DNA of 46,413 nucleotides from Halomicronema sp. CCY15110 (GTDB lineage Bacteria; Cyanobacteriota; Cyanobacteriia; Phormidesmidales; Phormidesmidaceae): assembly GCF_016888165.1 (NCBI RefSeq), contig NZ_JACSWC010000205.1, forward strand, positions 1 through 46,413. The letters run 5' to 3'. Position 1 is the first letter of the stretch. Each line of letters begins with the position of its first letter. The translations under genes and the position numbers were made by a program. The notes below the pieces were generated by a model, which made no database searches, was not told the origin of the DNA, and saw only the letters and a program-made list of their open reading frames with translations. Positions 1 through 46,413 of this stretch are shown piece after piece.

Positions 1-60
1 TTGAGGCCATCTTTCAGGGATGGTCACTAGCCCAGGAGGGATTTATGTGTACTTAGTAGC

Positions 61-108
61 CCAAAACTGGGAGAGGGGCTGGTCCGGCCCCCCTTCTCCC
101 AGTTTTGG
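61..108. repeat. Inverted repeat with 14-bp perfect arms
   Basis: Positions 61-74 and 95-108 are exact reverse complements (CCAAAACTGGGAGA and its complement), and the intervening GGGG/CCCC tracts can extend the stem. No T-tract follows on either strand, so a mobile or structural palindrome fits better than a terminator. It lies about 340 bases upstream of the pilin gene. Confidence 0.75.
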
Positions 109-119
109 GGTCATCGGAC

Positions 120-182
120 AGGGGACGGTTCCCTATCGGTTGATCCAACAGGGGCAAGCGGAGTCCAAGGGAACCGTCCCCT
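120..182. repeat. Second inverted repeat with 15-bp perfect arms
   Basis: AGGGGACGGTTCCCT at 120-134 is perfectly reverse-complemented at 168-182, with a 33-base spacer. It follows the repeat at 61-108 directly. The stretch 1-446 otherwise holds no convincing gene; it contains these repeats and the pilin leader. Confidence 0.75.
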
Positions 183-428
183 AACCCATAGGGTGCGTAA
201 CCGGTTGTTACAGAAGAGACAATTCGTCATGTCAACCAGCGATCGCACTCGGCAGTTCCACTGACATCTTGACTGCTTACGTGTGCAAGGCATTGGTGCC
301 GTACCAGAGACTACTGAAAACCGCAGATTTTTCCAAAAAAGATTGAGCCGGGTGATATGAAACGAAAATCCCGGGGGTAGTCTAACGACATGGAGCTAGA
401 CACAACACATTTCGCCCAACGGCTTCTC

Positions 429-434
429 AAGGAG
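429..434 (+). promoter_or_regulatory. Ribosome binding site of the pilin gene
   Basis: AAGGAG lies 12 bases before the ATG at 447. It supports this start, which also gives a prepilin leader of normal length. Confidence 0.6.
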
Positions 435-446
435 AAAAACTAAACC

Positions 447-1076
447 ATGAAAATGAACTTTGCCTATAACCTGCTCAAGCAACTGCGTAGCAAGAAAGAT
501 GAAGGTGGTTTCACCCTAATTGAACTGCTGGTGGTCATCATCATTATCGGTATCTTGGCTGCGATCGCTTTGCCTTCCTTCCTCAACCAAGCTAACCGCG
601 CCCGTGAAACTGAAGCAACTAACGCGATCGGTTCCTTGAACCGGGGGCAGCAAGCCTTCTATCTAGAGAACGTAGAATATACTGACACAGCTGCTGATTT
701 GGATGTCGGTACCGTGGAAAACACTGAGAACTACGGTTACGGTAGCCAAACAGTAGCGCAAACTGATGCGGGTGTTGGGGATAGTACATTCTTGGTAGGG
801 CAGAACGCTGCTGGCGATGATAATCAAATCGCCGTCATTTATGCGACACCGAGAGCCAACCTGCGCGGCTTTGCCGGCATCTCTTATGTGGAGACTGTGG
901 TGCAAGGTGCAGGTGCAGACGCAACGACTAAAAGCGTCACTTCAGGCCTCATTTGCCGTGAAGTGGGTGCTGACGTAGAGGCTGCCGGCATCGCCAATGC
1001 ACCTGGGGCGGCATATCCTGGGGGTGCTGATCCGACCGCGGAAGACTTTTGTGGTGGTATGCAGCCTGTAAACTAA
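447..1076 (+). CDS. pilA: Type IV major pilin-like prepilin (PilA family)
   Basis: This is a structural pilin subunit processed by prepilin peptidase PilD and assembled into type IV pili on the cell surface. The N-terminus has a 21-residue charged leader ending in GG. The class III motif FTLIELLVVIIIIGILAAIA follows, with Phe22 as the methylated first residue and Glu26 as the conserved Glu5 of the mature protein. The hydrophobic alpha1 helix runs to about residue 45. The rest is a soluble head rich in Gly, Ala and Thr, with two Cys near the C-terminus (in LICRE and DFCGG) that probably close the disulfide loop. At 209 residues it is longer than many PilA proteins but within the cyanobacterial range. 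A strong terminator follows, so it is probably a monocistronic, highly expressed gene. It could be a minor pilin rather than the major subunit. Confidence 0.9.
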   Translation: MKMNFAYNLLKQLRSKKDEGGFTLIELLVVIIIIGILAAIALPSFLNQANRARETEATNAIGSLNRGQQAFYLENVEYTDTAADLDVGTVENTENYGYGSQTVAQTDAGVGDSTFLVGQNAAGDDNQIAVIYATPRANLRGFAGISYVETVVQGAGADATTKSVTSGLICREVGADVEAAGIANAPGAAYPGGADPTAEDFCGGMQPVN

Positions 1077-1111
1077 GCTTTGCGCCTGGCTTAGGCTCTG
1101 CAAAGTCTTTG

Positions 1112-1150
1112 ATGGCTCTGTCAGCAGTGACAGAGCCATTCTTGTCTTTA
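1112..1150 (+). terminator. Rho-independent terminator after pilA
   Basis: A 12-bp perfect stem (1112-1123 with 1128-1139) closes a GCAG tetraloop and is followed by a T-rich tail. Confidence 0.85.
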
Positions 1151-1237
1151 AAGCTTAAGTCGTTCCCCGTGAGACTTTTTTAGCTAATAAACTGAGCACA
1201 CATAAAGATCTCTACATACGGTATCTGGCAGATAGCC

Positions 1238-2062
1238 ATGAATTTGTATCAACATCGCTGGTTTGCTTATGCGGGCCCAATCATTGGTTTACTCATTCTC
1301 ATTGCAGCCATTCTCGGCCTGCAACAGCAGCGATTGCAGGCCATCCACAACCCCGACTCAGAGACGCTGGCCACTGACGCTACCAATGACGAGCAGCAAC
1401 GGGAACTCCAGGTTGCGCTGCTAGATTCACTGCCAGATTTCGGCTTTCGGAATCTCTGGGCAGACTGGACTTTTCTGAATTTTTTGCAGTATTTTGGCAA
1501 CTTTGAATATCGCCAGGAGACCAGTTACCGTCTCAGTGGCGATTACTTTGAGATCATTCTCGATCGCGACCCTTATGCTTATTTACCCTACGAATATCTT
1601 TCCAGCAGCGTCTCGCTGTTTGCAGGTGAGCCCAAACGAGCGGTTGCCATGCAGGAGAACGGATTGAAATATTTAGCACCCGATTTTCCGCCTGAGAGTT
1701 ATTTCATCTGGCGGCATAAGGGTATTGATGAAATCTTATTTCTGGACGATTATGATGCATCGGCCAAATCTCATGACATGGCTGCCAGTTGGGCGGCACA
1801 ATCCTCCTTGCCCGCTGCGAAAGAGGACCAACATTCGTTAAGAGACACAGCTGATTTTTTGGCCCAAGGTGATTTCGATCCGGCTGCGGTGCAAATCACG
1901 GCCTGGGCTCAGCTGATTCGCACCGCGCCTGATGCCCAGACTCAAGACAAGGCCATTGAGCGCTTGAGAACTCAATTCGGGGTCGAGGTGGTTTGGCAGG
2001 AGGATGGCACCTTCTTTCTCCGGCAGATCTCCCCTAATGAGGAGGGGACTGCTGAGCAGTGA
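1238..2062 (+). CDS. Membrane-anchored hypothetical protein
   Basis: I do not recognise a named family. The 274-residue protein has one N-terminal membrane segment (about residues 11-30) with a short positively charged cytoplasmic tip. The rest is predicted to be extracytoplasmic. The soluble part is acidic and helix-prone, with an aromatic motif around residues 72-90 (NLWADWTFLNFLQYFGN) and stretches resembling TPR-like helical pairs. It starts 161 bases after pilA, beyond the pilA terminator, so it is probably transcribed separately. A role with pili or export is suggested only by that neighbourhood. Confidence 0.7.
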   Translation: MNLYQHRWFAYAGPIIGLLILIAAILGLQQQRLQAIHNPDSETLATDATNDEQQRELQVALLDSLPDFGFRNLWADWTFLNFLQYFGNFEYRQETSYRLSGDYFEIILDRDPYAYLPYEYLSSSVSLFAGEPKRAVAMQENGLKYLAPDFPPESYFIWRHKGIDEILFLDDYDASAKSHDMAASWAAQSSLPAAKEDQHSLRDTADFLAQGDFDPAAVQITAWAQLIRTAPDAQTQDKAIERLRTQFGVEVVWQEDGTFFLRQISPNEEGTAEQ

Positions 2063-2079
2063 GCCAACGCTCAGATGCC

Positions 2080-3648
2080 CTAGTGCAAGAAGTGGCGGAT
2101 GCCGGTCATGGCCATGACCAGGCCGAGTTCGTTGGCGGCTTGGATGGAGTCGGCGTCGCGTTTGCTGCCGCCGGGCTGCACGATCGCTCTTATCCCCGCC
2201 GCTGCAGCTGTGCGCACTGAGTCATCAAAGGGAAAGAAACCATCGCTGGCGAGCACTGCGCCTTGGGCTTGATCACCCGCTTGGTCAAGGGCGATTTTGG
2301 CTGCGCCGACCCGGTTCATCTGTCCCGCCCCGACGCCGAGGGTGGTACGGTTGTTGGTGACCAGAATGGCGTTGGATTTGATGTGTTTTACCAAGCGCCA
2401 GGCAAATAGCAGCTCTTCCAGGGTGTCGGCGTCGGGCTTTTGGTCGGTGACGATTTCCCATGCGGAGGGATCGTCTTCGATGTTGTCGGTCTCTTGCACC
2501 AGGAAGCCGCCCGCGATCGCTCTGGGGGCGTGAGTCGGTCCCGTCAAGAGATCTTCGAGTAGCAACACCCGCAGGTTGCCCTTCTTCGCCAAAATTTCTG
2601 CGGCGTCATCATCACACCCCGGCGCAACGATACATTCCAAAAAGGTTTTGGTCATGGCGGTGGCGGTGTCGCCATCAATGGGGCGATTGAGCGCGACGAT
2701 GCCGCCAAAGGCAGACACGGAGTCGGCGTCAAAGGCTTTTTGATAGGCTTCCGCTAGGGATGGGCCTTGGGCTGCACCACAGGGATTTGTGTGCTTGAGC
2801 ACGGCGGCGGCGGGCACTTGCGCTGGAAACTCGGCAATGATGCGGCGGGCGGCTTCGAGATCCACCAGGTTGTTGTAGCTGAGGGGCTTGCCCTGCACCA
2901 AGTTGGCTGCGGCCCAGCCGGAGGGGACATTGCCCGTTTGATACCAGGTGGCGGGCTGGTGGGGGTTTTCGCCATAGCGCAACTGCTGTCGCTGGAGACC
3001 ACTCAGGGTCCACCGTTGGGGCAGTTCGGTAGCGACGTCGATGTCGATGTTGGCTTCGGAGTCCGCAGCGGAGAGGTAATGGGCGATCGCCTGGTCGTAG
3101 GTGGCGGTGTGCCAAAAAGCTTGGCGGGCACAGTCTTGCCGGAAACCGGGGGTGACTTCGCCCTCGTACTCAGTCAGTTGCGCGAGATAGGGCGCATACT
3201 GTTCGGGGTTACACAGGATAGTGACGAAAGCATGATTTTTAGCCGCCGCACGCACCATGGTGGGGCCACCAATGTCAATTTGTTCGATCGCTTCCGGCAG
3301 GGTGACATCGGGCTTCGCAATGGTTTGCTCAAAGGGATAGAGGTTCACCACCACCAGATCGAAGGCGCGAATGTTGTTGGCGGCCATCTCTTCCGCATCG
3401 CTGGGCAGACCCGGACGACCGAGGATGCCGCCATGAATGCGGGGGTGCAGCGTTTTGACGCGACCGCCGAGAATTTCGGGGGAGCCGGTGTAGTCGGACA
3501 CTTTGGTGACGGGGAGTCCAGCATCGGCGATCGCTTTGGCGGTGCCACCGCTGCTGACAATTTCAAAGTCAAACGACTCGACCAGTGCCTTGGCCAAATC
3601 CACCAATCCCGTTTTGTCGGAAACACTCAGCAATGCTAGCCGCGACAT
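2080..3648 (-). CDS. purH: Bifunctional AICAR formyltransferase / IMP cyclohydrolase
   Basis: PurH catalyses the last two steps of de novo IMP synthesis in the cytosol. It formylates AICAR using 10-formyl-THF and then closes the ring. The N-terminal MGS-like cyclohydrolase domain (about residues 1-200) shows SGGTAKAI and IGGPTMVRAAAKNH. The C-terminal transformylase domain shows LRYGENPHQ and the catalytic KHTNPCGAA motif. The protein is about 522 residues, normal for the family. I place the start at the ATG giving MSRLALLSVSDK; in-frame ATGs at 3657 and 3672 only add non-conserved residues. It is convergent with the preceding gene and divergent from the hydrolase at 3868. Confidence 0.96.
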   Translation of the reverse strand: MSRLALLSVSDKTGLVDLAKALVESFDFEIVSSGGTAKAIADAGLPVTKVSDYTGSPEILGGRVKTLHPRIHGGILGRPGLPSDAEEMAANNIRAFDLVVVNLYPFEQTIAKPDVTLPEAIEQIDIGGPTMVRAAAKNHAFVTILCNPEQYAPYLAQLTEYEGEVTPGFRQDCARQAFWHTATYDQAIAHYLSAADSEANIDIDVATELPQRWTLSGLQRQQLRYGENPHQPATWYQTGNVPSGWAAANLVQGKPLSYNNLVDLEAARRIIAEFPAQVPAAAVLKHTNPCGAAQGPSLAEAYQKAFDADSVSAFGGIVALNRPIDGDTATAMTKTFLECIVAPGCDDDAAEILAKKGNLRVLLLEDLLTGPTHAPRAIAGGFLVQETDNIEDDPSAWEIVTDQKPDADTLEELLFAWRLVKHIKSNAILVTNNRTTLGVGAGQMNRVGAAKIALDQAGDQAQGAVLASDGFFPFDDSVRTAAAAGIRAIVQPGGSKRDADSIQAANELGLVMAMTGIRHFLH

Positions 3649-3682
3649 GGCGCTCATCCCGTTTCTTTGCATCCTTCAATAT

Positions 3683-3790
3683 ACCGGGGGGCGGGGGGGT
3701 GAGGGTAGGGGGTGAAGGGTGTGAGGGTGGAGTGTGGCAGGGGGTGAGGGTGTGAGGGTGGCAGGGTGTGAGGGTGGAAGAGGCGGGGGA
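3683..3790. repeat. G-rich minisatellite between purH and the hydrolase gene
   Basis: The + strand carries irregular tandem copies of a GTGAGGGT-like octamer separated by GGCAG and GGAG units, over about 100 bases and nearly free of C. The arrangement of G3-G7 runs could form quadruplexes. It lies in the shared 5' region of two divergent genes. Confidence 0.7.
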
Positions 3791-3867
3791 GAGATTAGGA
3801 GCCGGGGAGATGGGGGGTGAGGATAGAATCGTGACCGAGAATAGAACGAGTCGGACTGGGGAGAAAT

Positions 3868-4503
3868 ATGGTGTTGAGGGCGATCGCGAAAGAGACGGAT
3901 GAGGCGGCGGATAAGTTGCTGATTGGGCTGCACGGTTGGGGGGCAAATGCTGAAGACTTAGCCACGTTGGCGGACTATCTGCCGCTGCGGGGCTTCAAAA
4001 TGTTGTTTCCCGATGCGCCGTTTCCGCATCCCCATGCACCGGGGGGCCGCATGTGGTATGGCTTTCCCATGGGTTACGACTTTCAGAGCGAGCATGATTT
4101 TGCCCAGCAGGCCGATTTGCAAGAAAGTCGGGCGTTATTGCAGCAGTGGCTGGGTCAGGTAGCGGAGGAAACGGGAATTCCGACGGAACGGACGGCGATC
4201 GCGGGGTTTTCGCAAGGGGGGGCGATGACGCTGGATGTGGGGCTGCAACTGCCGCTGGCGGGGGCGTTGATTCTCAGTGGCTATTTGCACAGCGCGCCAG
4301 TTCCCAACGCAGATTTGGGGCCGGTGCTGATGGTGCACGGACGGCAAGATCCGGTGGTGCCGATCGCCCGAGCGCACCAGTCGCGCGATGTCCTCAAGTC
4401 GCAGGCGGTTGATTTGACCTATCAGGAATACGATATGGGCCATGAGATTTCGCCATTGGTGCTGCGGGAGATTCGGCTGTTTTGTGAGCAGTTGCCGATT
4501 TGA
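3868..4503 (+). CDS. Alpha/beta-hydrolase, carboxylesterase/phospholipase family
   Basis: This is a serine hydrolase of the small carboxylesterase/lysophospholipase group (YpfH/acyl-protein-thioesterase-like). It probably cleaves ester bonds of small or lipid substrates in the cytosol; the substrate cannot be read from sequence. Visible parts are an oxyanion-hole LHGWGAN segment near residue 21, the nucleophile elbow GFSQGG with Ser115, Asp161 in HGRQDPVVP and His192 in DMGHEI. These form a complete catalytic triad in the expected order. No signal peptide is seen. Its 211 residues match the family. Confidence 0.88.
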   Translation: MVLRAIAKETDEAADKLLIGLHGWGANAEDLATLADYLPLRGFKMLFPDAPFPHPHAPGGRMWYGFPMGYDFQSEHDFAQQADLQESRALLQQWLGQVAEETGIPTERTAIAGFSQGGAMTLDVGLQLPLAGALILSGYLHSAPVPNADLGPVLMVHGRQDPVVPIARAHQSRDVLKSQAVDLTYQEYDMGHEISPLVLREIRLFCEQLPI

Positions 4504-4622
4504 GAAGGTTTTGAGCGAGAACGTGGATGAGCGGGGGCAAGGGGAGATGAGGGGCATTATCCACTCGGTGACCTGTCCACTCTGGGGCAATCATCAATAA
4601 ATCTGTGAACTAACCTGAAAAG

Positions 4623-7376
4623 GTGGATGAGTGCCTGTCTAATGTGGGGACTCTGATCTGGACTGATGCCGTTTACCCCCAGCTGCAATCTGCCGTGACT
4701 CAAGAATTTCATTTATCTATCACTGCCCTGGGTAGCGATCGCTATCTGATTCGCACTGAGGACACAGCGGCGGGAGTGCCCGTGGCGGAATCGCAGGTGG
4801 AATGGCCGGTGGAAGACTGGCTCCAAATGGCGCAGCCCGCGCTGGATGATCCAGTCTTGGGGCTATTGCAAGGCACAGCGGATTTGGGCGATCGCCCCTC
4901 AGATCTCCAAGCCCTGGGGCAAGAACTGTATCGGGCCTTGTTTCAAGACGAGGCGATTCGCGAGAGCTGGCTGCGGGCGCAGGGCATTGCCCAAAACCGA
5001 AACGAAATTTTGCGGTTGCGGTTGGGGCTCAAAGATAGCCGCCTGCAACGCCTCCCCTGGGAACTGTTACGCCAGGGCCAGCAGCCCATTACCACCCAGG
5101 GTAACCAAACCTTTGCCCGCTATGCCGCGCATTTACTGGTGACGCAAACCGCAGAAATGCAGGCGCTTTCGGGGGTGGATGACACGATTCGGGTGTTGAT
5201 GGTGCTGGCGAGTCCGCACGACCAAGACCATCTCCAGCTCTTGCAGGAAGTGCGACAGATTCAAGACTTATTGGCCTTACCCGCCGCGCGATCGACCCCG
5301 ATTCAGATTGACATTTTGGAGCAGCCCGATCGCAGTCAACTGGCGCAAAAGCTGGAGCAGGGGCACTATCAAGTGCTGCACTACGCCGGCCACAGCGACT
5401 TTGGCCAAGGCGGGGGCGATTTGTCTCTGGTCAATCGACAAACGGGGCTAACGGAGCGGCTGGCGGGGGATGACCTGGCGGGTTTGCTGGTCAATAATCA
5501 GGTGGCGTTGACCATTTTCAATTCTTGTCGCAGTGGTCATACGGCGGGCGATGACGCCGAAATGGACTGGCGGCAGCAAAATCTGGTGCAGGCGTTGGTG
5601 ACGCGCGGGGTGCCTGGCGTGATTGCCATGGCGGAACGGATTCCGGATGGGGTGGCGATCGCCTTCACCCAGCTGTTCTATCAAAATCTGCGGCGGGGCT
5701 TGCCCATTGACGTGAGCCTGAGCCGCACCCGCCAAGGGTTGATTGCCAGTTTTGGGTCTGATCAGCATTACTGGGCCTTGCCCATTTTGTACATGCACCC
5801 TGAGTTTGATGGCTATTTGACCCGGCGCGATCGCGAGGCCGACGCCCAACTCAATCCCGATGTGCTCTCTGCGCCTGAAACCATCCCCTCGCCCCTCGAC
5901 TTTGAAGCAATCCCCAACGCGACATCAACCGGAACGACGGGGCAGACCGCGACAGTCGCGAATGCCTCGGTAACCGTGCTGCCGCCGGAGTCGGGGGTCA
6001 ATGACTCCGCGCCACTGCCCGATTTGCCGACCGACGCCGGAGTCGCCGCGACCCTACTGAGTCAACTAGAGACGCCCAATGCTCCCGATACAGAGGAGGA
6101 TGAGCTGCTCGCCAGCTATGTGCAACAGCTGTCGCAAAACGCTGCCGCCCGGGCGGAACCCCCGATCGCCGCCGATGCTGAAGAGGTGCTGCTCGATGAC
6201 CAGACCCAGCGGGCGGGCATGGCGATTTACGACACGCTGCCAGATATGCCGCCGCCAGCTGCCAAGGCGGTACCGCCGACCGCAGAACAGCCGGGATCAA
6301 CAGCAGCGACCTTCTCGGTGTCGGAGGCTCACCCCTCGGCTCCGTCGTCCGTGACAGCGCGATCGCCCCGTCAGCCCGAAAAGCCCATCCTGGTTTGGTT
6401 TGCGCTCGGTCTCGTCGGCATTGTCGGCGTGGTGGGCCTCAGTCTCTTTGCCTTGCGCTGGGGCGGGCGCGACGTGGCGACGCCTGCCGGCAACGATACG
6501 CCCAGCTCGGTGGTGACGAGCGAAGATGTCGCCGTGGCCCCCGCTGAGCCCCAACCCGCCAACGAGGATCCGGACACGTTGATCCGTCGAGCCGAGGCAG
6601 CTATTCGCGACGGTCGCTATGCCGATGCCCGGGAAGACTTCAACCTGGCGCTGGATCAAGCGCTAATGGGCAACGTGCCCCACAGCGACGTGAGCGATCC
6701 GATTTGGACGTGGGTCAAAGATGCCACCCAGTCTGATTTACTCTTCATCAAAGGCCGCCTGGCCTGGCAAGAGGCCAAACTCATCACCTATGAGCAGGGT
6801 GAGTTTGATAGCCGCTTTAACCAGCGCACCTATATCGAGCAGGCTCGCGAAGCTTGGGAATTAACCGACAACACCTTGATTGAGGGGCGCATTGCGCGGG
6901 GTTTTGCCGCCTATGCCGAGGCCGACTGGAATAGCGCGATCGCCAATTGGGAGGCCGCGTTAACCTTGCACGATGCGCAACGGGAGCGCCAGCCCAATCC
7001 GGCAGGCAATGTGCCCGCTGATCCCGCCGTGCTTCACGCCTATGCCGGGCTGATCATGGTTCACACCCGGCTGGGCAACATGAACCTCGCCGGACTGGCA
7101 GAAGACCCTGGCCTGAGCACCGCCAGCGACACTGATCAGGCAATTTTGAATGCGGAAGCGGAGTTGAATCGGGCGATCGCCCGCGAATACTTCCTGCGCC
7201 TGCAAGAGATGGACGAGCTGAGCTGGATGGATCCGCAAAAACTGAGCATCGTCACCGCCGCCCCCGAAGACCAACTCAACTGGATTTGGAGCCTCGACCT
7301 GCTAGAAGACTGGCGCACCGCCTATCGCTATTGGGAGCAAGAAACGAGCAGTTCTGTCCTCCCCAATCCAGAATAA
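4623..7376 (+). CDS. CHAT-domain (caspase-like) membrane protein with TPR-like C-terminus
   Basis: The N-terminal half (about residues 70-400) is a CHAT domain, the caspase-HetF-associated peptidase fold. Both catalytic residues are present: His257 in YAGHSD and Cys302 in NSCRSG. A low-complexity Pro/Ala/Thr-rich linker (about 405-585) follows, then one strong membrane segment at about 588-611. A C-terminal region (about 640-905) of helical pairs reads like degenerate TPRs (RRAEAAIRDGRYADAREDF, and AEADWNSAIANWEAAL). The protease would be cytosolic and the helical repeats on the other side of the membrane. The start is a GTG at 4623; another GTG at 4644 is possible. CHAT proteases in cyanobacteria act in heterocyst control (HetF) or in defence and cell-death systems; which applies here is unknown. 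No partner gene is adjacent. Confidence 0.87.
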   Translation: MDECLSNVGTLIWTDAVYPQLQSAVTQEFHLSITALGSDRYLIRTEDTAAGVPVAESQVEWPVEDWLQMAQPALDDPVLGLLQGTADLGDRPSDLQALGQELYRALFQDEAIRESWLRAQGIAQNRNEILRLRLGLKDSRLQRLPWELLRQGQQPITTQGNQTFARYAAHLLVTQTAEMQALSGVDDTIRVLMVLASPHDQDHLQLLQEVRQIQDLLALPAARSTPIQIDILEQPDRSQLAQKLEQGHYQVLHYAGHSDFGQGGGDLSLVNRQTGLTERLAGDDLAGLLVNNQVALTIFNSCRSGHTAGDDAEMDWRQQNLVQALVTRGVPGVIAMAERIPDGVAIAFTQLFYQNLRRGLPIDVSLSRTRQGLIASFGSDQHYWALPILYMHPEFDGYLTRRDREADAQLNPDVLSAPETIPSPLDFEAIPNATSTGTTGQTATVANASVTVLPPESGVNDSAPLPDLPTDAGVAATLLSQLETPNAPDTEEDELLASYVQQLSQNAAARAEPPIAADAEEVLLDDQTQRAGMAIYDTLPDMPPPAAKAVPPTAEQPGSTAATFSVSEAHPSAPSSVTARSPRQPEKPILVWFALGLVGIVGVVGLSLFALRWGGRDVATPAGNDTPSSVVTSEDVAVAPAEPQPANEDPDTLIRRAEAAIRDGRYADAREDFNLALDQALMGNVPHSDVSDPIWTWVKDATQSDLLFIKGRLAWQEAKLITYEQGEFDSRFNQRTYIEQAREAWELTDNTLIEGRIARGFAAYAEADWNSAIANWEAALTLHDAQRERQPNPAGNVPADPAVLHAYAGLIMVHTRLGNMNLAGLAEDPGLSTASDTDQAILNAEAELNRAIAREYFLRLQEMDELSWMDPQKLSIVTAAPEDQLNWIWSLDLLEDWRTAYRYWEQETSSSVLPNPE

Positions 7377-7424
7377 GTTGGAACCTTGCCGCTACATTAG
7401 GGGCAGTTGCGCTGTGTATTGGCT

Positions 7425-7919
7425 ATGACTTCTCCCTCAACAACCCTCAAGTCACTAACCGCTGAATCCATCTCTGAGGCCGCTTTTGCCCCCTTTGGCC
7501 AGGTCATCTTCCCCTCGGAAGATGGGGCTCCCTACGGGCCGGATGACGCCCAACTCAAGCTCGACGAGGGGATTCCCCGCTTCTACATCATGCGGCTAGA
7601 GGGCAAGGGGCGGCAGTTCCACGCGATTACTCGCCATCGCCGCTGTACCCAGTGTTTGGGCGCGCTGGCTGGGGCCGAGTGGCTGATGGCGGTGGCCCCA
7701 CCCAGCGACGCCGACGTGCCCGACCCGGCAGACATTAAAGCGTTTCGCATTCCCGGCAATTGCTTCATCAAGCTCCACGTCGGCACCTGGCACGCCGGAC
7801 CGCTATTTGACGCGCCCGTGGTGGATTTTTACAATCTGGAACTGAGCGACACCAATGTGGTGGATCACCAAACCTGCAACCTGCGATCGCGCTTCCACGT
7901 AGAATTTGAAATCGTGTAG
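7425..7919 (+). CDS. Ureidoglycolate lyase-family protein
   Basis: The protein resembles ureidoglycolate lyase (AllA-like cupin-fold enzymes), which split ureidoglycolate to glyoxylate and urea in purine catabolism. The conserved pattern is visible: an N-terminal AFAPFGQVI, a central ITRHRRCTQCLGAL, and FIKLHVGTWHAGP with the metal or substrate-binding histidines, ending with DFYNLELSDTN. The chosen start is the ATG at 7425; an upstream in-frame ATG at 7407 adds six residues. No other ureide-pathway genes lie nearby, so the physiological substrate may differ. The next gene begins 17 bases downstream and may be co-transcribed. Confidence 0.82.
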   Translation: MTSPSTTLKSLTAESISEAAFAPFGQVIFPSEDGAPYGPDDAQLKLDEGIPRFYIMRLEGKGRQFHAITRHRRCTQCLGALAGAEWLMAVAPPSDADVPDPADIKAFRIPGNCFIKLHVGTWHAGPLFDAPVVDFYNLELSDTNVVDHQTCNLRSRFHVEFEIV

Positions 7920-7936
7920 AGCAAAAAGGACGATTG

Positions 7937-8206
7937 ATGGCGAAATTTGTCATGTGGGGCAGCTACTGCGAAGACGCCCTGGAAAAGCGCACGCCCTATC
8001 GGGCCGATCATCTGGCGGGGCTACAATCGCAAAAGGATAGTGGGGTGCTTCTTTCCCTCGGCCCTACGGTGGATAACACCAAAGTGTTTGGCATTTACGA
8101 AGCGGATGATCAAGCCACCGTGCATAAGCTGATTGAAAACGACCCCTATTGGCAGAACGGCATCTGGACGGACTATGAACTCTACGCTTGGAATCAGGTG
8201 TTTTGA
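7937..8206 (+). CDS. YciI-like protein
   Basis: This is a small (89 residues) ferredoxin-like-fold protein of the YciI family. Some members act as dehydrochlorinase-like enzymes, but most have no known function. Visible traits are the His at R-x-DHL (residues 23-27), the GPT segment, and FGIYEADDQATVHKLIENDPY, cut by the family-typical Asp-Pro-Tyr. The AAAAGGA sequence just upstream (about 7924-7930) favours the ATG at 7937 over the TTG at 7934. It is convergent with the minus-strand cluster. Confidence 0.82.
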   Translation: MAKFVMWGSYCEDALEKRTPYRADHLAGLQSQKDSGVLLSLGPTVDNTKVFGIYEADDQATVHKLIENDPYWQNGIWTDYELYAWNQVF

Positions 8207-8264
8207 TGGCCGCCATCGCCGTCCTCAAGACCCCACTGAGGCCGCAATGTGTCATCCCCACGGC

Positions 8265-9230
8265 TCAGATTTCCTGATTGGGCTTCCATTTGGCGGCTCG
8301 TAGGTAGCCTTCGAGAAAGGGCAAGCCGCCGATCGCGGGCAAAAAGTACCGCGAGGTGCAAAGCAACCCCAACGCCGCTGCCGTAGCGGCATCTAAGTAA
8401 GGGGCGTAGAGAAAGACCAGCGCGGCGTCGCGGGTGCCCACTCCGGCGAAGGTGAGGGGCAACAGCCCGGCCAGGATGGCTAACGGCGACAGCGCCAAGC
8501 TCGTCAGGAATGGCACCCAAGCATTCAGCGCCAGGATGAACAGCCAGATTTGCAGCAGGTGCAGGAGCCAGATGAAAACGGAGATGCCGGTGACGCGCAA
8601 AAGCTGACGGCGATCGCGCCAAAAATAGGCGTGCATTTCGCCCCAAGCGACTTGCAGTTGCTTAAATTTGACCTTGATTTTTTGAGGAGCGAGCTGCTGG
8701 CCCAGGGCAAAAAAGAGATTGGCAAATCGCGTTGAGCCCAGTAGCAATAAGCCCCCGGTTAAGCCCGCCAGAATGCACACCGTCATGAGCCAAAAGAAGG
8801 CATCTTTTTGGGGATAGAGCCACAGGCCAAATAAACACCACAGCAGCAGCGATAGCAAATCGCAGGCTTTTTCAAACACCACGAGGGACAGGGCGAGGGA
8901 CGTACTCAAATGGCCGCGATCGCGCATGAAATAGGCCTTGGCAATATCCCCCGCTTTCGACGGCAACACCATGTTCAACACGCAGGCCGCCAAAATGAGC
9001 CGATTGGCTTCCCAAAACGGCAGGGGCTGATGGGGCGGCATGAGCCAGCGCAACCGCAGAGCCGTGATCAGGGTGATGGGCACCACCATGCCGAGCCCGA
9101 CCATTAGCCAACCGAAGTGAGAGTGCCGCAAAACTGCCAAGAGATCTTGGAACGGAATGCGCCAGTAAATCAGCCCCAGGATAACCAGACTGACGGCAAT
9201 GGAAATCAGCCGTTTTCCCCGATTACTCAT
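8265..9230 (-). CDS. Lysylphosphatidylglycerol synthase TM / YbhN-like membrane protein
   Basis: This is a polytopic inner-membrane protein of 321 residues with about 8 hydrophobic segments. It matches the LPG_synthase_TM/UPF0104 family in layout. Family marks include the RLRWLM segment after TM2, and the VLPSKAGDIAKAYFMR region followed by a long helix with FEKACDLLSL. Members are linked to flipping or modifying glycolipids. It overlaps the upstream gene by 4 bases and is the last gene of the cluster, consistent with a transport step for a glycan or glycolipid made by that cluster. Confidence 0.85.
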   Translation of the reverse strand: MSNRGKRLISIAVSLVILGLIYWRIPFQDLLAVLRHSHFGWLMVGLGMVVPITLITALRLRWLMPPHQPLPFWEANRLILAACVLNMVLPSKAGDIAKAYFMRDRGHLSTSLALSLVVFEKACDLLSLLLWCLFGLWLYPQKDAFFWLMTVCILAGLTGGLLLLGSTRFANLFFALGQQLAPQKIKVKFKQLQVAWGEMHAYFWRDRRQLLRVTGISVFIWLLHLLQIWLFILALNAWVPFLTSLALSPLAILAGLLPLTFAGVGTRDAALVFLYAPYLDAATAAALGLLCTSRYFLPAIGGLPFLEGYLRAAKWKPNQEI

Positions 9231-10870
9231 CGGCTGATTTCCTGGTGATGTCCGCGATCGCCCTCGGCCTCGATGGCGTTAGCGTCCCACTGCACTTTAA
9301 TCACCTGCGCTTGCTCCAGGGGCACAGGCTCCGGCGGCAGCAGCGATGGCAGCAGCTCTTCGCGACTGAAGCTATCGGCGCTGGCCACGTGTCGCAAGTT
9401 TTGACGCGGACTGGCGATCGCCCTCCCCCCCGGCCATGCCCCCAAGCGATCGTGCAAAGTCACTCCCCCCGGCCCCCATGCAATCGTGCGCTCGAAACCG
9501 GGGCCAGTACCGCTGCCGGGACGAAAGATCATGGCTCGTTTGAGTAGCGGAATCAGCCGTTGTCGGAGCACAAACGCCAAGAGCCGCAGGATGCTGTGCT
9601 TGATCGGCGTGGGCACATGAAAGCTGGTTCGCGGACAGTGACCGGAAATGCGTAGGGAATTGTCTTCATAGGCGATCGCCCAATCTGCCGACCACCAGTT
9701 AGAAGTCCATCCTTTTTGCCCTTGCCGAATGCGCCAGCCGTATTCCACAATCGGCGGCTGTCCTGCTGACTGGTGCCGATGAATGCGGACTAAGCCGCCT
9801 TTGCGAGCCGCCACATAAGCCGTCCAGGGTTGCGCGTGGGGACGATAAACCGCGTACCCACAGCCCGGTAACCAGAGGGCTTCTGACCAGGTGGGCAACT
9901 GGGCGGGCTGCATGGCGGCGAGGTAGGGCAGGCTGCGCACAATGCTGGCAAAGAGGTAGTGGCAATGGTAGCGATCGTCGGTGCTCCAGGCAAAATGATG
10001 GGGCTGGTCGAGGTCGCGAAATAGCGTTTCGACCAGCCAGGTGGCGGTGGGGTTCCAGGATGCGGCCCGCACCAGCCCGTAGGGCACCACGTAGTCGGTA
10101 TTGCGGCTGTTGAGGGTACTCGGCAACCGCCCGTCGCCCCCCACCAGTGGGGCCAAAAAGGCGATCGCCCGGTCAATGGCGGCGATCGCCCGCTCATCCC
10201 CAGTCGCGTCGTGATAGTCGATCAGGGCATCCAGGGTGACGGTTAAATAGCCAAAATCTGGCCCCCCATATTCGTTAAACCAGCCTTCGGGATGCTGGGC
10301 CTGAAACAGTTGCGTTGCCAGCACTTGAATTCGACTGGCTAAATTGGGCACCAGTCCCGCTTTAGCGGCAAGAGCTAAGCCCGCTAAACCCGCTGCCTGC
10401 TGATTGGTGGCTCCCGCTTCTACGCGATTGGCCAGGTGCTGAGCCAGGCGACGCAGCGGCTCCCGATGGACTTGGGCGGCCAGGTGCGGGGCGTGGGTTT
10501 CCCAATCCAGCAGCAGGCGACCAGCGGCATACAGGCCAAACGCCGCTGGCGGATAGCCGGCTTCAAAGGGGTAATATTCATCCACTCGACCCTGGCGATC
10601 AACCTGTCGAGCTAGGGCGTTGAGGGCGGCGACAGCCCAGCGATCGCCTTGCGGTGTCGGCTCCAAGGAGGGCACCTGTCCCGTGCGGATGGCCTCTAGG
10701 GTAAACGCTCCCTGCTGCAAAATGCTGGAGGGAAAATCGCGGATTTTGTAATGCCAGTAGTTGCGGTCAAAGCAGCCAAAGGTGGGGGAATCGGGATCGC
10801 GATCGCACTGCGTCAAGACGCGGGGCACCTGATGTTCGACGTAGCTTTGGAAGATGGGCAACAGGGGCAT
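9227..10870 (-). CDS. Hypothetical protein, probable alpha/alpha-toroid (heparinase II/III-like)
   Basis: I do not recognise a firm family. The N-terminal about 300 residues are helix-rich with repeated segments typical of (alpha/alpha) toroids. A second half is rich in Trp, Tyr and His and beta-prone, resembling the two-part layout of heparinase II/III-like or polysaccharide-lyase-like proteins (for example EYGGPDFGYLTVTLDAL and RNTDYVVPYGL). No signal peptide is obvious. The position between an FrhB-like gene and a flippase-like gene suggests action on a carbohydrate substrate; this is inference. The gene overlaps the next one by 4 bases, so translation is probably coupled. Confidence 0.75.
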   Translation of the reverse strand: MPLLPIFQSYVEHQVPRVLTQCDRDPDSPTFGCFDRNYWHYKIRDFPSSILQQGAFTLEAIRTGQVPSLEPTPQGDRWAVAALNALARQVDRQGRVDEYYPFEAGYPPAAFGLYAAGRLLLDWETHAPHLAAQVHREPLRRLAQHLANRVEAGATNQQAAGLAGLALAAKAGLVPNLASRIQVLATQLFQAQHPEGWFNEYGGPDFGYLTVTLDALIDYHDATGDERAIAAIDRAIAFLAPLVGGDGRLPSTLNSRNTDYVVPYGLVRAASWNPTATWLVETLFRDLDQPHHFAWSTDDRYHCHYLFASIVRSLPYLAAMQPAQLPTWSEALWLPGCGYAVYRPHAQPWTAYVAARKGGLVRIHRHQSAGQPPIVEYGWRIRQGQKGWTSNWWSADWAIAYEDNSLRISGHCPRTSFHVPTPIKHSILRLLAFVLRQRLIPLLKRAMIFRPGSGTGPGFERTIAWGPGGVTLHDRLGAWPGGRAIASPRQNLRHVASADSFSREELLPSLLPPEPVPLEQAQVIKVQWDANAIEAEGDRGHHQEISR

Positions 10871-10959
10871 GGGTAAGCAGCAGGGATGGAGGAGAGGTGA
10901 AAAAGCCGTTGAGGAGCAGGGGAGCTAGGGAGTAGGGTAGAAAGGGAGCGGCGCTCGAT

Positions 10960-12381
10960 TTAGTCGTCTGAGTGACCCACTCCGGCTCCGGTGGCGGCAG
11001 GGTGGGTGAGTTCGGCCCAGCGATCGCCAGCCCCCTCGACCACAAACTGGGTTTGGCCGAGCCCTTTACGTTTGGTGGGTTTCGACAGGCCTTTCCAGGT
11101 TTTGCGCAGGGTGTTGAAGGCTGGCCCAACCAAGCCCAGGGGCAAACGGGCAATCACCCAACGGGCCAAGGGCCAACGACCGATCGCGAAGGAACCGCTG
11201 ATCACCCGTTCGACTCGATAACGACTGCGATCGATCGCCGCTGGGCGGTAACCAAAGTCAGGAATGGGCTGTCCCCGCCGCTGTTGCCAATCCAGCCGAA
11301 TGTAGGTGCCGCGTTTTTTGAAATCCAGCATGTGACCATGCATGGCGAGGGCTTGACTGACTTCAATGGGGGTCAGTTCCAGGGCCTGCTGATCTTGCAT
11401 GGCTTGTAGGGTGGCACTGGCCAGGGGCGTCCGCGCCACGATGACGGAATGGCCTCCCCCCGCCGATTCAAACTGGGGCGACCAGGCATCGCCCACCGAC
11501 AGATCGGTCAACTCGTTGGTAAAGTCAGGGATGATCTGGCAGTTGCGCGAAATGTAGAACGGAATCAAATAGTTGTAATAGAACTTTTGCGCCCGGAACA
11601 CGCGCCCGTCCTCGACTTCGACCTGCAAATAACCGGGCCATTCTCCCGCCCGCCACTGGAGCGAGGTAATGGCGAGGCGATCGGCTACGCCCTGCGATCG
11701 CAAAAAGGCCCGCACCGCCCCCAAATACATATTCGTGCCCGTGTAGGGGCCAGCAACAAACACCACCTTTTGGGCGGCGGGATGTCCGGCAGCCTGCAAC
11801 ATGCGCAGCGTGGCGACCTGTTCTGGCAGGCCCACAAAGGCCAGCTTGCCGTCAAACGCCGCCATCTCCGGCAGCAGGGTCAGCATGGGAGTCACCGCAT
11901 AGACACTTTGGGCGGCCGCCAGCACTTCTTCCCGATTGCGGGCAATCAGGGGGGTGGCGCGTTCTGGGGTTTTGTATCCCTGTTGCAGCACGATCGCTCC
12001 ATCCACCTGCCCCGTTTCCAGCAAATGGATCAGCACGCGGCTGATGACGCCCCCAGAAGCGCCCCGGCGGCGAATCCCCGGTTCGGCGGCGTAACCGGTG
12101 AACACCTGACGATAGGGGCCGAGTAGCCAGTCGTCCGGCAACGAGCCATGCAGCCATTGAAATAACTCAGGATAGGGCGTCCCGCGACCAGAACAGACTG
12201 ACCAGGTCAGGGCCAACGCGTCGGCATCAGCGGCTTGGGGCTGGCGGCGCAGATGAGGCAGGGGGCCGCGATCGGTTTCCTGAACATCCAGCAAATCGGG
12301 ACAGAGCCCCACACAAGCCCCGCAGTGGGTGCAGTTTCCGGGCTGAATCACCTGTTGTTGCAACCGATCCCAATCGTTCAT
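10960..12381 (-). CDS. FrhB/FdhB-family Fe-S flavoprotein (coenzyme F420 hydrogenase beta-subunit-like)
   Basis: The N-terminus carries a ferredoxin-like cluster motif with Cys17, Cys20, Cys23 and Cys27 ([12 protein letters not shown]). About residues 90-115 follow the FrhB/FdhB N-domain pattern [16 protein letters not shown]. The larger C-terminal domain fits FrhB_FdhB_C. Family members are electron-transfer or reductase subunits that use FAD and Fe-S clusters. Cyanobacterial relatives include the divinyl-chlorophyllide reductase BciB, but the gene context here is glycan-like, and similar proteins occur in polysaccharide clusters. The ATG at 12381 gives [10 protein letters not shown]; an in-frame ATG at 12402 adds seven residues. 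The exact reaction is unknown. Confidence 0.82.
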
Positions 12382-12460
12382 GATCCATCCAAGCGTCCGC
12401 ATCCAACTTTATCAAGATTCTGAATCATCCCATCTGCGGGCTAATCGATTGCGCCAGAGA

Positions 12461-14248
12461 CTAGGGAGCGGACTGGGCCGATCTCGCCACGCAATTGGCA
12501 TCCAGCACCGTCCAGCGATCGCGCTCAAACACCGCACACGATTGCACCGCCTGACTGACTATCGGTACCTGGCCTTGGGCAATCTGCTCCGTGGCCTGAT
12601 CCGCCACTGGTTGAAATTGCCGCATCCATTTACTGTCACTCACATAGGTCGGCGCAAAAGCGTGGTGATCGAGCAGCCAAAAATCGACGCCATATTGCTG
12701 AATAAAGGCCGCGACCACCGCCGGCTCATCCGTGTACTGGGCGATGAGCAGGTCGATGACGCGCTGGCGAAACTGCCGATAATACTCGGTGTGGTAGGCC
12801 AAGCCATGCTCTTGGGAGACGAGCACAGAGCGGCCCGCAAAGGACGGAATGTTACTGGCTTCGTTCGACAGGGAGGCGATGAGGCTGTCTTGGGGCTGAC
12901 TCTGAAAAAACTCGTACAGCTCGCCCGAGTCGGCCAAATCGTAGTACGCCGTTTTGGGGTAGTTATTCAGAAAGAGCGGATAGTAGAAGAACGTCGTGAT
13001 GAAAAACGTGGCGACGAATAGCAACGGGAAACCTTTGCCCACCCAACGTTTTAGCTGATGGTTCTGGGGCGATCGCCCGCTCGTGGTGGCTGATCGACTC
13101 CAGCGATCGCCCCACTGAAACAGCGCCTCAAATAAAAAGACCCACACCATGCCCGCCGCCAGCACCAACACCACCCGAATCGTGTGACTGGTATAGCGGC
13201 TCGGCAAATGCAACTCAAAGAGCAATAGATGGGCCAGCAGAAACAGCCCAAACGACACCACCAATAGCTGGCCCAGCAAGTCCACATGGGGGCGCACCAG
13301 CTGTCTCAAGGACGTTTGCGTTTTGGCCGATGACCAGAGAAACCAGGGCAGCAAAAGCCCCACCCAGCTAGTCACGGGAATCGAGGTGCGCCGATGAAAA
13401 ATGCCGCTGCGCCCCGGATAGCCATCTAACCAAAAAGCCATATCTGGCCGAAAAAAGGCGTTGCGCCCGCCGGGCTGAAACTCCGGCATCGTCTGGGCCT
13501 CGGCCCGACTCACAATACTGCCAAACTCCGCTAGGTTGCCCGTGTAAAAGGCCAACGCCAGAATGAGGGCCATCCCCGCTGCCACTACGCTGTAATCGTG
13601 CCAGTCAGTCGATAGCCGAAACCGCCCCTTTTGCCACTGGGCGAGCCGCAGCACCAGTACCCCCACGGAAATCAAAATAATCGGGGGATAAAAAATCGCC
13701 TGTAACACCAACACCAGCGCACCCCGCCATCGCGCTTGGCGCAGCACATACAGCAGAAAGGCAATCAGTAAAGGATAGAGAAAGGCCCGTGGCGTTGCTG
13801 AAGAGATTTCATCTGACCCCCACAGGGCTTGATTGAGCAGGGCAGCAGAAATAAACGCGGCGAACGGCAGGGGAAAGATTTCCAGACTTAAAAAGAAGCC
13901 ATAGCCGACCGTGATCACCCCGAGGAAGAACGGCAAAACCTTGCTCACAAAGTCGGGAGTGAAGCCCAGCATCGCCAGGCTGCGATACAGCCACTCATAG
14001 CCAATCGGCGCTGCCGCCTGAAAGTAATCGGCAATCAAATCGTTGGGAAACAGCGCCGGATCCAAAAACCGCTGCATCCAAAAAATATGCTGCCGCGCAT
14101 CATCCTGCACCACATAGTCACTGGCGAAGGCTTGTTGCAGCGCCAGACTGCCATAGATGACGGCAAACATCATGCTGAGCCCCAGCCAGAAATATCGACT
14201 CCGCTGGGAGCGTTGCGTTAGTAAGGCCAATGCAGGGGAAAGAGCCAT
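12461..14248 (-). CDS. Large polytopic membrane protein, GT-C/EPS-polymerase-like
   Basis: The 595-residue protein has many hydrophobic helices (roughly 10-13). After the first one a periplasmic loop contains DYVVQDDARQHIFWMQRF, resembling the acidic first loop of GT-C glycosyltransferases. The C-terminal about 150 residues are soluble. No specific family can be named. Together with the glycosyltransferase 50 bases upstream in transcription order, it probably handles a lipid-linked sugar or polymer. Confidence 0.78.
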   Translation of the reverse strand: MALSPALALLTQRSQRSRYFWLGLSMMFAVIYGSLALQQAFASDYVVQDDARQHIFWMQRFLDPALFPNDLIADYFQAAAPIGYEWLYRSLAMLGFTPDFVSKVLPFFLGVITVGYGFFLSLEIFPLPFAAFISAALLNQALWGSDEISSATPRAFLYPLLIAFLLYVLRQARWRGALVLVLQAIFYPPIILISVGVLVLRLAQWQKGRFRLSTDWHDYSVVAAGMALILALAFYTGNLAEFGSIVSRAEAQTMPEFQPGGRNAFFRPDMAFWLDGYPGRSGIFHRRTSIPVTSWVGLLLPWFLWSSAKTQTSLRQLVRPHVDLLGQLLVVSFGLFLLAHLLLFELHLPSRYTSHTIRVVLVLAAGMVWVFLFEALFQWGDRWSRSATTSGRSPQNHQLKRWVGKGFPLLFVATFFITTFFYYPLFLNNYPKTAYYDLADSGELYEFFQSQPQDSLIASLSNEASNIPSFAGRSVLVSQEHGLAYHTEYYRQFRQRVIDLLIAQYTDEPAVVAAFIQQYGVDFWLLDHHAFAPTYVSDSKWMRQFQPVADQATEQIAQGQVPIVSQAVQSCAVFERDRWTVLDANCVARSAQSAP

Positions 14249-14298
14249 AAATCTGAGGGGAAAACAGCGTCAAAAGCAGCATCAAACAGAGCACAGGC

Positions 14299-15267
14299 TC
14301 AGCCATCATGGGAGCGAGAACGGGGCTGAGTCCAATGGGAACGACGCAGGTGCAGTTGATTTTCTTCCAGAATTTTGCGATTCACTGCGAGCAGGTCGGC
14401 CACGAAGCCCAAAATCCAGAGTTGAAAGCCCATCAGCATGAGAACCGCTGCCAAAATCAAACTCGGGACGTGCGATCGCGGCGTACCGCCAAAGTACAGC
14501 ACCAGCCACCGCACCCCGATGAGAAAACCGGCGGTAAACGGCACCGTCCCCGCCAGCGCAAAGAACCGCAGGGGCCGATAGGTCATGAAAATGCGCAGGA
14601 TGGTGAAGAGCGATCGCTGCACATATACCGGAATGCTTTTGACCAGGCGCGAGGGTCGCAGATCCGCGTTGGTGTGAACCGGGACAGACTCCACCTTCAT
14701 GCCCTTTTGCCCGGTCTGAATGATGGTTTCCAGGGTGTAAGTGTATTCGTTGAAAACGTTGAATTTCAGCGCGGCCTCGCGACTAAAAGCCCGAAAGCCG
14801 CTGGGCGCATCGGGGATTTGGGTATTGCTGGCGAGCCGCACCGCCCAACTGCCCAGCTTTTGCAACTGCTTTTTGACCGGGGAAAAGTGGGGAATGTCTT
14901 GAATCGGGCGCGCGCCCACCACCATGTCAGCCTCACCTTGCAGAATCGGATCAATCAGGTGGGGAATATCGGCGGCGTTGTATTGGTTATCGGCGTCGGT
15001 ATTCACAATGATGTCTGCCCCTGCCCGCACCGACGCTTCGATGCCCGTCATAAAGGCTCTGGCCAGTCCCTGATTGTAGGGAAGCCGCACCACATGGTGA
15101 ACGCCAGCCGATCGCGCCACTGCCACCGTGCGATCCCAACTGCCGTCATCAATGATCAGCCATTCCACCTGGTCAATGCCGGGCAGGCTGGTCGGCAATT
15201 CTGACAGAGTGAGGCCGAGGGTCGCTTCTTCGTTGTAACAGGGAATCTGAATGATGAGCTTAACCAT
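14299..15267 (-). CDS. Family 2 glycosyltransferase with two C-terminal membrane helices
   Basis: This is a GT-A fold enzyme of the dolichyl-/polyprenyl-phosphate sugar transferase type. It would transfer a sugar from a nucleotide donor to a lipid phosphate at the inner face of the membrane. Visible elements are IPCYNEE at residues 8-14, DDGS at 40-43 and the metal-binding DAD at 91-93 in NTDADNQY. An acceptor-site helix follows, and there are two membrane helices at about 235-260 and 268-292. It is first in a five-gene minus-strand cluster that runs to 8265. Confidence 0.92.
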   Translation of the reverse strand: MVKLIIQIPCYNEEATLGLTLSELPTSLPGIDQVEWLIIDDGSWDRTVAVARSAGVHHVVRLPYNQGLARAFMTGIEASVRAGADIIVNTDADNQYNAADIPHLIDPILQGEADMVVGARPIQDIPHFSPVKKQLQKLGSWAVRLASNTQIPDAPSGFRAFSREAALKFNVFNEYTYTLETIIQTGQKGMKVESVPVHTNADLRPSRLVKSIPVYVQRSLFTILRIFMTYRPLRFFALAGTVPFTAGFLIGVRWLVLYFGGTPRSHVPSLILAAVLMLMGFQLWILGFVADLLAVNRKILEENQLHLRRSHWTQPRSRSHDG

Positions 15268-15544
15268 GCAGGCAACCGGGGGCTAGCAGAGTCAATGACG
15301 ATGAGGTTAGCGGCGATCGCCACCCGACGCGCCCCATTAACATCCAGCATCCATCATCCCCCAATGCGGTCGATTGGCACGGGCGATCGCCGAAAAAATT
15401 GCGTCAGTTTCACTCGCTGGTTGCAGGCTACTCTCGGACAGATGGTTTGCTTGAGGAATGGTGCGAGGGTCGTCTCTTCGCGATCGCGGTATTAAAATTA
15501 AGGCAATCTCTCAGCGCAATAATTGCCGCGATCGAGGTCACACC

Positions 15545-16117
15545 ATGGTTCAAACCTCAACTCGATACATTACTCAGGCCGCCTTTGAGCAGCTTTGCCA
15601 CGAGCATCCTGAGCGCCTGATGGAACGTACCGCCCAAGGAGAACTCGTTAACGTGTCACCCGTAGGCGGAGAAGGCAGCAACCAAGAGGCCACTCTCATC
15701 ATCAAAGTGGGTATCTGGAATGAGCGCACCCAACTTGGTCAAGTCTTTAGCTCTCAAGGCGCTTTCCGATTACCCTTTGGCTCGACTCGCGCACCTGATG
15801 TTGCTTGGCTTAGCCAAGACCGCTGGGATGCCTTGACACCGGAACAACGCATTGGCTTTCCGCCCATTTGTCCCGATTTTGTGATTGAGTTGCGGTCTTA
15901 CTCCCTCTCTGGTGGCCAGCTCAAACCCCAATCGCTCGCAGAGTTGCGGACAAAGATGACCGAGTATGTGGCGAGTGGATTGCGGCTGGGGTGGCTCATC
16001 AATCCGCCAGATCAGCAAGTGGAAATTTATCGGCAAGGCCAAGCCGTACAAGTGGTTGCCATGCCCACGGTGTTGTCAGGCGAAGCTGTGCTGCCAGAGT
16101 TTGAGCTGTCAGTCTAA
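15545..16117 (+). CDS. Uma2-family endonuclease
   Basis: This is a PD-(D/E)XK-fold protein of the Uma2/DUF820 family, greatly expanded in cyanobacteria, with poorly known function. Putative active-site residues are Asp85 in APDVAWL, Glu115 in FVIELRS and Lys137 in LRTKMTEY. The C-terminal Y-x8-GWLINP pattern is family-typical. The ATG at 15545 begins MVQTSTRYIT; an upstream extension to 15458 is non-conserved. It is a singleton, transcribed against the adjacent minus-strand genes. Confidence 0.88.
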   Translation: MVQTSTRYITQAAFEQLCHEHPERLMERTAQGELVNVSPVGGEGSNQEATLIIKVGIWNERTQLGQVFSSQGAFRLPFGSTRAPDVAWLSQDRWDALTPEQRIGFPPICPDFVIELRSYSLSGGQLKPQSLAELRTKMTEYVASGLRLGWLINPPDQQVEIYRQGQAVQVVAMPTVLSGEAVLPEFELSV

Positions 16118-16365
16118 GGGCGACTGAACGCTGACATAGGCGATCAGTCTACCGCTCAGAATCAGGGCTGAGCGATGTGCCAAAGGTTGAACGAAAAGGC
16201 CGCTTTCCCGCAACCCTCATCAACATCCAGCCTGCCCTCATACAGTTGATCGGCAGGGCCGCCGCCATTTGGTAGGCTCATGCCAAACCCCAGTTTTCAA
16301 CATAGACGTGGTTTAACTCGAATCACTGTAGTTGCTGGCATTACGGCCTCAGATGAATGAGCGTC

Positions 16366-16396
16366 GGTCAGGGGGAGTGGCTCCTGACCCCTGACC
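16366..16396 (-). terminator. Hairpin at the 3' end of the CHRD gene
   Basis: A perfect 9-bp stem (16366-16374 with 16388-16396) lies just past the minus-strand stop at 16404. There is no clear T-tract, so it may be a processing hairpin or repeat. The rest of 16118-16403 shows nothing recognisable. Confidence 0.45.
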
Positions 16397-16403
16397 GGAC
16401 GCA

Positions 16404-19151
16404 CTATGCCATCGGGGAAGCTGTTGCAGTTGCATCCAGCGTGAGCACAAAATCATTGAAATCGAAGTCGGTGAGATCTTCAAAGCGCCAAACATTGCCA
16501 TCGCGCTCAATGCGGCCCATGCCACCAATCCCATCGTCAATGGTGACCAGGTTATGAACATTGCCATCGACCAGTAGCGCCGGGGCATAGTAAGCGCCGC
16601 CCGCTAGCATGATAGTTTCCTCAACAGTGGATAGATTACTCACCGTCAGTTCTACGCCTTCGAGCAAACTGGTGCGGACAGCATCTTCGTACCCACTATC
16701 GCCGGGCTTCAGGCCCGCCACCTGGCCTTGAGCATCGGTCTCATAAAATTGGAGAATGTTGTCGAAAGCGGCTTCGCGAGACAGGGTCAGCTCAGCGGTC
16801 ACGTCACCATCAAAGCCAGTAAGGTCCAGTAGTTCAGCGATCGCGGCTGGAGCAGGCGCATCAGAAACCGCTGCCAACCCCTGGAAGTTGATATCACCAT
16901 CCGTCCCAATCATGCCCAGATTCGTGGCTAACCCAGTGGCCAAATCAACGGTGTACAGGGAAGCGTTCGACACCACAAAGGCCGTGTTGTCATCGGGTGA
17001 CGACGACACAATATCGAAACCACCCAGGGTATCGATATCGAACCCTAAATCGCCAATAGTTTGCAAGACGCCATCATTGGGCGGATTTTGCAGCAGCAGA
17101 CTGTCGAGGACGGCGTCAATGTCAAAGAGCTGAGTCGCTTCTGTCCCCGCAAAGGAATTGGTATAGGCGGCGGCGGTCACGGTGGGATTTACCCCAGCGT
17201 TGACATCCCCCGCAGCAAAGGCCAAATCACCATCAACAATCACGTCGCCTGTATCAACATTGATGCGGAAGTCCTGCTCATTGTCCCCGACTAGGCGGAG
17301 GCGATCGGCCACAGGATTGAAGTCAAAGCCCGAAATACTGTCACCCTCAAACGGTAGAGACAATGTACTCACGAGTTCCGCAACGTTATCGCTGGTGGCC
17401 AGGTTGCGAATGATGGGGCCATTTTCCCCCGCCACTCCCTGGTGTAGGTGAACCGCGCTTTGAGGATTCCCTTCGGCATCGGGAGCGCCGACCGGCAGTA
17501 GCGGACTGGTGAGCTTACTGAAAGTACCCTCAGTGGTCAGTTGGTTGGTTGAGTCATCGTAGATAATCCCAAAGCTGCCGCTCGCCGGGCCATCGGGTGG
17601 AGTGACGGCTCCCACTTGCTGACTTTCCGCGATCGCAATGCCGCTGGCGACGATATCGTTTTCCAGCTCAATATCGACTTGACCGCGCAGTTCGCCGCTG
17701 CCAAAGTCTGCCGTGTGCAGGTTGACGTAGAAAGCATCATTCAGCAACAGCGCCTCTTCCTCGTCGGTGAGGGTGAAATCCCCAAAGAAACTGCCATTGG
17801 GATCGACGGTAAAGTTCCGCACGATCGGCCCATTGGCACCCGCCATGGCATTATGCAGATGAATCGCACTCTGGGGATTGCCTTCGGCATCCGTTGCGCC
17901 CACCGGCAATAGGTCGCTGGTCAGCTCGTCGAAGGAGCCGCTAATCGTTAGGGCATTGGTGGCATCGTCATAGATCACGTCAAACATGCCGGTCGCGGGA
18001 CCATCGGGCACCACGGCACCGACCTGCTGCGCCTCTGACATCACCAGTCCGGTGGCAACAACGTCGTTTTCCAATTCAACGGCCACCTGGCCCCGCAGTT
18101 CACCCCCATTGAACCCTTGGGTGTGCAGATTGATGTACAGTCCGCCGTCCTCTAGCAAGACCTGCTCTTCCTCCGTCAGCGTGAAAGAGCCGCCAAAGTC
18201 ACCGCTAGCAAACCCTGTAGGATCCAGGGTGTAAAGCTCGTTGGCCGTCGTTAGGCCATAGATCAAACCATTCGCAGGCCGAGTATCAATGCCGAGCAGC
18301 GTGCCGTTAATGCCAGTCACAGGAATCGACATCGTGTCTTCTGGGCTGGTCGGATCGAAGGCCACTAACGTGTTGTCATCCGTGAGGGCAAAGAGTTGCG
18401 TGTTAGCGGCTGCGCCTGTGAACCAGGGCTGAATCGTCCCCGCCGCCACGGGAGCAGTAATGCGGAAGGCTTCGCCATTGCCCAAGTCCAATCCGGGAGG
18501 GGCATTGCCCATGGCAGCGGTATCGATCGCCTCTGAAACTTCTGTGGGAATCGTCAACCCATGCAGCACAATCTCGCGGTTGGGCAGCGGTGTCAGGTTG
18601 TTGTACTGACGCAACTGATCCGGATCGCTCAAGTCAAAGGTATAGGTCGTGTCGAGGTTGAACTCTGAGCCTGAGGGAAACAGCTCAGCCGGATTGATGT
18701 CGCCCGCACCGGCCAGGTTTAAGAAATGGGTGAGCGGCGGCGTCCTGTTGGGAGCCGACTCGATCTGTTCAGAGGTCAAATTCAGCACCACGGGGCCGTA
18801 GTTGGGCCGACCTTCCAGAAAATTGAGAAAGCCGTCACTGTCCAAATCGCTATCTGCCAGAGTGGGCAGGATCGAGTTTGCTGGACTGCCACCGGTACCA
18901 TCAAAGAAGCTGCCATCGCCTTGCTCCAGCAGGGGGCGATCGGCATTACCCGCAAACTGTCCGTGGATATGGGCCACGTGGATACCGCCAATATCCATCA
19001 GATCTTCAAGTCCTGTTGCGGCGAGCTGGACGCGCAGGGTACGAGTGGTGGTAGTGGGCGCATCCAAGGTCAGGAGGGCTTCACCCATTGCCATGGAGTT
19101 AAAGGGCTCTGCTCCATTAAGCGTGAATAGATTGGTCGTAAACTGTTGCAT
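16404..19151 (-). CDS. Mosaic CHRD / DUF4394 / DUF4114 protein
   Basis: A 915-residue acidic, low-lysine protein, probably exported. An N-terminal CHRD-like region has HVAHIHGQF at about 58-66. The first half of a DUF4394 domain (about 249-314, LFALTDDN to LYTLDPTG) is followed by two tandem CHRD-derived units (about 315-582), each with an HLH metal-like motif (SAIHLHN, SAVHLHQ) and a NLHT...GELRGQV end. The second half of DUF4394 follows (about 587-762, GFDFNPVADRLRLVGD). The C-terminus is DUF4114-like and ends DFDFNDFVLTLD. No signal peptide is seen at the N-terminus, unlike classic exported CHRD proteins, so secretion by another route is possible. It sits 165 bases beyond a Tat ferritin-like gene on the same strand. 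CHRD and DUF4394 function is unknown. Confidence 0.85.
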   Translation of the reverse strand: MQQFTTNLFTLNGAEPFNSMAMGEALLTLDAPTTTTRTLRVQLAATGLEDLMDIGGIHVAHIHGQFAGNADRPLLEQGDGSFFDGTGGSPANSILPTLADSDLDSDGFLNFLEGRPNYGPVVLNLTSEQIESAPNRTPPLTHFLNLAGAGDINPAELFPSGSEFNLDTTYTFDLSDPDQLRQYNNLTPLPNREIVLHGLTIPTEVSEAIDTAAMGNAPPGLDLGNGEAFRITAPVAAGTIQPWFTGAAANTQLFALTDDNTLVAFDPTSPEDTMSIPVTGINGTLLGIDTRPANGLIYGLTTANELYTLDPTGFASGDFGGSFTLTEEEQVLLEDGGLYINLHTQGFNGGELRGQVAVELENDVVATGLVMSEAQQVGAVVPDGPATGMFDVIYDDATNALTISGSFDELTSDLLPVGATDAEGNPQSAIHLHNAMAGANGPIVRNFTVDPNGSFFGDFTLTDEEEALLLNDAFYVNLHTADFGSGELRGQVDIELENDIVASGIAIAESQQVGAVTPPDGPASGSFGIIYDDSTNQLTTEGTFSKLTSPLLPVGAPDAEGNPQSAVHLHQGVAGENGPIIRNLATSDNVAELVSTLSLPFEGDSISGFDFNPVADRLRLVGDNEQDFRINVDTGDVIVDGDLAFAAGDVNAGVNPTVTAAAYTNSFAGTEATQLFDIDAVLDSLLLQNPPNDGVLQTIGDLGFDIDTLGGFDIVSSSPDDNTAFVVSNASLYTVDLATGLATNLGMIGTDGDINFQGLAAVSDAPAPAAIAELLDLTGFDGDVTAELTLSREAAFDNILQFYETDAQGQVAGLKPGDSGYEDAVRTSLLEGVELTVSNLSTVEETIMLAGGAYYAPALLVDGNVHNLVTIDDGIGGMGRIERDGNVWRFEDLTDFDFNDFVLTLDATATASPMA

Positions 19152-19316
19152 GAGTAATTTGCTCTAGCTTTTCTTGACATCGTTTGAGCGATCGCGCATG
19201 GCTGGTGAGTCCTTCACCAGCCGCCACGACGAGTTGTGGGAGATCGGCCACCCTGGGGGTCGGGTGGCGATGTGATCTACCAGCGTCAGATATTCGAAAA
19301 TATGGGGTTAGCGGCT

Positions 19317-19985
19317 TTAGACCTTCAGCACCCATTGGTCGCGGGTGTCGGCACTGACGAAAGCCGCCGGGACATAATCAATTTCCACCCCCAAGCTGAT
19401 GAAGGCGGCGCGAATCGTGGTGGCATGGGCCGCCTCGGCTGAAGCAATGGTGGCTCCGGCGGTGACCAGAGCGGGCGTCATTAAGCGGGCTACTTCGCTG
19501 GCATAGGCGATCGCGGCATCGGTTTCTAGAGCCAGGGCCAACTTGGCGATATTCACATCCGAGTCCAGGCCGCCATCGCCCCGCTCTAAATAGCTAGAGA
19601 GGTCATAGCTAGACTCGGCCATGACGGGCATACCCCCGAGGTCGCTAATCACCTGAGCCAAGGTGTCGCGGTGAATCATGTGATCGGCTTGATTAGCCAG
19701 GGCAATGTTCAACACCGCTTGCCCCACAGCCGAATCACTCAGCTCGCCCGCCGCCGCACTGTAGGCCCAAATCGCCTGGTGCTCGTAATACAGTGCTCCG
19801 TTCAAAATCTCGACATCATTCATGGCCGCATCGCTAGACATCATGCCAGCTTGGGCAGGCCGTTTGGTCAAAGCGGCGAAGCCCAAGGCACCCGCCAGAC
19901 CTGTGACCGCTCCCCCGGCGACTAACCGACGCCGAGACATCCCTTTTGCAGATCGAGAAATACCGTCAATTGGAAACATGCTCAT
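19317..19985 (-). CDS. Tat-exported ferritin-like domain protein
   Basis: The N-terminus carries a twin-arginine signal (SRRRLVAGG at about 18-26) followed by a hydrophobic stretch and AQAG, so it is predicted to be exported folded. The mature part is a four-helix ferritin-like bundle with carboxylate/His helices: YYEHQAIWAY, NQADHMIHRDTL, LETDAAIAYASEV and AEAAHATTIR. It may bind a di-iron or other metal centre. SD-like AAGGA lies about 9 bases before the ATG at 19985. The gene lies between the CHRD mosaic gene (same strand) and the divergent sigma factor, so it is likely part of that regulon. Confidence 0.87.
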   Translation of the reverse strand: MSMFPIDGISRSAKGMSRRRLVAGGAVTGLAGALGFAALTKRPAQAGMMSSDAAMNDVEILNGALYYEHQAIWAYSAAAGELSDSAVGQAVLNIALANQADHMIHRDTLAQVISDLGGMPVMAESSYDLSSYLERGDGGLDSDVNIAKLALALETDAAIAYASEVARLMTPALVTAGATIASAEAAHATTIRAAFISLGVEIDYVPAAFVSADTRDQWVLKV

Positions 19986-20052
19986 GGCCTTATCCTTTAA
20001 GCGCTAACATCATGGACGGGTTTGCTCTTGCAGAACCCAACCTTGATACGAG

Positions 20053-20080
20053 CAATCGCCCGAATCGGATTGCCGTTTCC
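20053..20080 (-). promoter_or_regulatory. Possible ECF-type promoter of the ferritin-like gene
   Basis: On the minus strand GGAAAC (20075-20080) and CGATTG (20053-20058) are separated by 16 bases and lie upstream of the start at 19985. This resembles the GGAA-type -35 and CGAT-type -10 of ECF sigma promoters. It is a weak match, listed because the divergent gene encodes an ECF sigma factor. Confidence 0.3.
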
Positions 20081-20128
20081 CAAAACAATCCAAATTTCTG
20101 CCTTAGTCGTATTATTGGCAGCCCTCAT

Positions 20129-20713
20129 ATGCCTCCGTTCATGCCCCGTTCCGATGCTGCTGACCCAGATAGCGATCGCGAGTTGGTTCGCAAGCTTCAA
20201 GCGGGTAATACTGACGCTCTGGCGATGCTCTATGACCGCTATGCCCCGATGGTTTACACCCTGGCGCTCAAGATGTTGCAAAATGCGGCGGAAGCCGAAG
20301 ACCTGACCCAAGAAGCCTTTGTCAATTTCTGGCAGCAGCAAAAATATGATCCAGACCGAGGCAGCGTGGGCAGTTACCTCGCCACCTACACGCGATCGCG
20401 CGCCCTAGACCGCCTGCGAGTGGGGGGCGGACGTCGCCATATTATGAAAAAGGTGCAGCGCATGACTGGGGCCACCCTGCATCCCCCCACGCCGTTAGAA
20501 CAAGCAGCGCAAAGCGAACGCCAGCAACGGCTGCGAGAGGCCCTCAACCGCCTGTCGCCCGCCGAACGGGAAGTGCTCGAAATCGCCTACTTTGAAGGTT
20601 TGAGCCAGTCACAAATTGCCCAACGGCTGGGCATTCCCCTCGGCACCGTCAAAACTCGCTCTCGACAAGGGTTGCTCCGCCTCCGTGATGACCTCGGCAA
20701 TAACATTCTTTAA
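20129..20713 (+). CDS. ECF RNA polymerase sigma factor (SigK-type)
   Basis: A group 4 sigma factor directing RNA polymerase to a small regulon. Region 2 reads LQAGNTDALAMLYDRYAPMVYTLAL, cut here at 20 residues or fewer per motif: DALAMLYDRYAPMVYTLAL and AEDLTQEAFVNFWQ. Region 4 reads LSPAEREVLEIAYFEGLS, SQSQIAQRLGIPLGTVKTRS. The start at 20129 (MPPFMPRSD) is preferred because residues before it are not conserved; an ATG at 20012 would overlap the divergent gene's promoter. It is followed 17 bases later by an RskA-like anti-sigma gene, which resembles the SigK/RskA pair. The SigK-type assignment rests on that partner and on neighbours. Confidence 0.9.
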   Translation: MPPFMPRSDAADPDSDRELVRKLQAGNTDALAMLYDRYAPMVYTLALKMLQNAAEAEDLTQEAFVNFWQQQKYDPDRGSVGSYLATYTRSRALDRLRVGGGRRHIMKKVQRMTGATLHPPTPLEQAAQSERQQRLREALNRLSPAEREVLEIAYFEGLSQSQIAQRLGIPLGTVKTRSRQGLLRLRDDLGNNIL

Positions 20714-20730
20714 ACTGCACTCTCTGCTCT

Positions 20731-21486
20731 ATGAACTCAAATTCGCTGCCTGACAATTGGCGATCGCACCTAGCCGGTTATGTGCTCAATGACCTGACCG
20801 AAGCAGAAACGGCCCAAGTGCGGGAATGGTTGGCCCTTTATCCTGAGGTGGCTATCGAATTGCAGGCTTTGGAGGCGTCCTGGCAGAGTCTGCCAGAGAG
20901 CCTGCCACCACAGTCACCACCGCCGCCACTGCGAGATCGGGTTTTAACCGCCGTCCAATCTCCACCCAGCAACCTGGCCTCCCCCCCCGCGTCGCCTACG
21001 CCAATCCCTCGGCGGCGGCGTCCTTGGGGCTGGGCTGGGTTGGGGCTCGGTTGGGCCGCCACGGCGGTAGCGCTGATCAGCGTTGTGGCGGAAAACCAGC
21101 GCCTCAAACAAGAACTGATTCAGAGTGAGGCCGTAGTTGCCAGCTTTCGTCAGCCGAATAATCGCTTCTACACCTTGGCGGGTACCGCCGCCCAACCCCA
21201 GGCCAGCGGTCGCTTAGTCGTTGACCCGGAGAGTGAAACCGCCTTGATTTTCACCGAAAGTTTGCCGCCGCTGATGGCGGATCAAGCCTATCGACTATGG
21301 GCGATCGCCGATCAAGCACCGCTCTTTTGTGGGCAGTTCAACCCCAGTGCCGAGCAGTCGAGCAGCCAGTGGCCCCTGCCCGATGCCGCATGCGGAGCGC
21401 CGGGCGTCCAGATGCTGATCACCGCCGAATCGGTGGACGCGCCACCACTCCCCGAAGGGCCATTGGTATTACAGAGTCAGTCGTGA
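20731..21486 (+). CDS. RskA-family anti-sigma factor
   Basis: A membrane anti-sigma factor that would hold the adjacent sigma factor inactive until proteolysed. Residues about 10-55 form the cytoplasmic anti-sigma domain (HLAGYVLNDLTEAETAQV). A Pro-rich linker follows, then a membrane helix at about 98-118. The periplasmic C-terminal half matches the RskA_C pattern, with GRLVVDPESETALIFTESLP and YRLWAIADQAPLFCGQF. Two Cys (in LFCGQ and DAACG) could form a redox-sensing disulfide; this is inference. It is 251 residues, normal for the family, and 17 bases after the sigma gene, so the two are co-transcribed. Confidence 0.87.
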   Translation: MNSNSLPDNWRSHLAGYVLNDLTEAETAQVREWLALYPEVAIELQALEASWQSLPESLPPQSPPPPLRDRVLTAVQSPPSNLASPPASPTPIPRRRRPWGWAGLGLGWAATAVALISVVAENQRLKQELIQSEAVVASFRQPNNRFYTLAGTAAQPQASGRLVVDPESETALIFTESLPPLMADQAYRLWAIADQAPLFCGQFNPSAEQSSSQWPLPDAACGAPGVQMLITAESVDAPPLPEGPLVLQSQS

Positions 21487-21531
21487 GCCCTTGGGACTGT
21501 CAATGACTGGTTAGCAGCGACTTGAGTCCGA

Positions 21532-22461
21532 TTAGGTGAGACGGCAGATGCTTTCGCCACCGCGCTCGATATAGCCGCAGATCATGCCCGAGGTAGAATG
21601 CCCAAAGGCGCAGCGCCCGTGACGGTCAATGACAATGACGCCCCCTAATCCGTTCACTCGCTCCACGAGGTAATCGATCCCGGCTGTTGCGGCCTCAGCA
21701 GCATCCATCCCTTTGAAATGCACATAGTCCGAAATCATTTTGCTGAGCACCGTGCGCTGAAACTGCTCACCGTAGCCGGTGGCAGAAACCGCACAGGTCA
21801 TATTGTCAGCAAAAACCCCGGCCCCGACGATCGGACTGTCGCCCACGCGACCCCAACGCTTATTCACAATGCCGCCCGTGGAGGTCGCGGCGGCAAGATT
21901 CCCGTCGTTGTCTCTGGCGACTGCGCCGATAGTGCCAAACTTGCGCTGCGGTTCGGCATCTTCGTGGTCAAGCATCATGCCGCCCGCTTTTTGGGCCTCG
22001 CGCCACTGCCGAATGCGCGCGTCAACCACGAAATAATCATCCGTCATGATTTCGACATTGCAGGTGTTGGCAAATTCCCGCGCCCCTTTGCCAATCAACA
22101 TGACGTGTTCGCTCTTTTCCAACACCCGCCGCGCCAGGGTGATCGGATTCTTGACGTTGGTGATCCCCGCCACGGCCCCAGCGTCTAAATCGCGCCCATC
22201 CATAATGGCGGCGTCCATTTCCACTTCGCCATATTCGTTCAAAACAGAGCCATGACCCGCATTGTAGAGGGGATCATTTTCGAGCGCGATCGCACAATGC
22301 TCCACGGCATCCAAGGCCGAACCGCCGGCCTGCAAGAGCTTGCGCCCGCCTTCTAGGATGCTGCCTAAGCTCTGGACAAAGTCATCTTCACTGCCTTCCC
22401 GACGAATATGCTCTAGCGCACCCGAGCCACCGTGAATCATGAGAGAAAAGTTATCAGACAT
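21532..22461 (-). CDS. Isoaspartyl peptidase / plant-type L-asparaginase
   Basis: An Ntn-hydrolase that releases beta-aspartyl residues from dipeptides and can hydrolyse asparagine. It is made as one chain and cleaves itself into alpha and beta subunits. HGGSGA at 10-15 and DPLYNAGHGS near 63-72 are in the alpha part. The self-cleavage site is Gly176-Thr177 in KFGTIGAVA, with Thr177 the nucleophile, followed by NLAAATSTGG and GRVGDSPIVGAG. The start at 22461 gives MSDNFSLMIHGG; a longer in-frame start at 22539 adds a non-conserved tail overlapping the divergent HTH gene's promoter. Cyanophycin breakdown is a common role in cyanobacteria. Confidence 0.93.
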   Translation of the reverse strand: MSDNFSLMIHGGSGALEHIRREGSEDDFVQSLGSILEGGRKLLQAGGSALDAVEHCAIALENDPLYNAGHGSVLNEYGEVEMDAAIMDGRDLDAGAVAGITNVKNPITLARRVLEKSEHVMLIGKGAREFANTCNVEIMTDDYFVVDARIRQWREAQKAGGMMLDHEDAEPQRKFGTIGAVARDNDGNLAAATSTGGIVNKRWGRVGDSPIVGAGVFADNMTCAVSATGYGEQFQRTVLSKMISDYVHFKGMDAAEAATAGIDYLVERVNGLGGVIVIDRHGRCAFGHSTSGMICGYIERGGESICRLT

Positions 22462-22557
22462 ATCATTAAGGAAGAATGCAGCCAGGAAGTATTTGACGTT
22501 ACCACACTTAAAATAGTTGTGCGCTACGGAGCGCGTCACCCTTTACATGAAACTGTC

Positions 22558-22839
22558 ATGCTTACTCTTGACCCCACCGTTTGTCGAGAATCAGTCTTGT
22601 CTGAGTGCGCGATCGCGGAAGCAGAAACGCTACAGATTCGCACTGCTTTAATGTTGTCACTTCAGGAAGCGATCGCACAGCAGGGATGGACTTCAGAAGA
22701 AGCGGCCAAAGCATTAAGACAAACGCTGCCGCGCATGCAAAACCTCATCAACGGCGAAATTAGTCGCTTCAGCATTGAGCAACTCATTCAACTGTTGGCC
22801 CTGACTGGACGGGGGGTCCAAATTTCTGTGGTCAACTGA
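22558..22839 (+). CDS. Helix-turn-helix antitoxin-like protein (HigA/XRE type)
   Basis: A small (93-residue) protein. Its C-terminal 65 residues match the short XRE/HigA-like antitoxin pattern: LMLSLQEAIAQQGWTSEEAA, then KALRQTLPRMQNLINGE and FSIEQLIQLLALTGRGVQIS. It would bind DNA. No toxin gene is adjacent, so it is an orphan. The ATG at 22558 leaves about 96 bases for two divergent promoters; a start at 22432 would overlap the asparaginase gene. The helix-turn-helix loop is degenerate (LRQTLPRMQ in place of the usual GITQPKVS), so DNA recognition may be altered. Confidence 0.72.
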   Translation: MLTLDPTVCRESVLSECAIAEAETLQIRTALMLSLQEAIAQQGWTSEEAAKALRQTLPRMQNLINGEISRFSIEQLIQLLALTGRGVQISVVN

Positions 22840-22890
22840 GTGGTGCTCCACCCATGACATGATTCTACGGGTCTTTGCTAAAAGACACCG

Positions 22891-22920
22891 AAAAACGCCT
22901 CAACCGGGGCGTTTTTTATT
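22891..22920 (+). terminator. Rho-independent terminator after the HTH gene
   Basis: AAAAACGCC at 22891-22899 pairs with GGCGTTTTT at 22908-22916, followed by TTATT. The A/T arms make it potentially bidirectional. Confidence 0.8.
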
Positions 22921-22980
22921 AGGGGATCATAACTTTCTGAAGCAAACACTTAAAAATACGTGTGCTTTCGCTGCGGTCAG

Positions 22981-23016
22981 TAGCCTCTTTCGATACGCTT
23001 ATGAGGCTAGTTTTTA
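22981..23016 (+). terminator. Second terminator-like hairpin
   Basis: TAGCCTC at 22981-22987 pairs with GAGGCTA at 23003-23009, then G and TTTTTA. It lies about 65 bases after the first terminator and could end a small RNA transcribed between them. Confidence 0.5.
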
Positions 23017-23253
23017 GCGATGGTCAAGTCTCCGCCATCCAGCCAACTAGCGTTGATTTTAAGGTCTGAGAGCGGTTCGGTTGAGCCATCAACCGATACT
23101 CTTGGACTATCGCTGCGGCGTTAGTCCGGTGCGCTACTCTGCATCCCCGCCACGGTCAATCTTTCAGCTCCCCAAGGCTCCGGCCAAACGGGCGCGATCG
23201 CGTGGCGGACTGGCTGATTTGTTTTGCCCTATTTCAGTAAGTTATGTGGCCCT

Positions 23254-24348
23254 ATGAAAATCTATAACCACGACATCACCCTCTACACCCGTGATCGTGA
23301 CCCGAGCGTGGAACTCTATGCGGGCAGAGCCCTGGGGCTGACCGACACCGAAGATAAAATTCAACTGGCCCAGTCATTACAAAGTGAGTGGGAGGCCATT
23401 GTTGACCATTACGCCCAAGTCGGGTTATCTCATACCCATGACGTCATTTGGGATGCGTCATTTGAGGTGACCAACCAGTTTCCCGATCGCGAAATCAGCG
23501 TCTACTTTTTTGGGGATGTGATTAATTCCCATGACACCTATCGTCAACTGTTTCAACAGTGGGATGGTCAATTTCGCGAAATTGTGGAATTTGTGAATTC
23601 CAAAAACAATTTCATTCAGCTATCAGAAGAAATTGGGGTTGCCGTGCCCAAGACGCTGCGGTTTGAGAACTTGGCGGCGGCCAAGGCGTCGAATGACCTA
23701 ATGTTTCCTTGCTTTATTAAACCGGCAGTTTCTGACCACGGGGTCGGCATTCAGCGCTGTGCCGATGCCGCAGAATTGGCGCAAGCCTTTGCCACTCTAG
23801 TCCCCGAAGAATCGCTGCAAATTCAAGAAGAGGTCAAGGCGTCCGCTTTTTTGAACTTGCAATATCAGGTCAGAGAGGGACAGATCGAGCCCCTATTGGT
23901 GACGGAGCAAGTGCTGGATGGGTGTGTCCACAAGGGCAATCGCTATCCTGCTAGCCACGAACCCTGGGATCACGTTGCGCCCTTTGCCGACTGGATGGGC
24001 GATCGCGGGATGAAGGGCATCTTTGCGGTGGATGTGGCGGTGGTGCCAGAAACCACCGCCACGCGCTATGTGGCGATTGAATGCAATCCGCGCTTCAATG
24101 GCTCGTCGTACCCCACCCTCATGGCCGCTCGTCTCAACATTCCCCAGTGGAGCAGCGGCACCTACAAGACCCAATTGCGATCGCTCAAAGACCTGGATTT
24201 GCAAGACCTGGCCTATGACCCAACGACCCACAAAGGCGTGATCTTGATTAACTGGGGCATTATCCAAGCGGGCAAACTGAGCGTACTCTTTGCCGGTACC
24301 GAAGCCGAGCAAGCGGAACTCGAAACTGCTTTGCAACAACGGCTCTAA
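23254..24348 (+). CDS. ATP-grasp domain protein of unknown substrate
   Basis: The fold is an ATP-grasp ligase/carboxylase type. The central part holds FPCFIKPAVSDHGVGIQ (about residues 150-170), the nucleotide lysine strand. The C-terminal metal-binding motif is VAIECNPRFNGSSYPT near 275-290, with Glu, Asn and Arg in the positions expected to bind Mg-ATP. The start at 23254 (MKIYNHDITLY) is preferred over one 30 bases upstream. No neighbour hints at the product, and the protein may make an amide or peptide bond on a small molecule. Its 364 residues fit the superfamily. Confidence 0.77.
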   Translation: MKIYNHDITLYTRDRDPSVELYAGRALGLTDTEDKIQLAQSLQSEWEAIVDHYAQVGLSHTHDVIWDASFEVTNQFPDREISVYFFGDVINSHDTYRQLFQQWDGQFREIVEFVNSKNNFIQLSEEIGVAVPKTLRFENLAAAKASNDLMFPCFIKPAVSDHGVGIQRCADAAELAQAFATLVPEESLQIQEEVKASAFLNLQYQVREGQIEPLLVTEQVLDGCVHKGNRYPASHEPWDHVAPFADWMGDRGMKGIFAVDVAVVPETTATRYVAIECNPRFNGSSYPTLMAARLNIPQWSSGTYKTQLRSLKDLDLQDLAYDPTTHKGVILINWGIIQAGKLSVLFAGTEAEQAELETALQQRL

Positions 24349-24432
24349 TATCGGCCCAGGTGCAGCAAACTGGCAGACACCTACCGCATGAATGGAATGT
24401 GAATTCCATGCAGCAATCTATGCTCGTTTTTA

Positions 24433-24467
24433 GAGTCATCACGGCTGAATGGATGACTCATCCTTTT
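24433..24467 (+). terminator. Probable terminator after the ATP-grasp gene
   Basis: GAGTCATC at 24433-24440 pairs with GATGACTC at 24452-24459, followed by a short CCTTTTATC tail. Confidence 0.5.
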
Positions 24468-24536
24468 ATCTGATCGATTCACTCAAGGGTTCACGTTGCC
24501 GACGCAGCTGACATCGGCAGCCAGGGGCGATCGCGC

Positions 24537-25031
24537 TCACACCGATAAAGATGGCGCACAGTGAGGGCATAAGCCCCGAACCGTAAATTGACAATCCAGT
24601 AGAGAAAAGCCACGATTCAAGGCTTCGTTGCTGCCTAACGAAAAGATCGTGCTGTCTTCAAACTCCGTGACCGTGCCACATTCCGCACAAACTAAGTGGT
24701 GATGTGCCCCCATTAGCGGATTGCAGAATTCATAAAATTTGCGCTCTTCGGATAAGTTCAATTCTCGCAAAATCCCCAAGTCAACTAATAAGTGCAAAGC
24801 ACGATAAATGGTTGAAAAGCCAATTTTCTCGCCGCTGGCTGTTAGTTTGTCTTGGACATCTTCAGCGCTAAGGTGTTCGCCTTCGGGCACTTCCCGCAGT
24901 ACTTGCAAAATCTTTTGTCGCTGCTCGGTAATGCGAAACCCTTCTTGGTTCAAGAGCATTCGTAGCACCTCAGCCGGACTGTCTTCCAGATATAGTCTTT
25001 CTGAGATCTTGGAGGAATCGGATTGAGTCAT
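24537..25031 (-). CDS. Fur-family transcription regulator (FurA-like)
   Basis: A metal-responsive winged-helix repressor, active as a dimer. The DNA-binding part reads ITEQRQKILQVLREVPEGEH and SAEDVQDKLTASGEK, IGFSTIYRALHLLVDL. The dimer/metal part has HHHLVCAECG, then CQFTVRGLCPHC, giving two CxxC-type pairs for structural zinc. GEHLSAED and ILREL-x-LSE resemble cyanobacterial FurA more than the Zur or PerR types, though PerR function cannot be excluded. It is divergent from the dps gene at 25260, and its own start lies 12 bases from the repeated operator-like sequence at 25043-25064, suggesting autoregulation and control of dps. Confidence 0.88.
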   Translation of the reverse strand: MTQSDSSKISERLYLEDSPAEVLRMLLNQEGFRITEQRQKILQVLREVPEGEHLSAEDVQDKLTASGEKIGFSTIYRALHLLVDLGILRELNLSEERKFYEFCNPLMGAHHHLVCAECGTVTEFEDSTIFSLGSNEALNRGFSLLDCQFTVRGLCPHCAPSLSV

Positions 25032-25042
25032 GATTGCTAAGC

Positions 25043-25064
25043 TATTGAAAGCGGTTTTCGATAG
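25043..25064. promoter_or_regulatory. Operator-like repeat, fur-proximal copy
   Basis: A 22-base element with the core GGTTTTCG, flanked by a near-palindrome (CTATTGAAA / TTTCGATAG, 8 of 9 pairs). A second copy lies at 25079-25100. Position next to the fur start favours a repressor site. Confidence 0.5.
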
Positions 25065-25078
25065 GCCTTGAAACGTCT

Positions 25079-25100
25079 TATTGATAATGGTTTTCGCTAT
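25079..25100. promoter_or_regulatory. Operator-like repeat, dps-proximal copy
   Basis: TATTGATAAT-GGTTTTCG-CTAT shares TATTGA, GGTTTTCG and TA positions with the copy 36 bases away. TGATAAT is part of the classical Fur-box pattern. Confidence 0.45.
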
Positions 25101-25248
25101 AGAAAGATATTTTTAAGAAATGAAGATTTTTGCAGCTTGATTAACTTTCGATTAAACAAAAATTGGCAGCTTGTAGCGTTAAGATTAAAAGACGTGTTGA
25201 GAGCCTGATAGTAGATTTATCGTTAAAGACTGTTGTTTGCCAATTAAG

Positions 25249-25252
25249 AAGG
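25249..25252 (+). promoter_or_regulatory. Ribosome binding site deciding the dps start
   Basis: AAGG at 25249-25252 within AAGAAGGA is 7 bases from the ATG at 25260 but only 1 base from the ATG at 25254. Start 25260 is therefore the better choice. Confidence 0.6.
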
Positions 25253-25259
25253 AATGACT

Positions 25260-25796
25260 ATGCCTGTCACCGAAACCCATTTGCAAGCCTATAGCGAGGT
25301 TGCTGACAATCCGATTTTGCTGGAGAAATCGGTTACTGAGCCCATTGTGGAAGGGCTGGGAATTGCCTACGCCAGCTTCATGGGCCTGTATCTGCAATAC
25401 CAAAAGCATCACTTTGTCGTGGAAGGTTCGGAGTATTACATGCTCCACGACTATTTTTCTGAAAGCTATGAAGAAGTGCAAGAACATGCCCATGAAGTAG
25501 GTGAACGTCTGCATGGGCTGGGCGGCGTGCCTCCGACCTCTTTTGGCAAGCTGGCTGACCTGTGCTGCTTTGCCCCTGAAGATGATGATGTCTATCGCTG
25601 TCGTCTGATGATTGATCATGATTTGAAGGCGGAGCAAAGCGTGATTCAAATGCTGCGTCGTTTGGCTGGACAAGCCGAGAGCTTGGGCGATCGCGCGACT
25701 CGTTACTTGTTAGAGCAACTGCTGCTCAAAACGGAAGAGCGGGCTTACCATCTAGAGCACTTCTTGATACCAGATAGCCTGAAGCTGAGCTGGTAG
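25260..25796 (+). CDS. dps: Dps-family miniferritin (DpsA, three-histidine type)
   Basis: An iron-storing dodecameric ferritin that oxidises Fe(II) and protects DNA from oxidants. The four-helix bundle motifs are clear: [25 protein letters not shown], and [14 protein letters not shown]. With the start at 25260, the usual ferroxidase residues align to His51, His63 and Glu82. Position 67, usually Asp, is Ser, and position 78, usually Asp, is His. This His-rich centre is the arrangement reported for Thermosynechococcus elongatus DpsA, which binds Zn at its ferroxidase site. The 178-residue length is normal. The gene is divergent from a FurA-like regulator and ends at a strong terminator. Confidence 0.9.
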
Positions 25797-25818
25797 TGTC
25801 CTGAATCCATTGGGCCAC

Positions 25819-25856
25819 AACCCCGCATTCTCCTGAGCAAGGGGGGCGGGGTTTTT
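25819..25856 (+). terminator. Rho-independent terminator after dps
   Basis: AACCCCGC at 25819-25826 pairs with GCGGGGTT at 25846-25853, followed by a T-tract. Confidence 0.8.
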
Positions 25857-25892
25857 AATGTCAAAAATGCAGGCTAGTTAGGGGGCATGATG

Positions 25893-25994
25893 TTAGCTGA
25901 AATAGACGGCTTTGAGAATCCAAGCGCTCATCAGTAGGTAGGCCACTAAAAGTAGCCAGTGGCTCCAATTTTCTGGGTCAAAGCTGTAGGACAT
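25893..25994 (-). CDS. 33-residue single-pass membrane peptide
   Basis: A short gene with start ATG at 25994. It overlaps the stop of the ferredoxin-type gene as TAATG, so translation is probably coupled. The product MSYSFDPENW... has an acidic/aromatic N-terminus and one membrane helix (about residues 12-31). I do not recognise it. It resembles, in size and layout only, small subunits of photosynthetic or NDH-1 complexes, but no identity is claimed. Confidence 0.5.
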   Translation of the reverse strand: MSYSFDPENWSHWLLLVAYLLMSAWILKAVYFS

Positions 25995-26626
25995 TAGGCG
26001 TGTTTGGCGACTAAGGCGATCGCATTCTCGGGGGTGACCCCGCTGATGACTTTTTTGGCATTGGAGAGTTTGAGATTGGGGCCTTTTTTGCAGGCTTTGA
26101 GGCACCCGACCCCTTCGACGGAGACGTGCTGCAAGCTGGGGTCAGCGGCGGTCACCGTTTCTAGCGATTCCATAATTTGCCGGCCCCCCCGCTTAAAGCA
26201 TGTGCCCTTGCGGCAAACCTGCACACAAAGGGGTTTGGGATGGAGGGCCGGAGATTCTGGCGCAGTTGCTGTCTCCACTTGGTTAGGGGCGGGACGGGAC
26301 ACAGTGTCACGGGTCTGCCAGCGTGCTTGCAGAGCGCTCTGCTCGGGCTCTGCCAGGGGCAAAATGTTGATGCCGCGCCACCGCTCCGCTTCACAGTAGG
26401 CCCAGACCTGCACAAAGTCGCCGGGGGTCAACTCGCGCACCAGCACCGGACGCAGGTATTTCGGCAACTTAATGGCGTAAGTGGCGGTCTCAGTTTGCAG
26501 ACAGACGCCTTTAATTTTGCCTTTGGGCGATCGCAGCACGTCAGTAAATTGGCCCTTGAGTACGACGCCTTGGGGGCGTTGCAGCTGGGCACTGGCGATC
26601 CGGTCAAGGTCAGGGGTGCGTTTCAT
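25994..26626 (-). CDS. (2Fe-2S) thioredoxin-like ferredoxin-domain protein
   Basis: The C-terminal about 80 residues form a thioredoxin-like 2Fe-2S ferredoxin domain, with CRKGTCFKRGG and GCLKACKKGPNL providing four cluster Cys. The N-terminal about 100 residues are a separate basic region (GVVLKGQFTDVLRSPKGKIKG, given here as two parts) of unknown role, followed by a Pro-rich linker. The ATG at 26626 overlaps the preceding stop as ATGA, which decides the start; an alternative at 26647 is less likely. It is the middle gene of an operon with the Asr1405-family protein and the 33-residue peptide. It probably transfers electrons; partners are unknown. Confidence 0.85.
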   Translation of the reverse strand: MKRTPDLDRIASAQLQRPQGVVLKGQFTDVLRSPKGKIKGVCLQTETATYAIKLPKYLRPVLVRELTPGDFVQVWAYCEAERWRGINILPLAEPEQSALQARWQTRDTVSRPAPNQVETATAPESPALHPKPLCVQVCRKGTCFKRGGRQIMESLETVTAADPSLQHVSVEGVGCLKACKKGPNLKLSNAKKVISGVTPENAIALVAKHA

Positions 26627-26871
26627 ACAGTTACCGTCATCTTCCAACAGGTTTCTAGGGCGGCGATCGCCGCATCGCGGGGCAGGGTCACACTGCGCAC
26701 AACGCTCCAGATCTGCAACACAGCGGTGGGGCTCGTGGCGGCGACTCGTAGCGGCTGACCGCAGTCACAGGCACAGGGCACGGCTAAATCTTGCAGTCGG
26801 TTGTAAATCGTCCAGCGATCAACAGGGTCAAGGGTGAGTGCTACGGTCGGGTCGGGCAATGTCATTTCCAT
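26623..26871 (-). CDS. Asr1405/Asl0597-family protein
   Basis: An 82-residue cyanobacterial protein of unknown function. Family marks are DRWTIYNRLQDLAVPC and PTAVLQIWSVVRSVTL. It has a Cys-x-Cys-x-Cys pattern (CACDCGQ) that could bind metal. It ends with an ATGA overlap into the ferredoxin-type gene, showing tight operon organisation. Confidence 0.72.
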   Translation of the reverse strand: MEMTLPDPTVALTLDPVDRWTIYNRLQDLAVPCACDCGQPLRVAATSPTAVLQIWSVVRSVTLPRDAAIAALETCWKMTVTV

Positions 26872-28102
26872 AAAGTTAAGTGGCCTAGAGGCGAAGGCAG
26901 GTCGATGGCGGGTCAGGAGATGTTAGTGCAAACTGTTCTGAACAAACGAGTGCCAGGGCTGAGTCAGAACTTGAGCTAAACAGCTGGAAAAATCGACGAT
27001 CTCCTTGCACTGCAAGGCTTATAAGTCGATTTAAGTTCTCTATAGCGGTAACCGTGACTGCTCCCTTAATGACTCTGATTAACAATAAGGTAACCAATCT
27101 CTCGCTTTAATGCAACCAATTTTCAATAACCAAGGGTTGATGAGAGGCCCCCGGTCGAATTGGGGCATCACAAAATCTGAAAGGGCGTTGATTTCAGCGA
27201 TCTTGAGTCGGGTCGTCGTGATGTCACGAAGTATGAATCAGCGTTTCAGAGGGGGCCGCCCTTAATCTGGGCCGCCCCAATTGATTGCTCGCGCCAGGGC
27301 GCTGTCCTCCGATCCGGCCAGCCATTAGTCCAAAAAAATCCCGCCCTGGTTGCCCTGGGACGGGATGCGACACACACCTATTCGGAGGCAAACTTGTGGT
27401 GGGTAACGCTGAAAGTCGGATCAGCGATCGCCCTTAATGAATCTCTTGCACGGGCACCGCGTCACCGCTGGCGAGCAGCAAAGGGAAGTGGTGAGCATGG
27501 GGGCGAGGGCATTGCCTGAATGCCGAGATCAGCCCGGTTGATCATGTCGGCATTGGTCGCGATGCCCCGACCTTGAGTATTCAAAATAGACGCAACGACT
27601 ATTAACACGAGAAAAGTGGATTTACGGGTAGTGCCGCAAGGAGCGATCGCAGCTAGTTATGAGACAAAACTTTGGCGATGGTCGAAAAATAATGAAGGTG
27701 AATTTACGATGCCGATAGGCTCTGTCTTCAGCCGATTTACTGACTTAATTCCTATTTTGCAAAAAGTAAAAGAAGCTGTGGCCGCGATGTTGACAAACTT
27801 GAATATCCGTAGCTTTAGTTCATGAATTGATCTCACTCAACTCATTCATGGGCCTGATTGGATGGAGTCAGTGCTAGCGCCGGATCGATTGACGAATTCG
27901 CCGCGATCGCTCCCGGCTTGATCCCCACATACAACTTCAAACTCTGATAGCTTACTTAGCAAAAATGTGACGACCCATTACAGCTTAAGGAGCTGCTCCC
28001 TGGCATGACTAGGCTGATCCCCGACAATGTAAATACCGTCTGAATCGACATTTGCGGGTGTGAGAGCGATCGCTGAATTTATTGCTTACGGAGATAATTC
28101 TC
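26872..28102. other. Gene-poor stretch
   Basis: I see no convincing gene across 1.2 kb. It contains tandem GGGCCGCCC motifs near 27250-27285, a minus-strand terminator at 27332-27365, a possible decayed reading frame at 27430-27580 (minus) and a weak 69-codon frame at 27616-27825 without similarity. Confidence 0.55.
27332..27365 (-). terminator. Minus-strand rho-independent terminator with no annotated gene upstream
   Basis: On the minus strand TCCCGTCC (27365-27358) pairs with GGGCGGGA (27346-27339), with one G-U pair, followed directly by seven T residues. No intact minus-strand gene feeds it; only a possible decayed frame at about 27430-27580 does. Confidence 0.6.
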
Positions 28103-28516
28103 ATGGCAATTTCGCAGGGAATACAATGTGCTGGATGTTTGCCCGGCCCTGGCAAGCCGAGCCCCATGATGTGGGCACTGGTGCCGATACAAATTAAAGC
28201 TGTTTTGCAGCAAGAAGGATGTAATTTGTATCGGCATTGGGCCCGGCGACAGCATCATTCTTATGTGCGCTTTCAGTATGCGCCGTTGGTCTATAAAGGC
28301 GACTTGTTTTATCTACAACGGTGGTCGGCGACGGAGTGGCATGTGTCACCCAGCCAACTCATTTTTCCGAATGAAGGTTGGCCTTGTTCTGAACTCACTC
28401 GGCAACATGGCGGCCATTTATCCTTTCTCGTGCGCCGCACCATTGCCCAGCTATTTCCTGATCCAGTGCTGCATTTTAGCGATCGCGTTCCCAATCGCTT
28501 AGTCACTATCTCGTAG
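28103..28516 (+). CDS. Hypothetical protein
   Basis: A 137-residue soluble, Trp/His-rich protein with no recognised motif. A GGAG motif precedes the ATG at 28103 by about 9 bases; an in-frame start at 28082 is also possible. Its end overlaps the end of the convergent HAD gene by 18 bases. Reading frame and ribosome site support a real gene. Confidence 0.6.
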   Translation: MAISQGIQCAGCLPGPGKPSPMMWALVPIQIKAVLQQEGCNLYRHWARRQHHSYVRFQYAPLVYKGDLFYLQRWSATEWHVSPSQLIFPNEGWPCSELTRQHGGHLSFLVRRTIAQLFPDPVLHFSDRVPNRLVTIS

Positions 28517-29311
28517 CCGTTTTGCCACGCAGCTCAGGTTGGGAGGCTCAGACAAAGATACGAGCGATCGCGCCACCGATAAGTCGAAATAAGGCTGCGT
28601 TAGGGGGTGCCCCCAGAGGCTCTGACAAGGTTGATCCGGCTTGCCTAAATGATTGAGAACGAGGGCGGCGGCAGCAAAATTTTGGCGTTTAGTGTAATCG
28701 TTCACCGTAATCACCGTGGTGAGGTCAGCTCCCTGAGCAGCAGTCAGACCGTGTTCGGTGTCTTCAATGACTAAACAGTTCTGGGGGGCCAGTGCCATCT
28801 TATCTAGGACGTAATGGTAGATATCAGCGGCTGGTTTTTTGCGGGGCACGATATCACCCGCCGCAATGACTTCAAACCAGCTGGGGGCATCGGGCGCTAA
28901 AGCGGTTTCTAAAAGCGCCAAAGCATTTTCAAGGCGGCTGGTGGTGGCGATCGCTAAGCGGATATTTTGTTGCCGAGCCTCATTAATTAAGCGCTTAATC
29001 CCTGGCCGCAGGGAGATCTGCCCCGACTGTAGTAGCGCCGCATAGTAACCGGTTTTCGCGTGATGAATTTCAGCGATGAGTTCATCTAAATCGCAACCAA
29101 CTGGTAACGGTGGCGCATATTTTTCGATAAAGAAGTGGATGCGCTCTTTACCACCTGCCACTTGCAGCAGCACGCCGTAAATTCCCTGTGACCAGTGCCA
29201 AGGCAAGCCAGCTGCGGCAAAGGCTTGATTAAACGCGACGCGATGACCGTCGCGTTCAGTTTCAGCCAGGGTGCCATCGACGTCAAAAATTAACGCTTGT
29301 AGGGTGGTCAT
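28499..29311 (-). CDS. HAD-superfamily phosphatase (CbbY-like)
   Basis: A cytosolic sugar-phosphate phosphatase type enzyme. Motif I is IFDVDGTLAE (nucleophile Asp10, Asp12), motif II is IATTSR, motif III is the Lys in PRKKPAADIY, and motif IV is VIEDTEHG. The cap domain between motifs I and II is of the CbbY type, which in phototrophs removes the inhibitory sugar bisphosphate of Rubisco; the exact substrate is inferred. An ATG directly upstream at 29314 is equally possible. Confidence 0.9.
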   Translation of the reverse strand: MTTLQALIFDVDGTLAETERDGHRVAFNQAFAAAGLPWHWSQGIYGVLLQVAGGKERIHFFIEKYAPPLPVGCDLDELIAEIHHAKTGYYAALLQSGQISLRPGIKRLINEARQQNIRLAIATTSRLENALALLETALAPDAPSWFEVIAAGDIVPRKKPAADIYHYVLDKMALAPQNCLVIEDTEHGLTAAQGADLTTVITVNDYTKRQNFAAAALVLNHLGKPDQPCQSLWGHPLTQPYFDLSVARSLVSLSEPPNLSCVAKRLRDSD

Positions 29312-29407
29312 CATGATTTCTCGGGTGCAGACTCGTGATTAAGCAGGGTTATCAATAACGCACGGCGTATGTGTTTAGCGTCAAACTACCGAAGATCCCC
29401 CTTCATT

Positions 29408-29463
29408 CCCCTTCACAAGGGGGACTGCCAACCCGTATGTTACGAGCCCCTTTGTGAAGGGGG
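29408..29463. repeat. MITE/REP-like imperfect inverted repeat
   Basis: CCCCTTCACAAGGGG (29408-29422) and CCCCTTTGTGAAGGGG (29447-29462) are near-perfect complements with a 24-base spacer. Such CCCCTT...AAGGGG palindromes are common dispersed elements. Confidence 0.6.
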
Positions 29464-29698
29464 CGGCGACAGCGGGGAATCTTACGGAACGCTAAAAGGT
29501 ACATCGCGGCCACACTGCGGACTCTCGCCATCCATCCCTGGCGCAGTTGGGCGGCCCCGCCGCGACACGTCATCCATAAATCCGCGCATCCGCCCGTGCC
29601 AGTAGCAGACATGACCGCCCTTGGGCGCACCGCCCGTGCCCTGACGGTAGTCAAATTATTGAGCATTTTCTCACACACATGCCTGAATTTATCCTCGC

Positions 29699-29735
29699 CC
29701 CCAGGCTGAGGCCATCGCCCCCAGCCTGGGGTTTA
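29699..29735 (+). terminator. Terminator-like hairpin
   Basis: CCCCAGGCT (29699-29707) pairs with AGCCTGGGG (29723-29731), then TTTAGTTATATTT. There is no clear gene directly upstream on the + strand. Confidence 0.45.
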
Positions 29736-30355
29736 GTTATATTTACAAACCGTAGCGGGGCTTTGCGCCAGCGGCTTAGGCTGATAAGGTGTCGGGCGAT
29801 GTTGCTGCTGGGAGGCATGTCACCGTTGTGGGCTGGGTGTGGCATGACCTCCAGTGCGAGAATATACGCGGCCCCCGTACTATCCCCTAAGTGGGTAGAA
29901 AATCATTTGCCAGTGATTTATCCTCGCCAGGGGCCGGAGATGCTGTATGGCAAGGAGGCTAAAGATGCCTGGACATTTCAAGAAAATCTGTTGACGTTTG
30001 CGTCCTTGCGGGCGTTCGGCGATGGGACAGGTTTATCAAGGATTATTACCGTCTCTCCCCTAATTGACTACCCAGGTGAATCATAGAGATACGCTGACAG
30101 TCAGGTGCTTGGGCATGATGGTCGCCTCTTTTGATAGAATCTCTCATCAGCATTTTCTGTTATGTGTGCAGTCCCCAATCAACGACAACCGACCATTGCA
30201 CATCACGTCATTTACCATGTCACCATGGCGGCAATCCGAGTATCCGTTCTTACCTGAATGACGCTGCTGGTGCGATCGCTATCGTGGATCCGCTCGCCGC
30301 GCCACGCCACACCGCTCTAACCATCCACAACTCTCCTTTGTGTTCCATCAATGTG

Positions 30356-33300
30356 ATGCCTCTGCAACCCCCGACGCCGCCCCAAACCAACCTCGTTGAT
30401 GAAATCGTTGTGCTGATTAACGAGGCCAAGGATCTCCCCACACTGCTGCAGCAAATTGCGGTCAAAGTCCGGGCCTTTTTAGCCGTCGATCGCATCAAGA
30501 TTTACCAGTTCGCGGCGGATGAAAGTGGGGCCGTGGTGGCCGAAGCGATCGCCCAACAACGATTACCCTCCCTATTGGGATTACACTTTCCCGCGACCGA
30601 TATTCCCCTCGATGCCAAGCAGAGTCTCCGCGATTCACCCCACGGCACGCTGATTGATGTGGTCGGCAAATACAAGATTCGCTGCCAGGGGTTGCTGGCC
30701 CACACCGGCCATGTGCCCCAACCCCAATCTGGGGGCGAGACCTATGAGCCCGTGGATCCCTGCCATCTGCAATACCTGCTCAACATGGGGGTGCTCACCT
30801 CCTTGACCATGCCAATTATGCAAAAGCAGGCCATGTGGGGACTATTGGTGGCTCACCACAGCACATCGAAGCGATTTTCGGACACGCAGCTCGCCACCCT
30901 AGAACTGATCACCAAAGAAATCACCCTCTGCATTGCGCAAAAAACGCTCCAGCAGACAGCCCAGCGCCAACAAATCGAAGAAGCCTTTTTGCAACGGGTG
31001 GAAACAGTATTTCATGCCCACTCAACCCGCCAGCTCCTCGACGCACTGCTGACGACTGACCGTCTTGCGCCCTTGCTGAGCGAAATGCTGACCCTGTTTC
31101 AGGCGGATGGCAGTGCCCTCTATTTCGCCCCGAGTCTGGTCTTAGAGCAACCGCGCGTTTATAGCCAGGGCTGCGCGACTGAGCCGCTCGACCGTTTAGT
31201 CGATTACATGCCCTGGCAGACCTTGTTGCAAGGCCAAGTGGCATCCCCTGCTCCGCCGACTCCGCCCACCCCCGTCGCGACCATGCCACAGATTATGACG
31301 CAGATTTATGAGCGGGACGATCTGGTCGCAGATGACACCATTTATGACGCCTTGACGAGTGCCCAAGTCGGCACGTTATTAATCATCCCCATCCGATCGC
31401 ACCAACAATGGTTGGGCAGCATTATCCTCCTGCGGCAGCCCCGGCAGCTCGAAAAACTCTGGGCGGGGCGTCAGGTTGCCGATGAACGCAATACCTTGCC
31501 TCGCCAATCGTTTGCGGTCTGGTGCGAACATCAGCAAACCACCCCGCCCTGGCAATCGGCTGACTGTCAATTGGGGCAAAAGGTGGGGCATCATCTGTAC
31601 GTGGCGTTGGTGCGGCAACAACTCGCCCATTTGATCGACTATCAAGCCGCCCACGATAGTTTGACGCAGTTACCCAATGCGGACTTTTTTCGGGGGCAGC
31701 TGGGGTTGGCCCTAAATCAGGCCATCACCACCGGCGAACTAATCGCCATCATCATGATTGACCTCAATCACTTTAAGCGGGTGAATAACGCGCTGGGGGT
31801 GATGGCCGGTGATCATTTGCTTCGAGAAGTGGCTCTACGGTTGCAAGTTGGGCTGCAACAGCGATCGCTGACCAATGCCGTCTTATCACGCTGGCATGGC
31901 GACTGTTTTATCCTGCTACTGCCGAATATCATCGATAGTCAAACCGTCAAGCAGCACTGTCAGTGGCTCTTAGAACGCCTCCAAGATCGGTTCATCGTGG
32001 GCGGCGAAACGGTGCAGCTCACCGGGAATGCCGGGATCACTTTTGCCCCTTACGATGGCGACACCTACGAGCTGATCATTCAACATACAGAACTGGCCTT
32101 AAATGAGGCCAAAAAGCTGGGCAGTGCCGCCTGCCTCACCTACGATGCCGACATGAGTCGCCACACCCTGAATCCGCGACTGGCCCTGGAGTCTGCATTA
32201 GGCCGCGCTCTGGAACGGCAAGAACTACAGCTGTATTATCAACCCCAGGTGAATGTCGCCACGGGTGAAATTTGGGGATTTGAGGCTTTACTGCGTTGGT
32301 CTTCGGCAGACTATGGCTCGGTGTCTCCTAGTGTCTTTATCCCCATGGCGGAAAATCTGGGGCTCATTCGCACCTTGGGCTTTTGGGTGTTTCGTACAGC
32401 CTGTAACCAGGTGGTGACGTGGCAACGGGAGACTAATTTTACCTATCGCGTCAGCGTGAATCTCTCGCCCCATCAGCTGCGAGATCCCGATTTGTGTCAA
32501 CACTTTGAGCGCATTTTGGCCGAGACCGGCGCACGGCCCCAAGATTTAGGGTTAGAAATCACCGAAAGCACCGTGATGGATAACTACGAAGACGCAATAT
32601 TCACGCTGGGCCAGTTACGCGCCATGGGGTTTGAAATTGCTATCGACGATTTTGGCACGGGCTATTCTTCCCTCAGCGTCCTGCGGACTTTGCCCATCGA
32701 TACGTTCAAAATCGCCCAGCAGTTTTTACTGGGGGTGCTGTCTTCGGCCAAAGATGCGGCGCTTTATCGCGTCATTGTGAATCTGGGCAGTTCTTTGGAT
32801 TTAGCGATCATCGCCGAGGGGGTCGAAACCCAAGCCGAATGGGATTTTGTGCAGTCGGCTGGGGTGCCGGTTGTGCAGGGCTATTTTGCGGGCAAGCCGA
32901 TGATGGCGAGCCTGGTGCCGGGCTGGCTGCGACAGCAACAGCGACGGGGTCAGCTCAGTATCGGCTTAGATGTCGTTGACGCGACGGAGCCGACGACTGC
33001 GGGGGGGGCGGCAGTCCTCTCATTCGTCACTAACCTCACTGCGGAGCCGACGTTTCCCGATCTGGAGCAGGCGATTCGGCAAGGTCTGATGGAATATCAA
33101 CAGATCCAAGACCTGCTGCAACAACAAGCTGAACGCGAGCATTTGGTGCTGGAAATTGCCAACAAGATTCGCCAGTCGCTGGATCTTGATTACATTCTCG
33201 ATACCTTAGTGACGGAAGTGCGCCAGGTCTTGGGGTGCGATCGCCTGTTTCTCTTTCAGTTTGATGATCATTGGGCTGGAACGGTGGTGGTCGAGTCCGT

Positions 33301-34177
33301 CAGCGACCCAGATTATTCCATTTTGGGTGAATGGATCGATGAGCCTTGTTTTCGCAATGAGTATGTCAAGCTTTATCGCCAGGGGCGGATTCGGGCGATT
33401 GATGACATTACCCAAGTGGGTCTGCATCCCTGCCATTTAGAGATGTTGCAGCAATATCAGGTGAAGTCTAATTTAGTCTTGCCGATCCTGTATCAAGATG
33501 ACCTCTGGGGCTTGATGATTGCCCACGAGTGCGATGCGGTGCGCCACTGGCAATCGAGCGAAATTACCTTGCTAAAAGCAATTGCCGTGCAGGCGGCGAT
33601 CGCCATTCATCAGGGCGAACTGTATCAGGATTTGCAGACCGCCAACGCCAGTCTGGAGCAGTTGGCCCATCTGGATGGGCTAACGCAGATTCCGAATCGC
33701 CGCAAATTTGACGAGCATTTGACCCATGAATGGCAGCGGGCCATCCGATCGCATCAACCGCTATCCCTGATCTTGTGCGACATCGACCATTTCAAAAAAT
33801 ATAACGACACCTATGGTCACCAAGCGGGCGACACTTGCCTCCAGCGCGTGGCCCAAACGCTCTCGCAACTGGTGCAACGTCCCTGTGACTTGGTGAGCCG
33901 TTACGGTGGGGAAGAATTTGCAGTGGTGCTACCCGATACCACCGCTGAGGGAGCCCTACACCTCGCGCAAAAACTGCGAGCCCATGTGCGCGGGTTGTCG
34001 CTGCCCCATCGGCATTCGGAGTCGGGCGTCGTTACCCTTAGTCTGGGGGTGGCGACGATGCTGCCGCAGGCGAGGCAACGCCCCCACCAATTGATTGAGG
34101 CGGCTGACCAAGCCCTATACCAAGCGAAGGATGCGGGGCGCGATCGCTGCTGTGCCCAACCGCTGGCGGGGGCGTAA
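30356..34177 (+). CDS. cph2: Cph2-type phytochrome/cyanobacteriochrome cyclic-di-GMP enzyme
   Basis: A 1273-residue photoreceptor matching Synechocystis Cph2 in order and length. A knotless phytochrome GAF (about 15-185) has PATDIP and the bilin Cys136 in DPCHLQYL. A PHY domain (about 215-425) ends in a tongue with LPRQSFAVW. GGDEF1 (about 434-600) is degenerate (HGDCF at 514-518, so probably inactive). The EAL domain (about 610-855) retains EALLRW (Glu643), DDFGTGYSSL and AEGVET, so it should cleave cyclic-di-GMP. GAF3 (about 929-1095) has two Cys, Cys998 in EPCF and Cys1026 in HPCH, as in dual-Cys blue/green receptors. GGDEF2 has GGEEF at 1184-1188 with an upstream RPCD inhibitory site. It links light to cyclic-di-GMP and, by homology, to pilus motility. 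The start at 30356 gives family length; a longer frame from 30131 adds a non-conserved tail. Confidence 0.95.
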   Translation: MPLQPPTPPQTNLVDEIVVLINEAKDLPTLLQQIAVKVRAFLAVDRIKIYQFAADESGAVVAEAIAQQRLPSLLGLHFPATDIPLDAKQSLRDSPHGTLIDVVGKYKIRCQGLLAHTGHVPQPQSGGETYEPVDPCHLQYLLNMGVLTSLTMPIMQKQAMWGLLVAHHSTSKRFSDTQLATLELITKEITLCIAQKTLQQTAQRQQIEEAFLQRVETVFHAHSTRQLLDALLTTDRLAPLLSEMLTLFQADGSALYFAPSLVLEQPRVYSQGCATEPLDRLVDYMPWQTLLQGQVASPAPPTPPTPVATMPQIMTQIYERDDLVADDTIYDALTSAQVGTLLIIPIRSHQQWLGSIILLRQPRQLEKLWAGRQVADERNTLPRQSFAVWCEHQQTTPPWQSADCQLGQKVGHHLYVALVRQQLAHLIDYQAAHDSLTQLPNADFFRGQLGLALNQAITTGELIAIIMIDLNHFKRVNNALGVMAGDHLLREVALRLQVGLQQRSLTNAVLSRWHGDCFILLLPNIIDSQTVKQHCQWLLERLQDRFIVGGETVQLTGNAGITFAPYDGDTYELIIQHTELALNEAKKLGSAACLTYDADMSRHTLNPRLALESALGRALERQELQLYYQPQVNVATGEIWGFEALLRWSSADYGSVSPSVFIPMAENLGLIRTLGFWVFRTACNQVVTWQRETNFTYRVSVNLSPHQLRDPDLCQHFERILAETGARPQDLGLEITESTVMDNYEDAIFTLGQLRAMGFEIAIDDFGTGYSSLSVLRTLPIDTFKIAQQFLLGVLSSAKDAALYRVIVNLGSSLDLAIIAEGVETQAEWDFVQSAGVPVVQGYFAGKPMMASLVPGWLRQQQRRGQLSIGLDVVDATEPTTAGGAAVLSFVTNLTAEPTFPDLEQAIRQGLMEYQQIQDLLQQQAEREHLVLEIANKIRQSLDLDYILDTLVTEVRQVLGCDRLFLFQFDDHWAGTVVVESVSDPDYSILGEWIDEPCFRNEYVKLYRQGRIRAIDDITQVGLHPCHLEMLQQYQVKSNLVLPILYQDDLWGLMIAHECDAVRHWQSSEITLLKAIAVQAAIAIHQGELYQDLQTANASLEQLAHLDGLTQIPNRRKFDEHLTHEWQRAIRSHQPLSLILCDIDHFKKYNDTYGHQAGDTCLQRVAQTLSQLVQRPCDLVSRYGGEEFAVVLPDTTAEGALHLAQKLRAHVRGLSLPHRHSESGVVTLSLGVATMLPQARQRPHQLIEAADQALYQAKDAGRDRCCAQPLAGA

Positions 34178-34266
34178 AGTCAACGCTGGGGGTTCCACCG
34201 CTAGCCGCCAACAGTGCATCAATCAGTACTGCTGCATCCCTGTTAGCCACCGCGATTGATGGCTGA

Positions 34267-35099
34267 TCAACAGCCGGCATCGCCGACGACGGTCATGTTC
34301 ACTGGGCCGCCGGACACGCCTTCCAAAATTAGTTGCCCCTGCTGAATATTGACCGATTCATACCCTTTCTCCGACCCGACACTGGCGGTCACATTCACCT
34401 CCAAGCGACCATCGTTGCTGACAAAGCTCTGGGTGGCCGATTGACCGTAGAATTCTGGCCCGGAGGCAGCGGTGCGGCGAAACTCCGTCATGGTGCCGTC
34501 CAGCTTCATCCACATCGACTCGCCCGGTAAGCCGTTGAAGAAGACAAAGCTGCCAGGGTTGTCGGCTGGCCACAGGGTCATGCCACAACCACCGCCGCCC
34601 ACGGCAAACAACTCATCCGTGGTGAAGGCATTCACCGGACGGCCCAAACTGTTGTTGGCACTGCTATTTGTACTGATAAAGTCGCCGCGAATCCAGCCTT
34701 CGGCCCCGGATTCCTCAAATTTGACGTAATACCAGGTCAACTCGCCCTCGCCCTCAGCCGCGCGGAGTAACTGCACCGGATCCCCCACTAGGCCATATCC
34801 AGGGGAGTCGGATGCCGTCGTGGGTTGCGATCGCAGGTTGATTTGCGCCTCAGCTTGGGCCGCCTTAATGTCGCCACCTGGGGCGGACTGATGGCGGTTC
34901 CCGCCGCACTGGGGGGGGCAGTCGGGGTGGTCGGGGCGGTTGGCGTCTCTGGCTCAGACGGGGTAACGGTTTCTGCCGTTGGTTCTTCTGGCTCGGTCAG
35001 CGGCTCTGAAGTCGTCGAGTCGCCCCCACCACAGGCCGCTAGTAAGCTGCTACTCAAAAGCAGACTAATCCCAATGTTGATAATGCGATCGCGGGTCAT
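34267..35099 (-). pseudogene. SH3-domain lipoprotein split by a frameshift
   Basis: Transcription-wise the first part (35099-34788) encodes a lipoprotein signal with lipobox LAAC-G at about residue 23, then a Pro/Glu/Thr-rich linker. The second part (34788-34267) is in another frame and encodes a bacterial SH3-like domain plus a beta-rich C-terminus. The second frame continues upstream without a stop through NLRSQP and VGDPVQLLRA, the usual SH3 start, so the two were one gene. One extra base would rejoin them, for example at a run of eight C in the coding strand (34911-34918) or a C4 run near 34880. Sequencing error, phase variation or recent decay are all possible. The intact product would be an anchored outer-surface or periplasmic protein. 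Confidence 0.75.
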
Positions 35100-35199
35100 G
35101 ACCTCGTTCCAGGATGATGAATTAATGATAGAAACTGCATGACCGCAATGACGGCACCGCGCAACAATGCTTTGTGATGCGGGTGTCAGCGGCGGCCCT

Positions 35200-35781
35200 T
35201 TAGGGCGATCGCCAGGTTTGGCGAAGGTGCATGGCAGCGGCCAGACTCAGCACATCGCACTGCCACTCTGGCAGAATCAGCGTCATCAAGATCTCTTCAA
35301 CGCTATTGAGCCAGCACAGGGCGATCGCGAACCACAACAGTTGGTCATTGCCAAAGCCAAACAGGCCGACGGTGGCCACCAGCAAAGTCAAGCCCCAAAT
35401 TTTGGCCGTGTAGGTATGAAAGCTGGGCAATTTTTGAAACTTGAGCAAACTGATCGCAAATAGGGTGAGCTGAGCCGCCATGGCGACTAATAGCGGACTT
35501 TGAAAACTGCGTAGCGTTTGCGGAAACACCAGCCAAACACTGAATGCAACGCACACATACAAACTAATATCCGCCCAACTATCCGCAACGCGCAGCCGCT
35601 CGGTACTCACGCCCAATTTTCGCGCAATGATGCCATCAAAAATATCGGACAACACCGCCACCACATACCCCACCACAAATACGATGCCGGTTTGATGATC
35701 GAAGGCATCAAGGAGTAGGAGTGGCGCGATCGCAAACCGCAACCCCACTAAAATTATGGGAATATTTTCAAATTTTAGCAT
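35200..35781 (-). CDS. CDP-alcohol phosphatidyltransferase-family membrane protein
   Basis: A 193-residue polytopic membrane protein of the phospholipid-synthase family. The catalytic signature D-x2-D-G-x2-A-R-x8-G-x3-D-x3-D is visible: Asp46, Asp49-Gly50, Ala53-Arg54, Asp67 and Asp71. The motif Gly is Leu63 here. Helices continue to the C-terminus. The acceptor alcohol cannot be told. The Gly change may mark a divergent or altered subfamily. Its 5' end is close to the isochorismatase-like gene but oriented the same way with a 150-base gap. Confidence 0.82.
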   Translation of the reverse strand: MLKFENIPIILVGLRFAIAPLLLLDAFDHQTGIVFVVGYVVAVLSDIFDGIIARKLGVSTERLRVADSWADISLYVCVAFSVWLVFPQTLRSFQSPLLVAMAAQLTLFAISLLKFQKLPSFHTYTAKIWGLTLLVATVGLFGFGNDQLLWFAIALCWLNSVEEILMTLILPEWQCDVLSLAAAMHLRQTWRSP

Positions 35782-35930
35782 TGCAACTTAGTTGGGAGCT
35801 TCAAATACCCGATTCGCCTAAACTTCCGCAGAGGCACTGTGGAACGGTTGAGATCGTGGGTAGCCAGCCATGCTCACTCTTGAATATGAATGAGCAAAGA
35901 TCAAGGAAGATTGTCCGCTACCCTTTACTG

Positions 35931-36494
35931 TCACACCACCGAGGCCGGTGTCAGTAAAGTTTCAGTGGTGACAACCGTCGCAAATTCCCCGTGTAAGCTG
36001 GCCAGAGAAATGTCATGAACCTGTGCCGCTTTGTACACAGTCCCATCGGGGCCTTCCCGGTCAAAAGTAGCAGTGGCATCGGACACCACAAAAGTCGTAA
36101 ATCCCAGATTGCCCGCCATGCGAACTGTTGTCGAAACGCAGTGATTCGTAGTCAAACCGACGGCCACGAGGGCATTGATTCCTTGTTCCCGTAAATGTGC
36201 CTCTAAAGCTGTACCGATAAAGGCGCTATTCACCGATTTCTGAAAAACTGGCTCGCCGGCTTGCGGCTCAACGACATCCTGAAAAGCGCAGCCGGGGCGA
36301 TCGGGTCTGAGGGGTGATTCTGGTTCGGTGGAGCAATGTTGAATGTGAATAATTGGGCGACTACTAGCCCGCCAATACGCCAGGAGTCGGCCAATGTTCT
36401 GCTCCGCTGCTGGATTATTTCTCGGCCCCCATTTCGGATCTTCAAGCCCTTTTTGGACATCAATAATCAGTAATGCAGCGCTCTCAATAGTCAT
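35931..36494 (-). CDS. Isochorismatase-family cysteine hydrolase
   Basis: A cytosolic hydrolase of the nicotinamidase/isochorismatase fold. The catalytic triad is present: Asp12 in IIDVQ, Lys86 in FQKSVNSAF and Cys119 in TTNHCVST. The 187-residue length fits. Substrate is not predictable; family members act on nicotinamide, isochorismate or small amides. Confidence 0.9.
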   Translation of the reverse strand: MTIESAALLIIDVQKGLEDPKWGPRNNPAAEQNIGRLLAYWRASSRPIIHIQHCSTEPESPLRPDRPGCAFQDVVEPQAGEPVFQKSVNSAFIGTALEAHLREQGINALVAVGLTTNHCVSTTVRMAGNLGFTTFVVSDATATFDREGPDGTVYKAAQVHDISLASLHGEFATVVTTETLLTPASVV

Positions 36495-36620
36495 GGCGAT
36501 TTACCCTGTAACGTTCCGGTTGAGCGGCTGCCGATAACTCTTGCTGCAACACTGATCGATTCTACCAGTCCGCTTCAATCGGGTTGTTATGCGGCATTTT
36601 TCCAAGCATTGAGCTGCTTA

Positions 36621-37034
36621 TCACGGAACTTGAATGACATCGAAAGTTCCCCAATTTTCAATGCGATAGAACAAAAAATCTGAATCGAGTGTGAGAATTC
36701 GCCGAAAACCCGTCCTCTCAGCGCCCAGCACCAGTGACGCATCAGCCAAGTCCATGGGTCGATCTTGATACTGCTCCATAAGCTCTAGCAAACGAGGATA
36801 GTCTTGCTCTTGAATTTCGTAAACCACCAAAAGCTTATCTAGAAGCAGTTGCCCTAGCTGTTTTTGCATCATCCATCCGCCTCGATGAAGAGCCAAATAC
36901 ATAGCTTCTGTCAAACAAGACCAAGTTGTGAGGAGAGGAGAGGCAATCTGCATGACAGCCTTTCGGTAAGGCTCATGCTGAGGCTGAGTGCGATCAACTA
37001 AACAAAGCAAAACTCCTGCATCGCAAAGGATCAC
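36621..37034 (-). CDS. PIN-domain ribonuclease (VapC-like toxin)
   Basis: A Mg-dependent RNase of the PIN fold that would act as toxin. Acidic residues Asp5, Glu43, Asp95/Asp98 and Asp117 occupy the expected positions (CDAGVL, SCLTEAM, MDLADASLV, TLDSDF). It overlaps the upstream antitoxin gene by 4 bases, the standard toxin-antitoxin layout. Confidence 0.87.
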   Translation of the reverse strand: MILCDAGVLLCLVDRTQPQHEPYRKAVMQIASPLLTTWSCLTEAMYLALHRGGWMMQKQLGQLLLDKLLVVYEIQEQDYPRLLELMEQYQDRPMDLADASLVLGAERTGFRRILTLDSDFLFYRIENWGTFDVIQVP

Positions 37035-37291
37035 AATTCTAGACCCTGCTGCCGATATTTAGATAACAGATGTTGTTGATAGTCCCTAACTGAGCTCGGT
37101 GGTGGGATTTCTAGTTGATCAACAGACTCGAACCAACTTGCCCATGTTTCGGCAAGTTCATCCGGGTGATCATTAGTGATGGTACTAGGCTGCCGCCGAT
37201 ACATCAAAAAGTCAATAAAATCGCTAACTTGAGGCAAGAGCGAATTAGGTAATTTCTGTAATTTAGCAATAGCAGTTTCACGAATCGTCAT
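37031..37291 (-). CDS. Antitoxin of the PIN pair (DUF2281-like)
   Basis: An 86-residue acidic protein with the N-terminal pattern IAKLQKLPNSLLPQVSDFI shared by DUF2281-type antitoxins, followed by a flexible C-terminus expected to wrap the toxin. The ATG at 37291 is preferred; 37309 adds six residues. It precedes and overlaps the PIN toxin gene. Confidence 0.8.
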   Translation of the reverse strand: MTIRETAIAKLQKLPNSLLPQVSDFIDFLMYRRQPSTITNDHPDELAETWASWFESVDQLEIPPPSSVRDYQQHLLSKYRQQGLEL

Positions 37292-37745
37292 GATAGCAAC
37301 CACCTCCAAAATCCTTTGCGTTAATTTTTAATTGATTCAGTTTTTTCAAGAAGTTCAAAGTACCTTTCTGAATTTCCCTGCTGCTCGTAAGGTCATAAAG
37401 CTTCTTTCGCAAAGCTTCTTGATAATCAGAAATTGCACTCTGATAGTTCCCTTGTTGAAGCTTGATCGATCCACGTCCGTAATAAACGTCGGGATCATTT
37501 GATTGGAGACAAATAGCTTCATTGAAATCTGCGATCGCCCCTTGATAATCTGACAACCGATATTTTGACTATCCCCATCCCTTGTAAGAATCAGATTTCT
37601 TCTTTAAGGCATTAGATTAAGAGGGCTGAATGAGATTGCAGACGAATAGCTTCGCTAAAGTCTGCAAATGCACCCTGATAGTCTTCCGAGCTGTATCTCA
37701 TCCATCCACGACCATTGTAAGCATGCGCATAGCCTACAGAATGTT
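37278..37745 (-). pseudogene. Decayed TPR-repeat gene
   Basis: TPR units can be read on the minus strand: YNGRGWMRYSSEDYQGAFAD, cut at 37614 by a TAA, and then in another frame DYQGAIADFNEAICLQSND and YYGRGSIKLQQGNYQSAISD. An in-frame TAG at 37571-37569 lies upstream of the second part. A frameshift plus this stop show the gene is broken. The last 92-codon stretch (37556-37278) remains open and could be translated as a short TPR protein. It overlaps the antitoxin start. Confidence 0.65.
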
Positions 37746-37768
37746 TGACCCTTGTTGGCAGTGGGGCT

Positions 37769-38650
37769 TTATGGAGTGGAAATGTAGGCTCTGCAGCTGA
37801 GGATGGGGGTGTCGGCCCGATCGCTCATGGGGCATTGAGCGCGATCGCAGCGCTGGCAAAGGGATGGTTCTGTTGCTGACGATTGATGGAGGGGGTACAG
37901 GCTGACCCCTTGGCGAATGTAGCCTTCCGTTTCAAGGTCCGTTAGTTCGTCGGTGAGCAAGAGGCAGCGATCAGTTTTGAGGGCATGTTTGGCCTTGCGG
38001 AGTCCGGTCAAGATTTCGCCAAACTGCCCGTTGTGGTGGCTAATCATCAGGGGGACTTGCTGCCACACCCCCCGAAAACAGCGGGGGGCATCTTGGGGGT
38101 AATGGTCGGTATATTGCAGGGTGTAGGTGCCGTCGCTATAACAACGGGTGCGGAACCAGCGCTGGAAAGGTAGGCCAAGATGTCCAGAGGGTTCCAGCGT
38201 ATCCCACCAAGAGCGATGCCACCCCTCATAGGGCAACTGCAAAATGCGCTGAATCTGGTCTTCCTCAAAGCCACCGTGTTGTAACAGCGCGATCGCTTCC
38301 GACAAATTCACTCGCCACGCCAACGTTTTTAAGTCGGACTGGCAGCGGGTCAGCGCCTGCAAATCTCGCACTGAAAAATCTTCCCCCGAGGGGGCACCCG
38401 TGGAAGGCAGGCACCAGACCTGTTCGTACTCGATGACAGCGTCAATATGTTCTAGACCGGTGGTGCTGGCTGGGGGGCCGATAGCGATGCGAATTTGGTC
38501 GATTTGATGGGGGCGGGCGATCGCCGGTGAACAATCCACCAGCAAAGATTTCAACATGTCCTCATGGGCGAGGGCGAGGTCTAACTGCACCTGATTGCGA
38601 TCGAGCCGCGAAATACTTGCTTCGAGATGCATAAGGTCGGAAGAAATCAT
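37769..38650 (-). CDS. Hypothetical protein with C-terminal Cys cluster
   Basis: I do not recognise a family. The 293-residue protein has Trp/Tyr-rich central motifs (YEGWHRSWWDTLEPSG, QRWFRTRCYSDGTYTLQY). The last 40 residues contain a C-x2-C-x4-C group plus another Cys (CQRCDRAQC), which could bind Zn or an Fe-S cluster. No membrane segment is seen. The open frame is well supported by length and by the clean start. Confidence 0.65.
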   Translation of the reverse strand: MISSDLMHLEASISRLDRNQVQLDLALAHEDMLKSLLVDCSPAIARPHQIDQIRIAIGPPASTTGLEHIDAVIEYEQVWCLPSTGAPSGEDFSVRDLQALTRCQSDLKTLAWRVNLSEAIALLQHGGFEEDQIQRILQLPYEGWHRSWWDTLEPSGHLGLPFQRWFRTRCYSDGTYTLQYTDHYPQDAPRCFRGVWQQVPLMISHHNGQFGEILTGLRKAKHALKTDRCLLLTDELTDLETEGYIRQGVSLYPLHQSSATEPSLCQRCDRAQCPMSDRADTPILSCRAYISTP

Positions 38651-38673
38651 CTCGCTACCTGTTGATGACTACT

Positions 38674-38714
38674 AAAAAGCCGCCGGGTCAGTGATGTTCG
38701 AGCCCTCGGCGGCT
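38674..38714 (-). terminator. Minus-strand terminator with no gene upstream
   Basis: AGCCGCCG (38714-38707 on the minus strand) pairs with CGGCGGCT (38685-38678), with an inner GGGC/CCC stem, followed by T5. It would stop a minus-strand transcript arising between here and leuS, where no gene is apparent. Confidence 0.55.
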
Positions 38715-38837
38715 GTGGAGCTAAAGTGACGGTGCCATGACTCCTAGAAGAGTCTCATTCCATGTCTCTATACTTCTCTAGTTAAAGTCAGAATTTAGTC
38801 AGTGTGGCAGCGGTCTCAACAAACTTTGTGCTTGTTC

Positions 38838-38843
38838 TAAAAT
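38838..38843 (+). promoter_or_regulatory. -10 box before the RNA candidate
   Basis: TAAAAT matches the TATAAT consensus at five of six positions and would place the start at about 38849, where the long stem begins. No good -35 is visible. Confidence 0.35.
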
Positions 38844-38845
38844 CG

Positions 38846-39000
38846 CAACAACGGGATCCCAAACGTTGCATAGGAGCCAGGTGACTCGGTATAAGGAAAC
38901 ACTGCCCGTAAGCGAAGCTGCCCTGAAGGGGCAGGGCATTTTGGGCACCCACCTGGAGTAAAACCTTGAGGCGCATGTTAGGGAAAAGTACCGTTCTTGA
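38846..39000 (+). ncRNA. Rod-like structured RNA, 6S-like candidate
   Basis: The sequence folds into one long interrupted hairpin. CAA-C-AACGG near 38846-38854 pairs with CCGTT-C-TTG near 38991-38999; TCCC near 38857-38860 with GGGA near 38980-38983; CCAGGTG at 38877-38883 with CACCTGG at 38950-38956; and TGCCC with GGGCA. The top is a CTGCCC/GGGCAG hairpin. The shape and about 155-base size resemble 6S RNA. I cannot confirm the family without a covariance search; orientation is set only by the -10 box. In well-studied cyanobacteria 6S lies near purK, not leuS. Confidence 0.45.
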
Positions 39001-39187
39001 CCCAGGATTGACCCAGCCACCCAGCCCGCCAGTTACCCGTGCCCTCGCCAATTGCGAACAAATCGGGCTCTCCGTGGCCCCAAATAGTCCGACCTTGGCG
39101 TCGGCAATTTGAAATTATTGCCGCTGCCGCCAAAGCAACCCTTTACAATTGTCTAGTTAAGCGAATCGCAAAGAAGGAGTTTCGGAC

Positions 39188-41785
39188 GTGGCGGATAAAT
39201 ACACCCCCGCAGCGATCGAGGAAAAGTGGCAGCAGGTTTGGGCAGAACAAGGGCTAGATAAGACGGACGAAGACCCTAGCAAGCCTAAGTTTTACGCGCT
39301 GTCGATGTTTCCCTATCCTTCTGGCAACCTGCACATGGGCCACGTGCGCAACTACACGATTACCGATGTGATTGCGCGGGTGCGGCGGATGCAGGGCTAT
39401 CGCGTGTTGCACCCCATGGGCTGGGATGCGTTTGGTTTGCCCGCCGAAAACGCGGCGATCGATCGCGGCATCCACCCCGCTAAGTGGACTGATCAGAATA
39501 TTGCCCAGATGCGCGCCCAGCTCCAGCAGTTGGGACTCTCTTACGATTGGGATCGCGAAGTCGCCACCTGCTCCCCCGACTATTACAAATGGACGCAGTG
39601 GAGCTTCATTCAGTTCTTGAAAGCGGGGTTGGCCTATCAGAAAGAAGCGGCGGTGAACTGGGATCCCATCGACCAAACGGTGCTCGCTAACGAACAGGTA
39701 GACAGCGAAGGTAAATCCTGGCGATCGGGTGCAAAAGTGGAGCGCAAGCTGCTGAAGCAGTGGTTCTTGAAAATCACCGCCTACGCCGACGAACTCTTGC
39801 AAGATTTGGACAAACTCCCCGGCTGGCCCGAGCGCGTACGCCTGATGCAGGAAAACTGGATCAGCAAATCCACCGGGGCCAAGGTCGTCTTCACCACCGA
39901 ACAGGGCGATGATTTAGAGGTGTTTACCACCCGGCCCGATACCCTGTGGGGCGCGACGTTTATGGTGCTGTCACCGGAGCATCCCCTGGTGGATAAGTTG
40001 ACCACGGCGGAGCAAAAGAGCGCGATCGCCACTTACCAAGCCGAAGCCGCCGCCAAAAGCGACATCGATCGCACCGACGAAGGCAAAGAAAAATCCGGTG
40101 TCTGGACGGGCAGCTACGCCATCAATCCCGTCAATGACGCCAAAATCCCCATCTGGATTGCCGACTACGTGCTGATGGGTTACGGCACCGGGGCGATTAT
40201 GGCGGTGCCCGCCCACGATCAGCGCGACTTTGAGTTTGCCCGTAAGTTTGGCCTGGAGGTCAAGGTCGTGGTGCAACCCGAAGGCGACACCTTAGACGGC
40301 GCGACCATGGCGGAAGCGTGGCCCGGTGAGGGCGTCATGGTGCATTCCGGCCCGTTAGACGGTACTCCAGCGGGGAAAGGGGCAGGGCGGAGCGTCGAGA
40401 AAGCGATCTCCTGGCTGGAAACAGCCGATAAAGGCGAAGGCCAAGACAACTTCCGTCTGCGGGACTGGTTGATTTCGCGCCAGCGCTATTGGGGCGTACC
40501 GATTCCCGTGATTCACTGCCCCAGTTGCGGCACCGTCCCGGTGCCCGACGAGCAACTACCCGTAGAGTTGCCGGAAAATGTGGAGTTCAGCGGTCGCGGC
40601 GCGTCGCCCCTGTCGCAACTGGGCGACTGGGTGAATGTGCCTTGTCCCACCTGTGGCGAGGCCGCCCAGCGCGAAACTGACACGATGGACACCTTTATCG
40701 ACTCGTCGTGGTATTTCTTGCGGTTCACCGATGCTAATAACGAAGGGGCGATCTTCGATTCCGCTAAGGCGAACGACTGGATGCCCGTCGATCAGTATGT
40801 CGGGGGCATTGAGCACGCCATTTTGCACTTACTCTACTCACGGTTCTTCACCAAGGTGTTGCGCGATCGCGGCCTCATCAACATCGACGAACCGTTCAGC
40901 CGTTTGCTGACCCAGGGCATGGTGCAAAACATTACTTACAAAAATCCGAAGACGGGCAAATATATCCCCACTGATGAAATCACGGAGATCGAACATCCCG
41001 TCGATCCGTCCACCGGTGATCCGCTAGAAGGCTTCTACGAAAAGATGTCGAAGTCCAAGTACAACGGCGTCGCCCCGCAGGATGTGCTGGGCAAATACGG
41101 AGCCGACACCGCCCGCATGTTCATCCTCTTCAAAGCCCCGCCTGAAAAAGACTTGGAATGGGACGATGCCGATGTCGAAGGGCAATATCGCTTCCTCAAT
41201 CGCGTCTGGCGACTGGTCACCGAGTTTGCCGAAAATCCCGCTGCGGCGAAATCGGTAGGGGCGCACGGCCGTGCGCCCCTACCGGAAACCTTGTCCAAAC
41301 CGGAAAAAGACCTGCGCCGCGCCGTTCACATCGCCATTAAGGAAATCAGCGAAGACATTGAGGGCGACTATCAGTTCAACACCGCTGTGTCGGAATTGAT
41401 GAAGCTCAGCAACGCTTTGACTGATGCCAAATGCGCCGATTCTCCGGTCTACGCGGAGGGTATTTATACCCTGGTGAAGCTGATCGCGCCCTTTGCGCCC
41501 CACATTGCGGATGAACTGTGGGCGCAACTGGGCAGAACAGGATCGATTCATCAGCAGGGTTGGCCCGTGTTGGATGAATCAGCGCTAGTTGCTGACGAGA
41601 TCACCCTCGTTATCCAAATCATGGGCAAAACCCGTGGCACCATCGAAGTCCCTGCCGACTCCGACAAAGCCGCGTTAGAAAAATATGCCCGCGAGTCCGA
41701 CATCGCGCAAAAATATCTCGACGGTAAGGAAATCATCAAGGTGATCGTGGTGCCGGGCAAGTTGGTTAACTTTGTGGCGAAGTAA
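39188..41785 (+). CDS. leuS: Leucyl-tRNA synthetase
   Basis: LeuS charges tRNA-Leu in the cytosol. The class I motifs HMGH (49-52) and KMSKS (619-623) are present, with the editing (CP1) domain between them and the anticodon-binding C-terminal domain after. The start is a GTG at 39188, preceded by an AAGAAGGAG-type ribosome site. Its 865 residues are about normal. A 32-bp perfect palindrome at 41253-41284 adds in-frame [10 protein letters not shown] near residues 690-699, between catalytic and anticodon domains. Single essential gene; no operon partner. Confidence 0.97.
41253..41284. repeat. 32-bp perfect palindrome inside leuS
   Basis: Positions 41253-41284 are a perfect inverted repeat centred on GGCC (41267-41270). 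In frame it encodes VGAHGRAPL, a peptide known from similar palindromic intergenic repeats in cyanobacteria. It appears to be inserted without breaking the gene. Confidence 0.85.
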
Positions 41786-42212
41786 GCTGGAGGCGATCGC
41801 CCTCATATGGTGTGTGTGTCATGCCGCACCTGAGTAAACCCACCGCAGAGATCAGCAACGGCTGCACGAAAATATAACGTCATCTCCTTGACTCTACGGC
41901 GGCTCTGAACACTCTGGTAAGCGTGATGTTGCTTGGCAGCACTGACTGTTCTAGACGGCCATCTCGCGGTGTCGGTATCAGCCTTACTTGAGCGCCCACG
42001 TATTGACAAGAGCCAATAAGCCTCTTTAGAGAAATTTCCCAAGGGCTGAAGCTCAGTGCTAATCCACGACTGGTTGTGGACTCTGCTAACGGGGCAACAC
42101 ATTGAGTTGGCAGAGTTGGCATTGTAATAAAAAACTCCCCCAATCACTCAAACGTGACTGAGGGAGCCGACGGATAATGCCGGGTGCAATTTAAGCAGTG
42201 ACCATCTGGCAA
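41786..42212. other. Gene-free stretch after leuS
   Basis: No conserved reading frame seen; only the minus-strand terminator of the PEP-CTERM gene at its end. Confidence 0.55.
42126..42166 (-). terminator. Terminator of the PEP-CTERM gene
   Basis: On the minus strand CTCCC...GTCAC pairs with GTGA...GGGAG (outer 5 bp, inner 4 bp), followed by six T. Confidence 0.75.
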
Positions 42213-42860
42213 CTAAGCTTGCTGAAGCTTTTTGCGACGAGTGGCGGCAATGACTCCCCCAACTGACAACAAACCTAACATTGCTGCGGGTTCAGGGATG
42301 GTGGGAACTTCCGGCTCAACTACGCGCTGGCCGAACCCATAGAACGAGAAGTGGGACAAATCAGGGCTACCACCACCGTTAGGAATTACGCCCTTGGTGT
42401 CCCATGCACCGCTGGTCGAGAGGCCATCCCAGAAATAAGAAGCGAAAGAGTTACCCGCCTTCACCACAAACATGCCGTACTGGTACTTGTTAGTAATGCT
42501 TTTATCCAGTTCCCAGGTACCAGATTGCTTGTTGCCACTGAAGCTAAATCCGCCTGTGGAGCCACCGCTACCATTATCAACCTTGATTTCGCCCGATACG
42601 AAAGAACCACTTTCCCAGTCGATATCGAACAGGCCGTCAAGGTTCTGATTGCTGTTGTTACCTGAGATCGGGCCTTCGCAGCCACTTACACCACTGAAGG
42701 CATTCAAGTTACAGCTAGCTTGAACCGCAGTTGGCTGATCATTGCTGTCGCTATTCTTATTCTTGCCGTTGCCCTTAGCGGATGCGCCATCGGCAAACAT
42801 GGCTACGGTACTGACGGCTAGCAAGGAAGAGCCGATTAGTAATACAAGGTGTTTTTTCAT
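42213..42860 (-). CDS. PEP-CTERM surface protein
   Basis: A secreted protein with an N-terminal signal peptide (MKKHLVLLIGSSLLAVS, cut near ASA) and a C-terminal sorting signal: VPTIPEPAAMLGLLSVGG, then a short helix and RRKK. PEP-CTERM proteins are processed by exosortase (EpsH/XrtH-type) and linked to extracellular polysaccharide. The body (about 30-190) is Gly/Ser/Asn-rich, low complexity, with an even pattern of Trp/Tyr, and one Cys pair (SCNLN, GCEGP). The start ATG at 42860 is chosen because it begins a clean signal peptide; longer in-frame codons precede it. Confidence 0.92.
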   Translation of the reverse strand: MKKHLVLLIGSSLLAVSTVAMFADGASAKGNGKNKNSDSNDQPTAVQASCNLNAFSGVSGCEGPISGNNSNQNLDGLFDIDWESGSFVSGEIKVDNGSGGSTGGFSFSGNKQSGTWELDKSITNKYQYGMFVVKAGNSFASYFWDGLSTSGAWDTKGVIPNGGGSPDLSHFSFYGFGQRVVEPEVPTIPEPAAMLGLLSVGGVIAATRRKKLQQA

Positions 42861-43242
42861 GGTTCTCGGGATTGGAGGGTCGACTGCTTTACTCTCGCTA
42901 GATGGCCACAATGGCGCGAGGAGTCTGAGAGAGGCGTGGCACCCAGGAAGATACTGACTCGGAACTTAACTTGTCCTGAGTTCCCTACATACTGGCCTGG
43001 CTTGAGTATCAGAAGTTACCGGAAATACACTGAACTCGCAGACCTTCACAAACTCTTTAATCTCCTGAAGCACTCTAACAAGACGACTTTGGCAGCGGGG
43101 AGCGGCTACAACAATCGGTGAGTGCCTTGCTGTTTTTCCTATGCGGAATACGGTCGAGATCGCCACAGATGCGCTTGGGGGACTCGTTAGAGGAGCCACC
43201 GTTTGCCCAGCTCTGCCGCACAAAACACTAGGATAAAGACTT
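42861..43242. other. Intergenic stretch
   Basis: No gene is seen. A small 6-bp inverted repeat (GGAACT/AGTTCC, about 42961-42984) is the only structure noted. Confidence 0.55.
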
Positions 43243-44619
43243 GTGCCGATGGGCTTGTGGGAAGGGGATAAAGCGCTGATGACTCCATTTTTGCCGCGCT
43301 TTGGGCGACTGGCGATCGCCAATATCGTATCGAATTTGATGGTGCCGCTGGCGGGCATTATCGACACGGCATTTTTAGGACACCTGGCCGACGTGCGTCA
43401 CTTAGGCGGCGTTGCGATCGCCTCGGTGATTTTCAATTTGGTGTACTGGAGCTTTGGCTTTTTGCGCATGGGCACCACGGGGCTGACGGCCCAGGCCTTT
43501 GGTCGCCGTGACACCGCTGCGATGAACTTGCTGTTGCTGCGCAACGGATTGCTGGCGGTGGTGCTGGGCCTACTGATTGTGATGCTGCAAGGGCCGATTC
43601 GAGAAATCGGGTTTTGGTTGCTCAATGCGGAACCCGATGTCCGTTTGTCCGGGGAAGCCTTTTTCAACGCGCGGATTTGGGGTGCTCCGGCGGTGTTAGC
43701 CAATTACGTGCTGTTGGGGCGGTTTTTGGGCTGCGGCCAGGGCCGACGGGTGGTGCTGCTCTCGGTCGTGGGAAATGGGGGCAATATCTTGCTGGATTAT
43801 TGGTTTATTCGCGAGCTGGGCTGGGAGAGTGCCGGGGCCGGGGCCGCCACGGCGATTAGTCAGGGCTTGATGTTCGCCGTGGGCTTGGGTTTGTTGCTAA
43901 GGGAGGTGGCGATCGCTGACCTCTGGCAACTGCGTCCCCAGCTTTGGGACAAAACCGCCCTCACCGCCATGGTGCAACTCAACCGTGACATTATGGTCCG
44001 CACCTTTGCGCTGCTGCTGAGCTTTGCGCTGTTCACGAATTGGAGCTCCGCTTTGGGCAGCGAGATTTTAGCGGCTAACACGTTGCTGCTACAGGTCGTG
44101 ACGCTGACCTCGTACTTTATTGACGGACTGGCGTTTGCTACGGAGACTTTTGCGGGGCAGTTTTATGGCGCGGGGGCAGCGGCTCAGCTCCGCACCTTGC
44201 TCGTTTGGGGTCTGAGTAGCAGCGTGGTGTTCGGGATGGCGATCGCCCTCACTTTTAGCCTGTTTACGCAACCGCTGTTTCGCCTGATGACCCAGCATCA
44301 GGCTGTGATTGACCAAGTGCAATCGTTAGTTTGGTGGCTAGTGCCGACCTTGACGCTGGGGGCGATCGCCTTCTTGCTAGACGGCTATTTTATAGGGCTG
44401 ACCCAGGGGCACCTGTTGCGCAACTCAACGCTACTCGCCAGCGGCCTGGGCTTTTTGCCGTTGGGGCTCCTCGCCCGCCATTGGCAGAGTCCCGCTGTGT
44501 TATGGATGGCGTTAGCTAGCTTTATGACCGTGCGAGCGCTCACGCTGGGCAGCCAAGTGGCGCGCAGTTTGTCATTGGCGCAAGCCCAAGTGACCGATCC
44601 TGACGCAGCAGCGCTGTGA
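43243..44619 (+). CDS. MATE-family exporter (DinF-like)
   Basis: A 12-helix cation-coupled multidrug/toxin exporter in the inner membrane. Family marks are the N-terminal PLAGIIDTAFLGHL segment with the conserved Asp in helix 1, GTTGLTAQAFGRRD after helix 2, and LGCGQGRRVVLLSV. Length (458) is normal for the DinF subgroup. Starts at GTG 43243, ATG 43249 and ATG 43279 are all in frame; AGGA at about 43229 supports 43243, and AAGGGG supports 43279. Confidence 0.9.
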   Translation: MPMGLWEGDKALMTPFLPRFGRLAIANIVSNLMVPLAGIIDTAFLGHLADVRHLGGVAIASVIFNLVYWSFGFLRMGTTGLTAQAFGRRDTAAMNLLLLRNGLLAVVLGLLIVMLQGPIREIGFWLLNAEPDVRLSGEAFFNARIWGAPAVLANYVLLGRFLGCGQGRRVVLLSVVGNGGNILLDYWFIRELGWESAGAGAATAISQGLMFAVGLGLLLREVAIADLWQLRPQLWDKTALTAMVQLNRDIMVRTFALLLSFALFTNWSSALGSEILAANTLLLQVVTLTSYFIDGLAFATETFAGQFYGAGAAAQLRTLLVWGLSSSVVFGMAIALTFSLFTQPLFRLMTQHQAVIDQVQSLVWWLVPTLTLGAIAFLLDGYFIGLTQGHLLRNSTLLASGLGFLPLGLLARHWQSPAVLWMALASFMTVRALTLGSQVARSLSLAQAQVTDPDAAAL

Positions 44620-44662
44620 ATCGGACTCCGGCTCCGCTACATTTCCTCGCGCGATGATGGGA

Positions 44663-45097
44663 TTACGCTTCGGGAGACAGGTCGGCGGCCTTGGCCTGCA
44701 TCATTTTGAAAATGTTGTAAAAGCCGTTAGCCCGTGAAGGCGTCAAGCTGACATCGAGCTGCGTTTCCTTGATAAAGTCGGGCGACAGATCAACGACTTC
44801 CTGAGGGGTCAGGCCATTCATGCCGCGAATCAAAAAGGCCACCAGGCCCTTGGTAATCTGCGCATCGGACTCACCCAAGTAATGCAGCTTGCCGTCTTCT
44901 AAATCAGCAATGACATACACCTGAGAGACGCAGCCCTTGACCTTGTTGTCGTCAGTTTTCTCAGCTTCAGGAAACTCCTCTAGCTTTTTAGCGAGCCAGA
45001 GGAGTTGTTCGTAACGCCGCTTGGGATCAGTAGCTTTTTGGAACCGCTGAACCAGTTTTTCGATGGAGGCGGGGCGGGCAGAAGAGGACGCAGACAT
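44663..45097 (-). CDS. sufE: SufE-family sulfur-acceptor protein
   Basis: SufE takes persulfide sulfur from a cysteine desulfurase and activates it for Fe-S cluster assembly. The acceptor Cys56 lies in VKGCVSQVYV, followed by the usual SDAQITKGLVAFLIRG and NIFKMM. 144 residues is typical. The start at 45097 (MSASSSARPAS) is preferred over 45124, which adds a hydrophobic leader not seen in the family. Confidence 0.93.
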   Translation of the reverse strand: MSASSSARPASIEKLVQRFQKATDPKRRYEQLLWLAKKLEEFPEAEKTDDNKVKGCVSQVYVIADLEDGKLHYLGESDAQITKGLVAFLIRGMNGLTPQEVVDLSPDFIKETQLDVSLTPSRANGFYNIFKMMQAKAADLSPEA

Positions 45098-45167
45098 GGG
45101 GCAGGCGATCGCAACAAACGACAAATGGCTTAAAAAGTAACCTTCCCCATTGTAAAGAGGTATCGGC

Positions 45168-46070
45168 TTAAAGTTCGCCCCTCAGCACTGACCGCATCCG
45201 TAAAAAAGGACAGCGCGAGCTGCTGTGGGTCGTGGCGGCTGGGCCAAGTTGGTTGATTTGATACCCCTCGGGATAGGTGCGATTAGCTTGATCGACGCTG
45301 AAATGAGGGCGCTGCCGCTTTGGTAACCAGGGCATCAGGCGCTGGCGTAACTGCAAGCCTTGCACAATGACCTGGTTTAACCAGGGTGGCGGAGCGGGCC
45401 AACCAAACGCAGTTTGCATCGGTTCATCGGCAATGGCGCGCACTAAGTTGGGCACCAGCGGGGCGGCGATCGCAGGCAGCCAGCCCTGCATCAATTTGAC
45501 CACCGCGTCCCCCACCGCTCGATTATCGGGATGGTATTGAAAATGCTCAGCTTCGTAAGCCCGGTTAAAGTCGTAAAACGCTTCATAGGTGTTGGGAATA
45601 TGGTGCAGGCCCATCCGCTGCCCCACCACTCGCCAAAACTCAAACAGGGCTTGCTTTTCTAAACTGGTGAAGGGTCGCCAACCAAAGAATTGATTCCAGC
45701 GCACGGGTTCGTAGATCAAGGTTGATAAGACGTAGAGAAAGTCTTCGTTGTAAATGTGGAAGCGTTGATGAATGCGATTCATTTGGGCGATCGCGGCTTG
45801 TCCTCTAGAGCTGTCGTAGCCCCATTTCAGGATGTTGCCCAAGATCAGGGTGGTATCGTCGTAGCGTTTTTGCGGACGAAACTCAAACTCGCCCGTTTTT
45901 CGCAGCAGGGAGGAAATCCGGGGCACGCAAAAGGTCTTCAAAACCGCAATCTCTAAAGAACGGTTGAGTTCCCAAGGAAAGTCATATCCGGCTAACCGAT
46001 AACAGATAGCGACAGGATCTATCTCAGCAGAAGATACTGCTAGCGGTAATGTTGGATTCAAATCAGACAT
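45168..46070 (-). CDS. MpaB/DUF2236-family oxygenase
   Basis: A helical protein of the MpaB/rubber-oxygenase-like (DUF2236) family, which includes heme-dependent oxygenases. Family-like motifs are RIHQRFHIYNEDFLYVLST and YEPVRWNQFFGWRPFT, with a later EFWRVVGQRMGLHHIP. The putative heme-ligand residues are among the His/Arg of these motifs, but cannot be assigned with certainty. The start at 46070 (MSDLNPTLPL) avoids a non-conserved N-terminal extension to 46127. It may act on a lipid or polyene substrate; this is inference. Confidence 0.85.
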   Translation of the reverse strand: MSDLNPTLPLAVSSAEIDPVAICYRLAGYDFPWELNRSLEIAVLKTFCVPRISSLLRKTGEFEFRPQKRYDDTTLILGNILKWGYDSSRGQAAIAQMNRIHQRFHIYNEDFLYVLSTLIYEPVRWNQFFGWRPFTSLEKQALFEFWRVVGQRMGLHHIPNTYEAFYDFNRAYEAEHFQYHPDNRAVGDAVVKLMQGWLPAIAAPLVPNLVRAIADEPMQTAFGWPAPPPWLNQVIVQGLQLRQRLMPWLPKRQRPHFSVDQANRTYPEGYQINQLGPAATTHSSSRCPFLRMRSVLRGEL

Positions 46071-46413
46071 GGTGAAGCGATCGCAGTAACGTAGACTCTC
46101 CCTCTTCATGCGCCGTGGCGATCGCACCTTCCGGAGAGCTCTTAAAGCTTCATCAATTCCTTAGATAAGCTCCCGGCCCAAGAACGCCGGGGGAACTGAA
46201 CAATGAACGCCCCCATATCTCGTCTCCTTTGCTTCAAGGCGATGAGGACAACAGACTCGTTTCCTAGCTCGTTCGAGGAGGGCTGGGAAGAACGATATCA
46301 GAGCGTTGCTCTGCTCATTCAGCAATGCCGAATGCGGTTAGGGAACTGCAACTAAATAAAGTACCCGTTCAATCCGGTTTCGACTTCGCTCAACCTGCCA
46401 GTATCGAGAGTTG
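46071..46413. other. Window end without gene
   Basis: No coding or structured element recognised in the last 343 bases, apart from a HIP1 octamer-type site near the gene start. Confidence 0.5.

Follow-up and report, generated by a model that had tools for sequence, protein, structure and literature searches.

The window (by which we mean the whole stretch of 46,413 nucleotides from Halomicronema sp. CCY15110 that was analyzed) contains an ORF of 915 amino acids on the minus strand (positions 16404-19151). The ORF encodes an N-terminal CHRD-like module, a DUF4394 domain that is split by a CHRD cassette, and a C-terminal module. Pfam finds DUF4394 as two stretches and CHRD as four stretches in this protein, and NCBIfam has no family name for it. 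All features described below are on the minus strand.

The two terminal modules are shared with other proteins. The N-terminal module (residues 1-241; 18429-19151) starts with a weak match to the N-half of CHRD. Residues 10-75, searched alone with Pfam, score 25.0 bits for CHRD (cut-off 24.1), and this module is probably the fourth CHRD stretch. It is the main part of two small ORFs (L010 and L011) and also opens the homologue from Waterburya. The C-terminal module (residues 766-911; 16419-16856) is found at the C-terminus of proteins that are otherwise different, and it ends no more than 8 residues from the ORF end in 15 of the 16 other ORFs that match it (the exception is L033). Six of these proteins were scanned: two have a Metallophos match that exceeds the cut-off and a purple acid phosphatase match that falls short of it, two have GDPD and Phytase-like matches, one has Spondin_N below the cut-off, and one is without any match. 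A weak, sub-threshold match to DUF4114 lies within the C-terminal module of the window protein (Pfam, residues 880-907).

Between these modules, the DUF4394 domain is in two parts. The first part (residues 250-311; 18219-18404) corresponds to Pfam positions 1-57, would form the first part of a propeller, and has ELYTL as its last strand. The second part (residues 591-765; 16857-17381) corresponds to Pfam positions 59-225 and would supply the remainder of the propeller. The CHRD cassette (residues 313-590; 17382-18215) lies between the two and contains two CHRD units in permuted phase. It begins with a CHRD C-half (C_A; 18084-18215) whose start is the loop ahead of the strand SGDFGGSFTLT, continues with a complete CHRD in normal order (B; residues 369-492; 17676-18047), and ends with a CHRD N-half (N_C; residues 505-590; 17382-17639).

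Structure of the cassette and its host domain

The assignment of the cassette to the CHRD family is clear. The total CHRD score of the protein is 163.2 bits, well above the Pfam cut-off, and three separate places in the gene exceed the cut-off on their own (77.3, 43 and 39.5 bits, the 43-bit stretch extending into DUF4394 sequence). A CHRD model that we built, run against the whole protein, aligns from model positions 80-129, then 2-129, then 2-87 between the DUF4394 parts; the small overlap of these ranges comes from extension of the alignment into host sequence. The cassette, when cut out, starts at position 88 of the model and ends at position 85 of 130. Thus, its length is that of two CHRD units, with a deviation of about 2 residues, and its phase is permuted. 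By simple arithmetic, a random cut from a CHRD array would close equally well about 4% of the time. The contiguity of an N-half followed by a C-half is present in the middle CHRD, and the outer unit runs from C-half to N-half. The two copies are 59% identical in their C-halves and 64% identical in their N-halves. The insert of approximately 278 residues interrupts DUF4394 after Pfam position ~57 and splits it at residues ~311/591.

These results agree with much of the initial annotation, which had described a DUF4394 half, two similar CHRD-derived units and a second DUF4394 half, with junctions at about 18210 and 17400. The order is borne out by Pfam and by the CHRD model, the similarity of the units by the identities between their halves, and the junctions by residues 305-313 (18213-18239) and 582-590 (17382-17408). 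The description of the insert as a circularly permuted tandem CHRD cassette inside another domain also stands, in that orthologs have the same arrangement. The pieces can, in addition, be read as a whole CHRD nested in a second, split CHRD, and we prefer this reading on geometry.

The opening of the CHRD falls in the loop that joins ...GPIVRNFTV to GSFFGDFTLT. Crystallography has shown the CHRD domains of chordin to be SOD-like barrels of eight strands (PMC13382577). By our mapping, with the strand numbers carried over to the cassette, the opening loop would be the turn between CHRD strands 5 and 6, and a break there would divide the barrel into parts of five and three strands. In the inner CHRD, the stretch across this turn is 22 residues long in all seven genomes that carry the cassette. 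In a self-alignment, the first C-half matches the middle C-half back into the propeller strand (YTLDP versus FTVDP), a likeness that may hint at the site of recombination.

The relationship to chordin and to bacterial CHRD proteins is one of shared family (PF07452) and different order. The middle domain is a complete CHRD, as in those proteins, but the outer unit has its halves reversed and is split by a whole CHRD. In chordin, four CHRDs form four SOD-like domains in succession along the chain, and the main text of that paper has no words starting with permut or swap (PMC13382577). A search of the PDB with the CHRD profile found chordin (E 4e-9 to 9e-8), matching only the end of the profile. 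PDB sequence searches with the single window protein found nothing, and those with the DUF4394 profile found nothing credible.

The two parts of DUF4394 belong together. The whole protein scores 248.4 bits for DUF4394 (Pfam cut-off 29.6). Residues 241-316 searched alone match DUF4394 positions 1-57 and residues 590-759 searched alone match positions 59-225, at 51.3 and 206.6 bits, respectively, both above the cut-off. The two halves therefore complement each other. In the homologue from Waterburya agarophytonicola (Pleurocapsales), the regions that align to residues 1-312 and 591-776 of the query are separated by 3 residues, and in a MAFFT alignment the entire gap of approximately 275 columns falls at the insertion turn. 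In the order to which the window belongs, DUF4394 is continuous in 19 near-complete matches and interrupted in 4 genes, a count that leaves aside C71 of G075, which is split between reading frames, and one weak match in G085. Across 12 uninterrupted DUF4394 domains, the length of the insertion turn varies by as much as 5 residues, and the turn is thus a permissive site. The window's domain (PF14339) is like other DUF4394 domains in being whole, with complementary halves, and differs from most of those of its relatives in the order in being interrupted.

Structural modeling is consistent with a single host domain. With a 5-row alignment, AF2 modeled each DUF4394 part at block pLDDT values of mostly 76-92. 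VIA-align matched the two parts jointly (model range ~8-530) to the propellers of nidogen (Z 14.8, 210 residues), LRP6 (14.4, 220), Kelch, Pizza6 (14.0, 204) and SAKe6 (14.0, 203), the propeller matches to this predicted model having Z scores of 13-15 over 200-222 residues. The top match (Z 16.9) was to 9ya3_I, which comes from a microtubule complex, and propellers of other kinds are also among the plain Foldseek matches. The named propellers are six-bladed, and DUF4394 is best read as a predicted six-bladed beta-propeller. The strand ELYTL (residues 305-309) precedes the insert and the strand ELVST (592-596) comes after it; in our reading of the model, these would be strands three and four of an early blade. 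We keep the DUF4394 family assignment because the two parts are complementary and because they form one domain in the predicted model. The earlier proposal that joining the flanks restores a DUF4394 domain is thus supported both by the uninterrupted relatives, which argue against the halves being separate domains, and by the model of one propeller.

Structure prediction, which the initial annotation had proposed for residues of about 240-770, was informative for the DUF4394 parts and failed for the cassette. There, AF2 had no usable alignment and gave pLDDT values below 50 in a first run and a mean of 46.6 in a second, and a fold search with the low-confidence second model of the cassette returned no meaningful match. 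Because AF2 could not predict the fold of the cassette, we infer the pairing of its halves.

Distribution and history of the cassette

The same cassette arrangement is present at the same site in seven genomes from three cyanobacterial families. The carriers are the window genome (G000), G001 of the same genus, G065 and G068 of another genus of the same family, G221 and G536 of a second family (f22), and G250 of a third (f24). In all seven, the order of parts is DUF4394 positions ~1-70, CHRD ~80-129, 1-129 and 1-87, and DUF4394 ~63-239. The excised cassettes start at model positions 87-89 and end at 83-85 in every case, closing to within 4 residues. The carriers are related, and the conserved seam thus reflects conservation rather than seven independent trials. 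Identity to the window is 93% (G001), 63% (G065), 65% (G068), 61% (G221), 63% (G250) and 57% (G536) in the cassette, and 93%, 65%, 65%, 58%, 64% and 60%, respectively, in the DUF4394 parts. Carriers make up 4 of 63 genomes in the window's order, where 20 have some cassette match at E 1e-10, and 6 of 388 genomes in the class sample (including the same four), where 11 have some match at E 1e-14. There is one carrier among 36 genomes in the order of G250, and there are two among 195 in the sample of G221's order.

The initial annotation had suggested that the arrangement could be an assembly artefact of repeats, and the draft assembly (443 contigs) does contain internal repeats. We reject this explanation and give it practically no chance of being correct. 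The arrangement is shared by six further genomes, including the 20-contig G001, whose whole protein is 93% identical, and its recurrence in seven genomes indicates a genuine protein design that is under selection, as opposed to a sequencing error. In the comparison of G000 with G001, dN/dS is 0.063 for C_A, 0.074 for B, 0.061 for N_C, and 0.08 and 0.071 for the DUF4394 parts, so purifying selection acts on all of these pieces. The orphan half-domains show the same degree of constraint as the whole CHRD (approximately 0.06 versus 0.07). Half-domains are often annotation or decay remnants, and the outer halves here could by analogy be degenerate leftovers around a middle CHRD that alone is folded. 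However, their constraint in G000 and G001 and their presence at the same seam in all seven carriers make this very improbable.

In a tree of 74 DUF4394 domains, monophyly of the seven carriers is rejected (AU p 0.013), and there are 5 changes of cassette state, at least 3 of which are forced by starred branches. A 31-row tree with six carriers agrees (one clade rejected, p 0.015), as does the DUF4394 part after the cassette alone (p 0.004). In G065 and G536, carrier and non-carrier copies of DUF4394 occur within one protein. We think that the cassette was probably either inserted long ago and then repeatedly and cleanly lost, or exchanged by homologous recombination between DUF4394 copies that have it and copies that lack it. 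Both histories are compatible with the nested design described below, and both fit with the position of all seven carriers inside one 42-row subclade (support 99/99). There is evidence that tempers this view. The 74-domain tree flags long branches, among them G221 and G536; the carriers are somewhat clustered (10 of 500 shuffles were as low); and the DUF4394 part before the cassette (59 columns) does not reject one carrier clade (p 0.175). In addition, divergence between carriers is about equal in cassette and flanks (for example, 63.3 versus 65.2% and 70.1 versus 69.8%), which makes a recent spread of the cassette unlikely. We also considered whether recombination has left a breakpoint inside the gene. 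Grouping of G000 and G001 with G250 is rejected by the part after the cassette (p 0.017) and preferred by the part before it; the latter part does not reject the alternative (p 0.279), and we therefore make no claim of a breakpoint. A tree of CHRD units by cassette position, in which the outgroup row G503_arr1 mistakenly holds two units, is poorly resolved and usable for the broad picture alone.

Permuted CHRD units in RTX proteins

Permuted CHRDs also occur in a second kind of host. The cassette search found protein L055 of G059, in which the CHRD order is C-half, N-half. Searches with the L055 segment at E 1e-15 found matches in 2 of 291 class-sample genomes (G321 and G324) and in 2 of 63 genomes in the window's order (G010 and G059 itself). 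Altogether there are five distinct proteins in four genomes (L055/L192, L188, L189, L190 and L193), all of which contain RTX repeats according to Pfam. As in the window, the C-half comes first and the N-half last, but the host carries RTX repeats instead of a propeller. Four of the five proteins have single permuted CHRD units, and G059 has two, one after the other. The fifth, L190 of G321, has a C-half, a whole CHRD and an N-half, which is the order found in the window, and its self-alignment places the opening in the same CHRD loop. The choice of this loop, putatively the strand 5-6 turn, thus recurs in an unrelated host.

Rescoring of the 100-120 residues that flank the permuted RTX units revealed no CHRD signal (best E 0.22, 1.4 bits). 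Since the single permuted units have flanks without such signal, a unit in the permuted order can exist by itself. In L188, Pfam aligns one CHRD stretch (residues 450-582) across RTX-like sequence upstream of the permuted unit; the rescored outer flanks have no CHRD signal, and we regard this stretch as an over-extended alignment. L190 has a further weak CHRD match at residues 123-180 (E 0.009).

Other proteins place CHRDs in more conventional contexts. Large cyanobacterial proteins of the 5'-nucleotidase type (L025, L044 and L060) and a large Phytase-like protein (L093) have a CHRD beside or within another domain, as the window protein does, but their CHRDs are single and in normal order. Tandem CHRDs are found in free-standing arrays (L043 of G085, 47-50% identical to the cassette, and L183 of G503). 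These arrays differ from the cassette in having three normal-phase units, followed by apparent RTX repeats, and in lying outside DUF4394.

We speculate that the CHRD could be a cassette that is portable between hairpins. In two unrelated hosts, the DUF4394 propeller and the RTX segments, it would be opened at the 5-6 turn and joined end to end to a hairpin of the host, with further CHRDs nested at its natural termini, and the propeller lineage would gain or lose it as one unit by recombination between DUF4394 copies. The host sequence at the left junctions is suggestive: it resembles CHRD strand 5 both in the propeller protein (YTLDP versus FTVDP) and in the RTX host (VTVDL versus VVVDI). We hold this idea tentatively. 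If true, it would make the hairpin-portable CHRD a recurring way of inserting domains within domains.

Possible nested and tandem arrangements of the two CHRDs

Based on these results, we postulate that the window encodes an exported DUF4394 propeller with a nested two-CHRD cassette that serves as a binding arm, the outer halves together forming one barrel. We consider this design reasonably likely. The cassette would occupy the hairpin turn that leads from strand three to strand four of an early blade, and the chain would run from the propeller strand into the outer C-half, through the complete inner CHRD, into the outer N-half and on to the next propeller strand. The opening of the outer CHRD would lie at its tight strand 5-6 turn. 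The outer halves would be held side by side because they continue a hairpin of the propeller, and most likely close as a circularly permuted CHRD that itself extends that hairpin. The inner CHRD would be inserted at the natural termini of the outer one, and would keep its own turn.

The same pieces could also be two circularly permuted CHRDs in tandem. The first barrel would combine C_A with the N-half of B, the second would combine the C-half of B with N_C, and the middle strand 5-6 turn would become the link between them. The single permuted units in RTX proteins are in keeping with this possibility, because they are self-sufficient and could simply have been duplicated, and each of the seven carriers has short, similar linkers leading from C-half to N-half. 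However, the stretch across the middle turn has one length in all seven and reads as a turn of 3-4 residues, which is an unlikely link between barrels. Tandem barrels would also place the free ends of the cassette in different barrels, yet these ends must meet in one propeller hairpin. In the two-unit RTX protein, it is the outer halves that most resemble the one-unit relative, with 82.8% identity versus 79.3% for the inner halves in one comparison and 84.4 versus 79.2% in the other; these differences, 2 residues in 58 and 5 in 96, are weak. A slightly closer outer pair is expected if the inner CHRD was added inside. For these reasons we consider two tandem barrels unlikely and favor the nested arrangement.

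In the nested arrangement, the cassette would project two SOD-like CHRD barrels from the propeller, and we suspect that these act as an arm for binding to a polymer or surface outside the cell. In human chordin, the CHRD domains bind sulfated glycosaminoglycans (PMC13382577), and iron- and dust-regulated genes of Trichodesmium include those for haemolysin-type proteins with CHRD domains (PMC5776111). The window protein is probably exported. Pfam finds no HemolysinCabind/RTX repeat in it, and RTX repeats are present in two of the six other carriers (L091 and L092).

Domain insertion, circular permutation and the CHRD and DUF4394 families are all known. What is new here is a CHRD opened at the apparent strand 5-6 turn, with one- and two-unit versions opened at the same loop in RTX proteins of four other genomes. 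The open-licence literature that we searched did not contain the term DUF4394, and its listings and passages included neither a DUF4394 propeller with a permuted and nested CHRD cassette nor the RTX counterpart. To our knowledge, there are few natural examples of a permuted domain that sits inside another domain while itself enclosing a third. This one is conserved and small enough for structure determination; it has relatives with an empty site, and versions with one unit and with two occur in a second kind of host. The case would allow direct tests of how a permuted insert becomes fixed, of the turn at which a Greek-key barrel can be opened, and of what the DUF4394 propeller displays in cyanobacteria.

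Relatives of the two families were also sought on mobile elements. The viral contigs searched contain no CHRD relatives and two distant DUF4394 relatives; one further pattern match on a viral contig was judged false after inspection of its ORFs. CHRD proteins are found in 14 plasmid records, with 29-37% identity.

Terminal modules of the split-gene protein

The C-terminal module of the split-gene protein (residues 766-911; window positions 16419-16856, minus strand) is shared by otherwise different proteins, some of which are metallophosphatase, GDPD or Phytase-like proteins, and the open frames that carry it range from 371 to more than 1800 amino acids. In 15 of the 16 matching ORFs the module lies no more than 8 residues from the C-terminus. 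Genome G004 by itself holds nine matches. We regard the module as a candidate export or anchoring signal.

The N-terminal module (residues 1-241; window positions 18429-19151, minus strand) begins with a weak match to the CHRD N-half (25.0 bits). A CHRD match was also sought in the second half of this module and none was obtained. Small ORFs at two other loci, L010 and L011, consist mainly of the N-terminal module.

Genes beside the split gene

Three neighboring genes occupy window positions 19317-21486. A gene for a Ferritin_2/DUF4439 protein adjoins the split gene on the same strand; on the opposite strand, the gene for an ECF sigma factor precedes that for an RskA-type anti-sigma factor. 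The split gene may belong to the regulon of this adjoining sigma/anti-sigma pair.

DUF4394 and CHRD in other settings

In genome G155 (locus L078), a stand-alone CHRD ORF (1489-2094) adjoins an ORF with an uninterrupted DUF4394 (2257-3324), and the two are transcribed divergently. In genome G075 (contig C71, 13765-14402; loci L119 and L123), a DUF4394 gene is split across two reading frames that match profile positions 2-61 and 63-225, with the frame break near the usual cassette turn. This gene is perhaps a pseudogene, or perhaps the trace of a lost cassette.

CHRD also occurs in other hosts. Large RTX-repeat proteins (L190, L188, L189, L193 and L055/L192) contain one or two circularly permuted CHRD units. 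Proteins matching 5'-nucleotidase C-terminal or Phytase-like models (L025, L044, L060 and L093) each contain one CHRD in normal order, and the Phytase-like match of L093 falls in two stretches.
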